A stretch of DNA of 64,000 bases from Thermanaeromonas toyohensis ToBE (GCF_900176005.1 NZ_LT838272.1:2499587-2563586); one strand, 5' to 3'; numbered from the stretch's first letter, positions 1 to 64,000 are shown. Notes: generated from the letters alone by a model not told the origin. Translations and numbers: made by a program.

Positions 1-2353
1 CTTCACTTAAACGTAGTATCGTCCGACCGGGAACACAACGTCCAATTTCCGCAGCCACTTCCAAAGGAACCTGAACCACAAAGTGATTCATCAGTCCCAT
101 AAAAGCTTTCCTTTCGGTAAAACTCAAGCTCCCCAAAAAATCTTTTCGTACATATAACTCCCATATATCCTCAGGTTGAGAAATGCCAAACCTTCTCATA
201 ACAACTTCCATTGCCCTATCGAGCTTGCCCCACCATCGTGGTACAAAAATTCCACAACTTGGGACCTCCGGCCCAAACGGATGAACATCCCGTAAAACGG
301 AATGGTAGCCATAAGCTGCTTTTAAAAGTTTCTGTAAGACAGCCTGGTGGGTGTTGCGTCGGAAACACTCCTTATAAAACTCTCGTACCACCTGAGACGC
401 TTCGTTCTCAGAAAAGGTAGGATACCAAGTAAGGCATAGGTCAGTAACCTGCCTTTGGTCTCCATCTCGATAAACATATGGTCGTGTGTCGGTTTCGTTT
501 CCGCGGAGAAGTTTGATTACGTATAATCTTCCTATTTCCTCTTCTCCATGACGGTTGCATCTGCCAGCGGCCTGTACTACAGAAGGAATAACTGGCAAGG
601 CACGTATCACTACACGGAAACTCAAATCTACCCCAGCTTCCAGCACTTGAGTACAAACTACTATAACCTGTAAGCCCTTGTTTACCGCGTTTCTAATCTC
701 TTCTATACGGTCCTTTTTATGCAAAGGGGTGAGCCTGCCAGAAAGGAAATAAACGACCTCACTACCAAGCTGGTCTTTTATTATTGAATATACTTCTGAC
801 GCATCTTTAATGGTATTACATATCACAGCTACAGAACCGCAAGATCTATATGCTTCGATGGCTTTACAGGCAAAGTACTCTTCATCTCCTTCCCCCAGCG
901 TTTCCACCCTAAAGCGTGACACTACTGGCTGGGCTATACCTAAAGACACAACTTCTCCGAAAATACCTCCAGTCAATTCTGGAAGAGTGGCGGTTGTCAA
1001 CAGGACCTTGAGATTCAACTCCGCGGCTGCAGCTTCCATAAGGGCCAAGAAAAGATTCCAAACCCCAGCACTTATAATTTGCGGTTCATCTACAATTACA
1101 AAAGAATTCTTTAGCCCCTGAAGCCGCAAAGTGTGCTGGGCCCGAGCAGGGAAAAGGGCGGCAAAGAGTTGATTGAAAGTGGTAACCACCACCGGGGCCT
1201 GCCAAGAATCCAGTACTATATCCTCGTCTCTTTCTAGATCCTCGGCTTTTTCTTCTCCAAGCTTTTCGAACGACGAAAGATGATGATAGGTCATCACATC
1301 TAGGCCAGTGGCACTTTGGATTTCCGCTGCCGCTTGAGATAATATAGAAAGATAAGGGGCCACGTAAACAATACGCCGACATAACTTTCGCTTAACGGCC
1401 TCCAAGGCCACCGTCAGAGAAGTTAACGTTTTACCGTATCCTGTAGGAAGCTCCAGAGTAAATAAGTTACTGCCCTGCTCCTTCACAAATGTCTCTGCTG
1501 CCTTGTTTCGCCATCTTCCCCTAGCCTCTAGTAAAAACTCATCTGCTCCCGCCGCAACCAAAGCTTCTCGCCGAGCGCGGCAGAACTCTTCTATCTTTTG
1601 CAAAGCTTCGTATGCCATCTCGGAACTAATAGACTCATATGGTTTCTCTTCACCTAGGATGCAACCAGCGGCATGGAACCGATCAGCAGCAACCAAGCGC
1701 GAGTTTTCTATCTGCAAGCATAGTCGAGCCGCTTGGGCATATGGATTATTCCTTTCCACTAGCCTACCGACATAACGCTGCACATCACTGGACCATTTCC
1801 GCCAACGTAAGGTAATAGCCTCCAGCTTCCTTTCAAGGGTAGCAAGAGACAATTCACCTGCTTTACATAAGTCCTCTAACTCCGGAAAATACTCTACCGC
1901 TAGGGTTAAGATCCCCTTTAGGTCGCAATCTTGCAGATCTCCAGGCATGAATCTTCTGATCCAAGGTGGATATTCTTGCCCTGTGTCAGGTATGTCCCCA
2001 TGGTGCTCATAGAGAAAGAAAGTAAGTACCACTCCTAAATGAAGGACAGCCTGTTTCTCTTTAACAGGTATATCCCATCTTTTCAGGAGTTCATCCAAAC
2101 AAAGGGCGAATAGCATGGAGCCCGCAAAGGCATGTGGTACACTTTGGCCGTGACCGCGTATATATTTCTGCCATCCGGGTCGAGTTTTACCGGCATCGTG
2201 CAAGAGCCCGGCTAAAAATCGTAACCGTTCAAAGACATCTCCATCGGGGCGGCCTACTCCATGAGCTACAGCTAACAAGTGTTCGTATAAGGGATATTCT
2301 CTGTTGCCAGGCCCGGTTGGACGAGCTAGACATTCTGCCAAAGAACAGCGCAT
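1..2353 (-). CDS. cas3: CRISPR-associated helicase/nuclease Cas3 (HD domain fused, 3' end cut by window edge)
   Basis: This is the effector nuclease-helicase that Cascade recruits to unwind and degrade target DNA. The frame is open from the ATG at 2353 to the left edge, about 784 codons. The N-terminal HD nuclease domain shows LLHDAGK (about residues 50-56), PHAFAGS and EHHGD. The helicase core shows Walker A PTGYGKT (about 303-309), a DEPQ motif II near 422 in place of the usual DExH, and an AGRCNRHG motif VI. The start lies 2 nt after the cas5 stop, so the genes are translationally coupled. The last residues are outside the window. Subtype I-B is inferred from the neighbours. Confidence 0.95.
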   Translation of the reverse strand, partial: MRCSLAECLARPTGPGNREYPLYEHLLAVAHGVGRPDGDVFERLRFLAGLLHDAGKTRPGWQKYIRGHGQSVPHAFAGSMLFALCLDELLKRWDIPVKEKQAVLHLGVVLTFFLYEHHGDIPDTGQEYPPWIRRFMPGDLQDCDLKGILTLAVEYFPELEDLCKAGELSLATLERKLEAITLRWRKWSSDVQRYVGRLVERNNPYAQAARLCLQIENSRLVAADRFHAAGCILGEEKPYESISSEMAYEALQKIEEFCRARREALVAAGADEFLLEARGRWRNKAAETFVKEQGSNLFTLELPTGYGKTLTSLTVALEAVKRKLCRRIVYVAPYLSILSQAAAEIQSATGLDVMTYHHLSSFEKLGEEKAEDLERDEDIVLDSWQAPVVVTTFNQLFAALFPARAQHTLRLQGLKNSFVIVDEPQIISAGVWNLFLALMEAAAAELNLKVLLTTATLPELTGGIFGEVVSLGIAQPVVSRFRVETLGEGDEEYFACKAIEAYRSCGSVAVICNTIKDASEVYSIIKDQLGSEVVYFLSGRLTPLHKKDRIEEIRNAVNKGLQVIVVCTQVLEAGVDLSFRVVIRALPVIPSVVQAAGRCNRHGEEEIGRLYVIKLLRGNETDTRPYVYRDGDQRQVTDLCLTWYPTFSENEASQVVREFYKECFRRNTHQAVLQKLLKAAYGYHSVLRDVHPFGPEVPSCGIFVPRWWGKLDRAMEVVMRRFGISQPEDIWELYVRKDFLGSLSFTERKAFMGLMNHFVVQVPLEVAAEIGRCVPGRTILRLSE

Positions 2354-2355
2354 CT

Positions 2356-3093
2356 CTACCACAGGTATATCACTTCCCCTGTCTCCAGCTCTAGGACCTG
2401 ATAAGGAAAAGGCGGATTCTCTTTCAGGCGCACTTTAATGCTTTTCCCAGTTTGTTCATAAAGTACATTAACAGTGTCTTCAAAGATTCTTCCTCCGCAA
2501 TGTCGATAGGGCATACCTCGTGCTGCAGCGTAAGCTAACCCAGGCTCTATTCCCACTTGGGCTACTGCTTCCCTAGGTACTACGGTATGAACGTCCAGGT
2601 AGTTTGCCGGTAAGGGATACAACAAATTTGCTTCTACTACATCTTCGTATTCGGGGAAAGTCAGACAGTAGGCACTGCCCAAATAAGTATGGTATACACT
2701 TTGCCTGCAGCGGATTCTAGCTGCCAATTCATGTAAACATTTCCCAGTATAGAAAACTCGGTAATGGGGTTCTACTACCAATTCCACTACCGTAGGACGA
2801 TTGAAAAAGTCGGTCTCCCCGCTTATGAAGCCTTTCCCCAAAAGTGACATCTGCATACATACCGTGCGCACCGGTGCCAAAAGTGAAAGTCCTATATAGT
2901 GCTCATAGTCTAGGAAAGATCTACCTTCTTGAGTCGAAAGATTGATCCCCAAGATAGATGCCAAGAGGCCATGAAGCGTAGGGCGAGGCGGGAACGGGTA
3001 TGTGGCTTGGGTAATAATGGTATCAGGTTGCCGGAAGTGGGCCAGCTTTCCTCGTAAAGTGAATATTAACAGCTGAATACGATTGTTTCTCAT
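2356..3093 (-). CDS. cas5: Cascade subunit Cas5 (type I-B)
   Basis: Cas5 binds the 5' handle of the crRNA and caps the Cas7 backbone of Cascade. The ORF extends to 3198, but I choose the ATG at 3093 because a strong ribosome site (AGAGGGGGG) lies just upstream and the protein then begins MRNNRIQLLIFTLRG, the usual Cas5 first strand. The protein is 245 residues, normal for the family. A PRPTLHGLLASILG stretch near the N terminus is the typical Cas5 helix after the first strand. It sits between cas7 and cas3 in the effector operon. Confidence 0.9.
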   Translation of the reverse strand: MRNNRIQLLIFTLRGKLAHFRQPDTIITQATYPFPPRPTLHGLLASILGINLSTQEGRSFLDYEHYIGLSLLAPVRTVCMQMSLLGKGFISGETDFFNRPTVVELVVEPHYRVFYTGKCLHELAARIRCRQSVYHTYLGSAYCLTFPEYEDVVEANLLYPLPANYLDVHTVVPREAVAQVGIEPGLAYAAARGMPYRHCGGRIFEDTVNVLYEQTGKSIKVRLKENPPFPYQVLELETGEVIYLW

Positions 3094-3231
3094 CACTACC
3101 CCCCTCTCTACGCCCAGGCGGCAGTTTCTCGACGTTAGGTTCGGTTTAAACTCCCGACCCGCCTCGAGCTCTGGCCTTGTCCGTGGCTCATAGCCCACTT
3201 ATGCTAAATCCATAACCTTCCAACGCCCTTA

Positions 3232-4173
3232 TTACCACACCTTATTCTCAGTACCCGGAAGTTCTCCTTTTAAGGTCAACTCGGGATTTTTCCACCAACG
3301 GACTCGCTTAATTTTGTTGGCAAAGGGACTTTCAGGGCCCAGCACCCTAGCCAGCTTTTGAACGTCCAGCGCCACCTCAGATAGTTGCGTGGGAGGGGTA
3401 CTGCCCAACCACCGTTCCTTCTCAGGCTCTAAAGCAATATAATCTTCTAAGTAGCCAATGCGGAAGAAAGGATCATTATATTCTACATGTACCAGCAATA
3501 GAGGCTGTTGAAGTCCTCTACCTCTGGCCTGCCGATGAAGCGTTCCTTTCCATAATCCTTCCAGCAATAGTTCTACGTCGTCATCAGTCATGTTGTTTTC
3601 CATAGCAATAGTAGCATTTATTACGCCTGGCATGGCAAAAACGGCAAAGGGAAGGATGTAAGTGGTCCAAATAGAACCTTGACCGGCCTCATCATCGCTG
3701 GGCATAACAACAGTTCCCTGAACGTACTTAGTTTCTACAGGGTGCAGGGAGTGAGCCCAGCCGAATTGGACAGGCCCTGTACGATGAAAGTTTTGTTCTT
3801 TTACGCTGAACACAGCCCCGAAAACTCGCATATCGAACGCAGAGTCAAGTAACGCCTTTTCCTTGTTCACTTCCTTATCTCTACCAGCTCTTTCCAAGAT
3901 AAGATCTGCCAGCTTTTTCCGGTCATAGAGCTTCCCATCTGGCGCTCGTTCTTCTCTACACCAGACAAAGTAGCGCTTTTCCGGTCCACCATCCGGATAC
4001 TTTGCCATAACATAGTCTCGGACATCCCTTTTAATGCTTACATCAGAAAGGGATATACGGCCGTCCTCCTCACCGAAAATACGCCGTGCATCGCTATCAT
4101 TAAGTGGATCACGGTTGGGTATACCGTCCTTAACACATTTAACAAATAAAATTTCACCTGTGGCAACTGCCAT
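3232..4173 (-). CDS. cas7: Cascade backbone subunit Cas7 (Csh2-like, type I-B)
   Basis: Cas7 polymerises along the crRNA to form the Cascade backbone. The 313-residue protein begins MAVATGEILFVKCVKDGIPNRDP and has the Csh2/Cst2-type pattern of an early 'NRDP', a central DMRVFGAVFS segment and a Gly/Arg-rich RQARGRGLQQP loop, which point to subtype I-B rather than I-C. An AAGGAGTG ribosome site precedes the ATG and overlaps the end of cas8b, so translation is coupled. No truncation is seen. Confidence 0.92.
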   Translation of the reverse strand: MAVATGEILFVKCVKDGIPNRDPLNDSDARRIFGEEDGRISLSDVSIKRDVRDYVMAKYPDGGPEKRYFVWCREERAPDGKLYDRKKLADLILERAGRDKEVNKEKALLDSAFDMRVFGAVFSVKEQNFHRTGPVQFGWAHSLHPVETKYVQGTVVMPSDDEAGQGSIWTTYILPFAVFAMPGVINATIAMENNMTDDDVELLLEGLWKGTLHRQARGRGLQQPLLLVHVEYNDPFFRIGYLEDYIALEPEKERWLGSTPPTQLSEVALDVQKLARVLGPESPFANKIKRVRWWKNPELTLKGELPGTENKVW

Positions 4174-4186
4174 CTCTTATCACTCC

Positions 4187-6340
4187 TTAGTCAGATGTTA
4201 TGCGGTCAATATAAACAGTATATAATTGAAGCTTCTCCTGCTTACCCTCTAAAGCCAACATATATCCGCTCCAGAAGGCACCAATAAACTCATCCTTGTG
4301 TGAAGCAACCTGCGACCTTAGCCGCCGATACTCACTTTCTACAACTCCAGCTCGACGACGAAAGTCATCTGACATAAGTTGGTCCAACTTGTTTAATTTA
4401 AGAGCATATTCTTGAAACCTGGATAACCCCTTCTTCCAGATCATATCCGGAGTAAGAGCAGAGCCGAAAGCCATTATCCTATGTTTTATAAAATCTTTCC
4501 CTCCTTTTTCCGCACCAGTGGCTACCCAGTACCAGCGAGAAAAAAGCCGTACTAGGTACCCGGCAGCAAAACCAAGCTCTTCCACGTTATTGAACGAGAG
4601 TTCTACCGGAGGAACAGTAGATACCTTTTTCAACATCTCCCGCCAATCACTCAATACTCTTCCTCCTCCCCCAAGCAATCTGTTATACAAGTTATAAAAG
4701 TGGCGAAAAGCCAAGTAAAAGGTCACTTCGTCTTTCAAATTCCAAAACGCTTGCTTTTCGTTTTCTTTGTTACTATGCATACGGACCCACCCGTTCATCC
4801 GTGCCGCTGCACCAGAGACAAAAGCCTCCCAACTGATTGGTCTTTTGTGTAACACCGACCGTAAAGTAGACCAGAGGTAGCAACCACCGTAAGCACGGGT
4901 AAGCAAGTAAAAAAGAGACTCGTAGTATCCAGGTACTCTATCATCACCCCCACTTTCTGCTGCCAAACAACGCCAGACGGCGATTGCTTCGGCCGCCACT
5001 TGTGGCATGTATTCCAAGAGCTTACTTATTGTTGAAGGAAGTACATCCTCAATTACGGCTCGCAAATGTATGTCTCCTCTATCGGGTTGGCCGGAAAAAT
5101 ATACCATAGTCAAACGATACTCATCACTGCTAAAATCTTCAGGTAAGACAGCCTCAAACCCGGTTATGGAGGTCAAGAACCGGTCTCCTCGATTCGGTCG
5201 AACCTGTTTTTGACGCAATACTTTCAATGCTTCGCTGAAAGCTTCCCCGCCGTCGTCCTTACTCCTATCTAGCAGGGGAATAACCATCGCACATCCCCAG
5301 ATCCCAGGAGGCCGTTTGTTAGACTTTCTAGCCACTTCCTTTCCCGCTGCAGATGCGACAGGCACAAAAAGTTCCCGAGTAAGCGTGATAGGTAATTCCG
5401 CCGACATCTCCTTGAAAACTCCTGCTCCTACTATAAGAGAAGAATAACACTTCTTACAGAGAGCTCCTACTGCAGCGGCTAGGTCAATGTCTTTCCCTTT
5501 CTTTAGTTCCTCAGAAAGAGGAGCATGCCAGGTTGGGGCCAGCCAGGACCAAGCTTTACTATATACGGATACTGATTCCTCATTAACACCACATAAAGAA
5601 CATCTCTCTCTTCTTCCTTTTTCAGCCCCTTCTTCCATTTTGGACGCCCAGAAGTAATTGGCAATTGTTGGTAGGTGGGCAACAATGAACTGACCCTTGT
5701 GTAGAATACTTTCCCCTACAAGTGTGTATGAAGGATCACCTATCATTGGTATCTTTCCCGCATATCTATATGGACCGTTAGGAGTTGGCAAAGTCAGAAC
5801 TACTAAAGCATAACCTTGGCTTATTCCCTCTTCCATTCTCCTTTTTACCTGCAACGCAATCTCTCTCAGTAGCTCGGCAAGAACCAATTCCTCCTCAGAT
5901 GTAAATTTTCTGGGAAGATGTAAGGTTCTTCGTAAACGCCCCCGCAAGAAGCTAAGGGCTTCGTCTTTGCTGCTTGAAATTTCATTTATACTTCCGGGGT
6001 AAGCCGGATAAACAGGAACACCATATCTCCCCTGAGGATATTTCTTAATGCCCCCCGTAACTATAATGAATGGCGTTCCTAGTCCTCGCTCCACGTCGGG
6101 CCTAAACGTTACGATTCTCTTCTTCTTTCCCTCCTGACTTATGAGTTCACCCCACGTCTGCAGAGGCAGAGCTGCAGCCTCAAATTCCCTCTCACAGCAA
6201 ACTTCTATCACCATAACATTTTCGAAGAATCGTCCATGTTTTTCATTAGCAACGTCCGAGATCTGTAGTAGGGTTTGCCTTGGTGTCATCCCGTACTCCA
6301 GCAACGGCTCTCCTTGGGCTATCAGTCTCTCGATGAACAA
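4187..6340 (-). CDS. cas8b: Cascade large subunit Cas8b (Csh1-like) with CXXC zinc motif
   Basis: This is the large Cascade subunit, expected to read the PAM and hold the displaced strand. The 717-residue protein has two cysteine pairs, CSLC (247-250) and CKKC (295-298), about 45 residues apart, as in the Csh1 group of Cas8b; the rest is poorly conserved, as usual for Cas8. The start is TTG at 6340, chosen because GGGGGGAG lies immediately upstream. It is the first gene of the effector operon cas8b-cas7-cas5-cas3, and a promoter with a palindrome lies just upstream (6372-6416). Confidence 0.88.
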   Translation of the reverse strand: MFIERLIAQGEPLLEYGMTPRQTLLQISDVANEKHGRFFENVMVIEVCCEREFEAAALPLQTWGELISQEGKKKRIVTFRPDVERGLGTPFIIVTGGIKKYPQGRYGVPVYPAYPGSINEISSSKDEALSFLRGRLRRTLHLPRKFTSEEELVLAELLREIALQVKRRMEEGISQGYALVVLTLPTPNGPYRYAGKIPMIGDPSYTLVGESILHKGQFIVAHLPTIANYFWASKMEEGAEKGRRERCSLCGVNEESVSVYSKAWSWLAPTWHAPLSEELKKGKDIDLAAAVGALCKKCYSSLIVGAGVFKEMSAELPITLTRELFVPVASAAGKEVARKSNKRPPGIWGCAMVIPLLDRSKDDGGEAFSEALKVLRQKQVRPNRGDRFLTSITGFEAVLPEDFSSDEYRLTMVYFSGQPDRGDIHLRAVIEDVLPSTISKLLEYMPQVAAEAIAVWRCLAAESGGDDRVPGYYESLFYLLTRAYGGCYLWSTLRSVLHKRPISWEAFVSGAAARMNGWVRMHSNKENEKQAFWNLKDEVTFYLAFRHFYNLYNRLLGGGGRVLSDWREMLKKVSTVPPVELSFNNVEELGFAAGYLVRLFSRWYWVATGAEKGGKDFIKHRIMAFGSALTPDMIWKKGLSRFQEYALKLNKLDQLMSDDFRRRAGVVESEYRRLRSQVASHKDEFIGAFWSGYMLALEGKQEKLQLYTVYIDRITSD

Positions 6341-6371
6341 CCTACTCCCCCCATGAACATACCCTGTATAA

Positions 6372-6416
6372 ATTATAGGTTCCGGTCTTATGCTAATATC
6401 ATTTTTACTTTAGCAT
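6372..6416 (-). promoter_or_regulatory. Putative promoter and operator of the cas8b-cas7-cas5-cas3 operon
   Basis: On the minus strand a TATAAT box (6372-6377) lies about 30 bases before the cas8b start. Upstream is a perfect 7-bp inverted repeat, ATGCTAA (6390-6396) and TTAGCAT (6410-6416), separated by 13 bases. It covers the place where a -35 element would be. I infer an operator, most simply for the WYL-domain regulator encoded next door. No good -35 hexamer is visible, which fits a regulated promoter. Confidence 0.5.
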
Positions 6417-6547
6417 ACCCTGCTGCAACCAACCTTCAGTGTGATACACAATAAATAAGAAAGTTGCCCCTTATTCAATTCCCCAGCTCTTAGTTAAGCT
6501 AATCCTGGAAAAACCCAGCGTAGCAGGTGTCTGTTTATATTGGAAAC

Positions 6548-7525
6548 CTAACAGCTCTTTCGGTAAAGCTGCATCATTCTCTCGATTTCCTCCTCCACCG
6601 CCTGCCTTAAAGAAGTAGGAGCCAGAACTTCAGCGTGGCTGCCATAACCCATCACCCAGCGTTTCACCTCATCGAGGCCGCCAGTGAAGAAGCACAAAAG
6701 AAGGCCGCCACCAGGAAGCTCCTCTATCTCTTGGGTCGAGTGCCAACGCCTCTCACGGATATAACGTGCCTGGTAGGGGTCAAACTTGATCACCACCTCC
6801 ACCGGCTCCTCTCCCCTCTCGGCTACGAAGGCCTGAGCCATCCACTCCTCTACAGAGAATTGGGGATCACGGGTGAAAACTTTAGACAGCACCTCCCACT
6901 GGTCAATCCTACCGGCGTGAAAGATGCGCATCTCGCCCCGCAGGTGGTCGAAAGCGATGAGATACCAGTCCCCTCGGAGATTGTAAAGGTGATATGGTTC
7001 CACTACCCGTACCTGCCAGCATCCCCGGCTAGCTGTAAAATAGCGTATCTTCACCTGCCGGCACTGCTGAATGGCCCGGTAAAGATCAAGGAGGAGCTCT
7101 TCTTTTACCGATACTACAGACGGAGGAGCAAAAATATAACACTCCTGCAACTCCTTTAGACTTACTTCCACTTGACCCTTTAGACCGGCCGTTATCTTTT
7201 CTACTGCGGAACGCAGAGGCGCCTCGAAAGCGGTACCTAGGTAACGCTTAGCTATCTCCACGCTTAAGAAAAAGGCCAAAAGCTCTCCTTCCGTCACCAA
7301 TACCGAGGGCAAAGCCCAGTTAGGATCCGTGTAGTACCAACCGCCACGCTTACGGTCGTAAGCCAAGGGAGCTCCTAGGCGGTCGACTAAGAATTGGCGA
7401 TCCTGATAGATTGTACGCTCACTGACTTCCAGCTCTTGAGCTAAGCTACGGGCATTAGGATACTTAAGAGCTCGGATCTGTCTATCGATCTCCAATATGC
7501 GCTCAAGCTGCTGCCGGCTGGACAT
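6548..7525 (-). CDS. WYL-domain transcriptional regulator inside the cas locus
   Basis: This is a DNA-binding regulator with an N-terminal winged helix-turn-helix (NARSLAQELEVSERTIYQDRQFL is the HTH region) and a WYL domain in the C-terminal two thirds (VRVVEPYHLYNLRGDWYLIAFD). The family commonly controls CRISPR-cas and other defence genes in response to a ligand bound by the WYL domain. The ORF opens at 7585, but the ATG at 7525 is preferred: the family N terminus begins MSSRQQLERILEIDRQIR and a GAGGAAGG site lies upstream. It separates the adaptation genes (cas4-1-2) from the effector genes, so it may set their relative expression. Confidence 0.85.
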   Translation of the reverse strand: MSSRQQLERILEIDRQIRALKYPNARSLAQELEVSERTIYQDRQFLVDRLGAPLAYDRKRGGWYYTDPNWALPSVLVTEGELLAFFLSVEIAKRYLGTAFEAPLRSAVEKITAGLKGQVEVSLKELQECYIFAPPSVVSVKEELLLDLYRAIQQCRQVKIRYFTASRGCWQVRVVEPYHLYNLRGDWYLIAFDHLRGEMRIFHAGRIDQWEVLSKVFTRDPQFSVEEWMAQAFVAERGEEPVEVVIKFDPYQARYIRERRWHSTQEIEELPGGGLLLCFFTGGLDEVKRWVMGYGSHAEVLAPTSLRQAVEEEIERMMQLYRKSC

Positions 7526-7695
7526 ACCTTGCCCTTCCTCGACCATTCTCCTCAATCTTGTCAAGGCCAAAATACAATTCTCCAAAATGCTGATATCTTC
7601 GTTGGCGCCGATCTGCCCTGAGTGCCCCTTAGCACCATTTACTATCCCCTTTTCCTACATCTGGCTTTCCCCTCCCTGGTTTTACCCACCTTTTC

Positions 7696-7959
7696 TCACC
7701 ACACCCACTCTTCGCCTCCCTTTCTAACTCCTATTATCTCCCGTCGGGTGTACCGTTGGCTCCCTAAGACGTAAAAGAGAATAGAATCTTCTTCCCGGTC
7801 GATGATGCGCTCAAGCTCCATTTTAAGTTTCCTGAAGCTTGCCTCCGTGAGCTCTCCTTCCAACACCGAGTTCTGCACCCAGTGCAGATACTTGCGGGCA
7901 GTCTTTAGCACTTTGGATACCCGGGCTACGTTTACATCGTACACCAGAATCACATACAA
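7696..7959 (-). CDS. cas2: CRISPR adaptation protein Cas2
   Basis: Cas2 is the dimeric core of the Cas1-Cas2 integrase that inserts new spacers. At 87 residues it has the expected size, and the N terminus MYVILVYDVNVARVSKVLK holds the family's first strand with its conserved Asp (YDV), followed by the helix containing HWVQNSVLEGEL. It begins 5 bp after the cas1 stop, in the order cas4-cas1-cas2 usual for type I-B. Confidence 0.95.
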   Translation of the reverse strand: MYVILVYDVNVARVSKVLKTARKYLHWVQNSVLEGELTEASFRKLKMELERIIDREEDSILFYVLGSQRYTRREIIGVRKGGEEWVW

Positions 7960-7964
7960 CTGCC

Positions 7965-8975
7965 CTACATCCTTCCTATTACCAACGGCTCACAAAGGGT
8001 ATATAGACTTCTTCGCCTAATTAAGTGTTTCTCTAACTTGTAGAGCTCTAGCCGCAAACAGGTCTGATAGCTCACGTTTCGCTTAAGGCGCCGGTGGTAA
8101 AAGGTGCTCTGAAGTTTGGCTTCAAATTCCTCTACATAGGTCCTACGGCCTTGCTCTTTCAAGAACACTCCTCCACCGTGCCGTTCAAAATCATTAGGGC
8201 CAATCATTCTTTTACCCACTAAGGAAAAAAGGACCCTATCCGCCAGAATCGGCTTAAAGATCTCGGCCATATCTAAGTTTAACGTAAACCGCCGGAAGTT
8301 AGTGGCATGGAGAAAGCCTATCCGTGGGTCAAGATGTGTCTTGTAGATCTCGGTGAGCATCTTAGTGTACACTAAGGAATTTCCAAAACTTATCAGGGCA
8401 TTCAAAGGATCAGCTGGCGGACGCTTAGAGCGCCCATCGATAACAAAGGGACAGCCCTCCAAAATAACGTTAAAGCTCTCATAATAATAGTTACGGGCGT
8501 TTCCTTCTATAGCCATCAACTCTTCTATGGTATGGCAGCTAGCCAGACCCGAACGGTTAAACTCGTCTATAGCCTCGAGATAATGGGCGATCTCTTTGCC
8601 CCGGTTAGCATAGTAACGTAAGACTTGTATAATGTTGGCCAGGCTTCCTGCTACAAACTGACGGGCCAGAAATAGGCGTTTCTCGGCGTCAAGATAGTGC
8701 TCAGCCTGTTTTAAGACCATGTAGCCAGAATTATAATGCTCTCGTGGATAGAAGCTTCCGATGTAGTGTCCATGATAATCAAAAAAGTGCAGGATAATCT
8801 CGTGTTGGTGAAAGAATTCCAAGAGTTTTTTATTGAGGTCTACCTCCCCAAAAACGTAGATATCCCGGATGTTCTCCACTGGAAAATACTTCACTTGCTC
8901 CTCTGTTTCCACACAGACAGTGTTCTCTTTGCGGCGCAAGCGTCCGCTGGCAAAAAGATAGAGGGTCTTTTGCAT
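7965..8975 (-). CDS. cas1: CRISPR adaptation integrase Cas1
   Basis: Cas1 is the catalytic subunit of the spacer integrase. The ORF could start at a GTG at 9023, but the protein then has 16 extra residues; the ATG at 8975 gives MQKTLYLFASGRLRRKENT, the normal family start, with AAAAGGGTG upstream. The metal-binding residues are in place: Glu157 in AIEGNARNYYYESF, His223 in GFLHATNFRRF, and Asp235/Glu238 in LDMAEIFKP. The protein is 336 residues and looks intact. Confidence 0.96.
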   Translation of the reverse strand: MQKTLYLFASGRLRRKENTVCVETEEQVKYFPVENIRDIYVFGEVDLNKKLLEFFHQHEIILHFFDYHGHYIGSFYPREHYNSGYMVLKQAEHYLDAEKRLFLARQFVAGSLANIIQVLRYYANRGKEIAHYLEAIDEFNRSGLASCHTIEELMAIEGNARNYYYESFNVILEGCPFVIDGRSKRPPADPLNALISFGNSLVYTKMLTEIYKTHLDPRIGFLHATNFRRFTLNLDMAEIFKPILADRVLFSLVGKRMIGPNDFERHGGGVFLKEQGRRTYVEEFEAKLQSTFYHRRLKRNVSYQTCLRLELYKLEKHLIRRRSLYTLCEPLVIGRM

Positions 8976-9032
8976 AAACTTACGCACCCTTTTCTCGTAG
9001 GCTTTGCTCTGCCAATAATTCACAGTGACTAC

Positions 9033-9551
9033 CTAGGCCCAGCAGAACTCGTTATAAGCGCACTTGCCGCAAAACTTTCCCCTTTCCGGTTGCGGTGGCA
9101 GAGGCTGATAAATGAGGGCCCAGATTTTCTTCTTAAGCCCCTCTATTTCCTTTTCTAGATCCTCATCAAGAATAACAGGCTCCCGGTAGCGTTCCTCTGG
9201 AAACAGAAGCTCGCCTTCGGCCTCAATTCCCATTCTTTTCAGTTCATACAGATAAAAGCCAAGCTGCAGGCGCGCAGCTCCTGAGGCACGTGAACTCTTC
9301 TTCACTTCAGCTACTACCAAGGTTTTACCTTCTCGGCGGATAAGATCGAGGGCCAGATGCCCTAAATGTAGCTCCTTCCGCTCCCGTGCATAAGCCTGGC
9401 TCTGTATGAGCCGGCCGAGCTGCAGATATACATTATCCTCGTCGGGGGTGACCTGCCTAGACATTAGCCAAGCCTGCCTGGGACATATACTATAGGCCTG
9501 GACCAGGCTGCCCACTATAGTAGCTTCTTCTGTAACTCTAGGTTCTTCCAT
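9033..9551 (-). CDS. cas4: CRISPR adaptation nuclease Cas4
   Basis: Cas4 is a RecB-type nuclease with an iron-sulfur cluster that trims prespacers and selects for the PAM. All key residues are visible: Cys23 near the N terminus (SICPRQ), Asp69 and the Glu82-x-Lys84 pair of the RecB core, and the C-terminal Cys161-x2-Cys164-x5-Cys170 cluster that closes the FeS site. The length of 172 residues is typical. cas1 follows after a short gap. Confidence 0.94.
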   Translation of the reverse strand: MEEPRVTEEATIVGSLVQAYSICPRQAWLMSRQVTPDEDNVYLQLGRLIQSQAYARERKELHLGHLALDLIRREGKTLVVAEVKKSSRASGAARLQLGFYLYELKRMGIEAEGELLFPEERYREPVILDEDLEKEIEGLKKKIWALIYQPLPPQPERGKFCGKCAYNEFCWA

Positions 9552-9714
9552 ACAAGATACCCTACCTTTCTTTTAGTCCTTTGGGAGATTAACGTCTGTT
9601 CTCCTTAAAGTGCATATCGCGCTAAGCTAGGAGGAAAGTACGTACTTCTTCGCTAAAAACTGACTGCTCATAGCCTAGGCTGAATACGCGCTAGCCCCAA
9701 GGAACTATATAGTC

Positions 9715-10467
9715 TTATCCTCCTTCTACTCCTACCAATTCACAACATCCAAAACCCTGAGAGTTCTTGCCACCCAATCCTGCATCCAGGGCCACTTCTA
9801 AAAGCTGAGGATCGCCTTGTAAACGATAAATACCCATCCATCCTTTTATGATAGTACCCTTGTACTTCACAATCTTAAAATCCTTTTCGCTAACGCTCAA
9901 AGGCTCTATAGAAAACCCTTCCTGTTCAGCCTGGCGACCAAAAATCAGCCAATATTTTTTGGTTAGATTAGCCAAAATCAATTCCTGGAAGCGAGGCTCA
10001 AAGGGAGAATAATAGTGGGTATAACGGTACTCTGAATCAACTAGGGTGCTATACACCGTTAGGGGAGAAAGCATCCGCACTACTATGTTTCTTCCTTGGA
10101 CCACTTGGTCAGTTGCCGTCACCTTGTCCACCTGGAGGAGTTCTTTGCCCAGCCGGATGTATCCCTGCTTTAGAAGGCCGCTAGCTACTTCCTGTAATAT
10201 GATGGCCAGAGGTGAACAAATAACAACGTTTATAGGGGGCGAAAACAGCATGTATCCTTGTCGAGGAGCAACCCTCACTTTCCCCATAAGCCGTGAGAAG
10301 GTAAAAAGTTTAAATTTTCGCTTACCTAGCTCAAAGCCTTGCTCATGCAGAAAATTGCGCAGCGCCGGCTGCTCAATTTGCTAGTAGATAGCAGCCTGCA
10401 ACAGATAATTGTGATCTATGGGCAAAACTATGTCGGATAGGCTAGACAAGGTAACGTTGATGCGCAA
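9715..10467 (-). pseudogene. cas6: cas6 crRNA endoribonuclease, interrupted by an in-frame amber codon
   Basis: Cas6 cuts the CRISPR transcript within the repeats. The reading frame starts at TTG 10467 (LRINVTLSSLSDIVLPIDHN, a typical Cas6 N terminus) and would give 250 residues. It contains one TAG, codon 29, at 10381-10383, with no frame change: ...LLQAAIY, stop, QIEQPALRNFLHEQGF... The putative catalytic His41 (in LHEQGF) is downstream of the stop. The next usable ATG (10287) would give a 190-residue fragment lacking that His. The C-terminal glycine-rich loop GLGGKNSQGFG is intact. Either a recent nonsense mutation, readthrough, or a base error; conservation downstream argues against long decay. 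Confidence 0.85.
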
Positions 10468-11247
10468 TCAAACCCACATCCCTTGTTTTCGTATATCTAT
10501 GAACTTACCATTTATAGCCTGGGCGCTTCTAACTTATCCATGAATGCTGCATGGCATAGTTCTTATAAATACCTAGCTCGTTGCAACAACAGAGGGAAGT
10601 CATGGCTTGTAATCTGCGTTACATAGCCCTTATGGGTACCTAGCCTGTTATCATTTGGTTTCCTGGTTGTCCCATATTTTGCCGATAACCCACTGCTGTA
10701 TGGCGGACCCACTTACTATCACCAGATTTCCTATACTTATTCGACACCTTCTAATATTTTCCTGCTAGTTCGCCTAAAATTTTACAGGCTGTCTGGCAGT
10801 TCACGTTCCTTAGCCGTACGATTACGATAAAGAACACAACGCTTATCATTGTACGTCGGCAATACTTATCTCCGGCGTCCCGGGTACGGCTGCACCTGCA
10901 CGGTAATAGCCCCAACTTCGTTTACTGCAGGAAAGCGAAGACCAGTACCTGGTAGAGGAGAGCTGTAATACTCCAACTTTGTTTACTCCACGATTATACA
11001 TACCTGTCTTGGGTCCGAGTTGCCAATCTTTCTAGAAAGGCACAATTGTCGTCGAGCACCAATAATGCAAAAACCCCTGGAGATCGACGACATCTTGCAC
11101 GTTGTTCATAACCGCTAAATGAGGACCTAAGGCCCTTAGAAACTCAAGTCTAGATGATTATTCAAAGTATAATATTGGACTCGAAACGATACGTTGTGGT
11201 AAAATATGTACTAGCAAACAGCCCCAGATATTACGCACTTAAAACGG
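10468..11247 (+). promoter_or_regulatory. Long intergenic region and CRISPR leader with candidate promoter
   Basis: No gene is visible in these 780 bases. The last 100 bases before the first repeat are A/T-rich and hold a candidate promoter for the array, TTGGAC (11175-11180) and TAAAAT (11200-11205) with a 19-base spacer, ending about 40 bases before repeat 1. Further left is an imperfect direct repeat of about 26 bases (10903-10929 and 10965-10990, sharing CCAACTT, GTTTACT) and an 8-bp inverted repeat GTCGTCGA/TCGACGAC (11048-11055, 11084-11091). The repeat 3' end (GATTGAAAC) places the leader on this side. Confidence 0.6.
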
Positions 11248-14200
11248 GTTTCCAGCCTACCTATGAGGGATTGAAACCTTTTTCTTTCAGCCACTCCACT
11301 GATATAGTTCCTTTCTTGTTTCCAGCCTACCTATGAGGGATTGAAACTCCTAATCATAATGGAAAGGTTCTGCTCTAACTCCGGTTTCCAGCCTACCTAT
11401 GAGGGATTGAAACGCATAGAAAAGTCCCACTACACGAGCCAAATCCCACGTTTCCAGCCTACCTATGAGGGATTGAAACAGCTTTTCTATAATATCCTTA
11501 GAAGAAGGCATATCCGTTTCCAGCCTACCTATGAGGGATTGAAACCCTTTAGCTTTTTTCTTTAGCCACTCCACCGAAATAGTGTTTCCAGCCTACCTAT
11601 GAGGGATTGAAACTAATATTTCCTCCAAAAATCAGGGTCGTCACTGAACGTTTCCAGCCTACCTATGAGGGATTGAAACGCCATTCTTTCACCCCCTTAT
11701 CCAGCTTTAGCTACCGTGTTTCCAGCCTACCTATGAGGGATTGAAACTGCTTACTCCCAAGACAGGAGAGGCTATCCGTGTTAGTTTCCAGCCTACCTAT
11801 GAGGGATTGAAACGACTTTATCTTTAGCAGCATCAATACCAGCAGAAACAGTTTCCAGCCTACCTATGAGGGATTGAAACGGAAGTTGCAGAAAGAGCGC
11901 ATGAGGCTATCCAAAGGTTTCCAGCCTACCTATGAGGGATTGAAACAAAGAGAGGCTTATAAGGGTGGTAGGTCTGAGTGTTTCTTCATGTTTTCCAGCC
12001 TACCTATGAGGGATTGAAACAATCCCAGCTAGGATTACTAAGAACATCAGACCAACGTTTCCAGCCTACCTATGAGGGATTGAAACGTGTGGATAGCTAA
12101 GATTTCAAGAGATTTTCTAAGAGGTTTCCAGCCTACCTATGAGGGATTGAAACCCAAATAGTCCGTTTGCTAGTTTTGATGTTAGCGCTTTGTTTCCAGC
12201 CTACCTATGAGGGATTGAAACTTGGGTGGAGAGCTTGTAATGTGTAGATTTAGGGGTGTTTCCAGCCTACCTATGAGGGATTGAAACGAGAAGGAAGGAT
12301 ATGTAGAAATCCTTTTGATTAGTTTCCAGCCTACCTATGAGGGATTGAAACTTTAAGTCAGCTATCTTACGACGCAACTGTTCTTCGGTTGTTTCCAGCC
12401 TACCTATGAGGGATTGAAACGCCGACGGCTCGGACTGCTATGGATAATTCCATAACGTTTCCAGCCTACCTATGAGGGATTGAAACCACTAGAGAAGGTA
12501 GCCAGTACTGTTAGGTCCAGAAGAAGTTTCCAGCCTACCTATGAGGGATTGAAACCCCATAGGGTCCGCAAGCTCCTTGACGGCTGGACCAGGTTTCCAG
12601 CCTACCTATGAGGGATTGAAACGTTATATCGGTTGCCTCTCTAAGTAGCTGTATATTGGGTTTCCAGCCTACCTATGAGGGATTGAAACTTCCTGGGCTG
12701 GTGACTATGTTAGTTATATCGGTTGTTTCCAGCCTACCTATGAGGGATTGAAACTGTCCAGGGTCCTCGTCACGTCTGGGACCTTTGTCCCGTTTCCAGC
12801 CTACCTATGAGGGATTGAAACAACTAGCACAGAGCATAAGTGAGGATAAGCCAGTAGTAGTTTCCAGCCTACCTATGAGGGATTGAAACCCTTAACCCCT
12901 GCGCTCCCTGGGGGACTGGTAGAGTTTCCAGCCTACCTATGAGGGATTGAAACGTAATCGCCCCATGTCTCGTCCGGTTGTGCTTTGACGTTTCCAGCCT
13001 ACCTATGAGGGATTGAAACAGGAGCGCAACAACGCCACAGCCATTTCAAGTACCAGTTTCCAGCCTACCTATGAGGGATTGAAACGTTGTGGGAAGACGG
13101 CTACCCGAAGCTTACCTTTCCGTTTCCAGCCTACCTATGAGGGATTGAAACTGCTTTGACTATGGGTAGCCAGTCGGTGTTTCCTGGTTTCCAGCCTACC
13201 TATGAGGGATTGAAACCCTCCTTGCCGCAAGCTCCAGCATTGCTGCCCGAAATTCGTTTCCAGCCTACCTATGAGGGATTGAAACGTTTAGTAATATTTA
13301 GGGACTTGTTTGAGAGAGCAAAGTTTCCAGCCTACCTATGAGGGATTGAAACGGTCATAAACAGCATCTACAATATGCACTTCCCCACGTTTCCAGCCTA
13401 CCTATGAGGGATTGAAACTCTCTTAAGCACCTTCAGCCTTTCTATGTTCTTATACGTTTCCAGCCTACCTATGAGGGATTGAAACCCTCATATATCGCCG
13501 CACCATCTACCTGCTCAATCATGCGTTTCCAGCCTACCTATGAGGGATTGAAACACTGCTGTTTTAAGTATTTCAACGTCCCGCCTGCAAGTTTCCAGCC
13601 TACCTATGAGGGATTGAAACCATTATGTCCAATCCGGTCATCTCCACCGCCTCACTTGTTTCCAGCCTACCTATGAGGGATTGAAACTCAATTACCCGGC
13701 TTTCGGAATCCATATAAACCACCAGTTTCCAGCCTACCTATGAGGGATTGAAACCTACGGCTTCATTGAAAGCGTCACGGCCGGAATTGGTTTCCAGCCT
13801 ACCTATGAGGGATTGAAACGATTAAGGGTACACCTTTAGGGATTAGAAAGCAAGAGTTTCCAGCCTACCTATGAGGGATTGAAACGGCTTTATTTCACTC
13901 CCCACCCTACTAAGGGTAAGGGGTTTCCAGCCTACCTATGAGGGATTGAAACGGGGTTAACGCCAACCCAAACTGACTGCACCCAATGGTTTCCAGCCTA
14001 CCTATGAGGGATTGAAACACAAGTCATTGTCGAACTACCGTGCCAAGAAGTGAGGTTTCCAGCCTACCTATGAGGGATTGAAACTGATCAGGACCATACC
14101 GCATGACCAACACCGTTATCCGTTTCCAGCCTACCTATGAGGGATTGAAACGATGGACAGGGATGGTAGCGTGTTGCACCGTGTAAGGTTTCCAGCCTAC

Positions 14201-15609
14201 CTATGAGGGATTGAAACGGGCCTCTGACCATTAAAGCCCCTACAGCGTACGTAAGGTTTCCAGCCTACCTATGAGGGATTGAAACGATGGACAGGGATGG
14301 TAGCGTGTTGCACCGTGTAAGGTTTCCAGCCTACCTATGAGGGATTGAAACGGGAAATGATTATGGAGGTAAACCGTAAATACCAAAGTTTCCAGCCTAC
14401 CTATGAGGGATTGAAACACGCTTCTATCTTCTGCTGTTGCGTCATTCCCTTTAGTTTCCAGCCTACCTATGAGGGATTGAAACCATTAACAACACGTCGA
14501 AACCCTGGAATTTACAAAGGGTTTCCAGCCTACCTATGAGGGATTGAAACACGTAATTCATACCCTCACAACCCCATTATTGCCTCGTTTCCAGCCTACC
14601 TATGAGGGATTGAAACGTTTGTGGTCCAAGTGGACGACCTTGACAGTGCCGGTTTCCAGCCTACCTATGAGGGATTGAAACATGTAATGTACCAGTGGGC
14701 GGTAGAGGAGCAGGCGGGTTTCCAGCCTACCTATGAGGGATTGAAACAACTTGAACCAGAACTCGGTCAAGCGCTCGGTGTCGGTTTCCAGCCTACCTAT
14801 GAGGGATTGAAACCATTTTTACAATGAATTTTTCCGCTGGTGCTACATGCGGTTTCCAGCCTACCTATGAGGGATTGAAACCCTATTGGCCATATCTATT
14901 AGCCTGGCCCTATAATAGTTTCCAGCCTACCTATGAGGGATTGAAACCGGAAAAACAGATAAACCAGTGCTATTCCAGCATTGCACGTTTCTAGCCTACC
15001 TATGAGGGATTGAAACGATTTTGATGCGTGTGAAGTCATAATTCCTATGCATGAGTTTCTAGCCTACCTATGAGGGATTGAAACCCTGAGTCCAGTAGCC
15101 AAAAACATCCTCTTCCCACCAGTTTCTAGCCTACCTATGAGGGATTGAAACGCAAGGCGAATGGTTATGCACCTTGACCCTGCCCACAGTTTCTAGCCTA
15201 CCTATGAGGGATTGAAACCTCTAAGAGGTCATAGGGCTGTAGTAGAGTTATTTTAGTTTCTAGCCTACCTATGAGGGATTGAAACATTACAGGCTTTAGC
15301 AGTGGGCTTAACCGTTTTACAAGTTTCCAGCCTACCTATGAGGGATTGAAACAGATGTATGAAGGCGCGGTTATTCCTGCTGGTGTGCTTGTTTCCAGCC
15401 TACCTATGAGGGATTGAAACCCGTAAAACCCCAAAACACTAGCTGCTACGCATACTAGTTTCCAGCCTACCTATGAGGGATTGAAACGTAGGTTTTCCAG
15501 CAATAGGGAGTGGGTAGTATGCTGGTTTCCAGCCTACCTATGAGGGATTGAAACTACCAGGAGGCTCGGGAGTTTTTTGATGAGTTAGCTTGTTTCCAGC
15601 CTACCTATG
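11248..15609 (+). CRISPR. CRISPR array, about 66 repeats of 30 nt, type I-B
   Basis: The 30-base repeat runs GTTTCCAGCCTACC, then TATGAGG, then GATTGAAAC. I count 65 full copies plus a truncated last copy (15592-15609, first 18 bases only). Spacers are mostly 34-40 bases, one is 44 (11947-11990). The ATTGAAAC end gives the 5' handle of crRNA, so the transcript reads left to right and the leader is on the left; the degenerate last repeat at the right agrees. Repeat 12 (11991) has T for G at position 1; repeats 57-61 (14987-15285) have T for C at position 6. Spacers following repeats 44 and 46 are identical. Confidence 0.99.
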
Positions 15610-15790
15610 GGGATGATTACATATCACCCCACGTTCAGTTGCCCATCAAAATCTGGAAATTACCCAAAGTGGGGGAACATGACAATCTAAAGCGGAAATT
15701 TGCTACCGAAGTGGAGGGAAAATGTAAGATAGACCAATGATATCACCAGCAAACCCAGGTGTAGCAAGGATTTCCAGGCAACCCACCAAA
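15592..15790 (+). repeat. Copy A of a ~180-bp inverted element, abutting the truncated last CRISPR repeat
   Basis: After the first 18 bases of the last CRISPR repeat the sequence changes at 15609 into an element that recurs, diverged and inverted, at 21786-21966. It opens with a 22-base hairpin-like block (GGGGATGATTACATATCACC and two more bases, 15609-15630), followed by shared stretches such as AAATCTGGAAAT, GTGGGGGAACAT, GAAGTGGAGGGAAAATG and GTAGCAAGG. It looks like the end of a mobile element. The rest of the gap to 15905 holds no gene that I can see. Confidence 0.75.
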
Positions 15791-15905
15791 TCATCTTGAT
15801 TGCAATCCGTGTTAACATGAAGTAAGTAAATTTAGGTGGCTGGATGATACCTCCATTCTCAGGCTTAGCAAGACTTTATTAGCACCTCACCCGTTAAGAG
15901 TAAAA

Positions 15906-16688
15906 TCATAGATGTTCTTCTCTTTGCTGTATAATTTCCTTTTTCGTTCTATAGTCTCCTGGAAACCACGAGTAGGTTGGTAAGAGTGGAAGCTTCAAAT
16001 AAACATCTCTGAATTCATTATAATCGTATCTTGAAAAATATGTAATGTCATACAATCTTAAATCAGGGGGAGAATAATTGTCGATTGTCATTACATATCC
16101 AAAAGGAGGAAACTTAATTTCGGAAAATATATAAATTGTTTTCGTCAAAAAGTTAAGCTTTCCTTGGAAACCACCTATCCTCGCCCATCTTCCTTCGGGG
16201 TTAAGGTATACGAAAATACGATATTTTTCCAAGTTAATATATTTACGTTTGGGGTTTAATACAAAGCTTACAAGCTCTGAGTTCCTTTCAGCAAAATCAG
16301 GATTGTTGACTGAAAAGAACATGGTGATAATTTGTTTCAAAACCCTAAGAGGAAAAATCCAAAAGGGATAATATAAAGTAGGTTTTCCTCCTGCTTTACT
16401 AAGCAACTGAAAACCTTGACGACACCAATCTGCAAAAGCCTTTCCGTACCAAGCTCCTGTATTGTTATTGCATCGTGGACAGAGTGTATAACCTCCCATC
16501 CCCTTCGGCATAGGCTGTCCCTTAGATTTTACTTCGTCATCGGGACCAACATTTAAAAGATCGAAGACCCTATAGAGGACAGTAGGATGGTCATTGAAGG
16601 CAGATCTTGGGGGAATATGCTCAAACGTCAATTTTCCTACTATTCCACAAATATGGCACTTGCCATAAACTTTTCGTCGTCTACTCAT
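15906..16688 (-). CDS. HNH endonuclease-like protein
   Basis: The N-terminal third is a treble-clef HNH fold: Cys11-x2-Cys14, then LTFEHIPPRSAF with the Glu-His pair at 23-24, and CPRCNNNTGAWYG with Cys70 and Cys73. The remaining 180 residues are not recognised and would be the specificity or partner domain. HNH proteins of this kind are common in phage defence loci. It stands alone, with about 140 bp to the next gene on the same strand, and A+T content here is higher than in the housekeeping part of the window, which fits acquisition. The target is unknown. Confidence 0.75.
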   Translation of the reverse strand: MSRRRKVYGKCHICGIVGKLTFEHIPPRSAFNDHPTVLYRVFDLLNVGPDDEVKSKGQPMPKGMGGYTLCPRCNNNTGAWYGKAFADWCRQGFQLLSKAGGKPTLYYPFWIFPLRVLKQIITMFFSVNNPDFAERNSELVSFVLNPKRKYINLEKYRIFVYLNPEGRWARIGGFQGKLNFLTKTIYIFSEIKFPPFGYVMTIDNYSPPDLRLYDITYFSRYDYNEFRDVYLKLPLLPTYSWFPGDYRTKKEIIQQREEHL

Positions 16689-16829
16689 AGTACCCCCACT
16701 TTAAATTCTTGTCCAAATGGTTTAATTTTCTCTCCCTTTCTCTTGGTTCCTACCATGCCATAACTTAAGTTTATTTATCAATGAGTCCGACACTCTTCAC
16801 AACCTTAATCTTTTTTCTATCACACGATG

Positions 16830-17381
16830 TTACTGCCATAAAATATCCCAATTGTTAAGGTATTTGCGTAGCCTCTCTTGATATTCAACCACATTGAGTT
16901 TTCTTACTTTATTGTTTGGATCGTGGGGGCGGCCATTCTTACCTGGGCTTTCCACCCATCTCTTAAAATCCTCTTCTAACCAAGTATTCACCTCATTAGT
17001 GGGTATGATATAAAACTCTAGATTTTTTACATCCATAGACAAATTAACCAAAATAACAAAATCGTCATCTTGGCTTATGTCTCTGAACACTTTACCATCC
17101 TTTTTCGCAAGGAAATGCCAGCCTGGATTTTCCTCAGACTTAGTTTTCACCCTGATCTTTACAGTGCGGCCGTCATGCGTAGCTAGAACGTCAAAGGACG
17201 GGGCATTTCTAGGTGCCAGTGCGGCAATTATACCACGCTTTAACAATTCAGCACTACATAATATTCGCCAGCATTTCCAATTAGCGTTCCCTGGCCTGCC
17301 TTGACTTTTCCTTTCAACCCACTCACCCTCCGTTATAAAGCAAACTATCCCAAAAACCTTTACAAAAACTTTCCTTTCCAC
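16830..17381 (-). CDS. Possible PD-(D/E)xK nuclease-like protein
   Basis: A protein of about 183 residues that I cannot name. The stretch SFDVLATHDGRTVKIRVKTK (about residues 62-81) resembles the core of a PD-(D/E)xK nuclease, Asp followed by a strand ending in x-x-K, although the second acidic residue is replaced (Arg-Val-Lys), so activity is doubtful. FVILVNLSMDVKNLEFYIIPTNEV further on looks like the following strands. Its place among HNH nucleases suggests a defence role. The start is uncertain; the first 20 residues may not be translated. Confidence 0.55.
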   Translation of the reverse strand: MERKVFVKVFGIVCFITEGEWVERKSQGRPGNANWKCWRILCSAELLKRGIIAALAPRNAPSFDVLATHDGRTVKIRVKTKSEENPGWHFLAKKDGKVFRDISQDDDFVILVNLSMDVKNLEFYIIPTNEVNTWLEEDFKRWVESPGKNGRPHDPNNKVRKLNVVEYQERLRKYLNNWDILWQ

Positions 17382-17442
17382 CTCCTGGTGGTCGAGATGG
17401 TTCTACTTCTTATCCCACCAGGGAGGGGATTTTCTGCTTTAG

Positions 17443-17511
17443 ATATAACCCAGCTCGTGCTTAAGCTCGGCTTCAAGCATTTCTCGGATAAGCTGGCTGA
17501 ATAAGTCTTTA
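17443..17511 (-). pseudogene. Fragment of an IS256/mutator-type transposase N terminus
   Basis: The minus strand reads KDLFSQLIREMLEAELKHEL followed by GYI and a stop. The pattern of LIREMLEAELKHELGY resembles the segment near the N terminus of IS256-family transposases (typically ...MLEAEMxEHLGYE). Nothing else of the transposase remains on either side. I take it as a relic of a former insertion; the match is short, so this is tentative. Confidence 0.45.
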
Positions 17512-17542
17512 CTGCTTTAGGCATATTCTGATAACCCACGTT

Positions 17543-18454
17543 TCATTTTAATTTTCCTCGAAAAACCATTTTATTGTGATAAGTCAGAGCCTCTTTAGAT
17601 GGGTATTTTGTGGGATCCTCCGGCAAGTAGATAGCCCTATTTCTGTAACAATTATAATCTGATGAACTCAATTGGTCACTAATTCTAACCTTATACTCTG
17701 TATCTATTGTAATTAGGCCCAAATCAAATAGCCTATGTAAGTCCACTCTAAGTGGGATTCCGTTCTGAACATGGTTACTATTTTCGTTAATATATGGTTG
17801 TATGTGTGCAGCCTCTATGATCTCAAGGCATGTTTCTCCTGATATACAGCATTTATATCCATATGCTTCTAAAACTTGTTGCCTAAATTGACTTTGTCCG
17901 GAACGATCTTTTGATTTGCTAATTCGGTAATTTACCCCTGTATTATCTTCGACTAAATGAAAAGACTGACGGAGATTTAAATGATTTCTTATAGCATAGC
18001 CAGGAAAATCTTCTGTAAAAGTTTTAAACTTAACAATAGAAGAAGGAACGGGTTTTTGATATCTCTCAGGTTCGAAGAATTCGTCATCGTTAAAGAACAC
18101 AGGTTTTTCGATGATAATGCATCCAATCAGTGGATTATTTGAGTAAATATATCTATTTGAATTACGGCTCGCATAGTCATTGATTTTTTTAACAAGTATA
18201 GAAAAATCTGGAACCCCATTTGCCTTACCGAACTTTTCCCATGCATCTCTAGCAGACATTTCATCATAATAACCAAAATAACCATATCCGCCAATTCTTC
18301 TAATAGGAGACTTAAGCAAGAAGTAAAATTTTTCACCAGGTTTAAGCTTTCTAAATCTCCACGGTGTAGGTGTCCAAAAGTTAACTTCATCAAAGGTGAA
18401 CTCTCTCAAGTAGAAAAACCAGTCCAAATCAGTCATAGCAATTGCTATCATCAT
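17543..18454 (-). CDS. HNH endonuclease with PUA/EVE-like N-terminal domain (putative modification-dependent restriction enzyme)
   Basis: The N-terminal half matches the family that begins DLDWFFYLREF...DEVNFWTPTPWRF...LKPGEKFYFLLKSPIRRIGGYGYFGYY and continues with AWEKFGKANG and IGCIIIEKPVFF, a PUA/EVE-like fold thought to read modified bases. The C-terminal half is an HNH_2-type nuclease: CCISGETCLEIIEAAHIQPY, NGIPLRVDLHRLFDLGLITID. Together this suggests a type IV restriction enzyme against phage DNA with modified bases (inference). About 303 residues from the ATG at 18454, which follows AGGGGTG; the open frame could begin two codons earlier. Confidence 0.8.
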   Translation of the reverse strand: MMIAIAMTDLDWFFYLREFTFDEVNFWTPTPWRFRKLKPGEKFYFLLKSPIRRIGGYGYFGYYDEMSARDAWEKFGKANGVPDFSILVKKINDYASRNSNRYIYSNNPLIGCIIIEKPVFFNDDEFFEPERYQKPVPSSIVKFKTFTEDFPGYAIRNHLNLRQSFHLVEDNTGVNYRISKSKDRSGQSQFRQQVLEAYGYKCCISGETCLEIIEAAHIQPYINENSNHVQNGIPLRVDLHRLFDLGLITIDTEYKVRISDQLSSSDYNCYRNRAIYLPEDPTKYPSKEALTYHNKMVFRGKLK

Positions 18455-18507
18455 TAACACCCCTAACGTTATATAATAACCTTCGTTTTTTTATACGCCT
18501 ATTACTG

Positions 18508-18675
18508 CTCATTTTTAATAAACCCCATGAAGACTTCCGTAGTCCTTTTAAAAGTGCTTTAAGGTAATAAACTAGACTAAACTTTATCCCCAGCCTCCTT
18601 ACCCACTACCTCCGGAGTTGACCGACGTTATCAAGTAGGCTCCGCCTCCTGCTCCCGGAGGACTTGCTCCTCGGG
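18508..18675 (-). pseudogene. Decayed second copy of the 3' end of the family B DNA polymerase gene
   Basis: On the minus strand this gap can be read as EEQVLREQE, then (after frame changes) LLDNVGQLRR, stop, WVRRLGIKF and LLKGLRKSSWGLLK. The intact polymerase at 20189-21730 ends EEQVLQEQE...LLDKVAHPRRGWARRLGISY...LLKGTKKPSSRLMH. The order and spacing agree, so this is a diverged, non-coding duplicate with stops and indels. It fills most of the 330-base gap between two HNH genes; the remainder holds nothing I can recognise. Confidence 0.75.
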
Positions 18676-18783
18676 AACTTCGCCGAGCTAGCAGTATTAA
18701 TTATTAACAGTATCTCGATCTATTAGGTGATATTTTGGATTGGTTATCGATTAAGAATGTCATCTCAGGAGAGGAAGAATACG

Positions 18784-19581
18784 TCAACTTTCACACCTTG
18801 AACTGAGGTCCTCAGCGATACACCGCTTAAGTGTTTCAATATCTTCAGGATCGTCCACTATATGCATTTTCCTATGGCAGTTGGGACAAAGGGCTACGGT
18901 ATTATCAATACTGTCTTTCCCACCCCGTGACAACCATATAATGTGATGAGTTTCTAAATAAGGTTCATGGCATCTTCCCTTAGCTCTACGTTTGGCATAT
19001 TCAGCCACGTACTGGTTTCTTTCGTAGACTTTTGTTATTACTTGTCGCTCTCCAGGGGTTCCGCTACTTATTGCTGCTCTTTCTTGTAATTCGTTTTCAC
19101 TTAATTTCCTAGCTTGTTTTTTACGATGTTCTTCCTTATGCTGGAGATATTCACAAGGTACATAAACAGGTGGACCATCAAGGATTTTGAGTGGAAATAC
19201 CCATACAATCCTCATATTTCCATCAATATCTGTTTGGTATGTCTGGTAAGGCTCTCCTGCTAGTTTAACTCTGCCTTGATAAAAATATCTTCCCTTCTCG
19301 AATACTTCAAATAAGTGAACTTCCACTCCATTTGATTTGGAATTAGCTAGTATAGCATTTGCCATAAAGTCGAGACTTTGGTTTCCCCGTAACCCCATAC
19401 CTGTGTAATGAAAAATATCTCCAACCCATTTATCCTCATATATTCCTTTTGTATGATCAGATATAAGTACCAAGCAATTTGTACGTTTAGAAAAACGCAT
19501 ACCTCCCCGAGTACCACATTTCTCTCGTAACCTATTATTACTAATAACTTCACCTTTTCTCAAAGGGATTGTAATACCCAT
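18784..19581 (-). CDS. HNH endonuclease with SRA/YDG-like N-terminal domain (McrA-like)
   Basis: The N-terminal part (GDIFHYTGMGLRGNQSL, NGVEVHLFEVFEKGRYFYQG, MRIVWVFPLKIL) matches the SRA/YDG-like DNA-reading domain of modification-dependent restriction enzymes; the C terminus is an HNH nuclease (YLETHHIIWLSRGGKDSIDNTVALCPNCHRKMHI). Compared with the usual family layout, the first zinc knuckle is shortened: GRC is followed directly by HEPYLETHH, so one Cys of the CxxC pair and roughly a dozen residues appear to be missing, in frame. Activity is therefore uncertain. Its ATG lies 3 bp after the stop of the Nudix gene, so the two are cotranscribed. Confidence 0.78.
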   Translation of the reverse strand: MGITIPLRKGEVISNNRLREKCGTRGGMRFSKRTNCLVLISDHTKGIYEDKWVGDIFHYTGMGLRGNQSLDFMANAILANSKSNGVEVHLFEVFEKGRYFYQGRVKLAGEPYQTYQTDIDGNMRIVWVFPLKILDGPPVYVPCEYLQHKEEHRKKQARKLSENELQERAAISSGTPGERQVITKVYERNQYVAEYAKRRAKGRCHEPYLETHHIIWLSRGGKDSIDNTVALCPNCHRKMHIVDDPEDIETLKRCIAEDLSSRCES

Positions 19582-19583
19582 GG

Positions 19584-19997
19584 TTATACCCTTTTCTCCT
19601 TCATAAGTTTTTCTACAATAGGCAAGTCCGCAGGAACGAACTCTAACAAATTAAGCTCTGCCAGATTAACCCATCTAATTTCATCATGCACATAGGGTAT
19701 AATAGTGCCGCTAACCCAATCCGCTAAAAAGGCTAGTAATTCTATGGAAATATGCTCGTAATCATATGCTGAGGTACAAATCAGGTCTCCAACCCGAATT
19801 TTTATACCTAACTCTTCTAACACTTCTCGTTCAAGGCATGACTCTGGGGTCTCCCCTTTTTCAATTTTCCCTCCAGGAAATTCCCACTTAAACGCTAATT
19901 TGTCTCCAGCAGGCCGCCGACATACTAACACTTTCCCATTCTTCTTGATCACTGCTGCTGCAACTTTAACCCTACTGCTAGATCTCTTATTATCCAT
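19584..19997 (-). CDS. Nudix hydrolase, MutT-like
   Basis: A complete Nudix box is visible: GGKIEKGETPESCLEREVLEELG (about residues 43-65), matching G-x5-E-x7-R-E-u-x-E-E-x-G-u. Length (137 residues) and the flanking RRPAGDKLAFKWEFPG fit the 8-oxo-dGTP/(5-methyl)CTP pyrophosphohydrolase group. It is directly followed by the McrA-like HNH gene with 2 bp between them. I infer a shared unit in which the hydrolase may clean modified or oxidised nucleotides, but the substrate cannot be told from sequence. Confidence 0.88.
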   Translation of the reverse strand: MDNKRSSSRVKVAAAVIKKNGKVLVCRRPAGDKLAFKWEFPGGKIEKGETPESCLEREVLEELGIKIRVGDLICTSAYDYEHISIELLAFLADWVSGTIIPYVHDEIRWVNLAELNLLEFVPADLPIVEKLMKEKRV

Positions 19998-20188
19998 AAG
20001 TCAATAAACACTTCCTAACCAAAGGTTTATACTTCGCAACAGACTATAAAGCCAACTTTCATGACAATCTATAATCTCTTGCTTTCTTACAACAGTAACT
20101 TGCAACGAATTATCGTTCGAAGATCAAATAAGAGATAACCTATATTTGTCAAACAAGACTTTCTATACCCTAGTGCCGTTCGATAAAC

Positions 20189-21730
20189 TCAGCAGAATTC
20201 CGTAGTTGCAAGCTTCTCAATCACGTGATGCATTAGTCTACTCGACGGTTTCTTTGTTCCCTTAAGAAGCATTTTAAGATGCTGATAGCTTATCCCCAAT
20301 CTTCTCGCCCACCCCCTCCGAGGGTGAGCAACCTTATCAAGCAGCCTCCGCAGTTCTTCCCAAGTTACGTTACTATTGGTATTCGCCTCATAGGTAACCC
20401 TTTCCTGCTCCTGGAGAACCTGTTCCTCCACCAGGTTATCAAGGAACGAGTCAGCTTCCTTCCCAATGTACTTAATCCACTTCGCCAAGACGTGGCAAGG
20501 TTTGAGCCTGCCAACAATGGTTTCGCCGCATGGCTGGCCATCCTCACCATCATACTTAGCTTCAGGATGGTTGATGTGCTTCTTTATGAAGTCTCCATAT
20601 GTCCGCACAACCACCTCAGCCCGCTTTTCATCCTCCGGCTGAAGGGTTGGATGAGGTTCAAGGGATGGAGTACAGTATTTATGCCAAGCCTCATCCTCAG
20701 TCAAGAACGCCAATGGCTGCCCGGTTGTTTTGTCTTGCCAATCAAAAGCCCGCCAGTTCTCCAATGAATCATAAGGAGCTACCGGAACCAAGGGAGTATT
20801 GGCAAGGCAAGATTTACTATACCTACAGGCTGATTTTATTCGACATATCCCTTCTTTTTCCTTCTTTTCCACCCGGCAGTAATAAGGTTCAACCGTTTTC
20901 TGGGGAAATAAGGCCTCAGCAAGGAAAGCCACCACCATAAAGTTGAAGGGCTTTACTTTCTTAAGGTAATCCTCAATCCAAGGGCTTCCTTTAGGTGGTT
21001 TCCCCTGGCGGAAAAGGTTGTAGGTGTAAGGCTTGCCGATGGTGAACCTGGCCATTGCCGGCTGGCCAAACCACTCCGGCTCAGGCGGATCTTCCTTTAG
21101 CACTTCCCGCCTTATGTGGTACTCCCAGCAAGCCCTGACGAGGTCCCCTTTCTTGCCTGTAGGAGGAGAGGAGAGGTGGCCCAGCCCATGCTCGGAAAGC
21201 TTGCGGAACACGATTTTGCCGCCGGGAAGCAGGTTGAACAGGCAATACCTTTTGGCCGCTACCGCATAGCAGTAAAGAGGATGATATTCGCCTTCAACAA
21301 TATTGCCCTTGTCGGTGTCCCTATCCCAGTCAACCCGCCGCCAGTTGTACTCCTCGGCAGCAAGGAGGGAGCCTTCCCCCTCGTAAGGCCAGAGGCTCCT
21401 GAACTTCTCCACAACCTTCCGGCCAATCAAATTAGGGCGGTCGCTTTGGAGATCGTATATGCACAGGGAGTCCGTATCGCAGAAGACATAATCTCCTCCC
21501 AGATCCTGTATAACCCGTTGGATCATGGCTAAAATCAACCTTGCCGCTCCTGTAATCATCACGGCAATAAGGGGGTTATAGTAAAATCCTTCATTCTCAT
21601 AAACATCAGTCTCCACATGGAAGCACTCGTCCCCTGAGTAAACTGTGAGTAATCCTTCTTCATCTTTCTCGCGGTTAAGCTCTATGAATATGCCGTAGGA
21701 CGTGGAGTTAGCCAGTATTTTCAGGAACAT
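20189..21730 (-). pseudogene. C-terminal half of a family B DNA polymerase (5'-truncated gene)
   Basis: The 513 residues start at the motif B helix (LKILANSTSYG) and contain motif C, YVFCDTDSLCIYD, the catalytic DTDS of family B polymerases. The frame stays open upstream to about 21,803 (EKPPDFSCPELVKAKGDEN), then meets a TAG and the inverted element B. Motif A and the proofreading exonuclease are therefore missing. Downstream of the palm lie a four-cysteine segment (C-x10-C-x6-C-x6-C) and a C-terminal HTH-like end (RRGWARRLGISYQHLKMLLKG). Such polymerases belong to mobile elements, viruses or plasmids; this copy cannot polymerise on its own. Confidence 0.75.
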
Positions 21731-21785
21731 CTGGAGGGCATCGTTCTCATCTCCCTTGGCCTTAACCAGCTCTGGGCAAGAGAAG

Positions 21786-21966
21786 TCTGGTGGTTTTTCG
21801 GGGATGCCTTGCTACCCTGGGCTTGGCGGTACTACCATTAGTCTACCTTGCATTTTCCCTCCACTTCGCTGGCAAAAAACTACCCTTGCAGATTATGTTC
21901 CCCCACTTCTGCTGATTTCCAGATTTTGATAGGCAATTGGACGAGGGGTGATGTGTAATCATCCCC
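21786..21966 (-). repeat. Copy B of the ~180-bp inverted element, at the 5' break of the polymerase gene
   Basis: This is the inverted partner of copy A (15609-15790). Shared blocks in the plus direction here are CATTTTCCCTCCACTTCG, ATGTTCCCCCACTT, ATTTCCAGATTTTGAT and the terminal GGGGTGATGTGTAATCATCC (21945 onward, ending 21966). Small substitutions and indels separate the copies, so they are old. The copy ends in a short imperfect hairpin (GGGGTGAT/ATCATCCCC). It joins directly onto the truncated polymerase frame. Confidence 0.75.
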
Positions 21967-21969
21967 TTG

Positions 21970-21981
21970 CAGCCTACCTAT
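21970..21981 (+). repeat. CRISPR repeat fragment outside the island
   Basis: The 12 bases CAGCCTACCTAT are identical to bases 6-17 of the CRISPR repeat, in the same orientation as the array, yet lie 6.4 kb beyond it and 3 bases outside element B. The other outer boundary of the island (15592-15609) is also a partial repeat. The match is short but its position makes chance unlikely. Confidence 0.55.
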
Positions 21982-22004
21982 AGCTACCTAATATTAACGT
22001 ATAA

Positions 22005-22029
22005 AGCCCCCGTTGGGAAAATGGGGGCT
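22005..22029 (-). terminator. Putative terminator of the GH26-like gene
   Basis: AGCCCCC (22005-22011) and GGGGGCT (22023-22029) form a 7-bp GC-rich stem. Read on the minus strand the stem is followed by TTTATA. It lies about 50 bases after the stop of the glycosidase gene. It could also block transcription from the island side. Confidence 0.65.
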
Positions 22030-22082
22030 CCGCATTCCCAGATTTTTTTCTCTGCTTACTCTCCATAGCCTCCGTGGCTTTC

Positions 22083-23828
22083 TTATCTCCCGGGCCACAT
22101 CACTACCTGCTGCCTACTTTCCACCCATCCCACCTCATAACCCAAGACCTCGGCCACATACCTGGCCGGCAAAAAAACGCGCCCTTCCCTTTCAACAGGG
22201 GCCACATCCAGAGGCTTAATCTGCCCATCTACCTTTATCTTTTTCTCCCCCAACCGCAACACTATAGTATGGTCTTGGGAAGAAATTTTTACCAAACGCT
22301 CTTGCTCATCCCAAAGAATACCTTCTCCTGGTACTCCTAAGGATTGGGCCAAAAACCTTAAGGGTATAAAACTACGTCCTCCCTCAACAAAAGGCGCTAC
22401 ATCCATCTCCTTTACCTCGCCCCTACAGGTATAGCTTTTCTCACCTAAAGTGAAGACCGCTACCGGGATACCCCCTCCTTCTATCAGGTAGGTTCGCCTA
22501 AAGGCTTCCCTCTCCTGGCTATCAAAAACCTTAACTTCAAGGGATGATGGCCCATAGGCCCGGCTAAAATCAAACCTGGCCAGGTAAGGAGGAAGGCTAG
22601 CTTGGGCTACAAGCATACCATCAAGATAGTACTGCACCCGGCTGATAAAGGGATCATAAATCTTGGCATAAGCCCCAAGGATAACCTCGCCTTGAAGTTT
22701 CTCGCCTTCTCTTAGCTCCTGGTAAAAAGGAGCCGGGCTGCTCTGGCCAATCTTTTCCAGGTAATAAGGACTAGCTATAGCTTCCCGGTAAGCCCTCAAT
22801 ATCTCTTCTTTATCGCTCAGACGGTAGTCGCTCACTTTAGCCTGGGTATAGAGAGGGTCGCTTTCATCGAGATCTAAATACACAACAGCTTTAACGCGGG
22901 GGTAAAGCAGGGGCAAGGTATTATAAAACTTGCGGATATAGTTAGCCGCCCACCAGCTTACATCCTCCCGGTAAGGCTTAAGGGTCGTATGCGCGATCCC
23001 GAACTCCCCCACCATAAGGGGCTTGCGGGTGAAAAACACGCGGTACCAGTAATCCAAACGCTGCAAGGGATCTATCCCCGCGCCGGGCTGATCTACCTGG
23101 CCACTCAAATAGTAGTCGCTGTAGAAATTTACTCCCACCCAGTCCACGTAGGCATCTCCCGGATAATAGGAAAGGGCGGTGGCCTTAACCCCTTCGGGCT
23201 GTACTATATCAAAGAGATTCCATACCATGGCTACATTAGGGGCGTATTCCCGTATAATAGAAGCAACCTTACGGAACCAAAAAACATATTTCTGGGGGTC
23301 GCCATGCCACTGATTAGTGCCCTCCATATTCATCTCCGAGGCAAAGCGCAGGAACACCGGTATTTTTAAATCCCCCAACTGTCTAGCCACGGCTACAATA
23401 TCTTCTTCCTTTAACTTATCCAAGCCGCAATTTGGCTCCAGGGCCAGGACTAGCCCGGCTCCTGGGACCTCCTGCACCTTATGTATGGTATCCCAAGGCA
23501 AAAATACCTCTCCCGCCCCATAGATATGGGCATAGCTTAAGAAGAGGGCGTGCTGTTTGCCATACAGGTTTTTTACCTGGCTATAATCGTACCTGGCCTG
23601 CCCGCGCTCTTCATAAAGCCCTAAATAAGCGCCACTAGGAGGCTCAAACTTGGCTAAAGCAGGGATACCTCCTGTCTCTGCCTGGTAAAAAAGGCGTACT
23701 ACAGGTCGCAACGCTTCTCCTCGTGCCGTCTCCCTCCAGGCCCAGTCAGGCTTGCCTGCCTGCTCAAAAAGGGTGGCCTCTTTACCATAAGCCTCTCCTG
23801 CCTCGATGTCTTCCCCTGGTGCTCGCAA
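22083..23828 (-). CDS. GH26-like glycoside hydrolase with C-terminal copper-amine-oxidase-N-type domains (downstream part of a frameshifted gene)
   Basis: A (beta/alpha)8 glycosidase resembling family 26 (mannanase-type): acid/base Glu in FLRFASEMN and nucleophile Glu in LMVGEFGIAH, with WHGDPQKYVFWFRKV between. The C-terminal 130 residues are two copies of the copper amine oxidase N-terminal type fold (SFIPLRFLAQSLGV, VFLPARYVAEVLGY), in Clostridia usually a wall- or sugar-binding module. No signal peptide is in this frame; it is in the overlapping frame upstream (to 24088). The nominal TTG start lacks a ribosome site, so I read the two frames as one broken gene. The polysaccharide substrate is unknown. 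Confidence 0.75.
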   Translation of the reverse strand: MRAPGEDIEAGEAYGKEATLFEQAGKPDWAWRETARGEALRPVVRLFYQAETGGIPALAKFEPPSGAYLGLYEERGQARYDYSQVKNLYGKQHALFLSYAHIYGAGEVFLPWDTIHKVQEVPGAGLVLALEPNCGLDKLKEEDIVAVARQLGDLKIPVFLRFASEMNMEGTNQWHGDPQKYVFWFRKVASIIREYAPNVAMVWNLFDIVQPEGVKATALSYYPGDAYVDWVGVNFYSDYYLSGQVDQPGAGIDPLQRLDYWYRVFFTRKPLMVGEFGIAHTTLKPYREDVSWWAANYIRKFYNTLPLLYPRVKAVVYLDLDESDPLYTQAKVSDYRLSDKEEILRAYREAIASPYYLEKIGQSSPAPFYQELREGEKLQGEVILGAYAKIYDPFISRVQYYLDGMLVAQASLPPYLARFDFSRAYGPSSLEVKVFDSQEREAFRRTYLIEGGGIPVAVFTLGEKSYTCRGEVKEMDVAPFVEGGRSFIPLRFLAQSLGVPGEGILWDEQERLVKISSQDHTIVLRLGEKKIKVDGQIKPLDVAPVEREGRVFLPARYVAEVLGYEVGWVESRQQVVMWPGR

Positions 23829-24088
23829 AGGTAAAATATCTTCTGCCAGGCTAACCCGGCATTTATAAAGTCGCCCTGCTCTTCGAAATAAGCAGCAGCC
23901 CGCCGGTAAAGGTTTTCGGCAGCAGCCGGGTCGCTGGCCTCAACATCCCTAGCCCGCTGCCACTCTGACCAAGGATCGTAGCCCGCTATTGCTTGGGGAG
24001 CGAAAAAGGCCAACAATAAAAATAAGACTGCTACCTGAGTAACCCTTAAAAGTCCTGAGTTTACCCACCATCTCTCCACTTGCCGCAT
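23699..24088 (-). pseudogene. Signal-peptide and N-terminal part of the GH26-like gene, out of frame
   Basis: This frame supplies what the glycosidase lacks: a signal peptide (VTQVAVLFLLLAFFAPQAIAG) and a TPR-like helical repeat (DPAAAENLYRRAAAYFEEQGDFINAGLAWQK). After about 23,850 its residues become unlike a repeat (RPPFLSRQASLTGPGGRRHEEK), while the other frame carries the next repeat-like unit (IEAGEAYGKEATLFEQAGKPDWAWRE). A single-base indel near 23,830-23,870 would fuse the two into a secreted protein of about 670 residues. Whether this is a mutation or a base error cannot be told. Confidence 0.6.
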
Positions 24089-24604
24089 ACCCCCTAACTA
24101 GGCAGAATTGCCGCACCCAATTCCCAACCAAAGCTAGAATAAGGTGCTGGAACACTCCTTTTTACCACACATTTAGATAACTTCTAGTTCCGTCAGCAGT
24201 CTGGTCTCTTCGTCTACAAAATACTATTAGCTGGCGGCCGTCTTCTGTGTTCGCAATTTGTCGAAAAGCCCAGGGAAGATCCCTGGTCGGTCCGTGTGCT
24301 CATGTCGCAAATTACCTGACGTTTACTGCCTTTGTGGTTGGACCCTGGAGATTGGTCCCTTTCTGCTTGCGAGCCAGAAGCGTGTCTGCGGCCTGGTGGC
24401 TGCGGTGGGCGTTTATTTCTGGGCTGATATTATCTGGCACGTGTTGTGGCCGGCAATAAGATAGCAGCTAGCCACCAAAAGTAGGAGGCGTCGTTCCGGG
24501 CACTTGCCAGTATATGTTTTTACCCCTACCTATCAGCCTTCTGTTTATCAGACGACGGTTGTCAAGCATAAATCAAAATGTCAAGCGGGTTTACAGGCTT
24601 TCGC
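24089..24604 (+). other. Gap without a recognised gene
   Basis: The 515 bases between the glycosidase gene and the acetamidase gene hold only short, overlapping plus-strand frames (for example 24258-24464, rich in Cys and Trp) that I cannot relate to any family and that lack clear ribosome sites. No RNA gene or strong terminator is visible. Confidence 0.4.
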
Positions 24605-25915
24605 CTATTCTAACCCGTATTGTTCCCGGACCAATGGCAGTAGACCTGTTCTCTCCAATCGGTCTATTGGTACCCGGAAAGTGACCGTCACCACACCCGG
24701 AAGTCTCCCAATTTCGATCGCCCCGGTAATAGTTGCCCGGTTCTTCACTTCTGGTATGGCCATATCAAACAGTCTGGCGGCCCGTTCAAGAGCGTTTTCA
24801 GCCGCCGCATTTAAGTTTGGCCCTGTGCCAATTACAGAAACTGGAGCCGTCTCCTCGATATGGTTTAGTCCCCACCGGCGGGCTTCACGTAAGGCAATTT
24901 CTTTCTCTACCACACTCAAGGGGCGTGCTAAATATGGGAGATCTTCAGGGACTGGGAGGAGAACTGGGCCTTCGAGTGTTAGTCCTTTAATTACTTCAAC
25001 CTGTAATGTTACCACACCCGAGACGTCGCAAGTATGACCTGCGATTTCTCCGTCTCCCTGTAGGGCATGCATATCACCCATATATACGCCTCCTCCTCGA
25101 ACTTTAACAGGGCAAATCAGGATAGCTCCCTCTCGCACGCGATTAATGTCCATATGGCCATCCGTGCGGGCCTGCGCCAACTGGTCAGGTGTAAGAGCAT
25201 ACTCATGGGGGGCTCCAATCAGAAATGTCCCAAAATCACCCGCATTATGTGAATCTGGTATTGGAACTGAAGGCGTAGTTCCTAACTGACCTAAAAATGG
25301 ACGCATCCTAGCTACGGTTCCTACTAAATCGCTAGGAGCAAATGTAACAATAGGGTTTTGTTTGGACTTTCCCGGGATTGCCATATAATAGCGCCCGTCA
25401 CTAGCGATACGGCCTGCTGCTTCCCGGTGAAGAGTAACACCCAGTTGATGTCGGTGATCGAATGCTATGGTATATCCGTGGGCGAAGACAAACGGCGAGG
25501 CTTCTGTCCCGCAGTGTGCGCATCGCACAGCCTCCGGGCCGGTTCCCACAACATATGTTTCAGGGTATAGTACACCACATCCTGGACAGCGGCCTGCAAC
25601 ATATGGGTCACCTAAAAATCTACCTTCTATAACCTGGTCATTCCCGGAAGCTGTCACTATAGAGGTTACCTGGATAGAGAGAATGCGAATAACAATGGCA
25701 TCGCCCACCTCCGCCCCTTCCACGTAAACCGGTTGTGTTACTTCATGGCCACCACGGATGCTCGGAGTAATCATTGGTCCCCAACACCCCGGAGCCGTAT
25801 GGGCCACAATATAACCCTTGTCACGTACAGGACCCAGCATCGGTTGGGAAGGATCCAAGATACCGTTGGTAAAAGTGTTAACAAAAACCATTTCTCGTGA
25901 TACTGAACATTCCAT
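24605..25915 (-). CDS. Acetamidase/formamidase family protein
   Basis: The protein matches the FmdA/AmdA family, which hydrolyses short amides to ammonia and the acid. Family features seen: FVNTFTNGILDPSQPMLGPV near the N terminus, TAPGCWGPMITPSIRGGHEV, the metal-site region GGGVYMGDMHALQGDGEIAGH, and a C-terminal ERAARLFDMAIPE. An inserted pair of cysteine knuckles (CPGCGVLYPE...CAHCGTEA) around residues 130-160 looks like a zinc ribbon. I chose the ATG at 25915 (GGGGATAAATCT just upstream) over the frame start at 25975. It stands alone, so the physiological amide is unknown. Confidence 0.85.
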   Translation of the reverse strand: MECSVSREMVFVNTFTNGILDPSQPMLGPVRDKGYIVAHTAPGCWGPMITPSIRGGHEVTQPVYVEGAEVGDAIVIRILSIQVTSIVTASGNDQVIEGRFLGDPYVAGRCPGCGVLYPETYVVGTGPEAVRCAHCGTEASPFVFAHGYTIAFDHRHQLGVTLHREAAGRIASDGRYYMAIPGKSKQNPIVTFAPSDLVGTVARMRPFLGQLGTTPSVPIPDSHNAGDFGTFLIGAPHEYALTPDQLAQARTDGHMDINRVREGAILICPVKVRGGGVYMGDMHALQGDGEIAGHTCDVSGVVTLQVEVIKGLTLEGPVLLPVPEDLPYLARPLSVVEKEIALREARRWGLNHIEETAPVSVIGTGPNLNAAAENALERAARLFDMAIPEVKNRATITGAIEIGRLPGVVTVTFRVPIDRLERTGLLPLVREQYGLE

Positions 25916-26224
25916 AGATTTATCCCCTTTCTTAAAAAGTTTTTGTATACAATTACCTAAGGAAAAATATCCCAATTGATTATTATACTCCTATTATATC
26001 ATAAGTGATAACGGAAACTGAGGGGTATGGACAGGGCTTTTCTTGGCTAGAAGTTCGGGACCGCTTCCTCCGTAAACAACCCGACTGGCCCCACAATAAA
26101 TAAGGTGTACTTTAATCTTAAGGGAGGGGGACGGTTCATTGTAAATTATATTTAATACCCCTACCCAGAGTATCTCCACACCATCTCCGCTTTATTTCCG
26201 CTTTTTGAATATAAGAAAGGGGCC
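25916..26224 (-). promoter_or_regulatory. Upstream region of the acetamidase gene
   Basis: No gene is visible in these 309 bases. Two TATAAT-type boxes read on the minus strand (25982-25987 and 25993-25998) about 70-80 bases before the acetamidase start make this the likely promoter, though no good -35 element is seen. Confidence 0.35.
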
Positions 26225-27262
26225 TTAGCGTTCTATCAATTTACTCCACAAAAAACCAATTAGTATCCGGCTAATTGCTAAGGCTGGAACGGCAAGCAGG
26301 AGTCCCGCCACTCCCAACAGTTCCTCCCCAGCAAGCAAAGCTAGAATTATAGCTAGAGGTGAAAGGTCTACACTCTGGCTTAAAATACGGGGAGCCAGAA
26401 TAGCGGCCTCGATCTGTTGTACAGCTATTACCACTAGCAAAGCGTAGAAAGCAAGCCTCCGGGATTCCAACCAGCTAATGGCCACTATAGGAATCGCACC
26501 CAGAAGGGGACCGAAGTAGGGGATGAGATCGGCCATGGCCATAACTATCCCCAGCACCACTGCATAACTGCTGCCGGCAAGGAAGAGCCCGAACCCCGTC
26601 AGTATACCTACTAATAAAGAGATCAGTAAGTGGCCACGCACAAAGCTTGTAAGTACCCGGTCAATTTTAGCCCATAAACCTAAGAAATCCTCCCGCCAGG
26701 TGGAAGGTAAAAGCCTCATGGCTCCTCGGCTAAGGGCCTCACTGTCTTTAAGGAAATAATAGGCTAATACTGGAGCTAAAGCCAGGCTCGTAAAACCCGA
26801 AAGCAAGCTTAAAAGAAGAGTAGCCACTCCCCGTACTCCATGTTCAACCCTGGCCTGGAGGTGGGCTAAAGTCTCGTCCACTACCCGGCGAAAGCTTAAA
26901 GGCATTCCAGGCCGCTGGTAGCGCTCATAGAAGATTTTAAGCCAGCCTTGTAATTCCTGGTTAAACTCCGGTAGTTTATCAAGGAAGTTGTTTAACTCAC
27001 GGAAAAGCTGGGGCAAGACATAAAGAAGGGTAGGAACTAGAAGGAGCAAGCCTATAAAATATAAGAAAAGGATGGCCCGCACCCGGGGCCAGCCGCGCTT
27101 TTCTAGGGATACCACAGCGGGTTTAAGGGTATAGGCCAGGAGGGCCCCCAAAAGGAGGGGAGTAAGAAGCCTGCGAAGTAAGTAGAGAAAAAATAAAGCC
27201 CCGGCTAGCAAAACCACCAGCAAGCCTAGGCGCTTTATCTTACCTAAAGCCAAAGGGAACAT
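26225..27262 (-). CDS. AI-2E family membrane protein (putative permease)
   Basis: A 345-residue polytopic membrane protein with the layout of the AI-2E/PerM family (PF01594): paired N-terminal membrane helices (LGLLVVLLAGALFFLYLL, LLTPLLLGALLAYTL), a long soluble segment (about 90-150), then five or so C-terminal helices containing the hallmark MADLIPYFGPLLGAIP. Family members export ions or small molecules; autoinducer-2 transport is proven only for a few. The gene is downstream of the two small genes and the PRC-barrel gene and may share their transcript. Confidence 0.88.
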   Translation of the reverse strand: MFPLALGKIKRLGLLVVLLAGALFFLYLLRRLLTPLLLGALLAYTLKPAVVSLEKRGWPRVRAILFLYFIGLLLLVPTLLYVLPQLFRELNNFLDKLPEFNQELQGWLKIFYERYQRPGMPLSFRRVVDETLAHLQARVEHGVRGVATLLLSLLSGFTSLALAPVLAYYFLKDSEALSRGAMRLLPSTWREDFLGLWAKIDRVLTSFVRGHLLISLLVGILTGFGLFLAGSSYAVVLGIVMAMADLIPYFGPLLGAIPIVAISWLESRRLAFYALLVVIAVQQIEAAILAPRILSQSVDLSPLAIILALLAGEELLGVAGLLLAVPALAISRILIGFLWSKLIER

Positions 27263-27302
27263 CTACTCCCTCCAGTAGGCCGAATTAATCCACCTTGGAG
27301 AG

Positions 27303-27476
27303 CTAGGATCTATGGTAGCGTATAATCCCACTGGCCCGTTTCCCTCGCTCCCGGAAGCTCGTATTTTCATCAGTCCTTTCTAGGGGTTTATTGTGAGGCT
27401 GGGAAATCATCCCTAAGATAAAGCCTAACAAGCTCCCTGTTATAAACCCGCCCCAGAATCCTTTCCGCCCAAGCAC
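27303..27476 (-). CDS. Small YtxH-like protein (57 aa)
   Basis: This gene begins at GTG 27476, 9 bases after AGGAGGG, and reads LGRKGFWGGFITGSLLGFIL followed by GMISQPHN and a charged tail (RTDENTSFRERGKR). One glycine-rich membrane helix plus a charged tail is the pattern of YtxH-type small proteins. The GTG shares its first G with the TAG stop of the upstream gene, so the two are translationally coupled. Confidence 0.6.
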   Translation of the reverse strand: MLGRKGFWGGFITGSLLGFILGMISQPHNKPLERTDENTSFRERGKRASGIIRYHRS

Positions 27477-27640
27477 TATCTTAAACCCTCCTGAGGGTTG
27501 TAGGCTACCAAAGTTCCATCTTCAGCAATAGCAAATACCTCATTTTTCCCGTTAAATTCCAGAAGACAATCCCAGCAGTAATATTGGTCTACCCCGATAC
27601 GCCCCACAGCTTTCCCTCCACATATAGGACAGGTTTTCAA
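27476..27640 (-). CDS. Small zinc-ribbon protein (54 aa)
   Basis: Starting at TTG 27640 behind GGAGGTG, the frame reads LKTCPICGGKAVGRIGVDQY, then YCWDCLLEFNGKNEV, then a short tail ending NPQEGLR. CPIC and CWDC form a clear zinc-ribbon pair about 18 residues apart. It lies between the PRC-barrel gene and the YtxH-like gene. Function unknown; such ribbons bind nucleic acid or proteins. Confidence 0.6.
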   Translation of the reverse strand: MKTCPICGGKAVGRIGVDQYYCWDCLLEFNGKNEVFAIAEDGTLVAYNPQEGLR

Positions 27641-27656
27641 AGAATATAACACCTCC

Positions 27657-28118
27657 TTATCCGGGTTTAATTTTTTCTCTTACGTTTATCAGCACAACAT
27701 CCGGTCCCCAGGTTACCGAATTTCCCTCTATGTCCACCAACTGGCGGCCATTAAGGAGATCCTCCACCAATCCTTTAGAGACCTCAAGCTTGACTACACG
27801 TCCAGAAGGCCATTCTATTTCCACATCCTCTAAAATCCCTAGCTCTTTACCTGTAGTATCTAAAACCCTCTTCCCCCTAAAATCTGCCCACCTTAAGCTG
27901 CCTTCTGGCAGGCCGTTCGATAAAGCTTGATTTTTATTTATAGTAAGGGCATCCGGGCCGCAAGTTTGGATCTCGGTAAGTTCTAAGAACCGTGGTCCTG
28001 TAAACAATCCAACAGGGGATATTAATATCCCCCTTAAGTACAAATTTCCTTCCTCCCAGGCCAGGTCTTGTACCCGGCCCAGCTCTTCTCCAGCCAAATT
28101 AATTACTGGTAAACCCAT
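27657..28118 (-). CDS. PRC-barrel domain protein
   Basis: Two PRC-barrel units are visible, each starting with a GxPV/GKxVLDxxGxExG type strand pair: MGLPVINLAGEELGRVQDL at the N terminus and ADFRGKRVLDTTGKELGIL after residue 80, followed by VEIEWPSGRVVKLEV. The start is uncertain: the frame extends to 28241, and LVKGREL before the chosen ATG also fits the fold, so translation may begin a few codons upstream behind TAGGAGGAG at an unusual start codon. PRC-barrel proteins bind other proteins or RNA. It follows mnmA. Confidence 0.75.
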   Translation of the reverse strand: MGLPVINLAGEELGRVQDLAWEEGNLYLRGILISPVGLFTGPRFLELTEIQTCGPDALTINKNQALSNGLPEGSLRWADFRGKRVLDTTGKELGILEDVEIEWPSGRVVKLEVSKGLVEDLLNGRQLVDIEGNSVTWGPDVVLINVREKIKPG

Positions 28119-28282
28119 AAGTTCGCGCCCTTTAACCAGAATCGCGCATCTCCTCCTACCCGGCCATATTATTACCTGTAGCACCAGAAAACATACGCTT
28201 ATCTCTTCCCCTCCAAAGTCAACAGGGCTAGGGGTTTCCAAAGTAAGTTTCTCGGTAAGCTTACGTCTTACCCAAAGGCCCT

Positions 28283-29398
28283 TTAAGTGCTAGGTACCTC
28301 TTCTTCCCAAGGAGCCATTATGGTACCGCCTCCTACCACCAGGTCTTCTTGGTAGTAGACTACGGCCTGACCAGGGGTTACAGCCCTCTGGGGTTCTTTA
28401 AACTCCACCTCGGCAACTCCATAGGCTTTAGGCCGGAGTACGGCCGGTGCTTCTGGTGACCGGTAACGGATCTTAACTGTAACCTCGGCTTCGGGTGGGA
28501 GTTCATCCCAGAGAATATAATTGTTATCACGGGCCAGGAGTTTATAACTTAGTAGGTCTTCTTCATCTCCTACGATAACCGCATTTCGCCTAGGATCTAG
28601 GGCTACTACAAAAAGAGGACGGCCAGTAGCCAGCCCTAAACCCCTGCGCTGTCCTACAGTATAATAGGGCAAGCCCTGGTGCTGTCCTAGGATCTTGCCC
28701 TTAAGGTCCAAAATGGGACCGGGCCGGATAGGTACACGGGCTCTTTCCCGGATGAACTCCCGGTAGTCGCCCACGGTTACAAAGCATATCTCCTGGGACT
28801 CGGGTTTCCGCGCCACCGGAAGACCATACATCTCTGCAATTTCCCGGACTTCTTCTTTAGTGTATTCTCCTAAAGGCAAGAGTGTATGGGCTAGCTGCTC
28901 CTGGGTAAAGGTATACAGCACATAGCTCTGATCTTTATAAGAGTCCCGGCCTTTGGCCAAAAGATAACGCCCGCGTTCCCCATCATAAAATACCCGGGCG
29001 TAATGGCCAGTAGCTATGTAATCCATCCCTAAGGCCAGGGCTTTACGCAAGAGGGCTTCAAACTTTATAAAGCGGTTGCAGGCTATGCAAGGGTTAGGGG
29101 TACGGCCTTCTAGGTAGTCAGTAATAAAATAATCTATAACCTTCTCGGCAAACAGGGAACGGAAATTGAGCACATAATGGGGAATACCGAGTAAGTGTGC
29201 CACCCGACGGGCATCTTCTACTGCGCTTAAAGAGCAGCAGCCGACCTCCCCTGGAGGCGGCGGGACATCCAGGGGCCAGATCTCCAAAGTTACCCCGATA
29301 ACCTCATATCCTTGCTCCTTTAACAAAGCGGCGGCAGTGGAACTGTCCACCCCGCCGCTCATGGCCACCATTACTTTCCCCTTATGACCTCTGACCAA
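28283..29398 (-). CDS. mnmA: tRNA-specific 2-thiouridylase MnmA
   Basis: MnmA thiolates U34 of tRNA Lys, Glu and Gln using sulfur relayed from a cysteine desulfurase. The PP-loop SGGVDSS (about residues 14-20), the catalytic cysteines in GRTPNPCIACNRFIKF and SQEICFV, and GHYARV are all present. At 371 residues the protein is full length. It lies just after nifS and nifU, so sulfur donor, scaffold and user are adjacent and probably cotranscribed. Confidence 0.97.
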   Translation of the reverse strand: MVRGHKGKVMVAMSGGVDSSTAAALLKEQGYEVIGVTLEIWPLDVPPPPGEVGCCSLSAVEDARRVAHLLGIPHYVLNFRSLFAEKVIDYFITDYLEGRTPNPCIACNRFIKFEALLRKALALGMDYIATGHYARVFYDGERGRYLLAKGRDSYKDQSYVLYTFTQEQLAHTLLPLGEYTKEEVREIAEMYGLPVARKPESQEICFVTVGDYREFIRERARVPIRPGPILDLKGKILGQHQGLPYYTVGQRRGLGLATGRPLFVVALDPRRNAVIVGDEEDLLSYKLLARDNNYILWDELPPEAEVTVKIRYRSPEAPAVLRPKAYGVAEVEFKEPQRAVTPGQAVVYYQEDLVVGGGTIMAPWEEEVPST

Positions 29399-29437
29399 CT
29401 ACTCAAACCCCTTTTATATTTATTTAACGACTATTAC

Positions 29438-29848
29438 TTAAGAATTATTGCGGTCTGAGTTGTCTCCCGTTTGATTTTTGCTACGCCTCTTAAAGTCTTC
29501 GATGGCCTTGTGTAGAGCATCGGCAGCCAGGTTAGAACAATGCATTTTCTGGGGTGGTAGGCCGTCCAAGGCCTCAGCCACAGCTTTATTGGTGATGCTT
29601 AAAGCTTCTTCAATGGTTTTCCCCTTTACCATTTCCGTCACCATACTGCTAGTAGCAATAGCCGCACCGCACCCAAAGGTTTTAAACTTCACATCCTTAA
29701 TCACACCATCTTCCACTTTAATGTACAACCGCATTATATCCCCACAAACAGGGTTACCCACTTCTCCCACGCCATCGGCATCGGGTATTTCACCCACGTT
29801 TCTGGGATTAGTGAAATGCTCCATAACCTTGGCGCTATACATCTTCAA
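29438..29848 (-). CDS. nifU: Iron-sulfur cluster assembly scaffold NifU/IscU-like
   Basis: This is the N-terminal (IscU-like) domain form. The three ligand cysteines are in NPVCGDIM, TFGCGAAIA and KMHCSNLAADA, spaced as in the family. The C terminus is a short hydrophilic tail (RRSKNQTGDNSDRNNS) with no thioredoxin-like or BFD domain, so it is a stand-alone scaffold. The start overlaps the end of nifS by 4 bp. Confidence 0.95.
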   Translation of the reverse strand: MKMYSAKVMEHFTNPRNVGEIPDADGVGEVGNPVCGDIMRLYIKVEDGVIKDVKFKTFGCGAAIATSSMVTEMVKGKTIEEALSITNKAVAEALDGLPPQKMHCSNLAADALHKAIEDFKRRSKNQTGDNSDRNNS

Positions 29849-31014
29849 TCACCCGCCTTTTTATATAATGGCGACATGGCCCGCAAACGCTCAATTATCT
29901 CAGGCAGTACTTCTAACACGTAATCAATATCCTCTTCCGTGTTATCCCGTCCCAGAGTCATACGTACTGAGCCATGGGCCACTTCATGGGGTATGCCCAT
30001 GGCCAAGAGTACATGGGAGGGGTCCAGGGATCCCGATGTGCAGGCTGAACCGCTAGAAGCAGCTATACCTTTCATATCCAGGCTTAAAAGGATAGATTCC
30101 CCTTCCACGTACTTAAAACTAAAGTTGGCATTAATGGGGGATCTCCGTTCCCGGTCACCATTTAGCTGCACATGATCGATGCGCTCTAAAACTCCATCGA
30201 TGAGCTTGTCCCGTAAAGCCTTAAGTCTCTTACCTTCGCTTTCCAGTTCCTGCCCAGCCAGTTCTGCTGCTTTACCGAACCCGACTATACCCGGGACATT
30301 TTCCGTCCCCGCCCTCCTCTTGCGCTCTTGGCCGCCTCCGTGGAGCAAAGGCTGGATACGCGTGCCCTTGCGGATGTATAGACAGCCTACACCTTTAGGG
30401 CCATAAATCTTGTGGGCAGAGGCTGAAAGCAAGTCTACGTTGAGCTCATCTACATTTACCGGGATTTTACCCACACTTTGTACAGCATCCGTATGGAAGA
30501 TAATGCCCCGTTCTCGGGCAAGTTTCCCGATCTCCTGGATAGGCTGGATGGTACCCACCTCGTTATTTACGTGCATTATGCTTATAAGGATAGTCTCATC
30601 CGTGATGGCTTCTTCCACGTCTTCTACCCGTACTAATCCTTCGGGGGTTACCGGGAGGAAGGTCACCTTAAACCCTTGACGCTGAAGGTACTGGGCAGTA
30701 TCCAGTACAGCATGGTGTTCGATGCTAGACGTAATTATATGCTTACCTTTCTTCTGATTAGCATAGGCAGCACCTATAAGAGCCATATTATCGGCCTCGG
30801 TCCCCCCGCTGGTAAATACAATCTCTTCCGGCTGGGCACCGATAAGGGCCGCGACCCGAGCGCGAGCTTCTTCAATAGCTTTTTTAGCTTCCCGGCCCCA
30901 ACTATAAAGGGTAGAGGGGTTACCAAATTCCTCCTTAAGATAGGGAAGCATCTCTTCCAGGACCTCGGGCCGTACTGGTGTGGTAGCGCTATGGTCTAGG
31001 TAGACCTTACGCAT
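29845..31014 (-). CDS. nifS: Cysteine desulfurase NifS/IscS
   Basis: A PLP enzyme that takes sulfur from cysteine for Fe-S clusters and tRNA thiolation. It carries the PLP lysine in SASAHKIYGPKG, the persulfide cysteine in IAASSGSACTSGSLD, and the N-terminal YLDHSATTPVRPEV. The 389 residues and the long SACTSG loop are as in group I enzymes. It is downstream of an Rrf2-type regulator and overlaps nifU. Confidence 0.97.
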   Translation of the reverse strand: MRKVYLDHSATTPVRPEVLEEMLPYLKEEFGNPSTLYSWGREAKKAIEEARARVAALIGAQPEEIVFTSGGTEADNMALIGAAYANQKKGKHIITSSIEHHAVLDTAQYLQRQGFKVTFLPVTPEGLVRVEDVEEAITDETILISIMHVNNEVGTIQPIQEIGKLARERGIIFHTDAVQSVGKIPVNVDELNVDLLSASAHKIYGPKGVGCLYIRKGTRIQPLLHGGGQERKRRAGTENVPGIVGFGKAAELAGQELESEGKRLKALRDKLIDGVLERIDHVQLNGDRERRSPINANFSFKYVEGESILLSLDMKGIAASSGSACTSGSLDPSHVLLAMGIPHEVAHGSVRMTLGRDNTEEDIDYVLEVLPEIIERLRAMSPLYKKAGD

Positions 31015-31039
31015 GCCTCGATCACCTTTCTTAGAGCCT

Positions 31040-31498
31040 TTAAATATAGTACATATACTTATCCTTAGGCTGGAGTCTATGGGCTTCTGCCACCATATCT
31101 TCCAAAGTTATGGAATCGAGAACGCCAGCTATGCTATCCCGTACTTTCTCCCATATGGTACGTGCCACACAGGTCTCCGCACGGGCACAAGTCCCTTCCC
31201 CTTCCTCCTCACTCACGCAATCCATGGGCGCTATAGGGCCTTCGAGGACCCGGATGATCTCGCCTACCTTAATCTCCCGCGGTTCCCGAGCTAAAGTGTA
31301 GCCCCCTTGGGCGCCCCGGACACTGCGTACCAATCCTGCCTTCCTAAGGGAAGCAAAAAGCTGTTCCAGATAATGTTCAGAAATATCTTGGCGTTCGGCC
31401 ACGCTCTTTAAAGAAATGGGGCCTTCACCATAGCGCTGGGCCAGGTCGAACATGGCGCGCAGGCCGTATTCGCCCCGGGTAGAGAGCTTCAATTCCAA
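31040..31498 (-). CDS. Rrf2 family regulator (IscR/CymR-like)
   Basis: The protein has an N-terminal winged helix (MELKLSTRGEYGLRAMFDLA, YLEQLFASLRKAGLVRSVRGAQGGY) and a dimerisation helix. Three cysteines, in DCVSEEEGEGTCARAETC, have the spacing of [2Fe-2S]-binding IscR-type members, so it probably senses Fe-S status. It heads the nifS-nifU-mnmA group. A dyad over its own promoter (31533-31555) suggests autoregulation. Confidence 0.88.
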   Translation of the reverse strand: MELKLSTRGEYGLRAMFDLAQRYGEGPISLKSVAERQDISEHYLEQLFASLRKAGLVRSVRGAQGGYTLAREPREIKVGEIIRVLEGPIAPMDCVSEEEGEGTCARAETCVARTIWEKVRDSIAGVLDSITLEDMVAEAHRLQPKDKYMYYI

Positions 31499-31532
31499 TC
31501 ACCCCAATCTCTACCTTTTCCCTCAGCGATTA

Positions 31533-31562
31533 TATCTTAGCAATTTACTCGGATATTGTCAA
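31533..31562 (-). promoter_or_regulatory. Promoter and putative Rrf2 operator for the nifS operon
   Basis: On the minus strand TTGACA (31557-31562) is followed after 17 bases by TAAGAT. The dyad TATCCGAGTAAATTGCTAAG plus ATA (31533-31555) covers the spacer and -10; its outer arms TATC/GATA and inner AG/CT are symmetric and it resembles sites of IscR-type regulators. The divergent rarA gene starts about 150 bases away. Confidence 0.55.
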
Positions 31563-31708
31563 GAAAAAACCGAGCGAAATACTCTGCTTTTATTAAGATT
31601 TCCCCACAGACTAGCCTTTTTATACCATGTCTTAAGAAATGATATAATAAAGCTAAGCTATTTAGATTTTGTTTTAGATTTCGCTCTTCAAAGGGGCTAA
31701 TTTGTATT

Positions 31709-33037
31709 ATGAATCTCTTTGAGCAGGCGGCTCAGGAAGAACTAAAAAAACAAGCTCCTCTAGCGGTACGTATGCGTCCCCGTACCCTAGAAGAATTCGT
31801 AGGGCAGGAAAAGGTAGTAGGTCCGGGTACCCTCCTCCGGCGGGCCATTGAGAACGATACTTTAAGCTCCCTTATCCTTTGGGGGCCACCAGGTAGCGGC
31901 AAAACCACTTTGGCCTACATAATTGCCAACATGACGAAGGCTCACTTTGAAGCCTTACATGCGGTTTTAGATGGAATAACCGATATCCGCCGGGTAGTGG
32001 AAAAAGCCAAGGAAAGGCGCATTTATCTCCGCCAGAAAACAGTGGTTTTCGTAGATGAGATCCACCGCTGGGCCAAAAATATCCAGGATGCTCTTTTGCC
32101 CTGCGTTGAGGAAGGGGTAATAACCTTAATCGGAGCTACAATTGAGAACCCTATGTTCACTGTTAATCCTGCCCTCCGCTCCCGCTCCCAGATTTTCCGG
32201 CTGGACCCCCTACGGGAAGAGGATATCTTAAAGCTTTTGCGCCGGGCCCTGGAAGATAAAGAAAGAGGGTTGGCCGATCTTAATGTGGAAGCTGAAGAGG
32301 AGGCCCTAAAGCATCTGGCCCGGGTTGCCGGGGGCGATGCGCGCATAGCCTTAAACGCCCTCGAATTTGCTGCCCTCACCACTCCTCCTTCGCCAGATGG
32401 AAAGCGGTACATTTCCTTGGCCGTAGCTGAGGAAGCTGTACAGACCAGGCCCATCCTTTATGACCGCGATGGTGACCAGCATTACGACATAGTTTCGGCC
32501 TGGATCAAAAGCATCCGTGGCTCGGATCCTGATGCTGCCATATATTGGCTGGCCCGTATGATTTACGCAGGAGAAGATCCTCTTTTTTTAGCCCGCCGGC
32601 TCATGATCCACGCAGCCGAAGACATTGGCCTGGCCGATCCCCAGGCCTTGGTAGTAGCCACCGCCGCAGCCCAGGCCATAGAGCGGGTGGGCTTACCTGA
32701 AGGCCGGTTGATACTCGCCGAAGCTACCCTATATCTCGCTCTGGCACCTAAAAGCAATTCTGTATATAAGGCCATCGATAGCGCCCTGGAGGAAGTGCAA
32801 AAGGGAGAAAACGCATCCGTTCCCCTCCACCTGCGCGATGCTAGCTACCCCGGCGCCAAGGCTTTGGGCCACGGGAAAGGTTATAAATACCCGCACAATT
32901 TCCCCGGGGGCTGGGTGGAACAGCGCTACCTGCCGCCCTCCTTGGAAGGCAAGGGATTTTACCATCCGTCTCCTTACGGCAAGGAAAGGGATCTGGTCCG
33001 CGCCTGGCAGGAGCGTTGCGGCAAAAAACCTTCTTGA
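31709..33037 (+). CDS. rarA: Replication-associated recombination protein A (RarA/MgsA)
   Basis: An AAA+ ATPase acting at stalled replication forks. Walker A GPPGSGKTT (about residues 51-59), Walker B VVFVDEIHRW, sensor-type GATIENPMFTVNPALRSR and the C-terminal region KAIDSALEEVQ...VPLHLRDASYPGAK...GYKYPHNFPGGWV are all typical. It is 442 residues, full length, and is the only plus-strand gene between the CRISPR array and the hydrogenase region. Confidence 0.96.
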   Translation: MNLFEQAAQEELKKQAPLAVRMRPRTLEEFVGQEKVVGPGTLLRRAIENDTLSSLILWGPPGSGKTTLAYIIANMTKAHFEALHAVLDGITDIRRVVEKAKERRIYLRQKTVVFVDEIHRWAKNIQDALLPCVEEGVITLIGATIENPMFTVNPALRSRSQIFRLDPLREEDILKLLRRALEDKERGLADLNVEAEEEALKHLARVAGGDARIALNALEFAALTTPPSPDGKRYISLAVAEEAVQTRPILYDRDGDQHYDIVSAWIKSIRGSDPDAAIYWLARMIYAGEDPLFLARRLMIHAAEDIGLADPQALVVATAAAQAIERVGLPEGRLILAEATLYLALAPKSNSVYKAIDSALEEVQKGENASVPLHLRDASYPGAKALGHGKGYKYPHNFPGGWVEQRYLPPSLEGKGFYHPSPYGKERDLVRAWQERCGKKPS

Positions 33038-33088
33038 GCTTTAGCTTGGCCTACTATCTAACAGTCCAATAATCTTACATGGCCGAGC

Positions 33089-33361
33089 TCAATCCATAAA
33101 TTTGTTTAGAATATCGATGAGTTCTTCTATTACTTCATCTCCTTGCTTTGTTACAATAGCATTTCGCACACAGCCCCGGACATGGTGTTCAAAGATAATC
33201 GTGCCTACGGTTTTCAAGGCTGCCCGTACAGCTGCAATTTGCGTAAGAACATCAACGCAATACTTGCCTTCCTCCACCATACGCTGCAAACCCTTAACTT
33301 GACCTTCTATTCGCCTTAAGCGAAGTAAAAGTTCATCCTTTACCGGAGCATAAGAGCTCAT
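33089..33361 (-). CDS. CsoR/DUF156-family metal-sensitive repressor
   Basis: An all-helical 90-residue repressor. The CsoR-type ligand set is present: Cys in KYCVDVLTQI, then His and Cys in FEHHVRGCVRNAI. The helix-1 motif RLRRIEGQVKGLQRMVEEG is diagnostic. These proteins sense Cu(I), Ni(II) or sulfur species; the C-H-C set alone cannot separate them. No metal exporter is adjacent. It starts immediately downstream of the 6S RNA gene. Confidence 0.92.
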   Translation of the reverse strand: MSSYAPVKDELLLRLRRIEGQVKGLQRMVEEGKYCVDVLTQIAAVRAALKTVGTIIFEHHVRGCVRNAIVTKQGDEVIEELIDILNKFMD

Positions 33362-33384
33362 AAAGGTGAACCCCTTTCATAGAT

Positions 33385-33571
33385 AAAAATAAAACCCCAC
33401 ACATGCCGTGAGGTGCCGCAGTTTCCATGAACCCTCTCTCGAAAGGTGGGTGCCCTCCTGGACGCTTTTTGTTTCCCCTCGCAGGGGCCTACAAGCCACG
33501 TCCAGAGACCAGGCTCCCTTTGTATTGGTGTTGGCTCAGAACTTGCGGCCTTTTCACGGGCATTGCAGGGC
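33385..33571 (-). ncRNA. ssrS: 6S RNA (SsrS type)
   Basis: About 185 nt. The ends pair as a long stem (CCCTGCAATGCCCGTGA near 33570-33554 with TCACGGCATGTGTGGGG near 33411-33395), and the 5' part has AAGTTCTGAGCC, close to the AAGTTCTTGAGCC of Bacillus subtilis 6S-1 RNA. It ends in TTTTATTTTT. The place, just downstream of aspS, is the same as for 6S-1 in Bacillus. The molecule mimics an open promoter and binds the housekeeping RNA polymerase in stationary phase. The exact ends are estimates. Confidence 0.85.
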
Positions 33572-33577
33572 ACTTCT

Positions 33578-33606
33578 ATATTAACACAAAGTTAAAGCGG
33601 TTGCAA
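33578..33606 (-). promoter_or_regulatory. Promoter of the 6S RNA gene
   Basis: On the minus strand TTGCAA (33601-33606) and TAATAT (33578-33583) are separated by exactly 17 bases, a good sigma-A-type promoter. Transcription would start near 33571, at the 5' base of the long 6S stem. Confidence 0.75.
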
Positions 33607-33630
33607 GAGTGCTCCTGATTTAACAACTGT

Positions 33631-35451
33631 TTACTTAGCACCCCGAACTAAAGAAACTTGGCCCTTACCCTTGGGCACTGCTTGAACAAGGTGTAGCTCC
33701 CGTAGCTGCTCCGGCGCCACTGGTCCTGGCGCACCGGTCAAAAGGCAGGTCCCGCTCTGGGTTTTGGGGAAGGCAATAACATCCCGGATGGTTTCCCGCC
33801 TACCCATGAGCATTATCAGCCGGTCTAAGCCTAAGGCTATGCCACCGTGGGGAGGGGCACCATATTCAAAGGCCTCAAGTAAAAACCCGAATTTTTCCCG
33901 GGCCTCCTCGGGGCTTAAACCTAGGAGGCTAAACATCTTCTCTTGGAGGTCCCTCCGGTGGATACGGATGCTACCTCCACCCAGTTCTACACCATTCAAT
34001 ACCACATCGTAAGCTAGAGCGCGTACCTTTAAGGGGTCACTATCTAGTAGAAAAATATCCTCTTCCCGGGGAGAAGTAAAGGGATGATGGATGGCCTTGT
34101 AGCGGCCCTCTTCTTCACTATATTCTAGCAAGGGGAAATCTATAATCCAAACGAAGGCGAATCTTTCGGGGTCCAGGAGCTTTAATCTCCCAGCTATCTC
34201 CAGGCGCAAAGCCCCCAAAACTTGAGCCGCTTTCTCCTCCTCATCAGCTACAAATAAAAGCAAGTCCCCAGTTTGGGCCTTCATCCGGTCTTTAATGCTT
34301 TCTAGCTCCCCAGGGGTAAAAAACTTAGCAATAGGAGAACGGATACCTTCAGCTTCTACAATCATCCACGCCAAGCCTTTAGCTCCCCAAGTGCCGGCGA
34401 GCTTAGTCAAGTCTTCTAATTCCCGGCGAGAATAGTTCCCGCATCCTACAGCATTTATACCCCGGACCACCCCACCCCGCTCCACCGCTTCAGCGAAGAC
34501 TTTAAATTGGCTTTTCCTAACTAAATCCGAAATATCCCTGATCTCCAGGTCGAAGCGCAGATCCGGTTTGTCCGAGCCATAGCGCTCCAGGGCTTCCTTG
34601 TAACTTAGACGAGGGAAGGGTATTTGAATTTCCACTCCCAAAACAGTGCGGAAAACATAGGCTAAAAGTTCTTCGGTAACCTTCATTACATCCTCCCGGT
34701 TAACAAAGGACATCTCTATATCCAGCTGAGTGAATTCCGGCTGGCGATCGGCCCGCAGGTCCTCATCCCGGAAACAGCGTACGATCTGGAAATACCGTTC
34801 TACCCCGGCCACCATCAGGACTTGCTTAAAAAGCTGGGGTGATTGAGGCAAAGCATAAAAATCCCCAGGGCTCAAGCGGCTAGGTACCAGGAAATCGCGG
34901 GCCCCTTCTGGTGTGCTCTTGGTAAGCATAGGGGTTTCAATCTCCCAGAAACCGCGGCTGTCTAAGAAATCCCTAATAGCCTTGGTGGTGTGGTAGCGTA
35001 TCTTTATTAGGCGTTGCATCTCCGGCCGGCGCAGATCGAGATACCGGTAGCGCAGCCTTAAAGCTTCATCTACTTCCAGGTTATCAGCAATATAGAAGGG
35101 GGGGACCTTAGCCCGGTTAAGTACCTTTATTCCCTCAGCATAAACCTCGATTTCTCCTGTAGGAAGGTTGGGATTGATGGTACCTTCCGGCCGTAGCCGT
35201 ACTTCGCCGGTTACAGCCACCACGTACTCATTACGAAGGCTTTCGGCTATCTCAAAAGCCTCTTGTGAAACCTGGGGGCTAAATACTATCTGTACTATGC
35301 CTGAACGGTCCCGTAGATCTACGAATATAAGCCCACCGTGATCACGGGTCCGGTGCACCCAGCCCATCAACACCACGCGGGTACCAACATATTCTTTCTT
35401 AAGCTCGCCGCACCCGTGGGTACGGCGCCAAGTCCCCATGTTCTCTATCAT
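33631..35451 (-). CDS. aspS: Aspartyl-tRNA synthetase
   Basis: A class II synthetase of the bacterial type: N-terminal anticodon-binding OB fold (VLMGWVHRTRDHGGLIFVDLRDRSG region), motif 2 RYFQIVRCFRDEDLRADRQPEF, the GAD insertion of bacterial enzymes, and motif 3 GGIALGLDRLIMLM. The 606 residues are full length. It directly follows hisS (1 bp apart), as in many Firmicutes. No T-box leader is visible for the pair. Confidence 0.97.
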   Translation of the reverse strand: MIENMGTWRRTHGCGELKKEYVGTRVVLMGWVHRTRDHGGLIFVDLRDRSGIVQIVFSPQVSQEAFEIAESLRNEYVVAVTGEVRLRPEGTINPNLPTGEIEVYAEGIKVLNRAKVPPFYIADNLEVDEALRLRYRYLDLRRPEMQRLIKIRYHTTKAIRDFLDSRGFWEIETPMLTKSTPEGARDFLVPSRLSPGDFYALPQSPQLFKQVLMVAGVERYFQIVRCFRDEDLRADRQPEFTQLDIEMSFVNREDVMKVTEELLAYVFRTVLGVEIQIPFPRLSYKEALERYGSDKPDLRFDLEIRDISDLVRKSQFKVFAEAVERGGVVRGINAVGCGNYSRRELEDLTKLAGTWGAKGLAWMIVEAEGIRSPIAKFFTPGELESIKDRMKAQTGDLLLFVADEEEKAAQVLGALRLEIAGRLKLLDPERFAFVWIIDFPLLEYSEEEGRYKAIHHPFTSPREEDIFLLDSDPLKVRALAYDVVLNGVELGGGSIRIHRRDLQEKMFSLLGLSPEEAREKFGFLLEAFEYGAPPHGGIALGLDRLIMLMGRRETIRDVIAFPKTQSGTCLLTGAPGPVAPEQLRELHLVQAVPKGKGQVSLVRGAK

Positions 35452-36723
35452 TCATTCTCCACGCTCCTTTGCTTGCTGACAGAAAGCTACCAGATCCTCC
35501 CAAGGCACTTCCTTTTGTTCGCCTGTTTTAAGGTTCCTAACTGTGGCCTGGCCACGGGCCAGCTCTTCCTGGCCTAAGATGATCACTAACCTAGCCGGAT
35601 ACCGGTGGGCATATTTCATTTGGGCCTTAAGGCTACGGCCCAAGTAATCTTTATCCGCAGCGATATTATGCTCCCTAAGTAGGCTTAAAAGTTTCAAAGC
35701 AGCCGTCTCCAGCCCTTCCCCTACAGTAGCTACCACCACTTCTATCCCGCTATCTACTTTGATTTCTTTGTTTTGGGCTTCCAAGGCCAACAAAGTACGC
35801 TCTAGCCCTAACCCGAAGCCTATGCCAGGGATAGAGGGGCCACCACAAGCCTCTACCAAACCATCATACCGTCCTCCGCCGCCGATAGAACTCTGGGCGC
35901 CCAAACCTGGAGCTACTATCTCGAAGGCGGTATTAGTGTAGTAGTCTAAGCCCCTTACCAGGTTCTCATCGAGGAGATAGGGTATATCCAGTTCTTTTAG
36001 ATAGCGTAAGACCTCCTTAAAATGCTGGCTACAATCCGGGCATAAGGAGGAAGTTATAGTGGGTGCTCCTTTTAATAACTTCTGGCATTCCGGGCTTTTA
36101 CAATCAAAGATACGTAAAGGGTTCCGTTCAAAACGATCCTGGCAAGTGGTGCAAAAGGCCTTAAGTTTATCCTTTAGGTAACTTTTAAGCTTTTCCCGGT
36201 GGAGAGACCGGCAGGACGGACATCCCACGCTATTTATGTGGAGCTCAAGACCTTTAAGGCCTAGCCGCTGGTAGTAATCCATGGCCAGGGAGATTACTTC
36301 TGCATCTAAAGAGGGGTCGCGGCTTCCAAAAACCTCCACCCCGAACTGGTGGAACTGGCGCAAGCGACCAGCTTGGGGGCGGCCGTACCTAAACATGGGC
36401 CCTAGGTAAAAAAGTTTTACAGGGAGCATCCCGCTATAGAGGCGGTGTTCTAGAAAAGCCCTGACCACCGGTGCTGTACCTTCTGGCCTTAAAGTAAGGC
36501 TACGCTCGCTGCGATCTAAAAAGGTATACATCTCCTTTTCCACGATGTCGGTAGTGTCCCCTACACCGCGCTGGAAGAGCTCTGTATGCTCAAAGATAGG
36601 CGTCCGGATCTCCCGGTACCCGTACAGCCGGCAAAGGGAACGAGCCATCTCTTCTATATAATGCCATTTCTCGCTGTCACCAGGGAGAATATCTTCTGTC
36701 CCCCGGGGTCTCTGGGTTAACAT
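35452..36723 (-). CDS. hisS: Histidyl-tRNA synthetase
   Basis: A class II synthetase with the histidine-specific signatures RPEGTAPVVRAFLE (motif 2 area), the histidine-A loop ENLVRGLDYYTNTAFE, and GGGGRYDGL. The C-terminal anticodon domain (EVVVATVGEGLETAALKLL) is complete; length 423 residues. A four-cysteine insertion (CPSC...CTTC...CKSPEC...CPDC around residues 170-230), found in many clostridial enzymes, probably binds zinc. Confidence 0.97.
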   Translation of the reverse strand: MLTQRPRGTEDILPGDSEKWHYIEEMARSLCRLYGYREIRTPIFEHTELFQRGVGDTTDIVEKEMYTFLDRSERSLTLRPEGTAPVVRAFLEHRLYSGMLPVKLFYLGPMFRYGRPQAGRLRQFHQFGVEVFGSRDPSLDAEVISLAMDYYQRLGLKGLELHINSVGCPSCRSLHREKLKSYLKDKLKAFCTTCQDRFERNPLRIFDCKSPECQKLLKGAPTITSSLCPDCSQHFKEVLRYLKELDIPYLLDENLVRGLDYYTNTAFEIVAPGLGAQSSIGGGGRYDGLVEACGGPSIPGIGFGLGLERTLLALEAQNKEIKVDSGIEVVVATVGEGLETAALKLLSLLREHNIAADKDYLGRSLKAQMKYAHRYPARLVIILGQEELARGQATVRNLKTGEQKEVPWEDLVAFCQQAKERGE

Positions 36724-36746
36724 GCTCCTCTCCTCTCCTTAACTTT

Positions 36747-37364
36747 TTAGAAAAAGGGATTGTCCATCTTTTCTGCACCAATAGTGGAGGAAGGGCCATG
36801 GCCAGGGTAAATCACTAGGTCCTCAGGGAGACAGAAAAGTTTTTCCTTAACTGAGTCTATAAGCTGCTTAAAGGATCCTCCTGGAAAATCTGTACGTCCG
36901 ATGGATCCAGCAAAAAGGGTATCTCCAGTAAAGATTACGCCTTCTCCTTTAAGGCAGATGCCACCCGGCGTATGCCCCGGAGTATGGATCACTTCTAAGG
37001 TTAGCTTACCCAGTTGTATGGTATCCCCGTCTTCCAAGGTCCGGTCTGCAGGGGGGCTCCCTCCCTGGCCTCCAGTAAAAAGGAGCAAATTTTTGCTAGC
37101 ATCTGTAAGATACGGGGCATCTGCCCTATGGATCAGGATTTCCGCGCCTGTGGCTTCTTTTATCTCTCCATTAGCACCGCAATGGTCGATATGCCCGTGA
37201 GTATTAATAATATAGCGGATTTTTATCCCGGCCCGCACAGCCGAAGCTAAAATCCTTTTCCCTTCGGCCCCCGGGTCGATGACCGCTCCTTCTTTGGTTT
37301 GGGGACACGCGATAAGATAGCAATTAGTGGCTAAAGGACCGACCACCAAGGTTTCTAGGATCAT
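36747..37364 (-). CDS. Metallo-beta-lactamase fold hydrolase (YqgX/glyoxalase II-like)
   Basis: The dinuclear metal site is complete: THGHIDHCG (HxHxDH), HTPGHTPGGICL and IFTGDTLFAGSIGRTD, with a final YPGHGPSSTIG. At 205 residues it matches the short bacterial YqgX-type group annotated as hydroxyacylglutathione hydrolases; without glutathione in most Clostridia the true substrate is another thioester. It lies between dtd and hisS in the relA-dtd-hisS-aspS cluster. Confidence 0.88.
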   Translation of the reverse strand: MILETLVVGPLATNCYLIACPQTKEGAVIDPGAEGKRILASAVRAGIKIRYIINTHGHIDHCGANGEIKEATGAEILIHRADAPYLTDASKNLLLFTGGQGGSPPADRTLEDGDTIQLGKLTLEVIHTPGHTPGGICLKGEGVIFTGDTLFAGSIGRTDFPGGSFKQLIDSVKEKLFCLPEDLVIYPGHGPSSTIGAEKMDNPFF

Positions 37365-37449
37365 GTGAAGGCTACCCTCCTGTCATCCAGAGTCTACGAA
37401 AGAAGGTTATAGCCACCCGCCTGGGTGAAAAACGGTTTTTGCTTAGACT

Positions 37450-37899
37450 TTAAAAAAGCCTGTTGCTATCTAGAAGGAGCGTAACAGGGCCGTCGTTTAC
37501 CAGCTCCACTTGCATATAAGCTTGGAATTGACCACAGGCCACCTCTAATCCTTGCTTCTTTAGGGCCTCAACAAAGGATTGGTATAGCTTTTCCGCCTCT
37601 TCGGCTGGAGCAGCCTCACTAAAGCTTGGCCGCCTCCCTTTACGGCAATCTCCGTACAGGGTAAATTGGGATACCACCAATACCCTTCCGCCCGTATCCT
37701 GGACAGAGAGGTTCATCTTCCCCTCCCTGTCCGGAAACACGCGCAAACCGGCAATTTTTTCGGCCAGGTACCAGGCATCTTCCTCCGTATCTCCAACTTT
37801 AACGCCCAGAAACACCAAGAGCCCTGGACCTATGGCGCTTATCTCCTGACCATTTACTTTAACTTTTGCTGACAAGACCCGCTGGACAACCGCCCGCAA
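37450..37899 (-). CDS. dtd: D-aminoacyl-tRNA deacylase
   Basis: This enzyme removes D-amino acids from mischarged tRNA. The 149-residue protein begins [18 protein letters not shown] and has the active-site [17 protein letters not shown] and the cross-subunit Gly-Pro motif as [11 protein letters not shown]. It is intact. dtd next to relA is the standard Firmicutes arrangement, and 44 bp separate its start from the relA stop. Confidence 0.96.
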
Positions 37900-37943
37900 A
37901 CAACCCTCACCTCCGGTCTTGGGGTCGGAAGCCTCTACCCCTG

Positions 37944-40112
37944 TCAGCTCGGAGTTACCCTCTTGACCTCCATAACATCTTTAACGCGCTTGATCTTGTC
38001 CATTATATATTGCAGGTGCTCTAGACTCCGTATTTCTAGTTTCAAGTCTACAGTGGCCATATTGTTACGGGTAGCCCGGGCGTGGACAGCATTGATAATA
38101 GTCTTGGTATCAGCCACTGCAGACATGATGTCCATGGCCAGGCGTGGCCTATCTAAGGCTAAAGCCTCTATTTGTACTTGGTAAGTAGCTTCGGCCTCCT
38201 GATCCCAGGCTACCTCAATAATGCGTTCAGCCTCTTGCCTTAAATGATGAAGGATATTGGGACAATCACTACGATGTACAGAAACACCGCGTCCCCGGGT
38301 AATATAACCTACAATGGCATCTCCTGGCAAGGGATTACAGCAATGAGCCAAACGGACTACTACATTATCAATGCCCTTAACCCTTACCCCTTGGGAAGGA
38401 CGGCTAAACCCAGTCCAGGATTTGGCTGGGGGAAGGGTATCCATTGGGGGTAACTCTTCCCCTTTTTCTTCCTCTTCCTTTTCTTTAAGATCCCCCAATA
38501 CCTGGGAAGGGGTGACTACTCCATCCCCTACAGCCACCAGAAGATCCTCAGGAGAAGTAAGGTTAAACTTGCGGGCTACTTCCTGCAGGAACCCGGCCTT
38601 TAAGACTTCCTCCGGTTCTAAGCCCTGTTTACGACATTCCTTTTCCAAAAGTTCCCTCCCCTTGGCCAGGTTCTTTTCCCGCTCCACCCGTCGAAACCAC
38701 TGGCGAATGCGGTTTTTAGCCTGGGAGGTCTTTACAATTTTGAGCCAGTCCCGGCTAGGGCCACTACCTTTCTGGGTCAAAATCTCCACTATATCCCCGG
38801 TTTTTAGTTGGTAATCCAAGGGAACTATGCGGCCATTAACTTTGGCTCCTACACACTGGTGGCCTATATCCGTGTGCACCCGGTAGGCGAAGTCGATAGG
38901 GACGGATCCGGCCGGTAACTCTACCACATCTCCCTTGGGAGTAAATACATATACCCGGTCGGAAAAAAGATCTATCTTAAGGGACTCCATAAATTCCCGG
39001 GGATCCCGTAGCTCCCGCTGCCAGTCCAAAATCTGACGCAGCCAGGTGAGCTTCTGCTCAAACTCCTTATCGGAAGTGGTGTAACCTTCCTTATAACGCC
39101 AATGGGCGGCGATACCATACTCGGCTGTGCGGTGCATCTCCCAGGTCCGGATCTGCACTTCAAAGGGCTCGCCCTCAGGTCCCAGTACAGTGGTATGCAG
39201 GGATTGGTACATATTCGGCTTGGGCATGGCGATATAATCCTTAAAGCGGCCTGGGATAGGCCTCCATAAAGCATGGATTATCCCTAAAACGGCATAGCAA
39301 TCCTTAACAGTATCCACAATGACCCGTAAGGCAATTAAATCATATATTTCGTTTAGCTCCTTCTGTTGCTTTTTCATCTTATTATAAATGCTATAGAAAT
39401 GTTTGGGGCGACCCTGGATATCCGCTTCAATACCGCTCTCTTGCAATTTCTCCCGCAAAATAGCGGCCACCTTTTGGATATATTCTTCTCTTTCCTGCCG
39501 TTTTTTGGAAATACTTTTTACCAGCTCATAGTATACTTCTGGTTCCTGATAACGTAAAGCTAGATCCTCCAGTTCCCATTTAAGACGGAAAATTCCTAAA
39601 CGGTGGGCCAGGGGGGCATAGATCTCCAAGGTTTCCCGGGCGATATCCTTTTGCTTTTCCACCGGGCAGTGCTTCAGAGTACGCATGTTATGCAAGCGGT
39701 CAGCTAGTTTAATAAGAATCACGCGGATGTCCTTGGCCATGGCCAAAAACATCTTCCGTAGGGTCTCCGCCTGCTGCTCTTCTTTTGTCTTATACTCTAG
39801 TCGGCTAAGTTTAGTAACCCCATCCACCAATAAAGCTATTTCTTCGCCAAAAACTTCCCGGACTGTATCTATGCTTATGGGCGTATCCTCCACCACATCA
39901 TGGAGCAAACCAGCAGCAATGGTAACCAAATCCAGCTGCAGCTCGGCCAGTATTTCGGCCACAGCCAGGGGATGGGTGATAAAGGGTTCGCCTGAATGCC
40001 GCCTCTGGTCTTTATGGGCAACGCTAGCAAAATCATAAGCATCCCGGATAAGTTTTAAATCGGCGTTCGGATAGTATAGTAATATCTGTCTTTCTAAACT
40101 ATGGAGATCCAT
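37944..40112 (-). CDS. relA: Bifunctional (p)ppGpp synthetase/hydrolase Rel
   Basis: The stringent-response enzyme. Domains in order: HD hydrolase ([23 protein letters not shown], about residues 40-80), synthetase ([21 protein letters not shown], about 250), TGS ([32 protein letters not shown]), zinc-finger/helical region ([27 protein letters not shown]) and C-terminal ACT domain. The intact HD residues indicate it can also hydrolyse (p)ppGpp. At 722 residues it is the long ribosome-associated form. Confidence 0.96.
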
Positions 40113-40118
40113 TAATTT

Positions 40119-42938
40119 TCACCCCCTTCGCCGGGTAAGCTCCCGCCAGAAAGCGAAAACCTCCTCATAATCCCGGCACAGCTGGCGATATCGCCAAGAG
40201 CGGTTTAAATCTTGTTTGCTTTTAGGTACACCTTTAACCCAGACTTTGATCCCCTCACCATGGGGAGCTATATTTATCAACCTCAGTTCTTCCAAGATAT
40301 TTAAGCCGCACCGGAATAAATAATTGCTGGCAACATTATTATGTAAATATAAAGCCTTTTTGCGCAAGCTTATAGCTTGTAAACGCTTATACAGGTGGGC
40401 AAGAAAACCTCTTGGGTCTAAAGGCAAAGGAGGCCCCTTACTTAGGGCATGTGCTGCTATGTACACTTCTGGCCGTTCTTCCTGTAAGGGAAGGGCAAGC
40501 TCCAGTTCCTCTTTCCCCCGGGGAAGGTAGGTGAAAAGGACCACTTCTGCTGGATAAAACCAAGCCGGGCACCACCCTACACCTACCAAAAGCTTTAGAT
40601 CCCCAGCCAACGCCTGCCGCCGGAGGAGAAGCTTTTCCTCAAAAATTAATCCTTCATCCAAGCCTACCTTAAATTTACCCCGCTGCCATAGTAGCTGAGC
40701 TAGCCTACGTGCCTGCGAGGGGTGTTCAGTATATATAAGAACCCTCTTCGCCTGGGAAGCCATCTCCCAAGCCAGCTTTACTGGATCGGGAGTAAACCCG
40801 TAATTAAAATGGCCTAGAGAAAGCTCTCGACCGGCCTCTCGGGCTCCTGGGGACCATACCTCCCGGCCCTTTTGTCCCCTGTCCTTCCGCCAAAGCTCGA
40901 AAGGCTCCAGGAGAATCCCCAAGGAAGGCGGGATAACTAATTTTCCTTCCGGCAACCATGGTCCCCGGGCCACCAGCGGTCCCGCCTCAGGAGGTAAGAT
41001 ACTCTTTAGCCCGTAGTAGCAGCTTAACACCCCTAGTCCAGAGGACAGGATAATGGTCACCGGCTGAGACCCTTCTTCCCAATATCCCTTTAATTCCTCT
41101 AGTATAGCCCCAGACCAGGTACTCATCCAACCTTTCCTGGCCTCTCGAGATACGGTCCCGTCTTTATCCCCAGTAGGCCAGATGTCCACCTCTAGGCTAG
41201 TAGGGCTATCCACCTTGATGGTGATTGGACTAGGGGCTACCGGCCGCATGGCCTCCACTACCAGTTCCAGTTCCGTTTCCCCATTGAAGGTATTCCCTTC
41301 TGGCCGGAAAGCCAAGTCTACCTTGCTACCAATGCTTATATCCGGTGGTAAGGCCATCCGGAACCCTATGGCCGAAACTTCCCGACCCTCGGCCTGTAGT
41401 TTAAGCTTAAGGTGAGCTCCTTCGGGCCCTACCTGGCGTATAGAAATTAACCTGGCACCCCGGTAGAGGAACAAGGGCCGGGGGTTAGCTGTACCAAAAG
41501 GAGCAAGAGCCTTAAGTTCCTCTACTAAACTTAAGTCTAATTGGCTTAGACGGGCTTCAGCATCCAATTTAAGCCTAGGTTTAAAGGTTTCTCGGGTAGA
41601 AGCTGCCTCCAGCGCGTAAAAAAAGGCCTCCTGGAAAGCAGGTATCTTTTCAGCTTCTATCTCTAACCCTATGGCCTGTCCATGCCCTCCATAGGCTAAA
41701 AGGTAAGATGCGCAGTTTTTAAGGATCTGGAAAAGGTCTATTCCTTCCTGGGCACGTCCAGAACCTCGCCCCTTTCCCGAAGGTTCTAAACTTATAAGGA
41801 TAGTCGGCCGCCTAAAGCGTTCTACTAGCCTTGCCGCCACGATCCCTAATACACCGGGATGCCATCCCCAACCCGTAAGAACCAAACCTGGATCTCCCCG
41901 TGTCACAGCTTCTTCCGCTTGAGTAAGGGCTTCCGACCACACCTGATCTTCCAAAAGCTGGCGGGTCTGGTTTTGCAAGTTAAGGGCTTGGGCTAGTTCC
42001 CAAGCCCTTTGGGAGGAAGAAGTAAGTAAAAGCTCCAGGGCCGGCCAGGCGGAACCCAAACGCCCAGCAGCATTAAGGCGGGGTACCAGCCCCAAAGCCA
42101 CCCTTTCGTCATCGAGACTATCCCATTTTAAACCCGCCACTTCTAGTAAAGCCCTTATCCCAGGACGTTCTGCCTTTTTAAGTTCCTCTAGCCCTAGTTG
42201 GACGAGGGCCCGATTTTCTCCTAGCAAGGGCATAGCATCCGCTAGGGTGCCCAGAGCTACCAGATCTAAAGCCCATCCCGCAGCTACCCCCGCCTGGGGG
42301 GGTAGGGAGAAAAATTCAGCTAAAGCCTGGGCCAGCTTGAAGGCCACCCCCACTCCAGCAAGAAGAGCTCCCCCTCCCCCCGCTAGCCAGGGATTAATCA
42401 GACTCAAAGCTTGAGGGAGCACCGGCCCGGGCCGGTGATGATCAGTAATTATAAGGTCTAAGTCATTCTTTTTAGCCCAAGCGGCCTCCTCTGTAGCTGT
42501 TATCCCACAATCTACGGTGATCACCAGGTGGCATCCTAAAGAGCGCGCCGTCTCCAACCCCCCTATTTTAACTCCGTATCCTTCTTCTAAACGGTGGGGG
42601 AGATAATACTCTACTTCTAAGCCTAACTTTTTTAAGATTTCTCCCAAAAGGGCAGAAGCCGTAAGACCATCTACATCATAGTCTCCATAAATCAACACTT
42701 TTTCTTTCCTATGTACCGCCTTTTCCACCCGGGCTACAGCCTCATTTACACCAGGAAGCTCATAGGGTGAGCTTAAGGCCTTTAAACCTCCCTGTAAAAA
42801 TAGCCTCCCTTCCTCTACACTTCTTATTCCTCGGTTGATCAAAACTTGAGCGGTAAGGGGGGATACCTTTAAGCCTTGAGCCAAAGCCTCCTGCAAGTCA
42901 TAATCGCAAGGACAAACCTCCCATATTATCTCGGCCAT
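40119..42938 (-). CDS. recJ: Single-stranded-DNA exonuclease RecJ
   Basis: A DHH-family 5'-3' exonuclease. Motifs: YGDYDVDGLTASALL (motif I), ITVDCGITATEEA, LIITDHHRPG (the DHH), and GGHGQAIGLEIE from the DHHA1 domain. About 939 residues; the C-terminal 350 beyond the OB fold are the extra domain common in Firmicutes RecJ. I use the ATG at 42938 (AGGAGG just upstream) rather than the frame start at 42974, which adds 12 residues overlapping the transporter gene. Confidence 0.95.
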   Translation of the reverse strand: MAEIIWEVCPCDYDLQEALAQGLKVSPLTAQVLINRGIRSVEEGRLFLQGGLKALSSPYELPGVNEAVARVEKAVHRKEKVLIYGDYDVDGLTASALLGEILKKLGLEVEYYLPHRLEEGYGVKIGGLETARSLGCHLVITVDCGITATEEAAWAKKNDLDLIITDHHRPGPVLPQALSLINPWLAGGGGALLAGVGVAFKLAQALAEFFSLPPQAGVAAGWALDLVALGTLADAMPLLGENRALVQLGLEELKKAERPGIRALLEVAGLKWDSLDDERVALGLVPRLNAAGRLGSAWPALELLLTSSSQRAWELAQALNLQNQTRQLLEDQVWSEALTQAEEAVTRGDPGLVLTGWGWHPGVLGIVAARLVERFRRPTILISLEPSGKGRGSGRAQEGIDLFQILKNCASYLLAYGGHGQAIGLEIEAEKIPAFQEAFFYALEAASTRETFKPRLKLDAEARLSQLDLSLVEELKALAPFGTANPRPLFLYRGARLISIRQVGPEGAHLKLKLQAEGREVSAIGFRMALPPDISIGSKVDLAFRPEGNTFNGETELELVVEAMRPVAPSPITIKVDSPTSLEVDIWPTGDKDGTVSREARKGWMSTWSGAILEELKGYWEEGSQPVTIILSSGLGVLSCYYGLKSILPPEAGPLVARGPWLPEGKLVIPPSLGILLEPFELWRKDRGQKGREVWSPGAREAGRELSLGHFNYGFTPDPVKLAWEMASQAKRVLIYTEHPSQARRLAQLLWQRGKFKVGLDEGLIFEEKLLLRRQALAGDLKLLVGVGWCPAWFYPAEVVLFTYLPRGKEELELALPLQEERPEVYIAAHALSKGPPLPLDPRGFLAHLYKRLQAISLRKKALYLHNNVASNYLFRCGLNILEELRLINIAPHGEGIKVWVKGVPKSKQDLNRSWRYRQLCRDYEEVFAFWRELTRRRG

Positions 42939-42939
42939 T

Positions 42940-43881
42940 TTAGCGTTCCTCCTGGCAACCGGGGCACCGGTCACAATCTTTATCTTCCCGGCAGGGTTCT
43001 ATATGAATCAGCACATGGGTATAGGGGAGTGCTGCCTTGATTTCCGAGGTAATACGGTCACATAATCTATGGGCCTCAACTACTGGCTGACGGGCAGGTA
43101 CCACCAGGTGTAAATCGATCTGCCGCTCCCTCCCAGACTTGCGGGTACGTAGCTTATGAAATTCCACATATTCTCCCGCATGGGCACTAATGATCTCCTT
43201 TACCAGGCGTTCTTCCTCTGCTGGTAGACATACATCCATCAAGGGTAGGAAGGCTTCCCGCATCAGCTGGTAAGCAGCCCGTAAGATAAGGCCTGCCACT
43301 AAAAGCGCTACCAAAGGATCCATAAAGCTAAAACCTGTGACCTTAAGGATCCCGAGCCCCAGCATTACACCTACTGAAGTATAAACATCTGTCAAAAGGT
43401 GCCAGGCATCGGCCTCCAAGGCCACCGATTGTGTAGCCTTAGCCACTTTAAAGAGGTGACGGGAAATCTGGTAGTTCACCCCAGCAGATAGACCCATAAC
43501 TACCATACCGGTTACTGGCTGGGAGACCTCTGCCCCTAACTTAAGTTTCTTTAAAGCCTCTATAATTATGATCATGGCGGCCACAAACACAAGAAGGGCT
43601 TCCAGGGCTCCAGCTATGTTTTCTATTTTACCGTGACCATAACGATGTTCGTAATCAGCCGGTTTAGTAGCCTCCTTTAAAGAAAAATAGGCGAGAACGG
43701 AAGCCATTAAGTCCAATCCAGAATGGATGGCCTCCGATACTATACTTAGGGAGCCGGTGGCTACCCCTGTGAAAAGTTTTAAAACGACTAAAGAAATATT
43801 AGAGAATACCGATACCCGGGCGGCTCGCAGGCGTTCATCCACGGCCACCGTCTCCCTCCACCTCAAAAAATTAGACTTCAT
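42940..43881 (-). CDS. Cation diffusion facilitator family transporter
   Basis: A metal/proton antiporter of the CDF family. The first helices carry the signature AIHSGLDLMASVLAYFSL (the metal-site HSxxD) and the HLLTDVYTSVG pair in helix 5, followed by a cytoplasmic ferredoxin-like domain (LRTRKSGRERQIDLHLVVP). The C terminus is unusually Cys/His-rich, CREDKDCDRCPGCQ, perhaps a metal sensor. The ATG at 43881 is preferred; the frame start at 43932 adds 17 unsupported residues. Metal specificity (Zn, Fe, Mn, Co) cannot be assigned. Confidence 0.9.
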   Translation of the reverse strand: MKSNFLRWRETVAVDERLRAARVSVFSNISLVVLKLFTGVATGSLSIVSEAIHSGLDLMASVLAYFSLKEATKPADYEHRYGHGKIENIAGALEALLVFVAAMIIIIEALKKLKLGAEVSQPVTGMVVMGLSAGVNYQISRHLFKVAKATQSVALEADAWHLLTDVYTSVGVMLGLGILKVTGFSFMDPLVALLVAGLILRAAYQLMREAFLPLMDVCLPAEEERLVKEIISAHAGEYVEFHKLRTRKSGRERQIDLHLVVPARQPVVEAHRLCDRITSEIKAALPYTHVLIHIEPCREDKDCDRCPGCQEER

Positions 43882-43937
43882 CTTTCCCCGGGATGAAGTC
43901 CATAGCAGCACGCTTTGTTCCCATTGTAACACTAGAG

Positions 43938-44417
43938 TTAAAGGTCGGCAAGATATTTAAGAGTATACCCTAGCAAAAGAAGCCAAAGTATGAAGAAAGA
44001 AAGTCGAGGAAGAAAGATACTGCCGAGATACCTCCAGTACCAACGAGCCCCTGCCTTCTTTAACTCTCCTAACTCCGTTGCTCCGGCTATCCCGGCAAGA
44101 CCGAAGCCCAACCTAGGCCCTAGCAGGGCACTACCTATGAGCAAAATAGTAATACCTAGGACTAGGGATTTATTTAAGTTTAGCCTCTCCCTAGGAGCCT
44201 TTCGCCACCCTATTATGGCTAGGGTTAAGGCTGCTATAATCCCTCCCACCAGTAATAGTATAGACAATAGGTTCTGGGGTGGTGCATAATACAGGATATA
44301 AAAAAGAAGGAGCGCTATAATGGCAAGCAGGCCTGCCCCAGGGTGAAGCAGACCTGCTAGGAGTAACCAAGCCAAAAATACTCCCCAGAAAATTTCCAGG
44401 ATTGGAACCTCCTTCAA
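43938..44417 (-). CDS. Conserved hypothetical membrane protein
   Basis: A 159-residue protein made of about five hydrophobic helices (ILEIFWGVFLAWLLLAGLL, LLAIIALLLFYILYY, LLSILLLVGGIIAALTLAIIG, LVLGITILLIGSALLG, FFILWLLLLGYTL). I do not recognise the family and see no charged or catalytic motif. It lies between secF and the cation transporter on the same strand, where many Clostridia have a small uncharacterised membrane gene. Confidence 0.65.
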   Translation of the reverse strand: MKEVPILEIFWGVFLAWLLLAGLLHPGAGLLAIIALLLFYILYYAPPQNLLSILLLVGGIIAALTLAIIGWRKAPRERLNLNKSLVLGITILLIGSALLGPRLGFGLAGIAGATELGELKKAGARWYWRYLGSIFLPRLSFFILWLLLLGYTLKYLADL

Positions 44418-44462
44418 AGGAAGAAGTTAAGAGACCCGACCCTTCTTGGAAGTAGCCCCCTT

Positions 44463-45362
44463 TTAAGGAGAAGTTGCCCGGCGTATTTTACCTTGGACCG
44501 CTCGCTTGCGTCCTTCAGCTAGGTGCCGGAAATCGATCCAAAGGGGGCTGGCTGTAAAAATGGAAGAGTAGGTCCCACTTATGGTCCCTATGAGCATGGC
44601 GAGGGCAAAGCCTTTAGTAGTATCTCCACCTAAAACGAGTAGGGCCACCAGGGCAATAATTACAGTAGTTACGGTACTAATAGTGCGGGTCAGGCTCTGC
44701 CTAATGCTCCTGTTCACCAGCTCCTCGAGGCTCTCTTTTTTGCGCATCCGCAAGTTCTCGCGGATACGGTCGAAAATAACAATGGTATCGTTAATAGAAT
44801 ACCCGATAATAGTTAAAATAGCCGCCACGAAGGAACTATCTACTTCCCAGCGGAAAAGGGCAAAAAGCCCTATAGTTACTAGGACATCATGGACCAAAGC
44901 CAAGACCGCCGCTATACCGAAGAGAAACTCAAAGCGGAATCCTATATAAATAAGCATTAAAATTGAAGCTATAATTAGAGCGTAAAGGGCATTTCGGGTT
45001 ATTTCCCGTCCAATTGTAGCCCCTACCTTTTCGTTACGCTTTATCTCAAAACTTCCCAGCTTTTCTTTTAAAGCAGAAAAAAGCTTACTGGTCTCTTCCT
45101 CTCCCAGGACAGGGGTTCGTAACAGAAACTCGTTTTCCCCGGCTGTCTGCAAGGAGCTCTTTTCTAAATTGAACTCCTTTAGTACCTCCCTAACCTGGCT
45201 GCTTTCTACAGGGCGCTCAAATTTTAGTTGTAGGAGATTCCCGCCAGTAAAGTCAATGCCAAAATTGAGGGCTGGCCGGTTAACCAGCATGGCTATAAGC
45301 CCCGGTATAATTACCAACACCGAAATTATATACCATAGTTTGCGTTTACCTACAAAATCCAT
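44463..45362 (-). CDS. secF: Protein translocase subunit SecF
   Basis: Part of the SecDF complex that uses proton motive force to help protein export. The N-terminal helix is followed by LNFGIDFTGGNLLQLKFERP, the periplasmic P4 domain, then five helices with LVHDVLVTIGLFALF and YSINDTIVIFDRIRENLRMRKKE, hallmark motifs of SecF. 299 residues is standard. It is separated by 1 bp from secD. Confidence 0.96.
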   Translation of the reverse strand: MDFVGKRKLWYIISVLVIIPGLIAMLVNRPALNFGIDFTGGNLLQLKFERPVESSQVREVLKEFNLEKSSLQTAGENEFLLRTPVLGEEETSKLFSALKEKLGSFEIKRNEKVGATIGREITRNALYALIIASILMLIYIGFRFEFLFGIAAVLALVHDVLVTIGLFALFRWEVDSSFVAAILTIIGYSINDTIVIFDRIRENLRMRKKESLEELVNRSIRQSLTRTISTVTTVIIALVALLVLGGDTTKGFALAMLIGTISGTYSSIFTASPLWIDFRHLAEGRKRAVQGKIRRATSP

Positions 45363-45363
45363 A

Positions 45364-46656
45364 TTACTTCACCCCTTCTAGTTCTACCGGCCCAGCTTTT
45401 ACATGGGCACCATAAAGCCACAAGTTCCGACTAAAAAGAGGTACGCTGATAATTAGGTGGAGCAGGGTTCTGGTCAAGGTTATGGCTGTAAACATGCTGA
45501 TGGCGATACCTAAAGAAAGGGTTATGGCGAACCCGCGAACAGTTCCACTGCCTAAGAAGTAAAGGACGATGGCGGCTAAAACAGTTGTAGCATTAGAATC
45601 AAAGATAGTAACAAAAGCTCGTTTGAAACCGGCATCCACTGCCGCACGTAAGGTCTTACCATTACGCAATTCTTCCTTAAGGCGCTCGTAGATCAAAATA
45701 TTAGCATCTAGAGCCATGGCTACAGATAAAAGCAAACCAGCGATACCAGGTAAGGTCAGGGTGGCCTTTAAAGCCCACAGCGCAGCCAGGACAAGGACAG
45801 CGTAAACTATAAGGGAAAAGTTAGCTACTAGCCCCGGCAGGCGGTAGACTATCAGCATAAATAAGGCGATGGCCACCAGCCCTACAATAGCTGCCTTCTC
45901 GCTTTTAATTAAGGAATCTTGGCCTAAGGTAGGGCCTACTGCCCTGCGTTCCTCAATCTGTACAGGTACCGGGAGAGCACCACCGCGCAAGAGAGCAGCC
46001 AAGTTGGCAGCTTCTTTAAAGTCAGCAAATCCACCCCGGATCACAGCTTCCCCGCTGGGAATAGGTTCATCTACTACCGGGTTGGTCAGAAGTTGATTAT
46101 CCAGGTAAATACCGATTCTCCTCCGGGGATCGGTATGGTTATATTTCTGGACCAGCTCTGTGGTAACCTCGGCGAATTTTTTAGTACCCTCGGTGTTGAA
46201 TTTTAAGGCCACCTCAGGCTCTTGAGTACGCGGATCTATAAGGGCCTTGGCATCCTTAAGGTCCTTACCGCTCACCACTACTCGGCCATCACTGGTTTTA
46301 AACTCCAGCAAAGCCGTCTTACCAATGACTTTAACTGCTTCTTCTGGATCACTCGCACCTGCGAGCTCAATAATAAGCCTGCGGCTTCCCTCCCTCTGGA
46401 TAAGGGGTTCAGCCAGCCCTAGCTCGTCCACCCGATTGCGCATAACCCGCTGTAGGGCCTCCATATCCTCGCCAGTTACCTTGTGCTCTGGGGTATCTTT
46501 GGCTTCTACCACTACATGAACGCCACCCTGCAAATCTAAACCTAGTTTCATGGCCTTAAGAAGCGGTGGCAGCGCTCCTATACCTAAGGCAAGGATAGCT
46601 AAAAAAACAGCTATAACTTTAAGGAGGTTCCCTCCTCTTCCAGTTCTCCCTGACAA
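45364..46656 (-). CDS. secD: Protein translocase subunit SecD
   Basis: SecD partner of SecF. Motifs: KLGLDLQGGVHVVVEAKDT after the first helix, the P1 head (RVDELGLAEPLIQREGSRRLIIEL AGASDPEEA, split here), and the C-terminal channel helices with SVAMALDANILIYERLKEELR and ITLSLGIAISMFTAITLTR. At 430 residues it is the short SecD typical of Firmicutes and is complete. Confidence 0.96.
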   Translation of the reverse strand: MSGRTGRGGNLLKVIAVFLAILALGIGALPPLLKAMKLGLDLQGGVHVVVEAKDTPEHKVTGEDMEALQRVMRNRVDELGLAEPLIQREGSRRLIIELAGASDPEEAVKVIGKTALLEFKTSDGRVVVSGKDLKDAKALIDPRTQEPEVALKFNTEGTKKFAEVTTELVQKYNHTDPRRRIGIYLDNQLLTNPVVDEPIPSGEAVIRGGFADFKEAANLAALLRGGALPVPVQIEERRAVGPTLGQDSLIKSEKAAIVGLVAIALFMLIVYRLPGLVANFSLIVYAVLVLAALWALKATLTLPGIAGLLLSVAMALDANILIYERLKEELRNGKTLRAAVDAGFKRAFVTIFDSNATTVLAAIVLYFLGSGTVRGFAITLSLGIAISMFTAITLTRTLLHLIISVPLFSRNLWLYGAHVKAGPVELEGVK

Positions 46657-46695
46657 ACTAGCTTCCCCCTTGTTAATAACTTAAAATAAACGGCT

Positions 46696-47361
46696 CTAAA
46701 GGAGCCTGGTTTGGTTTATGACCAGGCCGAACTGGCAACTTAAGAAAGCTGCTGCCCGGCGGCACATCATCATACGGGTAAGAAAGATCTCGAAATACTC
46801 GGCCGGTTTACTTATCTCCAGGTCAATCTCTAATTCCAAGGTAATGGTTTTGTGCTTTTCGTCCACCCGGAGAAAAGAGTGTTCTACCGCGTAATTTACC
46901 CTGTCATGGAGGTCAAAAGTGGCTAGCTCCCGGTTCCTTACCCGTGAACGGTGCACATCGGATTTATCAGCCAGAATTAAAGCAGCAGCCACGGGGTTTA
47001 CCGCCTGGCCATACTCTTCTTCATGGTTTCCAATGGCTCCCAATACCAGGGCCATCTCCCCAGCATCCATCCCTAGCCTTCGCAAGATATTATAAGACAA
47101 AAGGGCGCCGGCCTGACCATGGTTTTGCCGGCTTATGACATTACCTATATCATGGAGATAACCGGCGATGGAAGCTAACTCAGCTAACCTTTCCGGATAA
47201 CCTAGCCTAGCTAGGACATTGTGACTAATGCTGGCCACCAGCCCTAAATGCCGGTGGCCATGTTCAGTATAACCTAAAGCTCCCAGGTGCTCGTTACCCT
47301 GGCGTACAAAAGCCTCTACTTCAGGATCCCTTTTAACATCCTCTAAGGTAACCAGTGCCAA
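46696..47361 (-). CDS. HD-domain metal-dependent phosphohydrolase
   Basis: A 221-residue HD protein: HGHRHLGLVA and AGYLHDIGNVISRQNHGQAGALLS contain the first His and the HD pair, then GAIGNHEEEYGQAVNP and LILADKSDVHRSRVRN complete the metal ligands. This family is regularly found next to yajC/secDF in Clostridia; its substrate is not known. The start is TTG (MALVTLEDVK), 4 bp from the yajC stop, so it is likely coupled to it. Confidence 0.88.
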   Translation of the reverse strand: MALVTLEDVKRDPEVEAFVRQGNEHLGALGYTEHGHRHLGLVASISHNVLARLGYPERLAELASIAGYLHDIGNVISRQNHGQAGALLSYNILRRLGMDAGEMALVLGAIGNHEEEYGQAVNPVAAALILADKSDVHRSRVRNRELATFDLHDRVNYAVEHSFLRVDEKHKTITLELEIDLEISKPAEYFEIFLTRMMMCRRAAAFLSCQFGLVINQTRLL

Positions 47362-47364
47362 AAA

Positions 47365-47658
47365 TTATTTCGCCTCCTGCCCAGGGACATAGGATATAGC
47401 GTTCTTATCTAGCTCTATCTCTACCTTGTCTGCGATCCGGATCATCACCGTCCTATCTTTTATCTTGGTAATCCGGCCATGGATGCCACCGATGGTGACG
47501 ACCCGATCATCCACCTTTAATTTACTTAGCATCTCCTGCCGCTTTTTCTGCTGCTTCTGCTGCGGTCGTATCACCAGGAGATAAAAAATGGCAAAGAAAA
47601 AGATCAAGTAGAAAATAGTCCATCCCCAGGCTTGCGCCTGCTGCATATTGCTTAACAC
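47365..47658 (-). CDS. yajC: Preprotein translocase subunit YajC
   Basis: A 97-residue membrane protein accessory to SecDF. One N-terminal membrane helix (TIFYLIFFFAIFYLLVI) is followed by RPQQKQQKKRQEMLSKLKVD and a small beta domain (VVTIGGIHGRITKIKDRTVMIRIA), the standard YajC layout. It sits between tgt and the HD hydrolase, in the common tgt-yajC-secD-secF order. Confidence 0.95.
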   Translation of the reverse strand: MLSNMQQAQAWGWTIFYLIFFFAIFYLLVIRPQQKQQKKRQEMLSKLKVDDRVVTIGGIHGRITKIKDRTVMIRIADKVEIELDKNAISYVPGQEAK

Positions 47659-47708
47659 CCCCTTGTTAATTTCCTTTCTACAAGGGGAGGATAAAACCTC
47701 TTTTCCCT

Positions 47709-48866
<1,158 letters not shown>

Positions 48867-48873
48867 TTAAATC

Positions 48874-49899
48874 CTAAAGAATTAGCATGGCATCGCCAAA
48901 GCTATAAAAGCGGTAACGCTCTTTAATAGCTACTTGGTAGGCTTCTAATACCCTCTCTCGCCCAGCAAAGGCACACACCAGCATAAGTAATGTAGAACGG
49001 GGCAAGTGAAAATTGGTAATAAGTCCATCCACAGCTTTAAAGCGATAGCCTGGGTAAATAAAAAGTTCGGTAAGACCCTCTCGAGGCTTAATCTCTCCTT
49101 CCGGTGTAGCTGCTGTCTCCAAGGTGCGGACAACTGTAGTACCTACAGCTATCACCCGTCCCCCTTGTCTCCGGGCCTCGTTTATGGTCCTGGCTGCCTC
49201 CGGATCCACACAAAAATATTCAGCATGCATCCTATGTTTTTCTACCACTTCTTCCTTTACCGGCCGAAAGGTTCCCAGCCCCACATGGAGCAGGATGTAA
49301 ACAATCTTTACCCCCTTTTCTTTAAGCTCTTTAAGCAGTCGGGGGGTGAAGTGAAGGCCAGCTGTAGGAGCGGCTACGGAACCAGGCCTGGAAGCGTAAA
49401 CTGTCTGGTAACGTTCAGGGTCAGGTAGTTTCTCTTTGATATAAGGAGGTAAGGGAACTTCTCCCAACCTCCCTAATATTTCCTCCCACTCTCCTTCATA
49501 TTTAAATTCCACTAAGCGACCTCCCTGTGGTGTACGTTCCAAGACTTTAGCCCTAAGCTCTCCCTGGCCAAAAAGAAGTTCTGTACCTGGTGGTATCCGG
49601 CGGCCCGGCCGAACCAAGGCTTCCCAACAGTCTCGCCTCAAAGGCCTAAGGAGGAGAAGTTCTACCTGCCCTCCTGTTTCCGCTTTTTTTCCTAAGAGCC
49701 TAGCTGGAATTACTCTAGTATCATTGAGAACCAAGATATCCCCCGGCTTAAGATACAAAGGTAGTTCATAAAACCGCCGGTGTTCTAACATCCCCGCCTT
49801 GCGGTGTAGCACAAGGAGCCGCGAGGCATCCCGCGGCTCCACAGGGTGCTGAGCTATGAGTTCAGGGGGCAAATAATAATCGAAATCCTCTACCCGCAT
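48874..49899 (-). CDS. queA: S-adenosylmethionine:tRNA ribosyltransferase-isomerase
   Basis: QueA turns preQ1 on tRNA into epoxyqueuosine. It has the family blocks [17 protein letters not shown] at the N terminus, [33 protein letters not shown] and [21 protein letters not shown]. 341 residues, complete. It lies directly upstream of tgt and downstream of the SpoIID-like gene on the same strand. Confidence 0.97.
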
Positions 49900-49911
49900 C
49901 TCTATCTCCTA

Positions 49912-51369
49912 CTATAATCTTCTGGTATAGGGCCCAATAGTTAGCTTACCGTCATACCTTCCCTGATTATAATAATGTTCAATAATATCCCGGTAACTAA
50001 ATCCTTTAGCCGCCATCCCCCGTGCTCCCCACTGGCTTAAGCCTAAACCATGGCCGTAACCCCGGCCCTGGATAAGCACCCTCTGGAATATTTTAGGCAC
50101 CATACGTGCTCCTTCAGCACCAGCTACCGCATATTCGCTAGCAGGACCGTTTAAACTTAAGGGATTTCCTCCGGCCCCTACTGCCTTTAACTCACCAGCA
50201 TAATTTAGCTCGCGCTTGTTCCCCTGGCCGTCCAGGATGGTGACCGTAGAGTCCATCTCTAAAGTAAAGAGGGTGCTGCGGAGGCCGAGGACAGAGCGTA
50301 TCCTATCCCGGTAGGCTATAGCCTTACCCCTAGTCCCCACTATCTCTAGGCGGGTCACCCGTCCAGAGACTGTAGGGGTGCTCCCGTCCCGCCGCTCCCG
50401 GGAAGTAATGAGGTCTATTATATCCCCTAGCTCAGCAGTTTGCCCTGTGCGCTCAAGCCACGCCTTGATCATACCTTGTACTTCCTCCCGGGTCAAGGTT
50501 TTGCTCCAGCTATAAGTGCTAGCTATCCAACCTCCGAAGCGTAAGGCGTATTCATCCTCTGGTGAAGGTACCCCGCGAAGGTAAGGAAGAGCTTCCGACC
50601 ATACATTTTCACTATCTTCCGTATAGCCTCCGGCATTGGAATGAAAATAAGCCTTCACTAATTTACCTTCATAATAGATAACCTGGCCCCGGGTAGCATC
50701 TACCGCCTTTTTAACCTTATCGGCCCCAGGCACAAGCTCAGCCTCATATCCCCGATATACCTGGGTGTAGGTATCATCAGTTACATCGTAATATCCCCCG
50801 GAGCCTAAGCAACTTAGGGCGTAGGACCGGGAAACTACTGCTTGGGCCTTAAGGGCCTCTTCAAGTCCAGGCTCCCCAGTCCCTGTACTTACCGCCATCT
50901 CTGGTCCCACCACTCCATAAAGATATTGCTCTAAATCTAAAGTATTAACTGTAGCTAATCCTTCCGGCTTAAGAAAGATCTTTAGGCTACCCCGTAAGCG
51001 TTCGCCCTGGTAAAGGAAAAGATTAAAAGTTTTTTCGTCCTGGGGGCGTAATTCTACCACCCCAGTAAAAGTCTGGGGCAAAGTTTGCCCTTGCCGTATA
51101 AGAAATAGCTTTCCATCTATGGTCCGCGCTTCCCAAGCTTCCCCTACCACTGGCCGGGCGATCTCTTTCCCTTGCTCATCGAGCAATTGGTACCCACCTT
51201 GTATTACCTGGAAACTGACCTGGGATAGGCCCTGATCTAAAAGAACCCGGATGTAAGGAGGCTGGACTGTATCTGCCCTGGCCCCTGGGGAAAAACTAGC
51301 AAGCCCTAAGGATACTAGTATTACCCAACACCAACGCTTAAATTTACCCCTCAAGAACCCTTCCCCCAT
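49912..51369 (-). CDS. SpoIID/LytB domain protein (secreted)
   Basis: A signal peptide (WVILVSLGLASFSPGARA) precedes an extracellular protein with the SpoIID domain: LEQYLYGVVGPEMAVS, LKAQAVVSRSYAL, YFHSNAGGYTEDSENVW, and the C-terminal RVLIQGRGYGHGLGLSQWGARGMA with the catalytic-type HGxGLSQ. SpoIID enzymes are lytic transglycosylases that thin peptidoglycan during engulfment; this 485-residue paralogue is of the LytB-like group found beside ruv genes in many Clostridia. Role in sporulation versus wall turnover is not clear from sequence. Confidence 0.88.
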   Translation of the reverse strand: MGEGFLRGKFKRWCWVILVSLGLASFSPGARADTVQPPYIRVLLDQGLSQVSFQVIQGGYQLLDEQGKEIARPVVGEAWEARTIDGKLFLIRQGQTLPQTFTGVVELRPQDEKTFNLFLYQGERLRGSLKIFLKPEGLATVNTLDLEQYLYGVVGPEMAVSTGTGEPGLEEALKAQAVVSRSYALSCLGSGGYYDVTDDTYTQVYRGYEAELVPGADKVKKAVDATRGQVIYYEGKLVKAYFHSNAGGYTEDSENVWSEALPYLRGVPSPEDEYALRFGGWIASTYSWSKTLTREEVQGMIKAWLERTGQTAELGDIIDLITSRERRDGSTPTVSGRVTRLEIVGTRGKAIAYRDRIRSVLGLRSTLFTLEMDSTVTILDGQGNKRELNYAGELKAVGAGGNPLSLNGPASEYAVAGAEGARMVPKIFQRVLIQGRGYGHGLGLSQWGARGMAAKGFSYRDIIEHYYNQGRYDGKLTIGPYTRRL

Positions 51370-51414
51370 TTATCCCCTCATTCTCCTCCATTTACTCTTT
51401 AAAATACATTGGCT

Positions 51415-52602
51415 CTATTCTTTGCTTTGTTCCTTTATTCCCCTATTCCCTTCTTTATTTTCCTCCATCCTTTCCGGGATTCTAACACCTTTACTAGGGT
51501 GTTCGGGGTTAACCTTTATATCCTGTGGGCTAAACGCATCCCCTTTCTTCCCAGGGGTTTCTTCTCTCTTTGGAAATACTATAGGAGCCTTCCCCGTTTC
51601 TCCCCTCTTCTGAGCTGTTCCTATATCTTGACCTTCCTTCTCTACCCCTGGGCTCTCCCTTGAAGGCTTTTCCTCCAGCCTTCCTTCTGGCAGTGGTGGG
51701 AGATTCTTCTTAGGTAGGCCCTCTTTATTTTCTCTATTTTCTCTTTCTAGGACATGACTTCCTTCTTTTGGACTAACTGGATTAAAATGCTGCTCCCCCT
51801 TGTCCCTAACATCCGGTACAATAGAATCCCAAAGCTTTTGAGGATCGGCTCCGGCCTGGCGGAGAGCCTTTAAAGCCCCTCTCTCTTTTAGAGCCTCCAC
51901 CGTAACCGGTAGTCCAGCTTCTAAAGCCTTTAAAAACAAAGCGTATTTTCCTGGGGAAAGACCTAATCTGGCTGCCTGTTTCCGTAGTTCTACCTTAAAG
52001 GTTCCTGCCTTAACCACAGGTTCCACACGTTCGGCCCGTAATACCTCCTCAGCCACTTTAGCCAACCTACCCGCCAACCGGTCTCCAGCCTCTATCCCCT
52101 CTTCTGTTTCTTTTCCAGGAACTACACTAACTAAAAGAAACCCTTCTTCCCCCGGCCGTAAGTAGCCCTTCTCTAGAGCTACCTTGGCTAAGGTCCTTAG
52201 GGCGTCTTGTACATCTTGCCCTCTTAGGTTAAGCCCTTCTAGTAAAACTTTTCCATCAGTGTTAAGGGAGTTAGCCTCCATCACTTTCTCCTGGGTATTC
52301 AGGACCAGTTCAAGGCTAGGGTTAATGTCTATAGCTACGTAAAAAGCAGGCTGCTGTCTTGCTAGTATACCAGGGCTAAAGATACGGGAAAGACCCCAAG
52401 CTAGAAAAACTAAAGCTACAGCCGTGGCAGCAAACTTCATCCGAGCCCACGTCCAGGAAGATGCCGGTGGTAACATTATCTCCTCCCCTATACTCGGGAA
52501 AGGTTGGGGAACCCTGACCCGCCGGAATTCTCCCTGGGGTGTTAGGACTATCGCTTCTTTTCCCCGGATCTCCAAAACGAGCCCCCTTTCATCAGCCCCC
52601 AT
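51415..52602 (-). CDS. rsgI: Anti-sigma-I factor RsgI-like membrane protein
   Basis: The N-terminal RsgI domain (RGLVLEIRGKEAIVLTPQGEFRRV, about residues 4-50) binds SigI; one membrane helix (FAATAVALVFLAWGLSRIF) follows, then an external YafN-like domain beginning with AFYVAIDINPSLELVLNTQEKV and a long disordered, Lys/Glu/Pro-rich tail with no carbohydrate-binding module. The ATG at 52602 (after AAAGGGGTG) overlaps the end of sigI by 11 bp. SigI-RsgI pairs respond to heat or to polysaccharide outside the cell. Confidence 0.88.
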   Translation of the reverse strand: MGADERGLVLEIRGKEAIVLTPQGEFRRVRVPQPFPSIGEEIMLPPASSWTWARMKFAATAVALVFLAWGLSRIFSPGILARQQPAFYVAIDINPSLELVLNTQEKVMEANSLNTDGKVLLEGLNLRGQDVQDALRTLAKVALEKGYLRPGEEGFLLVSVVPGKETEEGIEAGDRLAGRLAKVAEEVLRAERVEPVVKAGTFKVELRKQAARLGLSPGKYALFLKALEAGLPVTVEALKERGALKALRQAGADPQKLWDSIVPDVRDKGEQHFNPVSPKEGSHVLERENRENKEGLPKKNLPPLPEGRLEEKPSRESPGVEKEGQDIGTAQKRGETGKAPIVFPKREETPGKKGDAFSPQDIKVNPEHPSKGVRIPERMEENKEGNRGIKEQSKE

Positions 52603-53305
52603 TGCTTTCACCCCTTTCGGCCTGACTAATGTATTCTTTGAGATAATCATAATCCCCCATAATTATAAGGGCTAAAGCTATTATGTACTTACGGTGACGT
52701 TCCAGGGTTTTACGACTGGTTTTAAGATTATGGCCTAAAGCTTTAAGAGGTAATTCCTTCTTTTCCTCTAAATAGCGCCGTAAAAGGGGATTATCAGCAA
52801 TGGTCCGTGCACAAGCCAGGGCCCGTTGGCGGGCATCCTGGTGGCGGGGACAGTTCCGTACCAGGTCCGCAAAGGAGATCCCATAAGAGGCCAGCTCCTT
52901 CTGGTACCGGACTATCTCTTCCCGGCGATCCACCAGTTCCCAAGCCCAGTGGTGGTCTTCTGGAGTGGATGAAACCTGTATATCTTGGGTAGCGAGGTGC
53001 TGGCGGTGCCTTTCTTCCTGCCGGAAATAGTCAATTATCCGCCGTCTGATTACTGTCTCCGCAAGGGTTAAAAAAGAAACACCTTTACGGGGATCGTAAG
53101 TATCGATGGCTTCATTAAAGGCCATAAGCCCAATGCTAGCTTCATCATCCTCCCCCAGGCGTACAAAGCGGCCGCTTAGTCGGGAGACGATGTTTAGGAT
53201 AAAAGGGGTGAACTTCCGGATCAACTCTTCCCGGGCTAGATCGTTACCCTTCCGGGCTAAAGAAAGGAGGTGGTTAGGATCGGCTCCCAGTGGCAATTGC
53301 CTCAC
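52592..53305 (-). CDS. sigI: RNA polymerase sigma factor SigI
   Basis: An alternative sigma factor of the SigI group. Region 2 is seen as RFVRLGEDDEASIGLMAFNEAIDTYDPRKGVSFLTLAETVIRRRIIDYFR; the C-terminal domain (LPLKALGHNLKTSRKTLERHRKYIIALALI) is the SigI-type HTH. The nominal start is GTG 53305; TTG at 53296 with GGGGTGAGG directly upstream is an equally good start. It is followed by its overlapping anti-sigma gene. Confidence 0.93.
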   Translation of the reverse strand: MRQLPLGADPNHLLSLARKGNDLAREELIRKFTPFILNIVSRLSGRFVRLGEDDEASIGLMAFNEAIDTYDPRKGVSFLTLAETVIRRRIIDYFRQEERHRQHLATQDIQVSSTPEDHHWAWELVDRREEIVRYQKELASYGISFADLVRNCPRHQDARQRALACARTIADNPLLRRYLEEKKELPLKALGHNLKTSRKTLERHRKYIIALALIIMGDYDYLKEYISQAERGESNGG

Positions 53306-53371
53306 CCCATATATAAAAATTCGCTTAAAACCCTGGCTTTTAAAGGGTAGGGGACGCTGGAAAGGGAGAAG

Positions 53372-53596
53372 TTAACGCCGGAAGAGCAGATTTAACACTA
53401 GGGTTAGGATAAGGCTTAGCACCAGGGAGGTAACAAGAGGAAAATAAAAGGTAAAGTTGCCCTTCTGGATATATATATCCCCTGGCAACCTGCCCAAGGA
53501 AAATAGCTTACCCAGGCCTAAGACCATAAGGCCCATGAGGGCTATAAAAATTCCCATTCCTACAAGCATTTTGCCCAAGAAACTAAAGTCACCCAT
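53372..53596 (-). CDS. DUF2905 family membrane protein
   Basis: A 74-residue protein with two membrane helices (MLVGMGIFIALMGLMVLGLG and YFPLVTSLVLSLILTLVLNLLF) flanking the conserved loop GRLPGDIYIQKGNFTFYFPL, which is diagnostic of DUF2905. It lies right downstream of ruvB, its usual neighbour in Firmicutes. Function unknown. Confidence 0.92.
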   Translation of the reverse strand: MGDFSFLGKMLVGMGIFIALMGLMVLGLGKLFSLGRLPGDIYIQKGNFTFYFPLVTSLVLSLILTLVLNLLFRR

Positions 53597-53633
53597 AAGT
53601 GTTTTTCCCCCTTTAAAATGGAAAATCTAAGCT

Positions 53634-54677
53634 TTACTCCTCGATAGAGGTATCTTGAAACCATCTTAACTGGGCATTGGTCTCTCCTGGAGGCTCCTTC
53701 CCTAGATGTCGATAAGCCAGTTTAGTAGCTAATCTACCCCGAGGGGTCCGCTGTAGGTAACCCTTTTGCAATAAGTAAGGTTCATATACATCCTCCAGAG
53801 TACCCGGATCCTCGCTTAGAGCCGCGGCTAAGGCCTCCAGGCCTACAGGACCTCCCCCAAAGCGTTCAATAATGGTAGATAGTAACCTCCTGTCTAAGGT
53901 ATCTAAGCCTGCCTCGTCAACCTCCAGCAATTCTAAAGCCTCCCTAGCCACTTCCAGGGTAATTGTTCCTTGAGCCTTAACCTGGGCATAATCTCGTACC
54001 CTTTTTAAAAGGCGGTTAGCTACCCGGGGTGTACCTCGAGCACGGCGAGCGATCTCCCAAGCCGCACCTGGTTCCACTTGGACCTTTAAAATGGCGGCCG
54101 AACGCTGGATAATGGCCGCGAGTTCCTCATGCTTGTAAAAATCTAAGCGGGCTGTGATACCAAAGCGTTCCCTTAAAGGTGAAGTCAAAAGGCCTGTCCG
54201 GGTGGTAGCTCCCACTAAGGTGAACCGGGGTAAAGCCAAGCGTAGGGATCGCGCTCCTGGCCCTTTCCCCAAAACGATATCCAGCCCAAAATCTTCCATG
54301 GCCGGATAAAGGATCTCTTCTACACTCCGGGGTAGACGATGGATCTCATCGATAAACAATACTTCCCGTGGCTGTAAACTAGTGAGGATCGCGGCCATAT
54401 CGCCAGGACGCTCAATAGCAGGACCTGAAGTTATACGGAAGGGCACCCCTAATTCTCGGGCGATAATACCCGCCAAGGTGGTCTTCCCCAAGCCCGGTGG
54501 CCCGCATAATAAAACATGATCTAAGGCTTCGCCACGAGCCTTGGCAGCAGCAATAAAAATGCTCAAAGTATTTTTGATGTGCTCCTGGCCTATATATTCA
54601 GCCAGGGATCGGGGCCGTAAACTGGCTTCTATCTCTTGTTCTCCCGAATGAAGGCCAGAAGCCACAAGACGTTCCAT
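53634..54677 (-). CDS. ruvB: Holliday junction branch migration helicase RuvB
   Basis: The AAA+ motor of branch migration. N terminus [20 protein letters not shown], Walker [13 protein letters not shown], Walker [11 protein letters not shown], sensor [18 protein letters not shown], and the C-terminal winged helix ending [16 protein letters not shown] are all present. 347 residues, complete; follows ruvA with 33 bp between. Confidence 0.98.
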
Positions 54678-54710
54678 AAAAAACTTTTCCCTTCCTAAAC
54701 ATACATAATT

Positions 54711-55304
54711 TTACTTAACAGAACCCAAAATCCTTAACACTGCCTGGAGCAGTTCAGCACTACTAGCTCCCGGGCCTAATTGCTCTCGGGCTCTGCGCAA
54801 GGGCTCCTGCACTTCGGAAGCCGTATAGCCCAAGTTGACTAAAGCACCCAGGACTTCATCTTCAGCCGTATGGGAGATCTCCTTCCCCTCTAAAATCTGG
54901 AATCCCGACTTAAGCAGCCTATCTTTAAGTTCTACCACCAGCCGCTTGGCTTTTTTAGGCCCTATACCCGGTAAAGCGGTAAGAAAACCTGTATCTTCTT
55001 CTACAATGGCTTGGATGAGCCGTGAAGGCGATACAGAGCTCGCTAGTACCTGGGCACCTTTGGGGCCCATCCCAGTTACGCCTAAAAGGAGCTGGAAGAT
55101 ATTAAGCTCTTCTGGGGTTTTAAATCCGTAAAGCTCTATAGTTTCTCCTTTTATTACCATATGGGTATGGAGGATTACCTCGTGGCCTAAGGGCGGCCAA
55201 TCTTGTACCCCCCAGGTATGTACCCAAAAACCTACACCGTTTACTTCTAAAACCACACCCCCAGGAGTAACCTGCCTTAACTTCCCCCGTAAAAAAGTTA
55301 TCAT
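54711..55304 (-). CDS. ruvA: Holliday junction branch migration protein RuvA
   Basis: RuvA tetramers hold the four-way junction. The OB fold (MITFLRGKLRQVTPGGVVLE) is followed by two helix-hairpin-helix units (LLGVTGMGPKGAQVLAS, LTALPGIGPKKAKRLVVELKD) and the C-terminal domain III (EVLGALVNLGYTASEVQ) that contacts RuvB. The ATG at 55304 overlaps the ruvC stop (ATGA); the frame extends 16 codons further, but that part lies in ruvC. Confidence 0.97.
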   Translation of the reverse strand: MITFLRGKLRQVTPGGVVLEVNGVGFWVHTWGVQDWPPLGHEVILHTHMVIKGETIELYGFKTPEELNIFQLLLGVTGMGPKGAQVLASSVSPSRLIQAIVEEDTGFLTALPGIGPKKAKRLVVELKDRLLKSGFQILEGKEISHTAEDEVLGALVNLGYTASEVQEPLRRAREQLGPGASSAELLQAVLRILGSVK

Positions 55305-55798
55305 ACGAGATCCAACCCTAAGCCCCGTAACCCTTGATGAGCAGCATGACAAAGGGCCACGGCCAAAGCATCGGCTGCATCATCAGGTGCGGGGAACTGG
55401 GGCAGGTTTAAAATAGCTTGTACCATTTTCTGTACCTGATATTTGGGGGCGCGGCCATAACCGGTCACTGCTTGTTTAACTTCCAAAGGAGTATATTCGG
55501 CTATTTCCAACCCCGCGTGAATAGCAGCGAGAATAATCACTCCTCGTGCCTGCCCCACGGCCATGGCAGTACGAGTATTCCGGTTAAAAAATATTTCTTC
55601 CACAGCCAGGCAGGAAGGTTTTTCCTTATGGATCAAGCTCAAAACCTGTTCATATAGGGAAGCCAAGCGTAAGGGTAGCGGCTGAGCCGGTGAAGTAGAT
55701 ATTAAGCCATAATCACCCACTTTAACCCACGAACCTTCTGCCTCTATTATGCCATAACCAGTGGTAGCTGTACCTGGGTCAATCCCTAAAATACGCAT
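55301..55798 (-). CDS. ruvC: Holliday junction resolvase RuvC
   Basis: A homodimeric junction endonuclease. The four acidic residues are in MRILGIDPGTATTGYG, LAVEEIFFNRNTRTAMAVGQARG (Glu), and APDDAADALAVALCH (two Asp). The 165-residue protein is complete. It heads the ruvC-ruvA-ruvB-DUF2905 operon. Confidence 0.98.
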   Translation of the reverse strand: MRILGIDPGTATTGYGIIEAEGSWVKVGDYGLISTSPAQPLPLRLASLYEQVLSLIHKEKPSCLAVEEIFFNRNTRTAMAVGQARGVIILAAIHAGLEIAEYTPLEVKQAVTGYGRAPKYQVQKMVQAILNLPQFPAPDDAADALAVALCHAAHQGLRGLGLDLV

Positions 55799-55926
55799 AA
55801 ACTCTCCTCCTGTGTTACGTAATTCGCCATCTTAAACTCAATCCCTTCTCTTTTTTCCCTGCCGGGTGGTATCTTCTATCGGTTATGCCATTATTATCTG
55901 AAATTTATGTGTATATATGTGACATC

Positions 55927-55955
55927 TTGAACAATATCCTTCTTTCCTGTATACT
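55927..55955 (+). promoter_or_regulatory. Promoter of the NarL-type regulator gene
   Basis: TTGAAC (55927-55932) and TATACT (55950-55955) are 17 bases apart, close to the sigma-A consensus. The regulator ATG follows at 56019 behind AAAGGGAACAGGT. ruvC is transcribed away on the other strand. Confidence 0.65.
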
Positions 55956-56018
55956 CTAGTTAGAAAGTTAACAATCTACGGGGCTTAATTTCATATTTTT
56001 GAATGAAAGGGAACAGGT

Positions 56019-56660
56019 ATGGCCTGCAACTTACGCATCCTCTTGGTGGATGATCATACCTTGATCCGCAAGGGGTTGCGAGCCCTCATGGCCGAATGGG
56101 AGGGGTTTGAAGTAGTAGGAGAGGCCAGGGATGGAGAGGAAGCCGTTGAACTGGCCCTTGAGCTTCGCCCGAACATTGTCCTCATGGATATATATATGCC
56201 CCGCCTCGACGGCCTAGAGGCTACACGGCGCCTTAAAACCTTGCTTCCCGAAAGTAAAGTAGTCATCCTAACGGTAGATGACAATCCCGAAACTCTGTTA
56301 GCTGCCTTAGAAGCCGGGGCTAAGGGTTACCTCCTTAAGACAGTAGAACCCCAACAGCTTTATTACCTCCTCCAAGAAGTGGCTCGTGGTGAGATGACTT
56401 TGACCCCGGCCCTTATAAAAAAGATGCTCCCTAGGTTAACCCGGACGCCTACCTTGAATTCTTTAAGTGCCAGAGAGAAGGAAGTCCTGGAGCTAGTAGC
56501 CCAAGGTTTTACCAATCGGGAAATAGCCCAAAAGCTCTATATCAGCGAAAACACGGTTAAAAACCATCTTCGGAGTATCTTAGAAAAACTCCAAACTAAA
56601 AACCGTTTACAGGCAGTCCAGTATGCCCTCCAGCAAGGCTGGATAAAGGCGCCGAAATAG
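56019..56660 (+). CDS. NarL/FixJ-type response regulator
   Basis: The receiver domain (RILLVDDHTLIRKGLRALM, phospho-acceptor Asp in NIVLMDIYMPRLDG, Lys in YLLKTVEP) is followed by a LuxR-type HTH (SLSAREKEVLELVAQGFTNR, EIAQKLYISENTVKNHL). 213 residues, complete. No histidine kinase is adjacent. The next genes on the strand are the hydrogenase operon, so it may control that operon; the 230-base gap between them argues for separate promoters. Confidence 0.93.
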   Translation: MACNLRILLVDDHTLIRKGLRALMAEWEGFEVVGEARDGEEAVELALELRPNIVLMDIYMPRLDGLEATRRLKTLLPESKVVILTVDDNPETLLAALEAGAKGYLLKTVEPQQLYYLLQEVARGEMTLTPALIKKMLPRLTRTPTLNSLSAREKEVLELVAQGFTNREIAQKLYISENTVKNHLRSILEKLQTKNRLQAVQYALQQGWIKAPK

Positions 56661-56693
56661 CCAGAAAGAACTATTTTTAAATAGTCCTTTCGG
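56661..56693 (+). terminator. 33-base palindrome after the response regulator
   Basis: CCAGAAAGAACTATTT (56661-56676) pairs with AAATAGTCCTTTCGG (56679-56693) over nearly its whole length, 2 bases apart. It begins at the base after the stop codon. No T-run follows, so it may act as a weak terminator, an mRNA-stabilising hairpin, or an operator for the hydrogenase genes. Confidence 0.45.
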
Positions 56694-56886
56694 ATATTAC
56701 GTAAAGGAAAAGGCGCTGATTATATTACTTTGAGAAGAAAAATGATTTCAGGCTTTAAATTTAGACTTGGGGAGGAGGCGAAAGCATAAAGCTGCCTTAA
56801 TGGAAATTAAGCAAAAAGGGAAATTTATTTTTGGCTTTTATTGTGAAGGTAGTTGCAAGTATACCATTTTATTGGAGGTGTAAATT

Positions 56887-57945
56887 ATGTCAGTAGCTTA
56901 TGCCCGCCAGGCAGAGATGGAATTACCTCTTCTTTATCACTTACCTAAGGCAAAACTAGATGCTTTTGTGCAGGAATTGCGCAAAGCCTATGATGTATTT
57001 GGCCCGGTAGCTAAAGGAAAAGAATTTGTCTTCGCTCCAGTAACTAGCGCTGAAGAGTTGGCCCTACACTACCAGACCACTTTATTACCTCCTAAGAAGT
57101 TGCTCCACCTACCCTTCGAAGTCCTCTTCTCCTTCCACGAAGACCAGCATATAGAAGAAGCTGTAGCGCCTGAGCGACCCCAGGTAATATTGGGCATCCA
57201 TCCTTGCGATGTCCATGCCATTCATATCTTAGATAAAGCTTATACCTCCGAATATCCCGATCCTTATTACATGGCTAAACGGCGTAACACAATTATCATC
57301 GCCCTTAACTGTACTACCCCTGGAGAGCACTGTTTCTGCTCATCCTTCGGTACTGGTCCTGCTTTAAGAGAAGGTTACGATCTTTTGCTTACTGACTTGG
57401 GCCAGGGCTTCTTGGTAGAAGTTGGTAGCCAGGTAGGTAAAAAACTCCTCCTAAATATGGATATGGAGCTTACCCCTGCCCCCCGGGTGGCCATGGTAGA
57501 AAAACAAAAGGTAATAGATAACGCCCGCCGCAGGTTCCAAAAGAAAATTAATACCCAAGGGCTGCATGAATTGCTAGAAGAGAATTTCCGCCATCCACTT
57601 TGGGAAGAGCTTATGCATCAGTGCTTGGCCTGTGGATCCTGTACCATGGTATGCCCTACCTGCTTCTGCTACAACGTGGTGGATAAGCTCGACCTTAATC
57701 TTAAGAGTGGAAAGCGGCAGCGGGAATGGGATTCTTGTATGCTTTTGGAATATGCCCAGGTAGCCTTAGGACATAACTTCCGTAAGGATCGGGATGCTAG
57801 GGTTAAGCAAAGGATTTATCATAAACTGGTGTATTACGAGCCCCAGTTCGGGACCCTGGGTTGTGTAGGTTGTGGCCGCTGCATAAAGGCCTGCGTAAAG
57901 AAGATCGATATCACAGATATTATTAGCCGTCTCAGGGGGGAATAA
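56887..57945 (+). CDS. hydB: Sulfhydrogenase beta subunit, iron-sulfur protein (HydB-like)
   Basis: The electron-transfer subunit of group 3b (NAD(P)-linked) [NiFe]-hydrogenases, related to anaerobic sulfite reductase subunit A. Two [4Fe-4S] motifs are at the C-terminal half, CLACGSCTMVCPTCFC (about residue 250) and CVGCGRCIKACVKK (about 330); N-terminally GIHPCDVHAIHILDKAY and NCTTPGEHCFCSSFGTGP are typical. Strong ribosome site TTGGAGGTG. It opens the operon; hydG starts 3 bp after its stop. Confidence 0.92.
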   Translation: MSVAYARQAEMELPLLYHLPKAKLDAFVQELRKAYDVFGPVAKGKEFVFAPVTSAEELALHYQTTLLPPKKLLHLPFEVLFSFHEDQHIEEAVAPERPQVILGIHPCDVHAIHILDKAYTSEYPDPYYMAKRRNTIIIALNCTTPGEHCFCSSFGTGPALREGYDLLLTDLGQGFLVEVGSQVGKKLLLNMDMELTPAPRVAMVEKQKVIDNARRRFQKKINTQGLHELLEENFRHPLWEELMHQCLACGSCTMVCPTCFCYNVVDKLDLNLKSGKRQREWDSCMLLEYAQVALGHNFRKDRDARVKQRIYHKLVYYEPQFGTLGCVGCGRCIKACVKKIDITDIISRLRGE

Positions 57946-57948
57946 AGG

Positions 57949-58797
57949 GTGTTCAATCCATTCAAGCCTGAACGGGCTGTGATCAAAGAGATCATTCGCG
58001 AAACCCACGATACCACTACTTACACCTTTAGCTTTATCGATGAAGAAGTGCGCCGGGATTTCCGCTTCCGACCCGGTCAATTTAATATGCTTACTATTTT
58101 CGGTATCGGCGAGGCCCCGATATCTATAAGTTCCAGCCCAGTCCAAACAGAAACTTTCCAACATACTATCCGCCATGTAGGTAACGTCACCAACGCCCTG
58201 GCTAGAATGAAACCCGGTGATGTGGTAGGTATCAGGGGGCCTTATGGTACGGGTTGGCCTCTAGATGTGCTACCCATAAAAAACCTTCTCATTGTGGCTG
58301 GAGGTATTGGACTTGCCCCCTTACGTCCGGTCATCCGGGAAGTTGTCCACCGGCGGAAGGAGTTCGGGCAAGTTGAAATCCTGTATGGTGCTCGTACCCC
58401 TGCTGATCTCCTATACACTCCTGAATACCAGTTATGGCGCCAGTCAGATATCATCTTGCGCCTTACAGTGGATATGGTACCTCCTGGCACTGAATGGAAA
58501 GACGAGGTCGGAGTAGTAACTAAACTCTTCGATAAAATGTCTTCCCGCCCCGAAGAAACTACTGTATTCACTTGTGGTCCAGAGATAATGATGGCCTTTG
58601 TAGTTAAAGGGCTTTTGGCCCGCGGTTTCCGGCCTGAACAGATCTATGTATCGCTGGAACGCCGTATGAACTGCGGAGTCAAAAAATGCGGTAAATGTCA
58701 GATCGGGCCTAAGTTCGTCTGCCGAGATGGCCCTGTGTTCGCCTACGCTGAACTCTTAAGCCTACCCGAAGAAGTTTTAGGAGGTGCAGCCCGGTGA
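57949..58797 (+). CDS. hydG: Sulfhydrogenase gamma subunit, FAD/NAD(P)-binding (HydG-like)
   Basis: A flavoprotein reductase that passes electrons between NAD(P)H and the Fe-S subunits. FAD-binding domain: FRPGQFNMLTIFGIGEAPISISSSP; NAD(P) domain: LLIVAGGIGLAPLRPVIRE. The C terminus carries a [2Fe-2S] site, MNCGVKKCGKCQIGPKFVCRDGP. 282 residues. The start is GTG at 57949; the stop overlaps the hydD start by 4 bp (GTGA). Not the unrelated HydG of [FeFe]-hydrogenase maturation. Confidence 0.92.
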   Translation: MFNPFKPERAVIKEIIRETHDTTTYTFSFIDEEVRRDFRFRPGQFNMLTIFGIGEAPISISSSPVQTETFQHTIRHVGNVTNALARMKPGDVVGIRGPYGTGWPLDVLPIKNLLIVAGGIGLAPLRPVIREVVHRRKEFGQVEILYGARTPADLLYTPEYQLWRQSDIILRLTVDMVPPGTEWKDEVGVVTKLFDKMSSRPEETTVFTCGPEIMMAFVVKGLLARGFRPEQIYVSLERRMNCGVKKCGKCQIGPKFVCRDGPVFAYAELLSLPEEVLGGAAR

Positions 58798-59555
58798 GTA
58801 AACCCCGTATAGCTGTTTATAAAATGAGCTCTTGTGCAGGCTGCCAGTTAGAACTTTTAAACCTTGAACCTATTCTTTTAGATCTTTTGGGAGCCGTAGA
58901 TCTTAGCTATTTCGTCATGGCCCGCCGGGACAATGAACCCGGACCTTATGATATCGGCCTAGTCGAAGGGGCCATAACTACAGGTGAAGAAATCGAGCGG
59001 CTTAAGAAGGCGCGGGAAGAATGCCGCATCTTAGTAGCCATGGGGGCTTGTGCCTGCTACGGTGGCCTCCCCTCCATTAAAAACTGGCAGCCCCAGAGGG
59101 TAGTAGAAAGCCGGGTCTACGAGAACTTAGCTGCTATCCATTCTACCACAGCCTATGGTATCGATTATTATGTCCCGGTTGATGCCTATCTCAAGGGATG
59201 CCCAGTAAGCCGGGAGGAACTATTAGAGTTTATCAAAGGTGCTCTACTGGGGATAAGACCCTATCTTAGACCCCACAGCGTATGTGTGGAATGCAAGCTT
59301 CACGAAAATGTATGCCTGTTTGTAACCGAAGGCCAGGTCTGCTTAGGGCCAGTCACTACAGCAGGCTGCGGTGCCCTCTGTCCTTCCCGCGGGAGGCCCT
59401 GTGAAGGTTGCCGGGGCCCGGCCAACGATGCTAATACAGTATCCCTGGCCCAGACCATGGCTGAATACGGCCTACACCGCAGCGATATCATCCGATATTT
59501 CCGGAAGTTTGCGGGTATGACCCCAGAATTTAGTAAGGGAGCGGAAGCCGTATGA
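58794..59555 (+). CDS. hydD: [NiFe]-hydrogenase small subunit (sulfhydrogenase delta, HydD-like)
   Basis: The small subunit with the proximal [4Fe-4S] cluster: KMSSCAGCQLELLN gives the CxxC, GACACYGGLPSIKN and DAYLKGCPVSREEL the other two cysteines. Further cysteines (CVECKLHENVCLFVTEGQVC, CGALCPSRGRPCEGC) suit extra clusters as in group 3 enzymes. No twin-arginine signal, so the enzyme stays in the cytoplasm. 253 residues; overlaps both neighbours by 4 bp. Confidence 0.94.
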   Translation: MSKPRIAVYKMSSCAGCQLELLNLEPILLDLLGAVDLSYFVMARRDNEPGPYDIGLVEGAITTGEEIERLKKAREECRILVAMGACACYGGLPSIKNWQPQRVVESRVYENLAAIHSTTAYGIDYYVPVDAYLKGCPVSREELLEFIKGALLGIRPYLRPHSVCVECKLHENVCLFVTEGQVCLGPVTTAGCGALCPSRGRPCEGCRGPANDANTVSLAQTMAEYGLHRSDIIRYFRKFAGMTPEFSKGAEAV

Positions 59556-60835
59556 CAGAACAGGCCATCCATGTGGATTATATAGCCCGAGTGGAGGGCG
59601 AAGGCGCTTTAAAGATTAAAGTAAAGGATAACCAGATTACCGAGCTTCAGCTTAGGATCTTTGAGCCCCCGCGTTTCTTCCAGGGGTTCCTGGTAGGCCG
59701 CAAATTCGATGAGGTACCAGGGATTGTATCACGCATATGCGGTATCTGCCCTGCCTCCCATCAAATAACTAGCATACAAGCCTTAGAGGACGCCTTGGGA
59801 GTGGAGCCAAGCCAACAGACCAAGGACTTAAGGCTGCTTTTGGCCTTAAGCCAATGGATACAGAGCCACACCCTCCATATCTATTTCCTCGCCCTCCCGG
59901 ACTTCCTTGGCTATGAGAGCGCCATTGCTATGGCTAAAGATCACCTGCCAGCAGTAGAGAGGGCTTTAAAGCTTAAGCGGCTGGGTAATGATCTTACGGC
60001 CCTCGTTGGAGGCCGGGAAGTGCATCCCGTCACCCCGACCATTGGAGGATTTACCTCCATTCCCAGCCGAAAGGAGCTGCAAGCTATAGGTGAAAGGCTC
60101 CAGGAAGCCCGGGCGGATGCCTTAGCTACCATAGATCTAGTAACTTCCCTTAAGATACCGGCTTTCGAACGGGACTGTGAACACATCGCCCTTTCTGCCG
60201 ACGACACTTACGCCGTAAATAGCGGCCGCCTAGTCTCTACTAAAGGGTTAGATATACCAGTTTGGCAGTACCGTAACCATATAAAGGAACGGCATATACC
60301 CCATTCCAACGCTCTACATTCCTATGTGGAAGGCCGAGGCAGTTTCCTGGTAGGCCCGCTGGCTCGGGTAAACTTAAACATGGATAAGCTTTCCCCTGCA
60401 GCGCGAAAGATAGCAGAAGGTACAGGAGTATTCCCCACTTTAAACCCCTTCTACAGCATCTTGGCCCGGGCCATCGAGTTGCTTCACAGCATTGATACTT
60501 GCCTAGAAGTTATTGAGCGCCTCGACCCGCAGCCGGAGGATATAGCCTATACGGTCCAGGCCGGCCAGGGCTTCGCCATCACTGAGGCACCGCGAGGCGT
60601 CCTCTACCATAGCTACCGGATTAACGACCAAGGCCTAGTGGAGGAGGCAGATATAGTTAGCCCCACTGCCCATAACGTGGCCAACATGGAGGAAGATTTA
60701 CGGGCCTTTGCTCCTAGTGTATTGGATCTTCCCTTGGAAGAAGCTACTCTAAAGTGTGAGATGGTTATCCGGAACTACGATCCATGTATCTCTTGTTCGG
60801 TCCACTTCCTGCGCCTGGAAATTGAGAGGGAATAA
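59552..60835 (+). CDS. hydA: [NiFe]-hydrogenase large subunit (sulfhydrogenase alpha, HydA-like)
   Basis: The catalytic subunit. The four Ni-Fe ligands lie in RICGICPASHQI (N-terminal CxxC) and NYDPCISCSVH (C-terminal CxxC). After the final His a 9-residue tail (FLRLEIERE) remains, the part that the maturation protease is expected to cut off once nickel is in. 427 residues fits group 3b. The next gene encodes such a protease. Confidence 0.95.
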   Translation: MTEQAIHVDYIARVEGEGALKIKVKDNQITELQLRIFEPPRFFQGFLVGRKFDEVPGIVSRICGICPASHQITSIQALEDALGVEPSQQTKDLRLLLALSQWIQSHTLHIYFLALPDFLGYESAIAMAKDHLPAVERALKLKRLGNDLTALVGGREVHPVTPTIGGFTSIPSRKELQAIGERLQEARADALATIDLVTSLKIPAFERDCEHIALSADDTYAVNSGRLVSTKGLDIPVWQYRNHIKERHIPHSNALHSYVEGRGSFLVGPLARVNLNMDKLSPAARKIAEGTGVFPTLNPFYSILARAIELLHSIDTCLEVIERLDPQPEDIAYTVQAGQGFAITEAPRGVLYHSYRINDQGLVEEADIVSPTAHNVANMEEDLRAFAPSVLDLPLEEATLKCEMVIRNYDPCISCSVHFLRLEIERE

Positions 60836-60842
60836 ACGAAAA

Positions 60843-61319
60843 ATGGCTTTAGTCAAAATTATAGGCTGCGGGAATCCCTTGGCTGGGGATGATGGAGTAG
60901 GTCTTAAGGTCATAGAAGAGCTTAAGCGCTGGGGGCTTCCGCCGGGGGTTAGGCTCATCTCGGCGGGGCTCCCGGGGCTTACCATTCTAGACCTTATGCG
61001 CGGCGCAGACCAGGTCATCATCGTAGATGCAGTGGAAGCAGGGCAAAAGCCTGGTACTGTGATCCATTGTAAAGAAACGGACCTGGCCCGGGTTACCTTC
61101 CGCAGCCTTTCCTTACACAATATAGGTATAGCAGAGGCTTTGAGCTTAGGACGCTTAGTAGAACCGGAAGCCTTCCCGCGTCGTCTTGACATAGTCGGCG
61201 TGCAGATAGCCGAAATAACCTGGGGAAAAGCTGATTTAAGCCCGTTAGTGGCAGCTGCTTTACCCCTGGCTGTGCATACTGTATACAATATTCTAAAGGG
61301 TGGGGGACCATATGCATGA
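60843..61319 (+). CDS. Hydrogenase maturation protease
   Basis: A HyaD/HycI-family endopeptidase. The metal-binding acidic residues are in IGCGNPLAGDDGVG and VIIVDAVEAGQKPG, followed by SLHNIGIAEAL. Its dedicated substrate is presumably the HydA subunit encoded just upstream. I use the ATG at 60843 (MALVKIIGCGNP), since the frame upstream to 60756 lies inside hydA. 158 residues, complete; hypA overlaps its end. Confidence 0.93.
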   Translation: MALVKIIGCGNPLAGDDGVGLKVIEELKRWGLPPGVRLISAGLPGLTILDLMRGADQVIIVDAVEAGQKPGTVIHCKETDLARVTFRSLSLHNIGIAEALSLGRLVEPEAFPRRLDIVGVQIAEITWGKADLSPLVAAALPLAVHTVYNILKGGGPYA

Positions 61320-61674
61320 ACTATCCCTAGCCCAGGAAGCCATACGCTTAGTAGTCCAGGATGCTAGCCGAAGGGGTTTAAAGCGGGTAACCCTAGTGAA
61401 GATTTTAGTGGGAGAATGGACAGCAGTCCTGCCGGAGGCCTTCCGCTTAGCCTTTGAGTGCGCAAGCCGTGGTACAATAGTAGAAGGTGCGCGTTTAGAA
61501 ATTGAAGAAGCGCCTGCCCGCGCTCTATGCTGCACCTGCGGGCTGGAATTCCACCCTAAGGAATGGTTTTTATTATGCCCCCGGTGTTCTACCCCAGGTG
61601 CCCAGCTTTTGAGCGGCCGGGAGATGCAGATAGTATCTTATGAAGGAAGCCTAGCCTTAGAGAAAGCCCAATAG
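61312..61674 (+). CDS. hypA: Hydrogenase nickel insertion protein HypA
   Basis: HypA brings nickel to the large subunit with HypB. The N terminus MHELSLAQEAIRLV holds the nickel-binding His2; the zinc site is CCTCGLEF...LLCPRC. 120 residues. The start at 61312 is preferred over 61300 because of the invariant MHE start and GGTGGGGGACC upstream. It overlaps the maturation protease gene by 8 bp. Confidence 0.95.
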   Translation: MHELSLAQEAIRLVVQDASRRGLKRVTLVKILVGEWTAVLPEAFRLAFECASRGTIVEGARLEIEEAPARALCCTCGLEFHPKEWFLLCPRCSTPGAQLLSGREMQIVSYEGSLALEKAQ

Positions 61675-61731
61675 GAGGATTATCAATTGGAAAATTAAAA
61701 AAGTCATCTTATAGCAGGAGGGACTTAAAAG

Positions 61732-62424
61732 ATGCCTGATTTCAAGGTAATCCTGGCCCAGGACCTGCGCCAGGCTAACCAGGAACAAGCCACCGAAAAC
61801 AGGGAAAGGTTTTCTTCCTTCGGAATTACCGTAGTTAACCTCATCAGTAGCCCCGGAGCAGGTAAAACTAGCATCCTGGAAGCCACCCTGGCGCACCTTT
61901 CTGGGACTATGGGTATAGGGGTAATAGAGGGCGACATTGCTACCACGCGCGACGCAGCCCGTATAGCCCGGTATAACGTACCCGTAGTCCAAATCAACAC
62001 CGATGGTGCCTGCCATCTGGATGCAAGGCTAATATCCCGGGCTATTGTAGAACTACCTTTGGAAAAACTAGATCTCCTTTTCATCGAGAATGTAGGTAAT
62101 CTAGTCTGCCCAGCGGAGTTCGACCTGGGTGAAGATATTAAAGCTTGTATCTTAAGCGTAGCTGAAGGTAGTGATAAACCCCTAAAATACCCTCTTATTT
62201 TTAGGGAAGCGCAGGTTCTCCTATTGAACAAGATAGACCTTTTACCGTATACTGATTTTAATATGGAGGCCTTCCGCCAAGATATAAGTAAATTAAATCC
62301 CGAGCTTACTATATTTCCTGTTTCTGCGCGAACCGGCGAAGGCCTGGGGGAATGGTGCACATGGCTAAAACGGCAGGTAGCATCCAAAAAGAAAAGTGCC
62401 GTCCCCTGCGACGCTATCGCCTAA
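61732..62424 (+). CDS. hypB: Hydrogenase nickel incorporation GTPase HypB
   Basis: The SIMIBI-class GTPase for nickel delivery. Walker A SSPGAGKTS (about residues 43-51), NTDGACHLDARL with the metal-binding Cys-His pair, LLFIENVGNLVCPAEFDLG (switch region) and NKIDLLPY for guanine specificity. There is no His-rich N terminus, so no nickel storage. A 57-base gap with AGCAGGAGGGAC precedes the start. 230 residues; the last 64 bases overlap hypF. Confidence 0.96.
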   Translation: MPDFKVILAQDLRQANQEQATENRERFSSFGITVVNLISSPGAGKTSILEATLAHLSGTMGIGVIEGDIATTRDAARIARYNVPVVQINTDGACHLDARLISRAIVELPLEKLDLLFIENVGNLVCPAEFDLGEDIKACILSVAEGSDKPLKYPLIFREAQVLLLNKIDLLPYTDFNMEAFRQDISKLNPELTIFPVSARTGEGLGEWCTWLKRQVASKKKSAVPCDAIA

Positions 62425-64000
62425 CCCTTTGGGGCATAGTGCAGGGTGTAGGTTTCCGTCCTTTTGTTTACCGTCTGGCTCAATCCTGGGGTGTACGGGG
62501 CACCGTATATAATGCCAGTTCGGGTGTATGCATCGACGTAGAAGGCGAAGAGGACCGAGTGGAAGCTTTTATCCAGGAGGTTTTGGTGCGGCCTCCGCGA
62601 CTTGCGCGCATTGCCGGCTGGCAGAAGGAAGAACTAGAACCCTATGGATGGAAGGACTTTACTATCACAGCCAGCCTAACTGGCGATGAGCAACAAGTAG
62701 TAGCTTCTCCAGACGTGGCCCTCTGTAACGATTGCCGTCGAGAACTTGAGGACCCTTCTGATCGCCACTACTTGTATCCCTTTACCAACTGTACCAACTG
62801 CGGTCCCCGTTTTACCATAATTTTCAGTTTACCTTACGACCGTAGCCGTACAGCCATGGCCCCTTTTACTTTATGTCCAGAGTGTGCTACCGAGTATACT
62901 GATCCCGCCAACCGACGCTTCCATGCCCAACCCATAGCCTGCCCTGCTTGCGGACCACAGGTAGAACTACTCAACAATAAAGGTCAGCCGGTAACTGGCG
63001 ACTGGCTTAAAAAAGCCTCCCAACTACTTAAGGAAGGCTATATCCTGGCTATAAAAGGTTTAGGCGGGTTCCATCTAGCCTGCGATGCCACAAATAAGCA
63101 CGCTGTAAGTCTACTTCGCCTGCGCAAGGGCCGGCCTAGAAAACCTTTCGCTGTTATGGCGCGGGACCTGGACACAGTGAAACAGTATTGCTTTCTTAAC
63201 GAAGAAGAAGCGGCTCTCCTCTCTTCTCCAGCGGCCCCTATAGTGCTTTTACGCCAAAGGCCAGATACAGATCTCGCCCCGGAGGTAGCTCCGGGCTTAA
63301 GTACCCTAGGGGTTATGCTCCCTTATACCCCCCTTCACTTGCTTATCCTTCAAGCGGGGCCTCCCCTTCTCGTGATGACCAGCGCCAATCCTAGCGATCT
63401 GCCCCTGGTTAAAGAAAACCACAAGGCTCTAGAGGAATTGAGAAATATAGCCGATTATTTCCTCTGCCACAACCGAGAAATAGTCAACCGTTGTGATGAT
63501 TCGGTGGTAAGCTTACGGCTTGGAGGCACCCACTTCTACCGGCGCTCCCGAGGATATGTCCCCCAGGCTATCCAGTTAGACCTCCCTCAGGGGCCGGATG
63601 TCCTAGCTGTAGGGGGCGATCTTAAAAACACCCTCTGCCTCCTAAAAAAGAACTTAGCTTTTCTTAGCCAGCATATTGGGGATCTTGCTACCCTGGAAAC
63701 CCAGAAAGCCTGGAGAGAGGCCAGGGAGCGCTTGGAAATTTTAACTGGTACCCGGCCCGAACTTGTCGCCTGTGACCTGCATCCTAGATATTACTCTGCC
63801 CATTTAGCCCAGGAATTAGGCCTTAAGGTCATTCGCATCCAGCACCACCATGCCCACTTGGCTAGCTGCCTAGCGGAAAATCAAGCTAAAGGTCCCGCCT
63901 TAGGGATCATCGCCGACGGTACCGGATATGGCTTAGACGGGGCTATCTGGGGTGGAGAAATCTTAATAGGCTCCTATGAGGAGTTTGAAAGGGTATTCCA
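62361..64000 (+). CDS. hypF: Carbamoyltransferase HypF (3' end cut by window edge)
   Basis: HypF makes the thiocarbamate that becomes the cyanide ligands of the NiFe site. The frame is open from ATG 62361 (GGGGGAATGGTGCAC before it) to the window edge, about 546 codons. Domains in order: acylphosphatase (TLWGIVQGVGFRPFVYRLA), double zinc finger (CNDCRR...CTNCGPR, CPECATEY...CPACGP), YrdC-like (LAIKGLGGFHLACDAT), and the start of the Kae1-like domain (HHHAHLASCLAENQ, GIIADGTGYGLDGAIWGGE). It overlaps hypB by 64 bp, so translation is coupled. Confidence 0.95.
   Translation, partial: MAKTAGSIQKEKCRPLRRYRLTLWGIVQGVGFRPFVYRLAQSWGVRGTVYNASSGVCIDVEGEEDRVEAFIQEVLVRPPRLARIAGWQKEELEPYGWKDFTITASLTGDEQQVVASPDVALCNDCRRELEDPSDRHYLYPFTNCTNCGPRFTIIFSLPYDRSRTAMAPFTLCPECATEYTDPANRRFHAQPIACPACGPQVELLNNKGQPVTGDWLKKASQLLKEGYILAIKGLGGFHLACDATNKHAVSLLRLRKGRPRKPFAVMARDLDTVKQYCFLNEEEAALLSSPAAPIVLLRQRPDTDLAPEVAPGLSTLGVMLPYTPLHLLILQAGPPLLVMTSANPSDLPLVKENHKALEELRNIADYFLCHNREIVNRCDDSVVSLRLGGTHFYRRSRGYVPQAIQLDLPQGPDVLAVGGDLKNTLCLLKKNLAFLSQHIGDLATLETQKAWREARERLEILTGTRPELVACDLHPRYYSAHLAQELGLKVIRIQHHHAHLASCLAENQAKGPALGIIADGTGYGLDGAIWGGEILIGSYEEFERVF

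Follow-up and report, generated by a model that had tools for sequence, protein, structure and literature searches.

The CRISPR array in the DNA analysed here (a stretch of 64,000 nucleotides from Thermanaeromonas toyohensis ToBE, referred to as the window) is followed at its trailer end by a 6358-bp island, located at 15609-21966, which is very probably a transposon of casposon origin, now devoid of cas1, that was inserted by a casposase into the last, truncated CRISPR repeat. That a mobile segment with restriction-type genes occupies the trailing end of the array had been proposed in an earlier note on this DNA, and the ends of the island, the 15-bp duplication that flanks it and the HNH genes within it (Table 1) bear this out. 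Casposons are already known; what appears to be new, as judged from the open-licence literature, is the insertion into a CRISPR repeat and a Cas1-less derivative of this kind.

Table 1. Features of the CRISPR locus and of the island, with positions counted from the first nucleotide of the window
Feature	Position	Strand	Remarks
cas6/cas4/cas1/cas2	7696-10287		left of the array; cas6 by Pfam
CRISPR array, type I-B-like	11248-15591	+	65 complete 30-nt repeats GTTTCCAGCCTACCTATGAGGGATTGAAAC; Rfam CRISPR-DR2 matches
Last, truncated repeat, 17 nt	15592-15608	+	GTTTCCAGCCTACCTAT; holds the left target duplication
Left target-site duplication	15594-15608	+	TTCCAGCCTACCTAT, repeat bases 3-17
A, left terminal inverted repeat	15609-15790		starts GGGGATGATTACATATCACCCC, palindromic
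ORF, function unassigned, 260 aa	15906-16688	-	no confident family
ORF, function unassigned, 183 aa	16830-17381	-	weak phage-family matches only
HNH endonuclease	17543-18460	-	PF13391 5e-12; PADLOC HNH 8.5e-25
Degenerate second PolB 3' end (C-terminal HTH)	18528-18690	-	DNA blocks 76-85% identical; stop and frameshift
HNH endonuclease, type IV (modification-dependent) restriction kind	18784-19581	-	PF01844 8e-11; PADLOC mREase_IV 8e-14
NUDIX hydrolase	19584-19997	-	PADLOC candidate defence protein PDC-S07, 2e-49
PolB, C-terminal half, C-terminal HTH	20189-21766	-	casposon-type family B DNA polymerase; frame open to 21811 inside B
B, right terminal inverted repeat	21786-21966		inverted relative to A; PolB palm region within ~20 bp
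Right target-site duplication	21967-21981	+	TTGCAGCCTACCTAT, 14/15 against the left copy

Ends of the element and target duplication

The island is bounded by two copies, A and B, of a ~180-bp sequence in opposite orientation with hairpins at their ends, as the earlier note had described. Alignment of A with the reverse complement of B gave 79% identity over ~183 columns (E 2e-36), and the two are the sole copies in the complete 3.33-Mb genome. Both have the same start, GGGGATGATTACA, at their outer point, and the imperfect palindrome GGGGATGATTACAYATCACCCC is found at the outer end of each. A symmetric cut at the GGGG...CCCC ends leaves a 15-bp target duplication, identical in 14 of the 15 positions and directly abutting A and B. 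The symmetry of the GGGG ends, the 15-bp duplication and the 6358-bp span thus together define the anatomy of one transposon, with A and B as its terminal inverted repeats. Several of its features are those of casposons, i.e., the C-run of the ends, both of which read ...CATCCCC-3', the ~180-bp terminal inverted repeats with palindromic ends and the 15-bp duplication. The divergence between A and B, 21% of positions, exceeds that of most relatives measured.

The earlier note had placed the first 18 bases of a CRISPR repeat just outside A, of which 17 remain as flanking sequence; the element itself also begins with the 18th base, G. On the outer side of B, repeat bases 6-17 are found as claimed, in the same orientation as the array (CAGCCTACCTAT, 21970-21981), and the symmetric cut lengthens this match to 15 bp, of which one is mismatched. 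A match of at least 14 of 15 bases at two fixed positions has a chance probability of 4e-8. The 12-mer itself is expected 0.01 times by chance in the window, and followed by a base other than G, i.e., outside normal repeats, it occurs once genome-wide, beside B.

The search for A and B in related genomes, by which the earlier note had hoped to find full elements, gave no copy in 199 relatives, plasmids or phages. In 398 genomes of the phylum only chance-level matches were obtained, among them one of 22 bp between the end hairpin and locus L157. No sequence match was found between A or B and the nearest casposons, the contigs of which stop short of the casposon ends.

A truncated casposon-type polymerase and the absence of cas1

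All genes of the island are read leftward from B, and the first of these, which is also the largest, encodes the polymerase (PolB). It harbors the motifs KILANSTSYG and FCDTDSL, a PHROG DNA polymerase match (3e-9) and a C-terminal HTH (phrog_925). The N-terminal ~500 aa are missing, such that B is joined to the palm-encoding region within 21766-21788, and no piece of the missing part is found elsewhere in the 64-kb window. In a structure model built from an alignment of 18 sequences (mean pLDDT 69), the palm region has a fold match (Foldseek probability 1.00) to the family B polymerases of archaea, and the C-terminal end matches the fold of XRE-type HTH domains.

The identity of the island PolB to the polymerases of Desulfotruncus, Syntrophaceae and Desulfosporosinus is 39-47%: 38.6% over 565 columns, i.e., nearly the full length of the fragment, for Desulfotruncus arcticus (locus L165), and 47% over 361 columns for Desulfosporosinus (L163). 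Matches of the fragment to casposon PolBs reach E ~1e-105 to 1e-121, and in a tree it groups with the polymerases of L163-L165 with a support of 100/100. The island PolB is a truncated, but casposon-type polymerase; the element thus encodes the family B DNA polymerase of a casposon, in the form of a truncated gene.

A query with the conserved PolB core against 84,980 species genomes yielded 22 loci, 21 of which hold a PolB relative, in 16 cases with cas1 in the same locus (confirmed by PF01867, E up to 1e-41, in the four loci scanned by Pfam). Among the five loci that hold PolB without cas1, four are truncated by a contig end close to the polymerase gene, and only L170 retains long flanks to the left and right of polB. 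Searches of the species genomes with less conserved PolB peptides, as well as searches of viral contigs, gave no further finding.

No match to Cas1 was found in the island, so that the stand-alone cas1 (casposase gene) that characterizes a casposon is absent from the element. The only Cas1 of the genome is encoded in the CRISPR operon, and there is no stand-alone cas1. Because neither the island nor the genome provides a casposase of the element's own, either the element decayed, with the loss of cas1 following its insertion, or its mobilisation relied on a cas1 supplied in trans. In Methanosarcina mazei, which harbors a casposon of its own, a mini-casposon has been reported to enter the genome (PMC10359463).

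Cargo genes and a second polymerase tail

PolB and the inverted repeats have a higher GC content (0.45-0.50) than the cargo (0.35-0.41). The HNH protein encoded at 17543-18460 resembles restriction endonucleases that bind phosphorothioated DNA (NF045808, 3.5e-18, which is below the cut-off), and that encoded at 18784-19581 matches phrog_15103 (9e-68) and has relatives on viral contigs. Compared with the ORFs of the casposon loci, the two HNH genes gave a weak match (best E 0.008), and neither is clearly the HNH nuclease of the casposon core. The NUDIX and type IV-like HNH genes (18784-19997) are a candidate two-gene defence unit, and the cargo may work in defence. Genes of these two kinds are recurrent neighbours, as they also adjoin in the viral-contig loci L089 and L090, and are apparently fused in L092.

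The degenerate second PolB 3' end has a GC content of 0.50, i.e., similar to that of PolB and unlike that of the surrounding cargo. It is situated between the HNH genes, such that the NUDIX-HNH pair is flanked by direct repeats of the PolB tail. The possibility that this second HTH tail is a remnant of the C-terminus of Cas1 found no support; the tail is a copy of the PolB 3' end at the DNA level, and the nearest Cas1 (L165) ends in a zinc-binding-like sequence.

The insertion site in the CRISPR array

The leader side of the array, together with the cas genes, is located to the left and the trailer to the right. The sequence that follows the right duplication is AGCTACC instead of GAGGGATTGAAAC, which implies that the last repeat was degenerate already before the insertion. 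A relative (G008, locus L147) has an array that naturally ends in a truncated repeat after the last spacer (GTTCGCAGCCTAC joined to AACAAATAG), with unrelated sequence beyond; a truncated terminal repeat is ordinary for such arrays. The suggestion of the earlier note that a repeat was split or duplicated upon entry therefore holds for the partial duplication (bases 3-17), and a splitting of the right-hand repeat by the island is unneeded.

The empty site would be GTTTCCAGCCTACCTAT joined to AGCTACCTAATATTAACG, and about 20 bp further the next gene has a terminator-like inverted repeat. An array end of the same species that is free of the island would read GTTTCCAGCCTACCTAT followed by AGCTACCTAATATT, and the uninterrupted trailer would read GTTTCCAGCCTACCTATAGCTACCTAATATTAACG. 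An empty site was sought beside the right-hand gene (22083-23828) and none was obtained, the relatives having this gene in other neighbourhoods. By reading, the gene product is glycosidase-like, with a C-terminal repeat domain common to many proteins, and a paralogue that is 83% identical is found elsewhere in the genome, at G000:C1:1677825-1679546.

A comparison of the array spacers with the island and its relatives gave no convincing match. The spacer GATGGACAGGGATGGTAGCGTGTTGCACCGTGTAAG is present twice in the array with one other spacer between (14152-14321), and near the trailer (14986-15285) five consecutive repeats have GTTTCTAGCC for GTTTCCAGCC, after which the common form resumes. In locus L149 of a relative (G014), the same trailer (ATTTAGCACATTAAATTAACC...) follows both of two arrays, i.e., the array end seems to be duplicated. 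A search for structured RNA gave folding z-scores never beyond -1.4 and no meaningful covariation, and the Rfam matches were those to the CRISPR repeats only.

Proposed origin and alternative explanations

Casposase-mediated integration into the terminal repeat is the most likely event. We infer that a casposase, i.e., a stand-alone Cas1 integrase, did the joining; it would have been supplied by a full casposon and would have joined the GGGG...CCCC ends at staggered positions 15 bp apart in the last, already truncated repeat. Repair of the gaps would then have left a copy of repeat bases 3-17 on either side of the element. An internal deletion reaching B may have removed cas1 along with the N-terminal half of PolB, after or before the insertion, and the low-GC cargo, i.e., the NUDIX gene, the two HNH restriction-type nucleases and the two genes of unassigned function, would have been gained; the order of these steps is a presumed one.

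A refinement of this scheme, which is possible, though clearly less probable than a single element, is that two casposons were inserted head-to-tail at one site and that a deletion left A of one and B of the other. The 79% identity of A and B is close to that of the two PolB 3' ends (76-85%), the second of which has the GC content of PolB rather than that of the cargo, and tandem casposons separated by duplications have already been reported (PMC9939771, PMC6563490). However, the second tail could also have arisen by one local duplication of the PolB 3' end, the two ends of one element may diverge, and an internal remnant of the second end pair was sought in the island and not found.

The earlier note had read the island as a composite mobile segment. 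A composite transposon, in which A and B would be short IS-like copies that jointly mobilised the DNA between them, has in its favour the two ~180-bp inverted copies around a gene cluster. This reading is very unlikely, because neither A nor B contains a transposase, no further copy is found in the genome or in the relatives, plasmids and phages searched, A and B are unlike the IS21 elements of these genomes, and the PolB is of the casposon type; A and B are instead the terminal inverted repeats of one element. IS21-like ends were considered for similar-looking motifs such as GTGGGGGAA and were discarded upon mismatch of A and B with the multi-copy IS21 ends in relatives. Somewhat less improbable, but still unlikely, is that a transposon of another kind, which generates a long duplication (e.g., one of the IS231/IS4-like type), acquired a casposon polB fragment. 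Elements of this type generate duplications of 10-12 bp, IS231 passenger cassettes are known, and cas1 is missing from the island; nevertheless, GGGG/CCCC ends and a ~15-bp duplication fit casposons of the same polymerase family, and no island ORF matches any transposase family. Insertion of the element by the host Cas1-Cas2, as an oversized spacer, is suggested by the cas4-cas1-cas2 cluster that adjoins the array and by the homology of Cas1 and casposases. Cas1-Cas2 integration duplicates the whole repeat, at the leader end, whereas the duplication here is 15 bp within the leader-distal repeat rather than the full 30 nt at the leader end, which makes this explanation as improbable as the composite one. 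Furthermore, 14-15 bp is the spacing of casposases (PMC6977970). Independent entry of A and B into separate repeat copies, followed by a rearrangement that made the island, would account for the repeat-derived sequence that each of them abuts, but is the least credible of these alternatives: the same 15 bp is found on both sides in the same chromosome orientation, the ends are symmetric, A and B point opposite ways, and one insertion suffices.

Implications

Casposases are proposed ancestors of CRISPR Cas1. A casposon target site as the origin of the CRISPR repeat has been suggested (Hickman et al. 2020, PMC6977970). This idea becomes directly testable with a related casposase, given a casposon that inserted naturally into a CRISPR repeat and is flanked by a duplication that can be read. 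A further step, i.e., that the moving casposase accepts CRISPR repeats as true targets and that a lineage of casposons continues to insert into arrays, is doubtful; if true, it would be a present-day parallel to the proposed transition from casposon target sites to CRISPR repeats. The array end as a habitual landing place, as the earlier note had envisaged, is hypothetical: one event is seen here, and none of the target sites of six relatives with readable ends is in a CRISPR array. The island also illustrates that the trailer of an array can take up a cassette of restriction genes while the leader end, at which new spacers are acquired, is left untouched. In the open-licence literature, neither a casposon located within a CRISPR array nor Cas1-less casposon derivatives of this kind were found.

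Comparison with known casposons and related elements

Ends with verifiable inverted repeats could be read in six of the 21 loci that hold a PolB relative (L169, L170, L174, L176, L177 and L183), where they display 14-20-bp duplications and 5'-GGG(G) / CCC(C)-3' ends, mostly of the form GGGGTATAG. The target duplications of L169, L174, L177 and L183 are stem-loop palindromes, e.g., CCTGCTTGCGCAGG and CCCCGGCCTTCGCCGGGG. As few as 0-1.6% of random windows are as stable as the stem-loop sites of these four, compared with 74% for the island site; this casposon clade may, as a rule, target stem-loops. Two of these loci, L169 and L174, are from the genus Henriciella, and we take the abbreviation HenMar-C1 to stand for Henriciella marina. 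HenMar-C1 is a published family 3 casposon (PMC4046053).

Locus L170, from Terriglobia, contains a 6.5-kb casposon-like element (L170:5917-12412) without cas1 and with a shortened PolB, and is an independent Cas1-less case. It is similar to the island in size (~6.4-6.5 kb), in the lack of cas1, in the shortened PolB and in its casposon-like ends with a duplication, but differs in its cargo, in having 36-bp inverted repeats and in being inserted at the 3' end of tRNA-Leu, where its duplication is a perfect 14 bp. Together, L170 and the island indicate a class of Cas1-less casposons.

The nearest bacterial casposons are those of Desulfotruncus arcticus (L165), Syntrophaceae (L164) and Desulfosporosinus (L163, the polymerase only, on a 4-kb contig). 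The island shares the PolB clade with casposons that have both cas1 and PolB, as well as the G-run ends and 14-20-bp duplications of those relatives that can be measured. It is unlike these casposons in its lack of cas1, in its PolB without the N-terminal half, in its cargo and in its location within a CRISPR repeat. In published casposons the duplications have a median of 15 bp and the inverted repeats span 25-602 bp, some with internal palindromes, and the family 2 PolBs have a C-terminal HTH (PMC4046053). The casposase of Aciduliprofundum boonei requires only TCCCC at the 3' end, and the terminal repeat there is palindromic (PMC6614799). The island has in common with the family 2 casposons of A. 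boonei and M. mazei the 14-15-bp duplications, with A. boonei the TCCCC-3' end, and with family 2 the C-terminal HTH on PolB; in those casposons, however, a casposase is present and the sites are tRNA genes, whereas the island has no casposase and is located in an array. Insertion sequences found in CRISPR-Cas loci (PMC10359306) are likewise mobile elements in a CRISPR locus, but the island differs from these in that it is not a DDE element, has no transposase and resides in the array rather than in a cas gene.
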